Source: Halanaerobiales bacterium
GTDB taxonomy: Bacteria; Bacillota_F; Halanaerobiia; DY22613
Direction of reading: 5' to 3'
Length of the DNA: 16,373 bases
Assembly (NCBI GenBank): GCA_023128035.1
Contig: JAGMES010000095.1
Location: 1 to 16,373, forward strand
Made by a program: the position numbers and the translations under genes. Of this stretch, positions 1-16,373 are shown in pieces; the stretch's first letter is position 1, and every line of letters starts with the position of its first letter. The notes below the pieces were generated by a model, which searched no databases, was not told where the DNA came from, and saw only the letters and a program-made list of their open reading frames with translations.

Positions 1-69
1 AAGCCCCGATATTCAGCTTTAGCTGGACGAGTTCACTCTGAAGGTGAAAAGATTATAAACTTTCATTAA
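1..69 (+). CDS. C-terminal end of an unidentified protein (partial)
   Basis: Frame 1 is open from the window edge to a TAA at 67-69 and encodes the last 22 residues of a protein ending in INFH. The other two plus-strand frames close early, at a TAG and a TGA. The stop lies 27 bases before the typA promoter, so this gene is upstream of typA but probably not in its transcript. I do not recognise the family from this fragment, and a chance open frame of this length cannot be excluded. Confidence 0.45.
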   Translation, partial: KPRYSALAGRVHSEGEKIINFH

Positions 70-95
70 TATAATTAGTTTTAAAATAGAGAGAA

Positions 96-124
96 TTGAC
101 TTATTGGGTCAGGTAATGTACAAT
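96..124 (+). promoter_or_regulatory. Sigma-A promoter of typA
   Basis: TTGACT at 96-101 and TACAAT at 119-124 are separated by exactly 17 bases. Each box is one mismatch from consensus. The start codon lies 65 bases downstream of the -10 box, giving a leader of roughly 58 bases with no obvious structure. Confidence 0.75.
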
Positions 125-188
125 GGAAATGTTGGTCTTTAATTGTGAAAATTCGTTAATGAATATATAAAGAAAGAGGTAGGAAGAA

Positions 189-1991
189 ATGAGACGAGAG
201 AACTTACGAAATATTGCTATTATAGCACACGTTGATCATGGAAAGACGACATTAGTAGATGGTATGTTTCGCCAAAGTGGTGTTTTTCGTGAAAATCAAA
301 GAGTGCAAGAGCGAGTGATGGATTCGAATGATCTAGAGCGAGAACGTGGAATAACTATTTTATCTAAGAATACTGGAATTCAATATGGTGATGTTAAGAT
401 AAATATTGTAGATACTCCTGGACATGCTGATTTTGGTGGAGAGGTTGAACGGGTGTTGACAATGGTTGACGGCGTTTTGCTTTTAATTGATGCTTTTGAG
501 GGTCCGATGCCTCAGACACGGTTTGTTTTGAAAAAAGCTTTAGAATTAAAATTAAAGCCAGTTATAGTTGTGAATAAAATGGATAGACCAGATGCACGTC
601 CTCTTGAGGTCCTGGATTTGACTTATGATCTGTTTATAGATTTGGGCGCAGATGAAGAACAACTTGATTTTCCTGTAGTTTATGCTTCTGCTAAAAATAG
701 TACTTCATCATTAGATATAGATGAAATAGGGACAAATCTAGAACCTCTCTTTAATGCAATTTTGGAGCATATACCTGCTCCTACTTTGGAAAATGATGGT
801 CCTTTGCAAATGATCGTTTCTACTATTGATTACGATGATTATGTTGGAAGAATTGCTATAGGTAGAATAAATCGTGGTAGTATGACTGTTAATCAACAGG
901 TCGCCTTGTGTAAGACAACTGGTGAGAAATTTCCAGGTAAGGTGGTACGGATATATAATTATCATGGTCTAAAAAGGCAGGAACAACAAGAGGCCTCATG
1001 GGGTGAAATTGTAGCAGTGGTCGGTATTGATGGTGTAAATATTGGAGATACGATTACAGCTATTGAATGCCCTGAACCATTGCCTTTTATTAAAATTGAT
1101 GAGCCAACATTATCCATGGAATTTAGCGTTAATACTAGTCCTTTTTCAGGCCAAGAAGGGGACTATGTCACTTCTAGACAATTAAGAGCTCGTCTGACGC
1201 GTGAATTGGAAAGTAACGTAGCATTACGTGTAGAAGAGACAGATAGCCCAGATACTTTTAGAATTTCTGGTCGTGGTGAGTTGCATCTTTCTATTTTAAT
1301 CGAAACCATGCGCCGTGAGGGATATGAAATCCAAGTTTCCAAGCCAAAAGTAATATTTAAGGTTATTGATGGTAAGAAACAAGAACCTTATGAGTTGGCT
1401 ACCATTGACATTCCTGAAGAGTTTATTGGTGTAGTTATGGAGAAGATGGGTATTAGAAAAGGTGAATTGGTTAATATGAAATCTCAGAATCAGGGATATC
1501 TAAGATTAGAGTTTTTAATTCCAGCTCGTGGTTTGATTGGATATCGTTCAGAATTTTTGACTGATACAAAAGGAAATGGAATTTTAAATCATACTCATCA
1601 TAGTTATGGTCAGATTAAAGGAGAAATGCTTGGTAGAAATCGTGGTTCTTTGGTTGCCTTAGAAATAGGAGAAGCCACAACTTACGGGATTTTTAACGCT
1701 CAAGGTCGAGGTGTAATCTTTGTAAAACCTGGTGTTAAGATTTATGAAGGAATGGTTATTGGAGAAAACACACGTGATTCTGATATGGTGGTCAATGTTT
1801 GTAAGAAAAAGAAGTTAGATAATATGCGAGCATCAGGCTCAGATGATAGTCTTGTCCTTTCTCCTCCACGCGAGATGAGTTTAGAGCAAGCACTTAATTT
1901 TATTGCAGATGATGAGTTGCTGGAAATTACCCCGAAGAATTTCAGGGTTCGTAAACGTTTATTAAGTGAGAAGGCAAGACGGCGGAGTTAA
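189..1991 (+). CDS. typA: Ribosome-associated translational GTPase TypA/BipA
   Basis: This is a translation-factor GTPase of the EF-G/LepA superfamily. The family binds 70S ribosomes and acts in stress or cold adaptation and in 50S subunit assembly. The 600-residue length is normal for TypA. The G-domain motifs are intact: P-loop AHVDHGKT at 13-20, switch I RERGITI at 51-57, G3 DTPGHADF at 75-82, G4 NKMDRPD at 129-135 and G5 SAKN at 167-170. The rest fits the beta-barrel, EF-G-like alpha/beta and TypA-specific C-terminal domains, including the typical [10 protein letters not shown] and [12 protein letters not shown] segments and a basic tail ending in RRRS. The ATG at 189 follows GAGGT at 176-180. 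The gene has its own promoter and a terminator just downstream, so it is probably monocistronic. Nothing is unusual about it. Confidence 0.97.
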
Positions 1992-2013
1992 GGAATTGAA
2001 TATGAATGATATG

Positions 2014-2049
2014 AAAGTCAGAATGCTGAAAAGTGTTTTGACTTTTTTT
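2014..2049 (+). terminator. Rho-independent terminator of typA
   Basis: AAAGTCA at 2014-2020 pairs with TGACTTT at 2039-2045. The stem continues inward to C2026:G2033 with three G-U pairs, closing on a loop of TGAAAA. A run of seven T (2043-2049) forms the end of the stem and the U-tract. It begins 23 bases after the typA stop. The stem is A/U-rich, so strength is uncertain. Confidence 0.6.
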
Positions 2050-2106
2050 GTAAAAATTTTGTTTTAATGAAGGTAAATCTGATTTTTTGTTGAAAACAAA
2101 TAGAAA

Positions 2107-2223
2107 TCTAAAACTTTCAAAGTATTTTGGTTCAGTTTTTTCTCCTTCACAGACTATTAAAATTCGCGGTCTGCGATCTCTAGTAGCAACCTTTCTTTTT
2201 CTAAATAAATCGTCACTCCCCAT
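2107..2223 (-). pseudogene. RloB-like protein, 3'-truncated remnant
   Basis: The minus-strand frame begins with ATG at 2223-2221 and reads MGSDDLFRKRK, then PRILIVCEGEKTEPKYFESF. This is recognisable as the N-terminus of the RloB family, whose hallmark is the ILIVCEGEKTEPxYF strand-loop. RloB proteins are around 200 residues, but here recognisable sequence stops after about residue 39. The frame then runs through AT-rich sequence and antisense into the 3' end of typA before stopping at 1942. Only about 115 bases separate the last recognisable codon from typA, so the missing part has no room to exist in another frame. The start overlaps the ATPase stop by 11 bases, the translational coupling expected of an intact rloA-rloB operon. 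The product is presumably non-functional. The truncation is seen; its mechanism is inferred to be a deletion at the typA side. Confidence 0.75.
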
Positions 2224-3508
2224 TCTGTTCACTTGCCTCAATCTCATCTAAAACGAAATCAAAGTTCCCAATAAAAGGAATTGCGCCATATTTGCCCAAA
2301 AGATAGTCTTTGTTAAAAGTAGCATCCTTCCTGATCTTATATTCAACCAATGAATATAAATCTGTTGCTCCAAAATGATCTTTTTCAGTAAACCAGATTT
2401 GGTCTCTCCGAAAAACTTTGTTACTAAGGATATTAGTATCATGTGTAGTAAAAATTAATTGAGCATTTTTTGAGTTAGATTTTGACTGAAATAATTTTAT
2501 AATAAAAAAAATCAACAATGGATGTAAACTTGAATCAAGTTCATCAATTAACAAAACTTTTCCGGAAAGCAAAGTGTCCAAAATCGGGCCTAAAAGAGAA
2601 TATAAAATTTTTGTACCTTTTGATTCATTTACATCTAAATCAAATTTTTCATGTGAGACAAATTCGCCATATTCATTATATTTTTTGTAAAAGAAATTTA
2701 CGTCTGTAACATTGGTTGGAAATTCAAAATGAACTTTTTTGTTATTTTCTTTAAACAATTCAAAAGTATTAACAACTTCTGAAGGTATATCATTGTCTAC
2801 TATTTCAACATTGTCAATTCTAAGATCCGCTATTTGTAAACATTGTAAAATGGTTTTTTTCATTTTTTCATTTGATTTAAGTAATAGATTTGTTATACGC
2901 TGATTATTTTTATCATTATTATTAATAATATTAAACCTATTAAACCAGTTTAAAATTTTATTGGAAATTTCTCCATTAAACTGAGCTACAACTGATATAA
3001 AGAGTGCATTGTTTCTAGTTTTTTCTTCTAAGCCAATACTTTCTTTAAAATGTTTAGTAATACTGTACTCTGTTTTTTCTCTTTCAAAAAGCTTTACTTC
3101 TCTTATATTAGGTGTATAGAATAACCATTCACTTACGACTTCAGACGTAGTTACTTGAAAGCCATATCTATATTTAATATTTTTATAAATAAAGATAATT
3201 TCAAAAGAACTTGGTTCATTAACAGTTGAAGTATTTAATCTAAATGGTTCAACCCCGATAGATTCTTCTGCCATCATGTTTTTTGCAGAGTTTTTAATGA
3301 GGTCTTTCATAGCAAACATTGCTGCAAATAAATTGCTTTTTCCACTGGCATTAGCTCCATAAAGCACACTACTTTTAAGTAAACTAATTTTATCATTAAA
3401 TTTAAAAGTGTGTGTATCAGTATATTCTTTTTTATTTGATGCAATCATGCTAAAAGTGACTGGGTCTTTAAAAGATAAGAAATTGGCAACACTAAATTCT
3501 AATAACAT
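2213..3508 (-). CDS. RloA-like AAA ATPase (AAA_15/OLD-like family)
   Basis: This is an ABC/SMC-like ATPase of the type found beside RloB in accessory loci, often with restriction or abortive-infection genes. All nucleotide-binding elements are visible in the 431 residues: N-terminal strand FSVANFLSFKD, Walker A GANASGKSN at 51-59, a degenerate signature ESKGTKIL at 295-302, Walker B VLLIDELDSSLHP at 318-330 and the H-loop TTHDTNILS at 354-362. The following RRDQIWFTEKD segment and KDYLLGKYGAIPFIG are typical of this family. The ATG at 3508 follows a perfect AGGAGGTGA 5 bases away. The frame looks intact, but its partner rloB, which overlaps its stop, is truncated. Whether the ATPase still has a role alone is unknown. 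The gene is Asn/Lys-rich and AT-rich compared with the flanking housekeeping genes, consistent with transfer, though this was not quantified. Confidence 0.85.
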   Translation of the reverse strand: MLLEFSVANFLSFKDPVTFSMIASNKKEYTDTHTFKFNDKISLLKSSVLYGANASGKSNLFAAMFAMKDLIKNSAKNMMAEESIGVEPFRLNTSTVNEPSSFEIIFIYKNIKYRYGFQVTTSEVVSEWLFYTPNIREVKLFEREKTEYSITKHFKESIGLEEKTRNNALFISVVAQFNGEISNKILNWFNRFNIINNNDKNNQRITNLLLKSNEKMKKTILQCLQIADLRIDNVEIVDNDIPSEVVNTFELFKENNKKVHFEFPTNVTDVNFFYKKYNEYGEFVSHEKFDLDVNESKGTKILYSLLGPILDTLLSGKVLLIDELDSSLHPLLIFFIIKLFQSKSNSKNAQLIFTTHDTNILSNKVFRRDQIWFTEKDHFGATDLYSLVEYKIRKDATFNKDYLLGKYGAIPFIGNFDFVLDEIEASEQNGE

Positions 3509-3528
3509 ATTTTCACCTCCTATGATAT

Positions 3529-3557
3529 ATTATATCCTTTTATTTGCACTTTTAAAA
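3529..3557 (-). promoter_or_regulatory. Candidate promoter of the rloA-like gene
   Basis: On the minus strand a perfect TATAAT (complement of 3529-3534) lies 8 bases upstream of the AGGAGGTGA site. At 17-base spacing the -35 box is TTTTAA (complement of 3552-3557), only a partial match to TTGACA. That -35 position falls inside the 16-bp palindrome at 3546-3561, so a bound protein there would block the promoter. Confidence 0.45.
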
Positions 3558-3561
3558 GTGC
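3546..3561. repeat. 16-bp perfect palindrome, candidate operator
   Basis: GCACTTTTAAAAGTGC is a perfect palindrome overlapping the predicted -35 region of the rloA-like gene. No T-tract follows it on the minus strand, so an operator fits better than a terminator. No regulator gene is visible nearby. Confidence 0.5.
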
Positions 3562-3584
3562 TTTTTGTGATTTTTTCACAAAAA
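3562..3584. repeat. 9-bp inverted repeat, TGTGA-N5-TCACA core
   Basis: TTTTTGTGA at 3562-3570 and TCACAAAAA at 3576-3584 are perfect inverted repeats around a 5-base centre. They directly abut the 16-bp palindrome. The half-sites resemble CRP/FNR or Rex half-sites, but the spacing is one base shorter than those consensus sites. The U-tract needed for a terminator is missing on either strand's 3' side. Confidence 0.4.
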
Positions 3585-3667
3585 AATTAATTAAGTAACT
3601 ATATTAGTAGAGATAACAGGTACATTATTTTCATAAATCTGATAAAAAATATTCCTCAAATAAAATT

Positions 3668-3697
3668 GAAGCTATCGATATACCTACCAACAGCTTC
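3668..3697 (-). terminator. Weak hairpin downstream of the ZIP gene
   Basis: On the minus strand GAAGCTGTTG pairs with CGATAGCTTC (8 Watson-Crick and 2 G-U pairs) around a 10-base loop. An AATTTTATTT tract follows. It lies about 55 bases beyond the ZIP stop. The long loop and broken T-tract make it a weak candidate. Confidence 0.3.
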
Positions 3698-3706
3698 TTT
3701 AAGTAT

Positions 3707-3741
3707 TTTCTAATTCTTAACTCTCAACTCTTAATTCTTAA
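3707..3741. repeat. Degenerate heptanucleotide tandem repeat
   Basis: Five consecutive 7-base units read TTTCTAA, TTCTTAA, CTCTCAA, CTCTTAA and TTCTTAA. All fit YTYTYAA apart from one position in the first copy. The array ends in a run of T immediately before the ZIP stop codon. It is non-coding and of unknown role, and could be a simple slippage repeat. Confidence 0.55.
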
Positions 3742-3749
3742 TTTTTTTT

Positions 3750-4577
3750 TTACCCCAACACATTATCCAAAAACATCATTATAACAAATCCAATCAGCAG
3801 AAAATGAGTTGCTATCTTCGAAGCAACACCTTGTTGGGTCTCAGGAATGATCTCAGAAGCTATAACAAAGAGCATTGCACCTGCTGCAAAAGCAAGACTC
3901 AAAGGTAAAAATGGTTTTGCAATGGAGACTAGACCTACACCTAAAAGTCCACCTATAGGCTCTACAAGACCTGTGGCGAGGGCGATAAGAAATGCTCGTG
4001 TTGGAGAAAAGCCTATTTTTACAAACGGTAAGGCGACTGCTAAGCCCTCTGGGATATTCTGTAGTCCTATTGCAATAGCTAAACTAACCCCATTTGCTAT
4101 ATTACCATCTCCAAAGCCAACACCTACAGCTAGACCTTCAGGGAAGTTATGTAAGGTGATTGCTATTGCAAATAGCCAAACTTTTTTTAAATTTTCTTTA
4201 TCAGTAATAGTTTGAAGACTATTAGTTCCATGACCGTTTCCATTACCATTTAGACGGGAATTGGTCAAAAGGTTAGTATCAGGAAAAAATTTATCAAGTA
4301 AATCAAGAACAATACCTCCAATTAACATTCCTAATACGGTAATGCCTGCCCCTTTAACACCTCCGCCTCCAGCCTCAATTGCAGGTAGAATTAAGCTAAA
4401 GGAAGTGGCGGCTAACATAACACCTGCGGCGAAACCTAGAGAACAGTCTAGAAAGTTTTTAGAGAATTTACGCTTAAAAAAGATTGGGATTGCGCCAATT
4501 CCAGTCGCAAAACCTGTGGCTAAACTTGCTAAGAGTCCGAGCTGAATGAGACTTAAATTTTGAAGAAAGTCAAACAT
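3750..4577 (-). CDS. ZIP family metal transporter (GufA/ZupT-like)
   Basis: This is an inner-membrane permease predicted to import zinc or related divalent cations. With the start used here it has 275 residues and about eight hydrophobic segments. The family's metal-site helices are plain: HNFPEGLAVGVG from residue 143 and QNIPEGLAVALP from 173, plus an EIIPE motif near 242-246. A variable loop containing GNGNGHG lies near residues 110-117 between TM3 and TM4, the usual place for the ZIP loop, though it is poor in histidine. The start is ATG at 4577 because AAAGGAGGT sits 6 bases before it; an in-frame ATG at 4610 lies upstream of that site and would put it inside the gene. The gene is divergent from gltX. 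Metal specificity cannot be read from the sequence, and no clear Zur, Fur or MntR box was seen. Confidence 0.9.
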   Translation of the reverse strand: MFDFLQNLSLIQLGLLASLATGFATGIGAIPIFFKRKFSKNFLDCSLGFAAGVMLAATSFSLILPAIEAGGGGVKGAGITVLGMLIGGIVLDLLDKFFPDTNLLTNSRLNGNGNGHGTNSLQTITDKENLKKVWLFAIAITLHNFPEGLAVGVGFGDGNIANGVSLAIAIGLQNIPEGLAVALPFVKIGFSPTRAFLIALATGLVEPIGGLLGVGLVSIAKPFLPLSLAFAAGAMLFVIASEIIPETQQGVASKIATHFLLIGFVIMMFLDNVLG

Positions 4578-4683
4578 CGGTCTACCTCCTTTATAGTATC
4601 TTCTTCCCATAATATGTTACCTGAATTGGGTTTGTGAGAAAAAGGAATTAAAGGACATTTATCAGGCAAAACTAAAACAAAAA

Positions 4684-4713
4684 TTGACATAGAAAAAAGA
4701 CCAGTGCTATAAT
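4684..4713 (+). promoter_or_regulatory. Strong extended -10 promoter of gltX
   Basis: A perfect TTGACA at 4684-4689 and a perfect TATAAT at 4708-4713 are separated by 18 bases. A TG at 4705-4706 gives the extended -10 form TGCTATAAT. The leader to the ATG is only about 30 bases, leaving no room for a T-box. Confidence 0.88.
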
Positions 4714-4749
4714 AATGAAGAGGTATAAGTTAAAGGAGGTTTTTTAAGG

Positions 4750-6198
4750 ATGTCAGATGTAAGAGTACGTTTTGCCCCAAGTCCAACAGGTTATCTTCAT
4801 GTTGGAAGTTTGCGTTCAGCATTGTATAACTATTTGTTGGCTAGAAAGAATGGTGGAAAAGTTATTTTACGGATTGAGGATACAGATAGGGAGCGGTTAG
4901 TAGAAGATGCCATTGAAAAGATGATTTCTACTTTTGAGCGTGTTAATATTAAATTTGATGAAGGGCCAGCTCAGGGTGGTGAGTATGGTCCATATATTCA
5001 ATCCGAAAGATTTGGACTATATCCAAAGTATGCTAAGCAATTAGTAGAATCGGGTCATGCCTATTACTGCTTCTGTACAAAGGAAGATTTAGATGAGATG
5101 CGTAAAGGGCAGTTGGAAGCGAATTTACCAACAATGTATGATAAGCGTTGCTCAAAGCTTTCAAAAGAAGAAGTTGAAAGACGTCTTGCGGTAGGCGAGT
5201 CGCACGTAATTCGGTTGAATATCCCTAAAGGTCGAACCATATCTTATGATGATCTGGTTCATGGTACAACTAGTTTTGAATCAGATCTTGTAGATGATCA
5301 AGTTTTACTTAAATCAGATGGTTTCCCTACATACCATATGGCAGTTGTTGTTGATGACCATCATATGGGAATTTCCCATGTTCTTAGAGCTGATGAATGG
5401 ATTATCAGTACAGCAAAACATATTTTGCTGTATGAAGCTTTGGGTTGGGAACCGCCAAAATTTGCTCATATTCCGCTGCTAGTTAATGCAGATGGTAAAA
5501 AATTGAGCAAGCGTGATGGAGATGTGGCAGTAGAAGATTACTTGAAAAAAGGTTTTCTGCCAGAAGCTTTAATTAACTATCTAGCCTTATTAGGTTGGAA
5601 TCCAGGTACTGATGAAGAATTCTTTACATTAGAAGAGTTAGAGGAACGGTTCTCTTTAGATCGGGTTAATGATTCTCCTGGCGTTTTTGATGTAGAAAAA
5701 TTAAAATGGATGAATGGTAAGTATATCCGTGCAAAAGAAATGGATGAACTTGCAGAATTGGTCAAGCCTTATGTTCTTGATGCTTCGCGTGCACGCGCTA
5801 TTGCTATTCCTGAAGATGAACAACGATTTAAATGGATGATTGAAGCAATCTATCAGGACTTAGATTATCTGGCTCAAGTTCCTGAAAAGCTGGAAATTTT
5901 CTATAGAGATAATTTTGAGGTTACTGATACAGATTCTTTAGAAATGCTTCGACTGGATTCTTCAAAGAAGCTATTTAGCATTTTAAAAGAAAAGCTTGGT
6001 GAAGTTGAGAAGGTTAATCCAGATGATTTTAAAGCTATGCTTAAAGCTTCTGGAAAGGAAGCAGGAGCGAAGGGCAAATTGCTCTTTATGCCTACACGTC
6101 TTGCTCTTACTGGTGAGCAACACGGGCCAGATTTAATGCTCTTATGCTGTGGTCTAGGTAAGGATAAGATGATTGAGCTTTTAAATAGATGGGTGTGA
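4750..6198 (+). CDS. gltX: Glutamate--tRNA ligase
   Basis: This class I aminoacyl-tRNA synthetase attaches glutamate to tRNA-Glu in the cytoplasm. The 482-residue length is typical. The N-terminal ATP site reads RFAPSPTGYLHVGSLRSAL with the HIGH-equivalent HVGS at 17-20, and the KMSKS-equivalent KLSKRDG is at 251-257. C107, C109 and C134 (YYCFC then MYDKRC) resemble the zinc-binding insert of many bacterial GluRS enzymes. The C-terminal part is the alpha-helical anticodon-binding region. The start follows AAAGGAGGT by 9 bases. It is monocistronic, between a strong promoter and a bidirectional terminator. Whether it also charges tRNA-Gln, as in many Firmicutes lacking GlnRS, cannot be decided here. 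Confidence 0.97.
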   Translation: MSDVRVRFAPSPTGYLHVGSLRSALYNYLLARKNGGKVILRIEDTDRERLVEDAIEKMISTFERVNIKFDEGPAQGGEYGPYIQSERFGLYPKYAKQLVESGHAYYCFCTKEDLDEMRKGQLEANLPTMYDKRCSKLSKEEVERRLAVGESHVIRLNIPKGRTISYDDLVHGTTSFESDLVDDQVLLKSDGFPTYHMAVVVDDHHMGISHVLRADEWIISTAKHILLYEALGWEPPKFAHIPLLVNADGKKLSKRDGDVAVEDYLKKGFLPEALINYLALLGWNPGTDEEFFTLEELEERFSLDRVNDSPGVFDVEKLKWMNGKYIRAKEMDELAELVKPYVLDASRARAIAIPEDEQRFKWMIEAIYQDLDYLAQVPEKLEIFYRDNFEVTDTDSLEMLRLDSSKKLFSILKEKLGEVEKVNPDDFKAMLKASGKEAGAKGKLLFMPTRLALTGEQHGPDLMLLCCGLGKDKMIELLNRWV

Positions 6199-6203
6199 GT
6201 TGA

Positions 6204-6238
6204 AAAAAGGAACCCCTTGTCACAAGGGGTTCCTTTTT
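6204..6238. terminator. Bidirectional terminator between gltX and the DUF3343 gene
   Basis: A 16-bp perfect stem runs from AAAAAGG (from 6204) to CCTTTTT (to 6238), with a GGAACCCC core and a TCA loop. A-runs and T-runs on opposite sides give a U-tract to both transcripts. It begins 6 bases after the gltX stop and overlaps the stop codon of the convergent minus-strand gene at 6237-6239. Confidence 0.92.
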
Positions 6239-6506
6239 AAAATCCAAAAAACTTATCTAAAAGACTAGTCTTCTCTCGAGGTTTAATCAGATGTATTCCC
6301 TCAATCTCTACATTTGCCTCTTCCAAAATCAACTTAAGCTCTAGTTTCATCTCTGGGTCAATTCTAATCACTTCACCACAGTTAGAGGTAAGTTCCCTTG
6401 GAATAGGAGCTAAAGGGATTTTATAATTTTTTTCTTTAAGAGCCTTTTCTGCTTTTAGAGCATGATAGGTTGAGGGAAAAGTAAATACTAGATATTCTTT
6501 TGACAT
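6237..6506 (-). CDS. DUF3343 putative Se/S carrier-like protein
   Basis: This is a small soluble protein of 89 residues. The family is found beside selenium and sulfur mobilisation genes and is proposed to carry activated Se or S on a conserved cysteine; that role is not well proven experimentally. The N-terminus YLVFTFPSTYHALKAEKAL matches the family opening. The core APIPRELTSNCG around the single Cys43 matches the usual PxPRxxSSxCG motif. The start is ATG at 6506, 12 bases after the yedE stop, and its AGGAG overlaps the yedE TAG, so the two genes are very probably translated from one mRNA. Pairing with yedE supports a role in selenium handling. Confidence 0.85.
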   Translation of the reverse strand: MSKEYLVFTFPSTYHALKAEKALKEKNYKIPLAPIPRELTSNCGEVIRIDPEMKLELKLILEEANVEIEGIHLIKPREKTSLLDKFFGF

Positions 6507-6518
6507 TTATTTTTTCTC

Positions 6519-7616
6519 CTAAACAGTTTTAGCAACTGAAGAATTTTTTTGATTTTTTCTAGTCCGATATGCTTCTGTAAAGAAATATCCTGTTATAAGC
6601 ACTGTAACTAAACCGATGAGCACAGCTATTTGACCGTTTGAAGTAACACCTTTACCACTACCAGCAAGACCAAAATTGTGAGAGAATCCTGCTCCTAAAA
6701 TCATACCAATAACTACAATTGCATTATCTAAATTACCATCAGCAGATCTCATTAATTGACGTAATGGACAACCACCTGCTAAAATTGCACAGATACCTAC
6801 TAAAGCCATGCCTAAGAATGACCAGAGATGATCACTATGAGCTCCAGGTTGACCAGTAAATCCTAATTTAAATTGACCGAATAGTATATTAAAGATTAGA
6901 GCAGATGCAAAGAGAGCAATATAACCCTGAAAGAGTTGAGATCCTTTGCCTAGCATCATATCACGATATCCTCCAGCAAAACAGAAACCTGAACGTTGAG
7001 CTAAAAAGCCTACAATGAGACCAGCAATAAGGGTGATTACGATTGGTGTAGTCATAGCTCCAGGGCCAGCTTGACTAAAAGCGATAAAAGCAGGTCTGAT
7101 CAGAAGAAATACTAATAAGCCTACCATTAACGATGGCAAGATCCACCCACTTACCTGAGTTTCAGAAGGAGTTGGTTTACCCAGAGTAAAACCTTTTTTA
7201 AGATAGAAGGTTCCAATAGCTGCACCAAAAATAAAACCTAAAAGACCAGCGATAGCATTTAAATCACCACCAGCAAGACGTAAAACAGCACGGAGAGGAC
7301 AACCTAAAAATACTAAAGCACCAATCATCATAAATACACCATAAAGAAGACGAAGCATACTATCAGAACTACCACGAGTTTTGAATTCTTTAAATTTTAA
7401 CACAGCAAAAAATGCGCCCAAAACCAGACCGATAATTTCAGGTCGGATATATTGAACAGGGCCAGCAGTGTGTAACTTGACTGCACCCGCTATATCCCTA
7501 AGAAAACAGGCAATACAAAAGCCCATGTTTCCTGGGTTTCCAAATTTGACCAATAACGCTCCTAAAAATCCGATGATGACACCTGTTAAGATAATTAACT
7601 TATGACGCTTATCCAT
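6519..7616 (-). CDS. yedE: YedE family putative selenium transporter
   Basis: This multi-spanning membrane protein of the YeeE/YedE (DUF395) superfamily is thought to import a selenium compound for SelD-dependent selenium use; the selenium role is genomic inference for the family. The two pseudo-symmetric halves are clear. The first has NMGFCIACFLRD at 30-41 and GCPLR at 105-109; the second has GFCFAGGYRD at 210-219 and GGCPLR at 281-286. These are the family's cysteine sites. I start at ATG 7616 (365 residues) because AGAGGAGGTT lies about 10 bases upstream. An in-frame TTG at 7646 would translate that Shine-Dalgarno as EEV and has no good site of its own. The gene heads a two-gene operon with the DUF3343 gene and diverges from argS. 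Confidence 0.88.
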   Translation of the reverse strand: MDKRHKLIILTGVIIGFLGALLVKFGNPGNMGFCIACFLRDIAGAVKLHTAGPVQYIRPEIIGLVLGAFFAVLKFKEFKTRGSSDSMLRLLYGVFMMIGALVFLGCPLRAVLRLAGGDLNAIAGLLGFIFGAAIGTFYLKKGFTLGKPTPSETQVSGWILPSLMVGLLVFLLIRPAFIAFSQAGPGAMTTPIVITLIAGLIVGFLAQRSGFCFAGGYRDMMLGKGSQLFQGYIALFASALIFNILFGQFKLGFTGQPGAHSDHLWSFLGMALVGICAILAGGCPLRQLMRSADGNLDNAIVVIGMILGAGFSHNFGLAGSGKGVTSNGQIAVLIGLVTVLITGYFFTEAYRTRKNQKNSSVAKTV

Positions 7617-7752
7617 TTTTGAAACAACCTCCTCTAAAATGTTCAATATTTATTTCCCTTCAAAATATATATTCTAAATCAATTATAAAATTCCTTTATA
7701 ATAAGAATAATTTTTTTTAATACTCTAATGAAAGAGAAAAATTGATGCAAGA

Positions 7753-7818
7753 TTATCATTATTTTCCCTTAAGGACTTGTAAAATGTTCTTAAATTAGTT
7801 ACACTTAAATAATGATAA
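7753..7818. repeat. Nested inverted repeats in the yedE-argS intergenic region
   Basis: The outer arms TTATCATTATTT (7753-7764) and AAATAATGATAA (7807-7818) are a perfect 12-base inverted repeat. Inside them TTAAGGAC (7769-7776) pairs with GTTCTTAA (7786-7793) with one G-U pair. A possible argS promoter, TTGTAA at 7777-7782 and TACACT at 7800-7805 with 17-base spacing, lies within the structure. It could be an operator shared by the divergent genes, or an RNA leader if argS starts further upstream. A chance match in AT-rich DNA is possible. Confidence 0.4.
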
Positions 7819-7856
7819 ATTTTTGTTTGCTATAGAAGTATAGGAGGGATAGATAC

Positions 7857-9560
7857 ATGCAAGACTTCAAAAGAGAAATGGCCTTATTATTGGCAGAAAA
7901 ATTACCTGAAGGATTAGAACTGGATTTGGAGAAGTTGATTGAGATTCCACCAAATCCTGAGATGGGGGATTATGCATTCCCATGTTTTCAGTTAGCGAAA
8001 CACTTACGGAAGAGCCCTGTTAAGATTGCGGAAGAGTTAGTTGCAAATCTTGAAGCAAAGGGCCTTGTATCTGAAGTTCGTCAACTTCAGGGATATGTTA
8101 ACTTTTTTGTTAACAAAGAAGTATTGGTGCGTGATGTCTTAGAACAAGTTTTTGCTCAAACAGAAAGTTATGGTGTACAAAATATTGGAGCCAATCAGAC
8201 AGTTGTAATTGACTTTTCATCACCTAATATCGCTAAACCTTTCAATATTGGTCATTTGCGTTCCACAGTAATTGGTGGAGCATTGAAAAATATTTTTAAA
8301 TATCTTGGATATAATGTACAGGGAATCAATTTCTTAGGAGATTGGGGAACCCAGTTTGGTAAAGTAATCTGCGCATACAAGCTTTGGAGTGATGAGATTG
8401 ATCTTGATAAGGATCCAATTAAAGAGATTTTAAAGCTATATGTTAAGTTCCATGAAGAGGCGGAAAAAGATCCAACTTTAGATGATAAGGCTAGAGAATG
8501 GTTTAAACGTTTGGAAAAAGATGATCCTGACGCCAAGAAATTATGGAAATATTTCCGGCAGATTACTATAGAAGATTTAATTGAAGTTTATGAGAGAATG
8601 GGTATTGAGTTTGATGAATATTCTGGAGAGAGTTTTTACTTTAAAAAAGCTGAGGAAGTTGCCAATCGTTTAGAAGAGATGGGCTTATTAGAGGAAAGTG
8701 AAGGGGCGATGATTGTTGATTTAAGTGAATATGATATGCCACCATTTTTAGCGAAGAAAAGTGATGGTACAACCCTTTATGCATCTCGAGATTTAGCGGC
8801 GGCTATTGACCGCTACGAAAGATTTGACTTTGCGAAATCTCTTTATGTTGTTGGTCAAGAACAATCATTGCATTTGAAACAAGTATTTAAAGTTTTAGAA
8901 TTAATGGGTTATGACTGGTTTGAACGTTGTACCCATATACCTTTTGGTCTCTATCTCTTCAGTGGTGAAAAGATGTCAACCCGGAAGGGAAGAGTAATCT
9001 TTTTAGAAGATGTACTTAATGATGCTGTTAAAGGGGTAAGAAAGGTTATTGAAGAGAAGAATCCTGGCTTACAAGATAAGGATGAGGTCGCCGAAATGGT
9101 TGGAGTTGGTGCTGTACTTTTCGCTGACTTAAAAAATACTCGGATTAAGGATGTACAATTTGATTATGCTAAAATTCTCTCCTTTGAAGGTGAAACAGGA
9201 CCTTATCTGCAATATACCCATGCTCGAATCTCTAGTCTTTTGAGAAAAGGTGCAGAGATCGGCGCTTTGGATAAGATTGATTATGGATTATTGAAAGAAC
9301 CAGCAGAATTGGCGGCTATTAAATCAGTTGGTCAGTTCCCTGCTAAAATACAGGAAGCGGCCGATAGATTAGAACCATCTGTGATTGCAAAATACTTAAT
9401 CAGTTTAGCTGCTGATTTTAATACATTCTATAGCGCCCATCGAGTGATTACAGATGATATTGAGTTAAGTAAAGCTAGATTGGCACTGGCTTTAGCGGTG
9501 AAGATAACTTTAAGAAATGGACTCAGATTGTTAGGATTGAACGCTCCAAGTAAGATGTAG
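7857..9560 (+). CDS. argS: Arginine--tRNA ligase
   Basis: This class I aminoacyl-tRNA synthetase charges tRNA-Arg. The 567-residue length fits the bacterial family. The N-terminal Add1-like tRNA-binding domain covers about 1-100. The ATP-binding signature SSPNIAKPFNIGHLRSTVIG contains the HIGH-type NIGH at 130-133. An intact KMSTRKG loop is at 372-378; many ArgRS proteins have lost the canonical KMSK, so this is a version that keeps it. The C-terminal DALR-type anticodon domain includes FNTFYSAHRVI and ends LGLNAPSKM, the usual tail. The ATG is preceded by AGGAGGG with 8-base spacing. It is followed by a good terminator and appears monocistronic. No T-box antiterminator sequence was found upstream. 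Confidence 0.97.
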   Translation: MQDFKREMALLLAEKLPEGLELDLEKLIEIPPNPEMGDYAFPCFQLAKHLRKSPVKIAEELVANLEAKGLVSEVRQLQGYVNFFVNKEVLVRDVLEQVFAQTESYGVQNIGANQTVVIDFSSPNIAKPFNIGHLRSTVIGGALKNIFKYLGYNVQGINFLGDWGTQFGKVICAYKLWSDEIDLDKDPIKEILKLYVKFHEEAEKDPTLDDKAREWFKRLEKDDPDAKKLWKYFRQITIEDLIEVYERMGIEFDEYSGESFYFKKAEEVANRLEEMGLLEESEGAMIVDLSEYDMPPFLAKKSDGTTLYASRDLAAAIDRYERFDFAKSLYVVGQEQSLHLKQVFKVLELMGYDWFERCTHIPFGLYLFSGEKMSTRKGRVIFLEDVLNDAVKGVRKVIEEKNPGLQDKDEVAEMVGVGAVLFADLKNTRIKDVQFDYAKILSFEGETGPYLQYTHARISSLLRKGAEIGALDKIDYGLLKEPAELAAIKSVGQFPAKIQEAADRLEPSVIAKYLISLAADFNTFYSAHRVITDDIELSKARLALALAVKITLRNGLRLLGLNAPSKM

Positions 9561-9582
9561 ATATTTTAAATAAAAGCGTCTT

Positions 9583-9616
9583 AAGGTCTAAAAATTTAGA
9601 TTTTTAGACCTTTTTT
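9583..9616 (+). terminator. Rho-independent terminator of argS
   Basis: AAGGTCTAAAAAT (9583-9595) and ATTTTTAGACCTT (9600-9612) form a perfect 13-bp stem around a TTAG loop, with six T at 9611-9616. It starts 22 bases after the argS stop. Confidence 0.9.
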
Positions 9617-9949
9617 AAAATTGTATAAGTTTTGTAGAACGGATCTGTGATTGCGAATTAGTTTAAGATTGCTTGATATAAAAGCTCTGTAAAAATGTAA
9701 AATATAATATATTCTTTATTATAGGCTATTGGGCTAATGCTCAATAGCCTATTTTTTTAATAAAAAATTATCTGAGTAATAATTATGTTATAGCAACATA
9801 CAATTAAGACGGGAGATCAATAAAAAATAATAAATTTTTACTTAGTTAATAAAATGTAATACAAAAATAATAAATTAAGAATAATAAGAAGAAAAAACCA
9901 TATATATCATTAGAAACATACAAGATTTAAGAAATTGTGGGGTGTCTTT
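9617..9949. other. Non-coding AT-rich interval before the fimbrial-type cluster
   Basis: No supported gene lies between the argS terminator and the first gene of the secreted cluster. The interval contains a second terminator-like hairpin at 9721-9758 and two exact copies of AAAAATAATAAAT (9823-9835 and 9863-9875) exactly 40 bases apart. No convincing -35/-10 pair was found upstream of the cluster, so its promoter is either weak, activator-dependent or of another sigma class. Confidence 0.5.
9721..9758 (+). terminator. Orphan Rho-independent terminator
   Basis: ATAGGCTATTGGGC (9721-9734) pairs with GCTCAATAGCCTAT (9739-9752) through 14 bp with one G-U pair and a TAAT loop, followed by a T-tract to 9758. 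It is as strong as the argS terminator about 110 bases upstream, and no open frame lies between them. Confidence 0.8.
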
Positions 9950-10828
9950 ATGAAAAAAAGGTGTTTGATCATGTTTGTGTTCTTACTTGGATTTTTATTA
10001 GTGATACCAGGTGAAATAATATCATCAAATCATGATTGTGGAACTTTGCATTTGAACTTTGGGAAAATAACTGCTCCAAGTGAAAAAGAAGGGCAGATTG
10101 TATTGTATTTTCCGCTTTACGGAAATTCAGTAGAATCTCTAGAAATCTGGGGGGATGAAGATTTTTGCTGTCAGGGGCAAAAAAGTACTATTCCAATAAG
10201 TCGAATGAAGTTTGAAATTAATAATCAAATCCGGGAAATCAGCTCTGATATAGCAAAAATGAATTTGAATAAGGCGAAAAATAAGATTGAGAACCAACAA
10301 TTAGCTTTACCATTTCTCATTAAAATACATCCAGGAGATTTGCCTGGCATTTATGAAACGACATTGCATATTCGAGAAGTACATAATGGGAATAATGCAT
10401 CTGGTCATACTTTTGATGTTAAAGTAACTTTAGAGGTTGGTTCGTGGATCAATTTAAGTTATGAGCCAGATATTCTTAAAGTGGATTTAGCTGATTTTGA
10501 AATGAAAAATGTTAAGAATAGTAAACCTCTTATTATTAAAATAGCTTCTAATACGAAATGGAAACTTTATGGTAAGTTGTATGATGCCAACTTAGAAGGA
10601 CTAACAAATTTTAAAATTGATCCATCATTTGGTAATGATTATATAGTAATCAACCCTTGTGGGGTTTCTCTATCGAGTGAACTAGTACATCTAGCTGATG
10701 GATTTAGCACTGGAGGAATCGAATTAGATATAAAAAGCAGTCTTAAAATTATAGATTTTACAAAGTTAAAATCAGGTGGCTTTGATTTTAATATATATTT
10801 TAATGCTATTGAGGATTTTGACTACTAA
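9950..10828 (+). CDS. Exported two-domain protein, candidate minor subunit/adhesin
   Basis: This 292-residue protein is not a family I recognise. It opens with MKKR and a hydrophobic stretch CLIMFVFLLGFLLVIPG, a clear Sec signal. The mature part is rich in alternating beta-strand pattern and seems to hold two modules, about 30-160 and 165-292. The first ends in PFLIKIHPGDLPGIYETTL, like the last strands of an Ig-like fimbrial or adhesin fold. After the signal it has four cysteines (C30, C73, C74, C237), suggesting disulfides outside the cytoplasm. I use ATG 9950, preceded by GGGGTG with 5-base spacing; an in-frame TTG at 9935 is upstream. It is first in a same-strand run with a pilin-like protein, chaperone and usher, so a tip or minor subunit role is inferred from position only. 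Confidence 0.6.
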   Translation: MKKRCLIMFVFLLGFLLVIPGEIISSNHDCGTLHLNFGKITAPSEKEGQIVLYFPLYGNSVESLEIWGDEDFCCQGQKSTIPISRMKFEINNQIREISSDIAKMNLNKAKNKIENQQLALPFLIKIHPGDLPGIYETTLHIREVHNGNNASGHTFDVKVTLEVGSWINLSYEPDILKVDLADFEMKNVKNSKPLIIKIASNTKWKLYGKLYDANLEGLTNFKIDPSFGNDYIVINPCGVSLSSELVHLADGFSTGGIELDIKSSLKIIDFTKLKSGGFDFNIYFNAIEDFDY

Positions 10829-10841
10829 TTTGAATACATAT

Positions 10842-10865
10842 CCGGTGGTTAGGCGCGACTATCGG
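10842..10865 (+). other. Hairpin upstream of the pilin-like gene
   Basis: CCGGTGGT (10842-10849) pairs with ACTATCGG (10858-10865) with two G-U pairs around TAGGCGCG. The surrounding bases are unusually GC-rich for this window. No T-tract follows, so it is not a terminator. It could protect a processed pilin mRNA 5' end or be part of a regulatory leader. Confidence 0.35.
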
Positions 10866-10905
10866 GCTGTAGATAAAGTATATAACTACAAGGAGGAGAA
10901 ATGTA

Positions 10906-11730
10906 ATGAAGAAAATTTTGATTATGTTATTCTTAATTGCTTCTATGGTATTTTCTGGGGCGGTATTTGCTGATGATTTTGCTCCATTTGAAGACTGGTT
11001 CCTAGGTTATGAAGATCTCCAAGATGATGGAATTGAAGTTGATTTTGTCCCTGGGGAATACATTATTGACGGTATAAATAGAAGTGAATTTTATCTTGAT
11101 GAAAACAAACTTCCGATTAAAGATGAGTTAATTCCAGAACGGCAAGATGTAAGTGTTAATGTTGAGGTAAAAGCTTATATACCTTGCTATCTCTGGATGG
11201 AGGTTACAGGTAATGGTGGGCAAACTACAATTGAAAGTTTTGGCCCTGGTGAAGGTGGTATAGGTTCAGCAAGTGGAATGGATACACCATACATGTATTT
11301 TGATAATGAGATGGGTGGATTTGTGAATGAAGACTGGTATTCAATTGGTTATGGTAGAAATGCTGAAATAAGACCATTTGATCCAAGTGACTCAACTGAT
11401 CCAGCAAGATATATTCAAGCATGTGATATATTCAGAGTTAATCTTTGGTCAAATGATGCTTATACATATCAAGTGGAATCAGAGCCTCTTATAGATGTAG
11501 ATGTTCCAGAAGGAGTTTATTATTTAGATTTACAGATGAGAACAGCTTTAAATGGAACAACCTGGGAGCCTATTACACACTCTTTTGCTGAGTTCTCAGA
11601 AGTCAATTTTGGTGATTACGATCCTTTAATATCTTTGGAAGCATATCATCAGTTTAGAGTACCTTATGATATAAATACTCCTCATGGAAAATATGAAGGA
11701 ACTGTTATATTTAGAGCATATACAATCTAG
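10906..11730 (+). CDS. Exported acidic pilin-like protein, candidate major subunit
   Basis: This 274-residue protein has a textbook Sec signal, MKKILIMLFLIASMVFSGAVFA, with cleavage predicted after residue 22. The mature protein is strongly acidic. It starts with a roughly 60-residue acidic, aromatic segment, then a beta-rich domain from VNVEVKAYIPCYLW (about 84) to the C-terminus GKYEGTVIFRAYTI. That C-terminus has the G-x-Y-x-G-x-V pattern seen at the end of many fimbrial subunits. C94 and C173 could form a disulfide. The start follows AAGGAGGAG by 7 bases, and a minimal ATG-TAA sits between that site and the true ATG. The gene lies directly before a strong hairpin and the chaperone gene, the usual place for a major subunit. 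The family is not recognised; the role is inferred from context. Confidence 0.6.
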   Translation: MKKILIMLFLIASMVFSGAVFADDFAPFEDWFLGYEDLQDDGIEVDFVPGEYIIDGINRSEFYLDENKLPIKDELIPERQDVSVNVEVKAYIPCYLWMEVTGNGGQTTIESFGPGEGGIGSASGMDTPYMYFDNEMGGFVNEDWYSIGYGRNAEIRPFDPSDSTDPARYIQACDIFRVNLWSNDAYTYQVESEPLIDVDVPEGVYYLDLQMRTALNGTTWEPITHSFAEFSEVNFGDYDPLISLEAYHQFRVPYDINTPHGKYEGTVIFRAYTI

Positions 11731-11750
11731 TGTACTTCTGAAATAAATAT

Positions 11751-11784
11751 TAAAGGGCTGGTTAACGCGCCACCAGCCCTTTAT
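11751..11784 (+). terminator. Intra-cluster hairpin after the pilin-like gene
   Basis: TAAAGGGCTGGT (11751-11762) and ACCAGCCCTTTA (11772-11783) form a perfect 12-bp stem with a 9-base loop. It starts 20 bases after the pilin-like stop and ends about 20 bases before the chaperone Shine-Dalgarno. The T-tract is short (TTTATCTTAT), so partial termination or 3'-end protection is more likely than full termination. Confidence 0.7.
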
Positions 11785-11814
11785 CTTATAATAATCATAA
11801 ATTAAGGAGGAAAA

Positions 11815-12624
11815 ATGATGCGTTACTGCACTAAAATAAAACTTTCGTTTCTCTTTCTAACATTTTGGATTCTTATTTGTTCAAATTTAGTAAATGCTTC
11901 AACTTACATTGAACCCAGTAGATTTATCCTTCACTTAGAGCCTGGGGCAAAGATGAGTGACTCCATTAAAGTTACTAATATGAGTAATAATGAGATAGAG
12001 GTTAGAGCAGTATTATATGATTGGAAATTAGATGAAAAAGATGAACTAGTTACGTATAGTAGTAATACACGTCAGGATACTTTATATGGTTTAATTAAGT
12101 TTAATCCCCGTCAATTTAAACTTGCGCCTGGAGAAACTCAAATTGTTCGATTTACTGTAAAGGCTCCTCAAGAAGGTTTTGATATTGAAAGAAAAGGAAT
12201 AGTATTTTTTGAACAGGAGAGTGTTGTTGAACAGGACGGAGTTGGGGTCAATGTTCTTTCTCAAATTGGAACAACTATTTATACAATGCCAAGTGCTGCA
12301 AAATCTTCATTTTGCCTGGCAAAAGCAGAAGTCTATATACCAGAAGAAGGGATTTCTCTTGGAGTACTACTTATAGGAAATGAAGGGAATGTGCATGTAC
12401 GGTATCATGTAAAGTATAAAATCAGTAATGAAGATGGGAAAATATTAGATGAGGGAACTGTGGCAGAAAAAGTTATTTTGCCAGAAGATCGTCGATTAGT
12501 AACATTTCCAATTACACCTAATCTTCCAATAGGTAGATATAATCTATTACTTGAGATTGCATTTGATGGTACCAATAAGAAGCTTGTCCATACTGTACCT
12601 TTTGATGTCAAAGGTCAGGAGTGA
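11815..12624 (+). CDS. PapD-like periplasmic chaperone of the fimbrial-type cluster
   Basis: This predicted exported chaperone has 269 residues. A signal peptide with core LSFLFLTFWILICSNLVNA precedes two Ig-like beta domains. Domain 1 (about 30-160) contains IEPSRFILHLEPGAKMSDSI, then the most telling block FNPRQFKLAPGETQIVRFTV and IERKGIVFF, the pattern of PapD-type N-terminal domains with a conserved Arg near the first strand (R36). Domain 2 (about 168-265) holds GNEGNVHVRYHVKY and LPIGRYNLLLEIAFDG. In chaperone-usher systems such a protein folds subunits by donor-strand complementation and delivers them to the usher, which is the next gene 5 bases on. AAGGAGG lies 4 bases before ATG 11815 and 7 before ATG 11818, so the second ATG may be the real start. 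A DUF916/WxL-associated protein has a similar fold and is the main alternative, but the adjacent usher-like gene argues against it. Confidence 0.7.
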   Translation: MMRYCTKIKLSFLFLTFWILICSNLVNASTYIEPSRFILHLEPGAKMSDSIKVTNMSNNEIEVRAVLYDWKLDEKDELVTYSSNTRQDTLYGLIKFNPRQFKLAPGETQIVRFTVKAPQEGFDIERKGIVFFEQESVVEQDGVGVNVLSQIGTTIYTMPSAAKSSFCLAKAEVYIPEEGISLGVLLIGNEGNVHVRYHVKYKISNEDGKILDEGTVAEKVILPEDRRLVTFPITPNLPIGRYNLLLEIAFDGTNKKLVHTVPFDVKGQE

Positions 12625-12629
12625 TAAAT

Positions 12630-15600
12630 ATGCTCACTTTAATGAAAACCAAAATTAATAAAATCATATTACTATTTTTAATAATGATAATGGTTTCTAT
12701 AAACTATCAAATATCTTTAGCGTTTGATTTAGAAACAAGCATTATATCTCTTGCAATTAGCTCAAATGAAAAATTAATAAAAACAGACCCTTTTTTTGAG
12801 TTATTGGACATGGGAGACTACTTACTTGTACCTTTAAATGCTTTAACTGAATATCTTGACTTAAGTGTAATTTATCAAAGAGAAACTAATATTGTTAGTG
12901 TAACACATGCAGATACTCAAAGAAATGTTGATATAGATATAGAAAATGGAATTTATTTAGATCATGTTGAATGGGCTAACGAACCACCAGTAGTTTTGGA
13001 AGGAGAATTCTATGTAACGACTTCTTTAATAGAGTATCTAGCTGATGTAAGATTTGAGTGGAATTCAAAATATCAGGAATTAACTATGATTGGATCATGG
13101 TTTTCTGACGAAGAAGAGGCTCAATCTTTAAATCAATCCTCTAATCTTGATACTGGAAGTCTAAAATCAGAGACAGTTTTAACTCCTACTGTTGTTGGTA
13201 AGGCTTTTTCCTTGGGATCTATTCAATATAAAATGGTTTGGGAAAATCGTAAAAGTGATTTAGAATCATGGCAGAAAAATGGTAATCTAGTTTTAAATAT
13301 ACATGGGAGAGCAGGAGACTGGGAGCTTTCGTTAGGTGGAGAAACTGATTTAACTGCTGATGATCAGGAGATAATATTATCCTACTTAAATGCTGAATAT
13401 AACAAAAATAATCATCTAATTATTTTAGGAGATAAAAAGATTGATTTTGATAAAACTGTGGGATCACAATCTTTACGTGGTTTATATTATAGTTTTCCGG
13501 ATAAGCGTTTTAGTAAATTGGTCGCTTATACATCAATTTCGGGAGCAGTGGAAATAGGTGATAAGGTATCTTTATATGTGAATGAGAAGTTAAGAGAAGA
13601 AATAAGTGCTACAGAAGAGTTTTATACATTTACTCATGTTCCACTTAATATTAAAAGAATAAACTTAATTCGAGTTACTATAGAAAAAAATACTGGTGAA
13701 AAGTATGATATTATAAAAAAAATAGCTGCAAGCGCCAGAATATTAGAAGTAGGTGTAAAGGAGGTAACAGCAGCTTTAGGGGCTTATCGTGATCCTAACA
13801 CAGATAATTACGAAGGTCAGATGGTAGGTGTGAAAACTGATTTAGCTCTAACAGAATCAATTTCAATGAATTTAGTAACAGCATGTAAACAATCATATGA
13901 GAATAAAGAGTCTTTAATATATGGTTCGGATCTTGGATTAGCCTTCAGACTAGGGGAAAAAACAATTATCACTCTGGATTGGGTAATTGGTGGAGAGAGT
14001 GATAATCTATTTCATGGAGTGAATTCAACATTACTGTATTGTCTTGAAAATGGATATATTGAATCTTTAGTTTTTTATGTACCAGAAGATGTATCAAAAG
14101 GTGTTCAAATACCTGTTGGTCAAGGTGTTGGGTTAGTTGGGGTTTGGGATTTGCCAAAAAATTGGGAGATAAAAATTCAAGGTGATTTATGGAGACCGAT
14201 TTTAGGAATGGAACTTTTATCTTTGAATAGGGGACAATTAGCTTTAACCAAAAGATGGGGTGAATATTTAGATAATTCGGTCTCTCTGGTAGGAAAAATA
14301 GAAGAAAAGGAAATTCTTACAGAAAATTTTATTGAGGAAAACATAGAGGAAATTGAGAAAATTATTGAGCTCGTCAAAGAAACAGGAGTTATATATGAAC
14401 ATAGACATAAAAGAGATGAATTTTTTGAAAAAGGAAAAGTATCATTTGTAATAAGTGGTATTACAAATGATAATCAGTCTTATCAATTTAAAATTATCGA
14501 TATAGAGCAAGATATTTCTAAACTTTTTTCCAAATATTTTCTAGCTTCTGCATCAATAGGAGCTTCCAGTAGATGGTTTAATAATAATTTTCTAGAAGGA
14601 AATTTTGCCATAACATCTCAAGCTAAATGGGGAATAAAAAATATCTGGGTTTCTGGAATTGGAACTATAAAAGGGATAAGTAATCAATATTCCGATTATA
14701 AGTATGATTTAGAAGAGATTGATCTTGGTTTCATAGTTCAACATTATTTTAATGAAAATAATATTGTGTACTTAAATTTCGATCATGTATGGAAGAACTA
14801 TGCAGACTTTAACTACACAAAAGGTGAATTTGGAACGATTCATAGATGGGAAGATGGAAAAGGAAAATTATCATGCAATATAGGTTATGTTTCATCTATA
14901 GATGAAAGAAAATATCCTCAATGGTCTGCTAAAATAGATATCGAAAGAATATTATCTAGAGATATGAAGATTAATGTGACAGCTGAACAGTTATATGATA
15001 CGCTATGGGATAGTGATCCTGAACATGTTTTTTTAGTAACTTTATCACATGCTTTAGGGTTTACTTCTGAAACTAATCAAGGGCAACAATATTCAGGTAA
15101 CGAACATGTTTCTTTTATCGGTGGTATAGTTTATTTAGATGCAAATGGGAATGGTATAATGGATAATGATGAAAAGAGACTTTCTGGTATAAAGATGGCT
15201 CTTGATGGTAGAAGAACTGAGACTAATCAACTGGGAGAATTTAGATTTGATTATGTTGAACCTGGTATATATAGAGTTGGTTTTGATTTAAAATCTCTGG
15301 ATGCAGATTATACTCCAGTTTTAGATGAAGAGATTGTTAAAATACGAGAGAATGAAAATATATTCTTGCATTATGGTCTTACAATAAATGGATCTATCTC
15401 TGGGAAAGTATTTATTGATAAAAATGCTAATGGAAAGATGGATGATGATGAAGAGGCTTTACAATGGGTTGGTATTTGTCTGAATGATAACGAAAAGAGC
15501 GTATATACAGGAAAAGATGGAACTTTTTATTTGGAAAATTTACCATTAGGCACGCATGTAATAAAAATTCTTAGAGAGACGTTGCCTTTCAATATGGTAG

Positions 15601-15695
15601 TAAGTCATGGCGAATTATTTGAATTTCAGATTGCTGAAGAATTTCTGGATATAGAAGGTTTACTAATACCAGCAGTTTATAAGTTTGTAGAATAA
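12630..15695 (+). CDS. Usher-like outer-membrane protein with C-terminal SdrD-B-like domains
   Basis: This 1021-residue protein is the probable outer-membrane assembly platform of the cluster. A signal peptide (to about 31, ending ISLA) is followed by a domain at about 55-157. It has two stalk/copper-amine-oxidase-N-like repeats, LLVPLNALTEYLDLSVIYQ and FYVTTSLIEYLADVRFEW. Amphipathic strands begin near 195. At 305-370 a plug-like beta domain (VSLYVNEKLREEI, FTHVPLNIKRINLIRVTI) precedes LGAYRDP and a long barrel-like region to about 815. An acidic helical insertion, EKEILTENFIEENIEEIEK, lies near 559-577. Two C-terminal modules start GGIVYLDANGNGIMDNDE (831) and GKVFIDKNANGKMDDDE (925), SdrD-B/Cna-B-like with DxNxNGxxDxxE calcium-type loops. 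I start at ATG 12630, 8 bases after AGGAG; an in-frame GTG at 12621 lies in that site. The usher call is from architecture and neighbours, not close sequence identity. Confidence 0.65.
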   Translation: MLTLMKTKINKIILLFLIMIMVSINYQISLAFDLETSIISLAISSNEKLIKTDPFFELLDMGDYLLVPLNALTEYLDLSVIYQRETNIVSVTHADTQRNVDIDIENGIYLDHVEWANEPPVVLEGEFYVTTSLIEYLADVRFEWNSKYQELTMIGSWFSDEEEAQSLNQSSNLDTGSLKSETVLTPTVVGKAFSLGSIQYKMVWENRKSDLESWQKNGNLVLNIHGRAGDWELSLGGETDLTADDQEIILSYLNAEYNKNNHLIILGDKKIDFDKTVGSQSLRGLYYSFPDKRFSKLVAYTSISGAVEIGDKVSLYVNEKLREEISATEEFYTFTHVPLNIKRINLIRVTIEKNTGEKYDIIKKIAASARILEVGVKEVTAALGAYRDPNTDNYEGQMVGVKTDLALTESISMNLVTACKQSYENKESLIYGSDLGLAFRLGEKTIITLDWVIGGESDNLFHGVNSTLLYCLENGYIESLVFYVPEDVSKGVQIPVGQGVGLVGVWDLPKNWEIKIQGDLWRPILGMELLSLNRGQLALTKRWGEYLDNSVSLVGKIEEKEILTENFIEENIEEIEKIIELVKETGVIYEHRHKRDEFFEKGKVSFVISGITNDNQSYQFKIIDIEQDISKLFSKYFLASASIGASSRWFNNNFLEGNFAITSQAKWGIKNIWVSGIGTIKGISNQYSDYKYDLEEIDLGFIVQHYFNENNIVYLNFDHVWKNYADFNYTKGEFGTIHRWEDGKGKLSCNIGYVSSIDERKYPQWSAKIDIERILSRDMKINVTAEQLYDTLWDSDPEHVFLVTLSHALGFTSETNQGQQYSGNEHVSFIGGIVYLDANGNGIMDNDEKRLSGIKMALDGRRTETNQLGEFRFDYVEPGIYRVGFDLKSLDADYTPVLDEEIVKIRENENIFLHYGLTINGSISGKVFIDKNANGKMDDDEEALQWVGICLNDNEKSVYTGKDGTFYLENLPLGTHVIKILRETLPFNMVVSHGELFEFQIAEEFLDIEGLLIPAVYKFVE

Positions 15696-15714
15696 TTGAT
15701 ATGTTAACTTTTTG

Positions 15715-15753
15715 AAAACCCTGAAAAGTATGTACAGGGTTTTTTATTTTTTT
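15715..15753 (+). terminator. Terminator after the usher-like gene
   Basis: AAAACCCTG (15715-15723) and CAGGGTTTT (15735-15743) form a perfect 9-bp stem with an 11-base loop, followed by a T-rich tract to 15753. It lies 19 bases after the usher-like stop and before the next gene's AGGAGG, so that gene is either read through at a lower level or has its own promoter. Confidence 0.75.
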
Positions 15754-15806
15754 GAGATATTTTTTTAGAAATTGGAGATGATATTAAAGCGAAAGGAGGA
15801 AAAAAG

Positions 15807-16373
15807 ATGAAAAAATATATTATCTTTTTAACATTGCTGTTACTAATATTAGTAAAAATTCCTGTTATAGCAGCCGAAACGAAAGTTGGGTTTGGCGGTG
15901 ATTGGGAAATAGGTTCTCAACTTAAAGTTAATATGTTGACAGGGGTATTTGTAGATGAAAAAAAGCAATATGATTATTGGGTTAGAGGAAATTTATTATA
16001 TGTCCCTATAGATCAAAATGGAATACATGGCTTTTTAACCTTAGAAAAGCGAGGTTCATTTTCTGACATATGCTTGGGATATATTAATCCTTTTAACGAA
16101 AAATTGGATTTGGAAGTTGGTGTAAATTGGACTAAAAAAGAGAATAAAACAACTGAAAAGTTTATAGTTAATGGAAATTGGAACACAACATATGGAACTG
16201 TATTTTTAGGCGGAAAGTTGGGTTTAAATGGAGAAGAAATAACTCTGAAGTATTTTAGACCATATGAAAAGCATCTTCATAATAAGCTAATATTAAAAGG
16301 AAATGTGGGTTTACAACATTTGTGGGAAAGAGAAGGTAGAGAAATAAGTATTCCATTGAGAGCGAAAGGGATT
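15807..16373 (+). CDS. Exported beta-strand-rich protein, probable outer-membrane barrel (partial)
   Basis: An ATG at 15807, 6 bases after AAAGGAGG, opens a frame that continues past the window edge; 189 residues are visible. The N-terminus MKKYIIFLTLLLLILVKIPV, then IAAE, is a Sec signal with likely cleavage at or just after IAA. The mature part alternates polar and hydrophobic residues in strands broken by Gly/Asn turns, as in VGFGGDWEIGSQLKVNM, WVRGNLLYVPI, LGYINPFNEKLDLEVGVNW and TVFLGGKLGLNG. This is the look of an outer-membrane beta-barrel. I do not recognise the family. Being next to the usher-like gene suggests a companion outer-membrane protein, but a terminator separates them. The C-terminus, which would show whether it ends in an aromatic barrel signal, is outside the window. 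Confidence 0.7.
   Translation, partial: MKKYIIFLTLLLLILVKIPVIAAETKVGFGGDWEIGSQLKVNMLTGVFVDEKKQYDYWVRGNLLYVPIDQNGIHGFLTLEKRGSFSDICLGYINPFNEKLDLEVGVNWTKKENKTTEKFIVNGNWNTTYGTVFLGGKLGLNGEEITLKYFRPYEKHLHNKLILKGNVGLQHLWEREGREISIPLRAKGI

Follow-up and report, generated by a model that had tools for sequence, protein, structure and literature searches.

Classical chaperone-usher pili (type 1 and P) are built by a chaperone (FimC, PapD) whose gene adjoins that of the usher (FimD, PapC). In FimD, the plug counterpart lies after strand 6 of the barrel. Archaic (sigma) and alternative (alpha) chaperones have a super-conserved Arg (Arg89 of CsuC and EcpB) together with a Tyr and an Arg in domain 2. Archaic systems are listed for Proteobacteria, Cyanobacteria and Deinococcus-Thermus, with Firmicutes not named in that part of the source (PMC4654587), and ushers are also placed in spirochaetes, again in a section that does not name Firmicutes (PMC4827864). 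A second family with two Ig-like domains, the WxLIP proteins (DUF916 and DUF3324), is described in the pertinent passages of PMC10599100 as carrying a C-terminal membrane helix, partnering with WxL proteins and occurring almost entirely in Lactobacillales and Bacillales. In the AlphaFold2 prediction given there, the WxL sandwich is completed by a parallel strand from WxLIP; a chaperone acts on a pilin in the same manner.

The window, i.e., the whole stretch of 16,373 nucleotides analysed here, contains five same-strand open reading frames (Table 1) next to argS (TIGR00456), a gene for a YedE-type putative selenium transporter (TIGR04112, E 2e-140) and one for a Se/S carrier protein (PF11823), as the initial annotation had stated. 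All five products have a signal-peptide-like N-terminus when read by eye from the sequence, and the chaperone frame overlaps the GTG start of the large gene U by 4 bases. The hairpin and T run upstream of gene A suggest that the cassette is transcribed separately from argS; the number of terminator-like sites in the consensus scan (3, shuffle mean 2.1) is not significant. The window gave no Rfam match at gathering thresholds, and NCBIfam assigned no usher, pilin or chaperone name to its proteins.

Table 1. Features of the locus, in positions of the window.
Feature	Position	Strand	Description
Terminator-like hairpin and T run	9721..9752	+	14 pairs; between argS and gene A; consensus scan
Cassette A-B-C-U	9950-15695	+	four genes: A, exported subunit, probably two-domain; B, pilin-like; C, two-domain Ig chaperone (putative); U, putative usher
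Gene A	9950..10828	+	exported, 292 aa; candidate tip/adhesin subunit; frame also open from 9935
Gene B	10906..11730	+	exported, 274 aa; candidate major pilin
Ig-like (pilin) domain of B	11176..11727	+	residues 91-274; stops at the last strand of the domain
Gene C	11815..12624	+	putative periplasmic chaperone, 269 aa, two Ig-like domains
Gene U	12630..15695	+	putative outer-membrane usher, 1021 aa from ATG; alternative GTG start 12621
N-terminal domain of U	12813..13082	+	residues 62-151; PF07833 Cu_amine_oxidN1
Barrel strands 1-6 of U	13206..13496	+	residues 193-289; DSSP on AF2 model
Plug-like domain of U	13524..13727	+	residues 299-366; an insertion that follows barrel strand 6; AF2 model and usher profile
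Remaining barrel of U	13758..15062	+	residues 377-811; 24 strands in model
Two SdrD_B-like C-terminal domains of U	15075..15680	+	about residues 816-905 and 911-1017; located where ushers have CTD1 and CTD2
Fifth gene	15807..16373	+	cut by window edge; exported, outer-membrane barrel candidate; outside the conserved cassette

A search with the profile of C yielded 29 related loci in 23 assemblies. When the same gene order was sought in these loci, A-B-C-U was found in 23 of the 30 loci (the 29 and the window), and this recurrence places the cassette beyond chance. Five of the remaining loci begin inside the cassette, one is broken and one, from Acetothermia, has no recognisable A and B. The five-gene cluster of the initial annotation was thereby reduced to four conserved genes, since none of the 29 loci carries a relative of the fifth. 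The only model match of this gene, a weak one, is to a treponemal outer-membrane barrel (E 0.032, 14.2 bits, cut-off 135).

Eleven of the 29 related loci are labelled Halanaerobiales and 15 unplaced Bacillota, and the cultured carriers include Orenia metallireducens and Halanaerobium salsuginis. In a sample of 299 Bacillota genomes, the profile of U gave matches in 48 at E <= 0.001, where most rows span only the SdrD_B or Cu_amine_oxidN1 parts, and in 12 at E <= 1e-40. Omp85 was present in all 11 genomes with the loci that were examined, and LpxC in 10 of them. Since the genomes of its relatives carry these proteins, we infer that the window comes from an anaerobic Firmicute that is probably diderm. 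A neighbour gene in the window is closest to Halanaerobiales among the named matches.

The large protein had been proposed to be usher-like, and structure prediction supported this. The AlphaFold (AF2) model of U (pLDDT 84, pTM 0.59) is a FimD/PapC-like barrel of 30 strands in total with a plug-like domain. FimD and PapC, which were matched by both Foldseek and VIA, fill ranks 1-18 of the Foldseek list (best E 3.7e-27 compared with 4.2e-9 for the next family). The structure alignment to FimD extends to model residue 1014 and leaves the N-terminal domain of U outside. A profile of 30 U sequences (A7; 28 used by hhalign) matches the ushers of E. coli K-12 at E 4e-6 with the plug in register, in an alignment that reaches only the end of the N-terminal domain; a smaller profile of 19 sequences (A2) was not above the controls. 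A sequence search of the PDB with either profile returned no usher. Its matches to SdrD, UafA, NOMO2 and EMC7 all lie on the C-terminal domains, and those to a V-ATPase subunit and Vipp1 were rated as chance.

Like ushers of the FimD/PapC type, U has its plug-like domain after strand 6 and two C-terminal domains. However, it is longer (about 1000 aa compared with 826-878 aa for the seven K-12 ushers), its barrel has 30 predicted strands instead of the 24 of known ushers, and Pfam reads its N-terminal domain as Cu_amine_oxidN1 and its C-terminal domains as SdrD_B (PF17210), both families being matched by 19 of 19 U family members at E up to 0.1. The Pfam usher model PF00577 gave no match above its cut-off in U of the window, in its relatives or in any of 398 Bacillota genomes. 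Below threshold, it matched one of the 19 U members at E 3.5e-4 and one further relative at 0.0016. This silence marks the distance of U from the known ushers behind that model. The large rmsd and loose TM of the structure matches, and the appearance of LptD, TonB-dependent transporters and others next in the list, would be expected if U were an unrelated large outer-membrane barrel of generic usher likeness, and C and B were Ig proteins of another surface system. The ranks and E-values of the ushers, the sequence register through the plug and the sub-threshold PF00577 matches among U relatives argue against this explanation, which we regard as highly improbable.

The profile of C matches nine K-12 chaperones across both domains (192 columns), above shuffled and reversed controls and moderately above an Ig decoy. 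The column aligned with the classical chaperone Arg holds Arg in 17, Lys in 2 and Val in 1 of 20 family members, but in contrast to classical chaperones the alignment shows no clear counterpart of the Lys that pairs with this Arg to anchor the subunit C-terminus. Among the PDB matches of the C profile, EcpB is the only chaperone (E 0.028); the methyltransferase domain of a viral L protein scored higher (E 0.0032) and headed the list, but was taken as chance. C differs from EcpB in having an invariant Gly (Gly128) at the position of Arg89, preceded at 127 by Arg or Lys in all 20 members, with an uncertain register and a numbering matched by inference. In domain 2, Arg196 is Arg in 19 members and Lys in 1, again in an uncertain alignment register.

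The predicted structure of B is pilin-like, as in classical pili, which the cassette also resembles in its structure and profile matches. The best structural rows of B are to CfaE, with CsuA/B and CfaB lower down; these and the EcpB match of C are likenesses to the archaic and alternative pathways (Csu, Ecp, CFA/I). Residues 23-90 of B form a largely unstructured N-terminal extension. Gene A probably encodes two Ig-like domains, judging by eye from its sequence; the window protein has no Pfam family and its relatives show scattered weak Pfam matches only. The C-terminal half of A aligns with B at B's own C-terminus (hhalign E 3e-4, obtained without a shuffle control).

Because of the usher and chaperone profiles, the models of U and B, the neighbour gene and Omp85, we conclude that A-B-C-U is very probably a chaperone-usher system, and a deep, unrecognised branch of it in diderm Firmicutes, in agreement with the divergent system that had been proposed for this DNA. 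U might instead be an exporter for monomers or short oligomers of A and B, in the manner of a coat or of two-partner-like secretion, and form no long fibre. Some chaperone-usher systems produce thin or capsule-like coats. However, the long N-terminal extension of B and its Ig domain ending at the last strand fit the anatomy of a polymerising subunit, and export without a long fibre is accordingly rated as quite unlikely.

For a fibre-forming chaperone-usher system, we infer the following route of assembly. Sec would export A, B, C and U, and C would bind A and B in the periplasm, completing their Ig domains with the last strand that these lack. In the outer membrane, U would form a plugged barrel whose N-terminal domain receives the chaperone-subunit complexes. 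At U, the N-terminal extension of the following B subunit would take the place of the chaperone strand (donor-strand exchange), and the chain would be threaded outward, with A probably beginning the fibre as its tip and B forming the shaft.

The initial annotation had taken a DUF916/WxL match of the chaperone as evidence against such a system, and a match of this kind was found. The first domain of C matches PF06030 (DUF916/WxLIP) with 28.8 bits (cut-off 27.3), and 17 of 20 C family members also match it (E up to 0.1). The model was silent, however, in three carriers (G001, G008 and G030) of the genome scan. DUF3324 had no Pfam match in the 20 members, but the second domain of C aligns in the profile comparison with WxLIP. 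Over both domains, C scores 99.7 against WxLIP (E 1.2e-13, 230 columns; seven WxLIP rows, of which one, L060, starts late, at its first Met), which is stronger than its match to the E. coli chaperones. Controls for the profile comparisons were limited to shuffled columns, profile reversal and a small set of Ig families, and the hhalign E-values are those of a single comparison.

The chaperone-usher reading was nevertheless kept because C lacks the membrane helix of WxLIP (no hydrophobic C-terminal helix was read from its sequence), A and B have no WxL match, and the model of U shows an usher-like fold that includes a plug. No Pfam WxL match occurred among 24 B and 22 A proteins, and the A and B profiles gave nothing above Ig decoys against eight WxL proteins. 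A conserved N..W-x-L stretch of A, reminiscent of the WxL motif, was discarded, as A and the eight WxL proteins aligned over just seven signal-peptide columns. B was likewise rejected as a WxL relative; its score of 30.2 (21 columns; highest shuffle 22.0) equals that of B against the chaperone family (30.3). The strength of the WxLIP match would fit a diderm complex related to WxL/WxLIP, in which C is not recycled as a chaperone but stays as a scaffold keeping A and B at the cell surface, with U as their export pore and no fibre. Against this arrangement, which we consider unlikely, C adjoins an usher and is free of the helix, whereas WxLIP has the helix and pairs with WxL proteins, and the plug-like and two C-terminal domains of U are those of polymerising ushers.

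The sequence of C thus links the PapD-like chaperone and WxLIP families and suggests a shared ancestry. It is conceivable, although on balance doubtful, that WxLIP of monoderm Firmicutes and C of diderms derive from one ancestral chaperone, that the usher was lost with the outer membrane while the donor strand of a helix-tethered chaperone came to rest permanently in one subunit, and that the pore of diderm ushers has 30 strands and thus exceeds the 24-strand pore described for ushers. The WxL/WxLIP complex would then be a stranded chaperone-subunit pair. The odds of this common descent were lowered because of the silence of PF06030 in carriers and the scores of a NEW3 decoy, which reached 43.2 against the C family, 21.4 against WxLIP and 71.9 against Bipolaricaulota chaperones; the last value indicates that Ig profiles can score high through fold kinship. 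The chaperone profile in this decoy comparison had 47 rows, namely 27 from the loci and the window and 20 of the overlapping set A1, with 3 of the 30 chaperones left out (L023, cut; L028, broken; L029, distant).

Chaperone-like matches were also found in 65 of 100 Bipolaricaulota/Acetothermia genomes, from which seven longer loci were taken. In six of these, a protein of 947-1023 aa is encoded on the chaperone strand, adjoining the chaperone or within about 1.3 kb (in locus L054, the chaperone was placed by the coordinates of the genome-scan match). This protein was not counted as a U-type usher because it matches the U profile through its SdrD_B part only, its first part scores weakly against the U profile (25.1 in an out-of-register alignment of 65 columns; highest of 40 shuffles 23.3) and the K-12 ushers (19.6, shuffles at most 25.6), and it starts with a Pfam NEW3-type Ig domain (one protein scanned).

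Neither the cassette system nor a link between WxLIP and chaperones is described among the literature matches listed, which are mostly open-access and concern chaperone-usher systems, Halanaerobiales, diderm Firmicutes, WxL and Bipolaricaulota. Our findings extend candidate chaperone-usher fibres to diderm Firmicutes, by a route invisible to the Pfam usher model, and provide O. metallireducens and H. salsuginis with a testable candidate surface-fibre system. If the usher was already present in the ancestor of diderm Firmicutes, the pathway would predate its proteobacterial showcase. The WxLIP link, if true, would account for a surface system of lactobacilli and enterococci, so far poorly understood, as a relic of the loss of the outer membrane, and the question of the diderm-to-monoderm transition could be tested on one protein family.

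The divergent chaperone-usher cluster of the window is a real finding. Five same-strand ORFs run from 9935/9950 to the window end, and the initial annotation had read them as a five-gene cluster; the first four, encoding an exported, probably two-domain candidate subunit (A), a pilin-like candidate subunit (B), an Ig-like chaperone (C) and an usher (U), recur as A-B-C-U elsewhere, whereas the fifth has no relative among 29 related loci. Pfam gave no match for A or B. C matched PF06030 (WxLIP_PGBD, former DUF916) above the cut-off (28.8 versus 27.3 bits), U matched both SdrD_B (PF17210) and Cu_amine_oxidN1 (PF07833) above theirs, and none of the family searches on the window proteins returned a pilus name.

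Features of the window
Feature	Coordinates	Position	Size or extent
Gene A	start 9935/9950	first of four cassette ORFs	292 aa
Gene B		second cassette ORF	274 aa
Gene C		third cassette ORF	269 aa
Gene U	ATG at 12630		1021 aa counted from that ATG
Terminator-like hairpin	9721-9752	between argS and cassette	14-pair stem
Selenium-related gene pair	6237-7646, minus strand	between gltX and argS	
AbiL-like pair	1942-3508, minus strand		

Since terminator-like hairpins are no commoner in the window than in shuffles, the case for the hairpin upstream of the cassette rests on its 14-pair stem. The best named relative of the adjacent ArgS is that of Anoxybacter fermentans, a member of Halanaerobiales (76% identity), and another relative reaches 86%. 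The selenium-related pair consists of a YedE-type putative selenium transporter and an adjacent Se/S carrier protein. In the AbiL-like pair the AAA ATPase matches the AbiLi model (E 1.1e-97), and the second ORF, RloB/AbiLii-like, looks truncated: it has just 101 aa, overlaps the typA end and matches only the start of the RloB/AbiLii models.

Relatives were collected by protein searches with the usher (20 rows including the window's own; 19 used, one partial match excluded) and the chaperone (21 rows including the window's own; 20 used, a 158-aa fragment excluded), and scanning genomes with the chaperone profile yielded the 29 loci in 23 assemblies. Halanaerobiales are named in the titles of 11 loci (Orenia metallireducens, Halanaerobium salsuginis, eight Halobacteroidaceae and one Halanaerobiales bacterium); 15 titles give unplaced bacteria labelled Bacillota or Firmicutes; the remaining three are Hydrogenispora, a Clostridia bacterium and an Acetothermia bacterium. 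The A-B-C-U gene order, proposed earlier as something to seek in other genomes, was found by profile searches and a table of positions in 23 of 30 cases (29 loci plus the window), including L024, which carries an additional B, L025, where A is split over two ORFs and B is shortened, and some cassettes whose usher runs off the contig. Five loci (L003, L011, L019, L022, L023) start within the cassette, L028 is broken, with no B match and the usher in pieces, and the Acetothermia locus L029 matches neither A nor B and the usher only in part. The C-to-U distance is -56 to +331 bases in the 28 cases other than L028 and L029. A second usher lies downstream of the first in L018, L021, L022 and L023, and ends after the first C-terminal domain, without the second, in the three loci having it complete.

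Several neighbouring genes were also observed. A BTAD-type (SARP-like) regulator lies 5' of the L001 cassette (6682-7908, E 6.1e-18), and ORFs resembling it by eye lie upstream in L016, L018, L021 and L028. In L028 (9249-14472) the chaperone ORF is fused with gene A, and a 401-aa ORF separates the fusion from the usher pieces. In L017 (6300-9335) a 1011-aa protein that combines InlB-type B repeats with RCC1 repeats immediately follows the usher and is a candidate passenger or adhesin.

Among the genomes carrying the loci, Omp85 was found in all 11 tested and LpxC in 10 of them, the exception being the Acetothermia genome. In a 2016 survey of outer-membrane systems of Halanaerobiales and Negativicutes (PMC5007114), "usher" and "fimbri" do not occur in the main text.

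The plug of FimD is located after strand 6. AlphaFold2 predicts 6 + 24 = 30 putative barrel strands for U, in one set of models (pTM 0.59), compared with about 24 strands in known ushers of about 830 aa (PMC4827864). Over the 30 ushers of our profile the barrel segments are constant in length (88-100 and 393-439 residues), consistent with additional hairpins following the plug in the predicted barrel. In 19 of 19 members a Cu_amine_oxidN1 match (E up to 0.1) stands where the usher N-terminal domain would be, and SdrD_B-like domains stand where the C-terminal domains would be (19/19). A profile alignment matches the last part of the former to the stretch where the N-terminal domain of FimD ends, so Cu_amine_oxidN1 may be just Pfam's nearest name.

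Profile comparison of C with nine E. coli K-12 chaperones gave a score of 59.9 (E 3.9e-8) over 192 columns spanning both domains; none of 60 shuffles exceeded 19.4, and reversed chaperones gave 21.1. The single invariant residue of the chaperone superfamily is described as a proline (PMC4654587); its counterpart in the C family, with that numbering matched to the EcpB chain by inference, is Pro98, invariant in 20/20 members. In a wider test the chaperone family scored 98.5 with WxLIP, the WxL-interacting protein of monoderm Firmicutes, 62.0 with all K-12 chaperones, 48.9 with Ecp and 46.7 with classical chaperones, 43.2 with a NEW3-type Ig decoy, and 26.4 and 34.5 with its own subunits. The accepted relation between K-12 classical and Ecp chaperones scored only 29.6, and WxLIP against all K-12 chaperones 30.5.

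Computation supports these parts and their models. By analogy with the known pathway, A and B would be exported via Sec and would meet C in the periplasm, where its donor strand would keep both assembly-competent; U would then take over at the outer membrane, with a chain, and so a fibre, built by strand exchange and A entering first.

Direct comparison of C with seven WxLIP proteins from two Bacillota genomes gave 99.7 over 230 columns (40 shuffles, at most 22.0). By these profile scores C is placed between WxLIP and PapD-like chaperones, nearest WxLIP. The initial annotation had set a DUF916/WxL placement against its own proposal; this placement did occur, and the chaperone-usher reading nonetheless holds, with this twist and the one correction of the fifth gene. 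AlphaFold2 is reported to put a WxLIP strand parallel into the WxL gap, completing the sandwich (Hassan et al., 2023; PMC10599100), and we read this as donor-strand complementation under another name; that paper mentions homology of the second domain to bacterial pilin proteins, and chaperone, donor strand, pilus and fimbria are absent from its main text. Together with the profile scores, this strand insertion suggests common descent of WxLIP and C. Against such kinship count the score of the NEW3-type decoy with Bipolaricaulota chaperones (71.9) and the silence of PF06030 in the genome scan of three carriers (G001, G008, G030). The wider claim is weakened by profile comparison of WxL with A or B, which found no link, and we hold the joint claim, common descent plus a 30-strand usher, as tentative and somewhat doubtful.

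Chaperone-like genes were also seen in seven Bipolaricaulota/Acetothermia loci (L053-L059) and, within the Acetothermia (G011) phylum, in 65 of 100 genomes. Several of these loci encode exported proteins with a pilin-like G-x-Y strand at the end, and in six of the seven loci taken the chaperone has a 947-1023 aa protein with SdrD_B domains next to it or nearby; they are possibly another unrecognised export system.

Thermotoga maritima, a control genome, has an outer envelope and carries PF06030 above the cut-off, which could be relevant to how old the chaperone/WxLIP family is.
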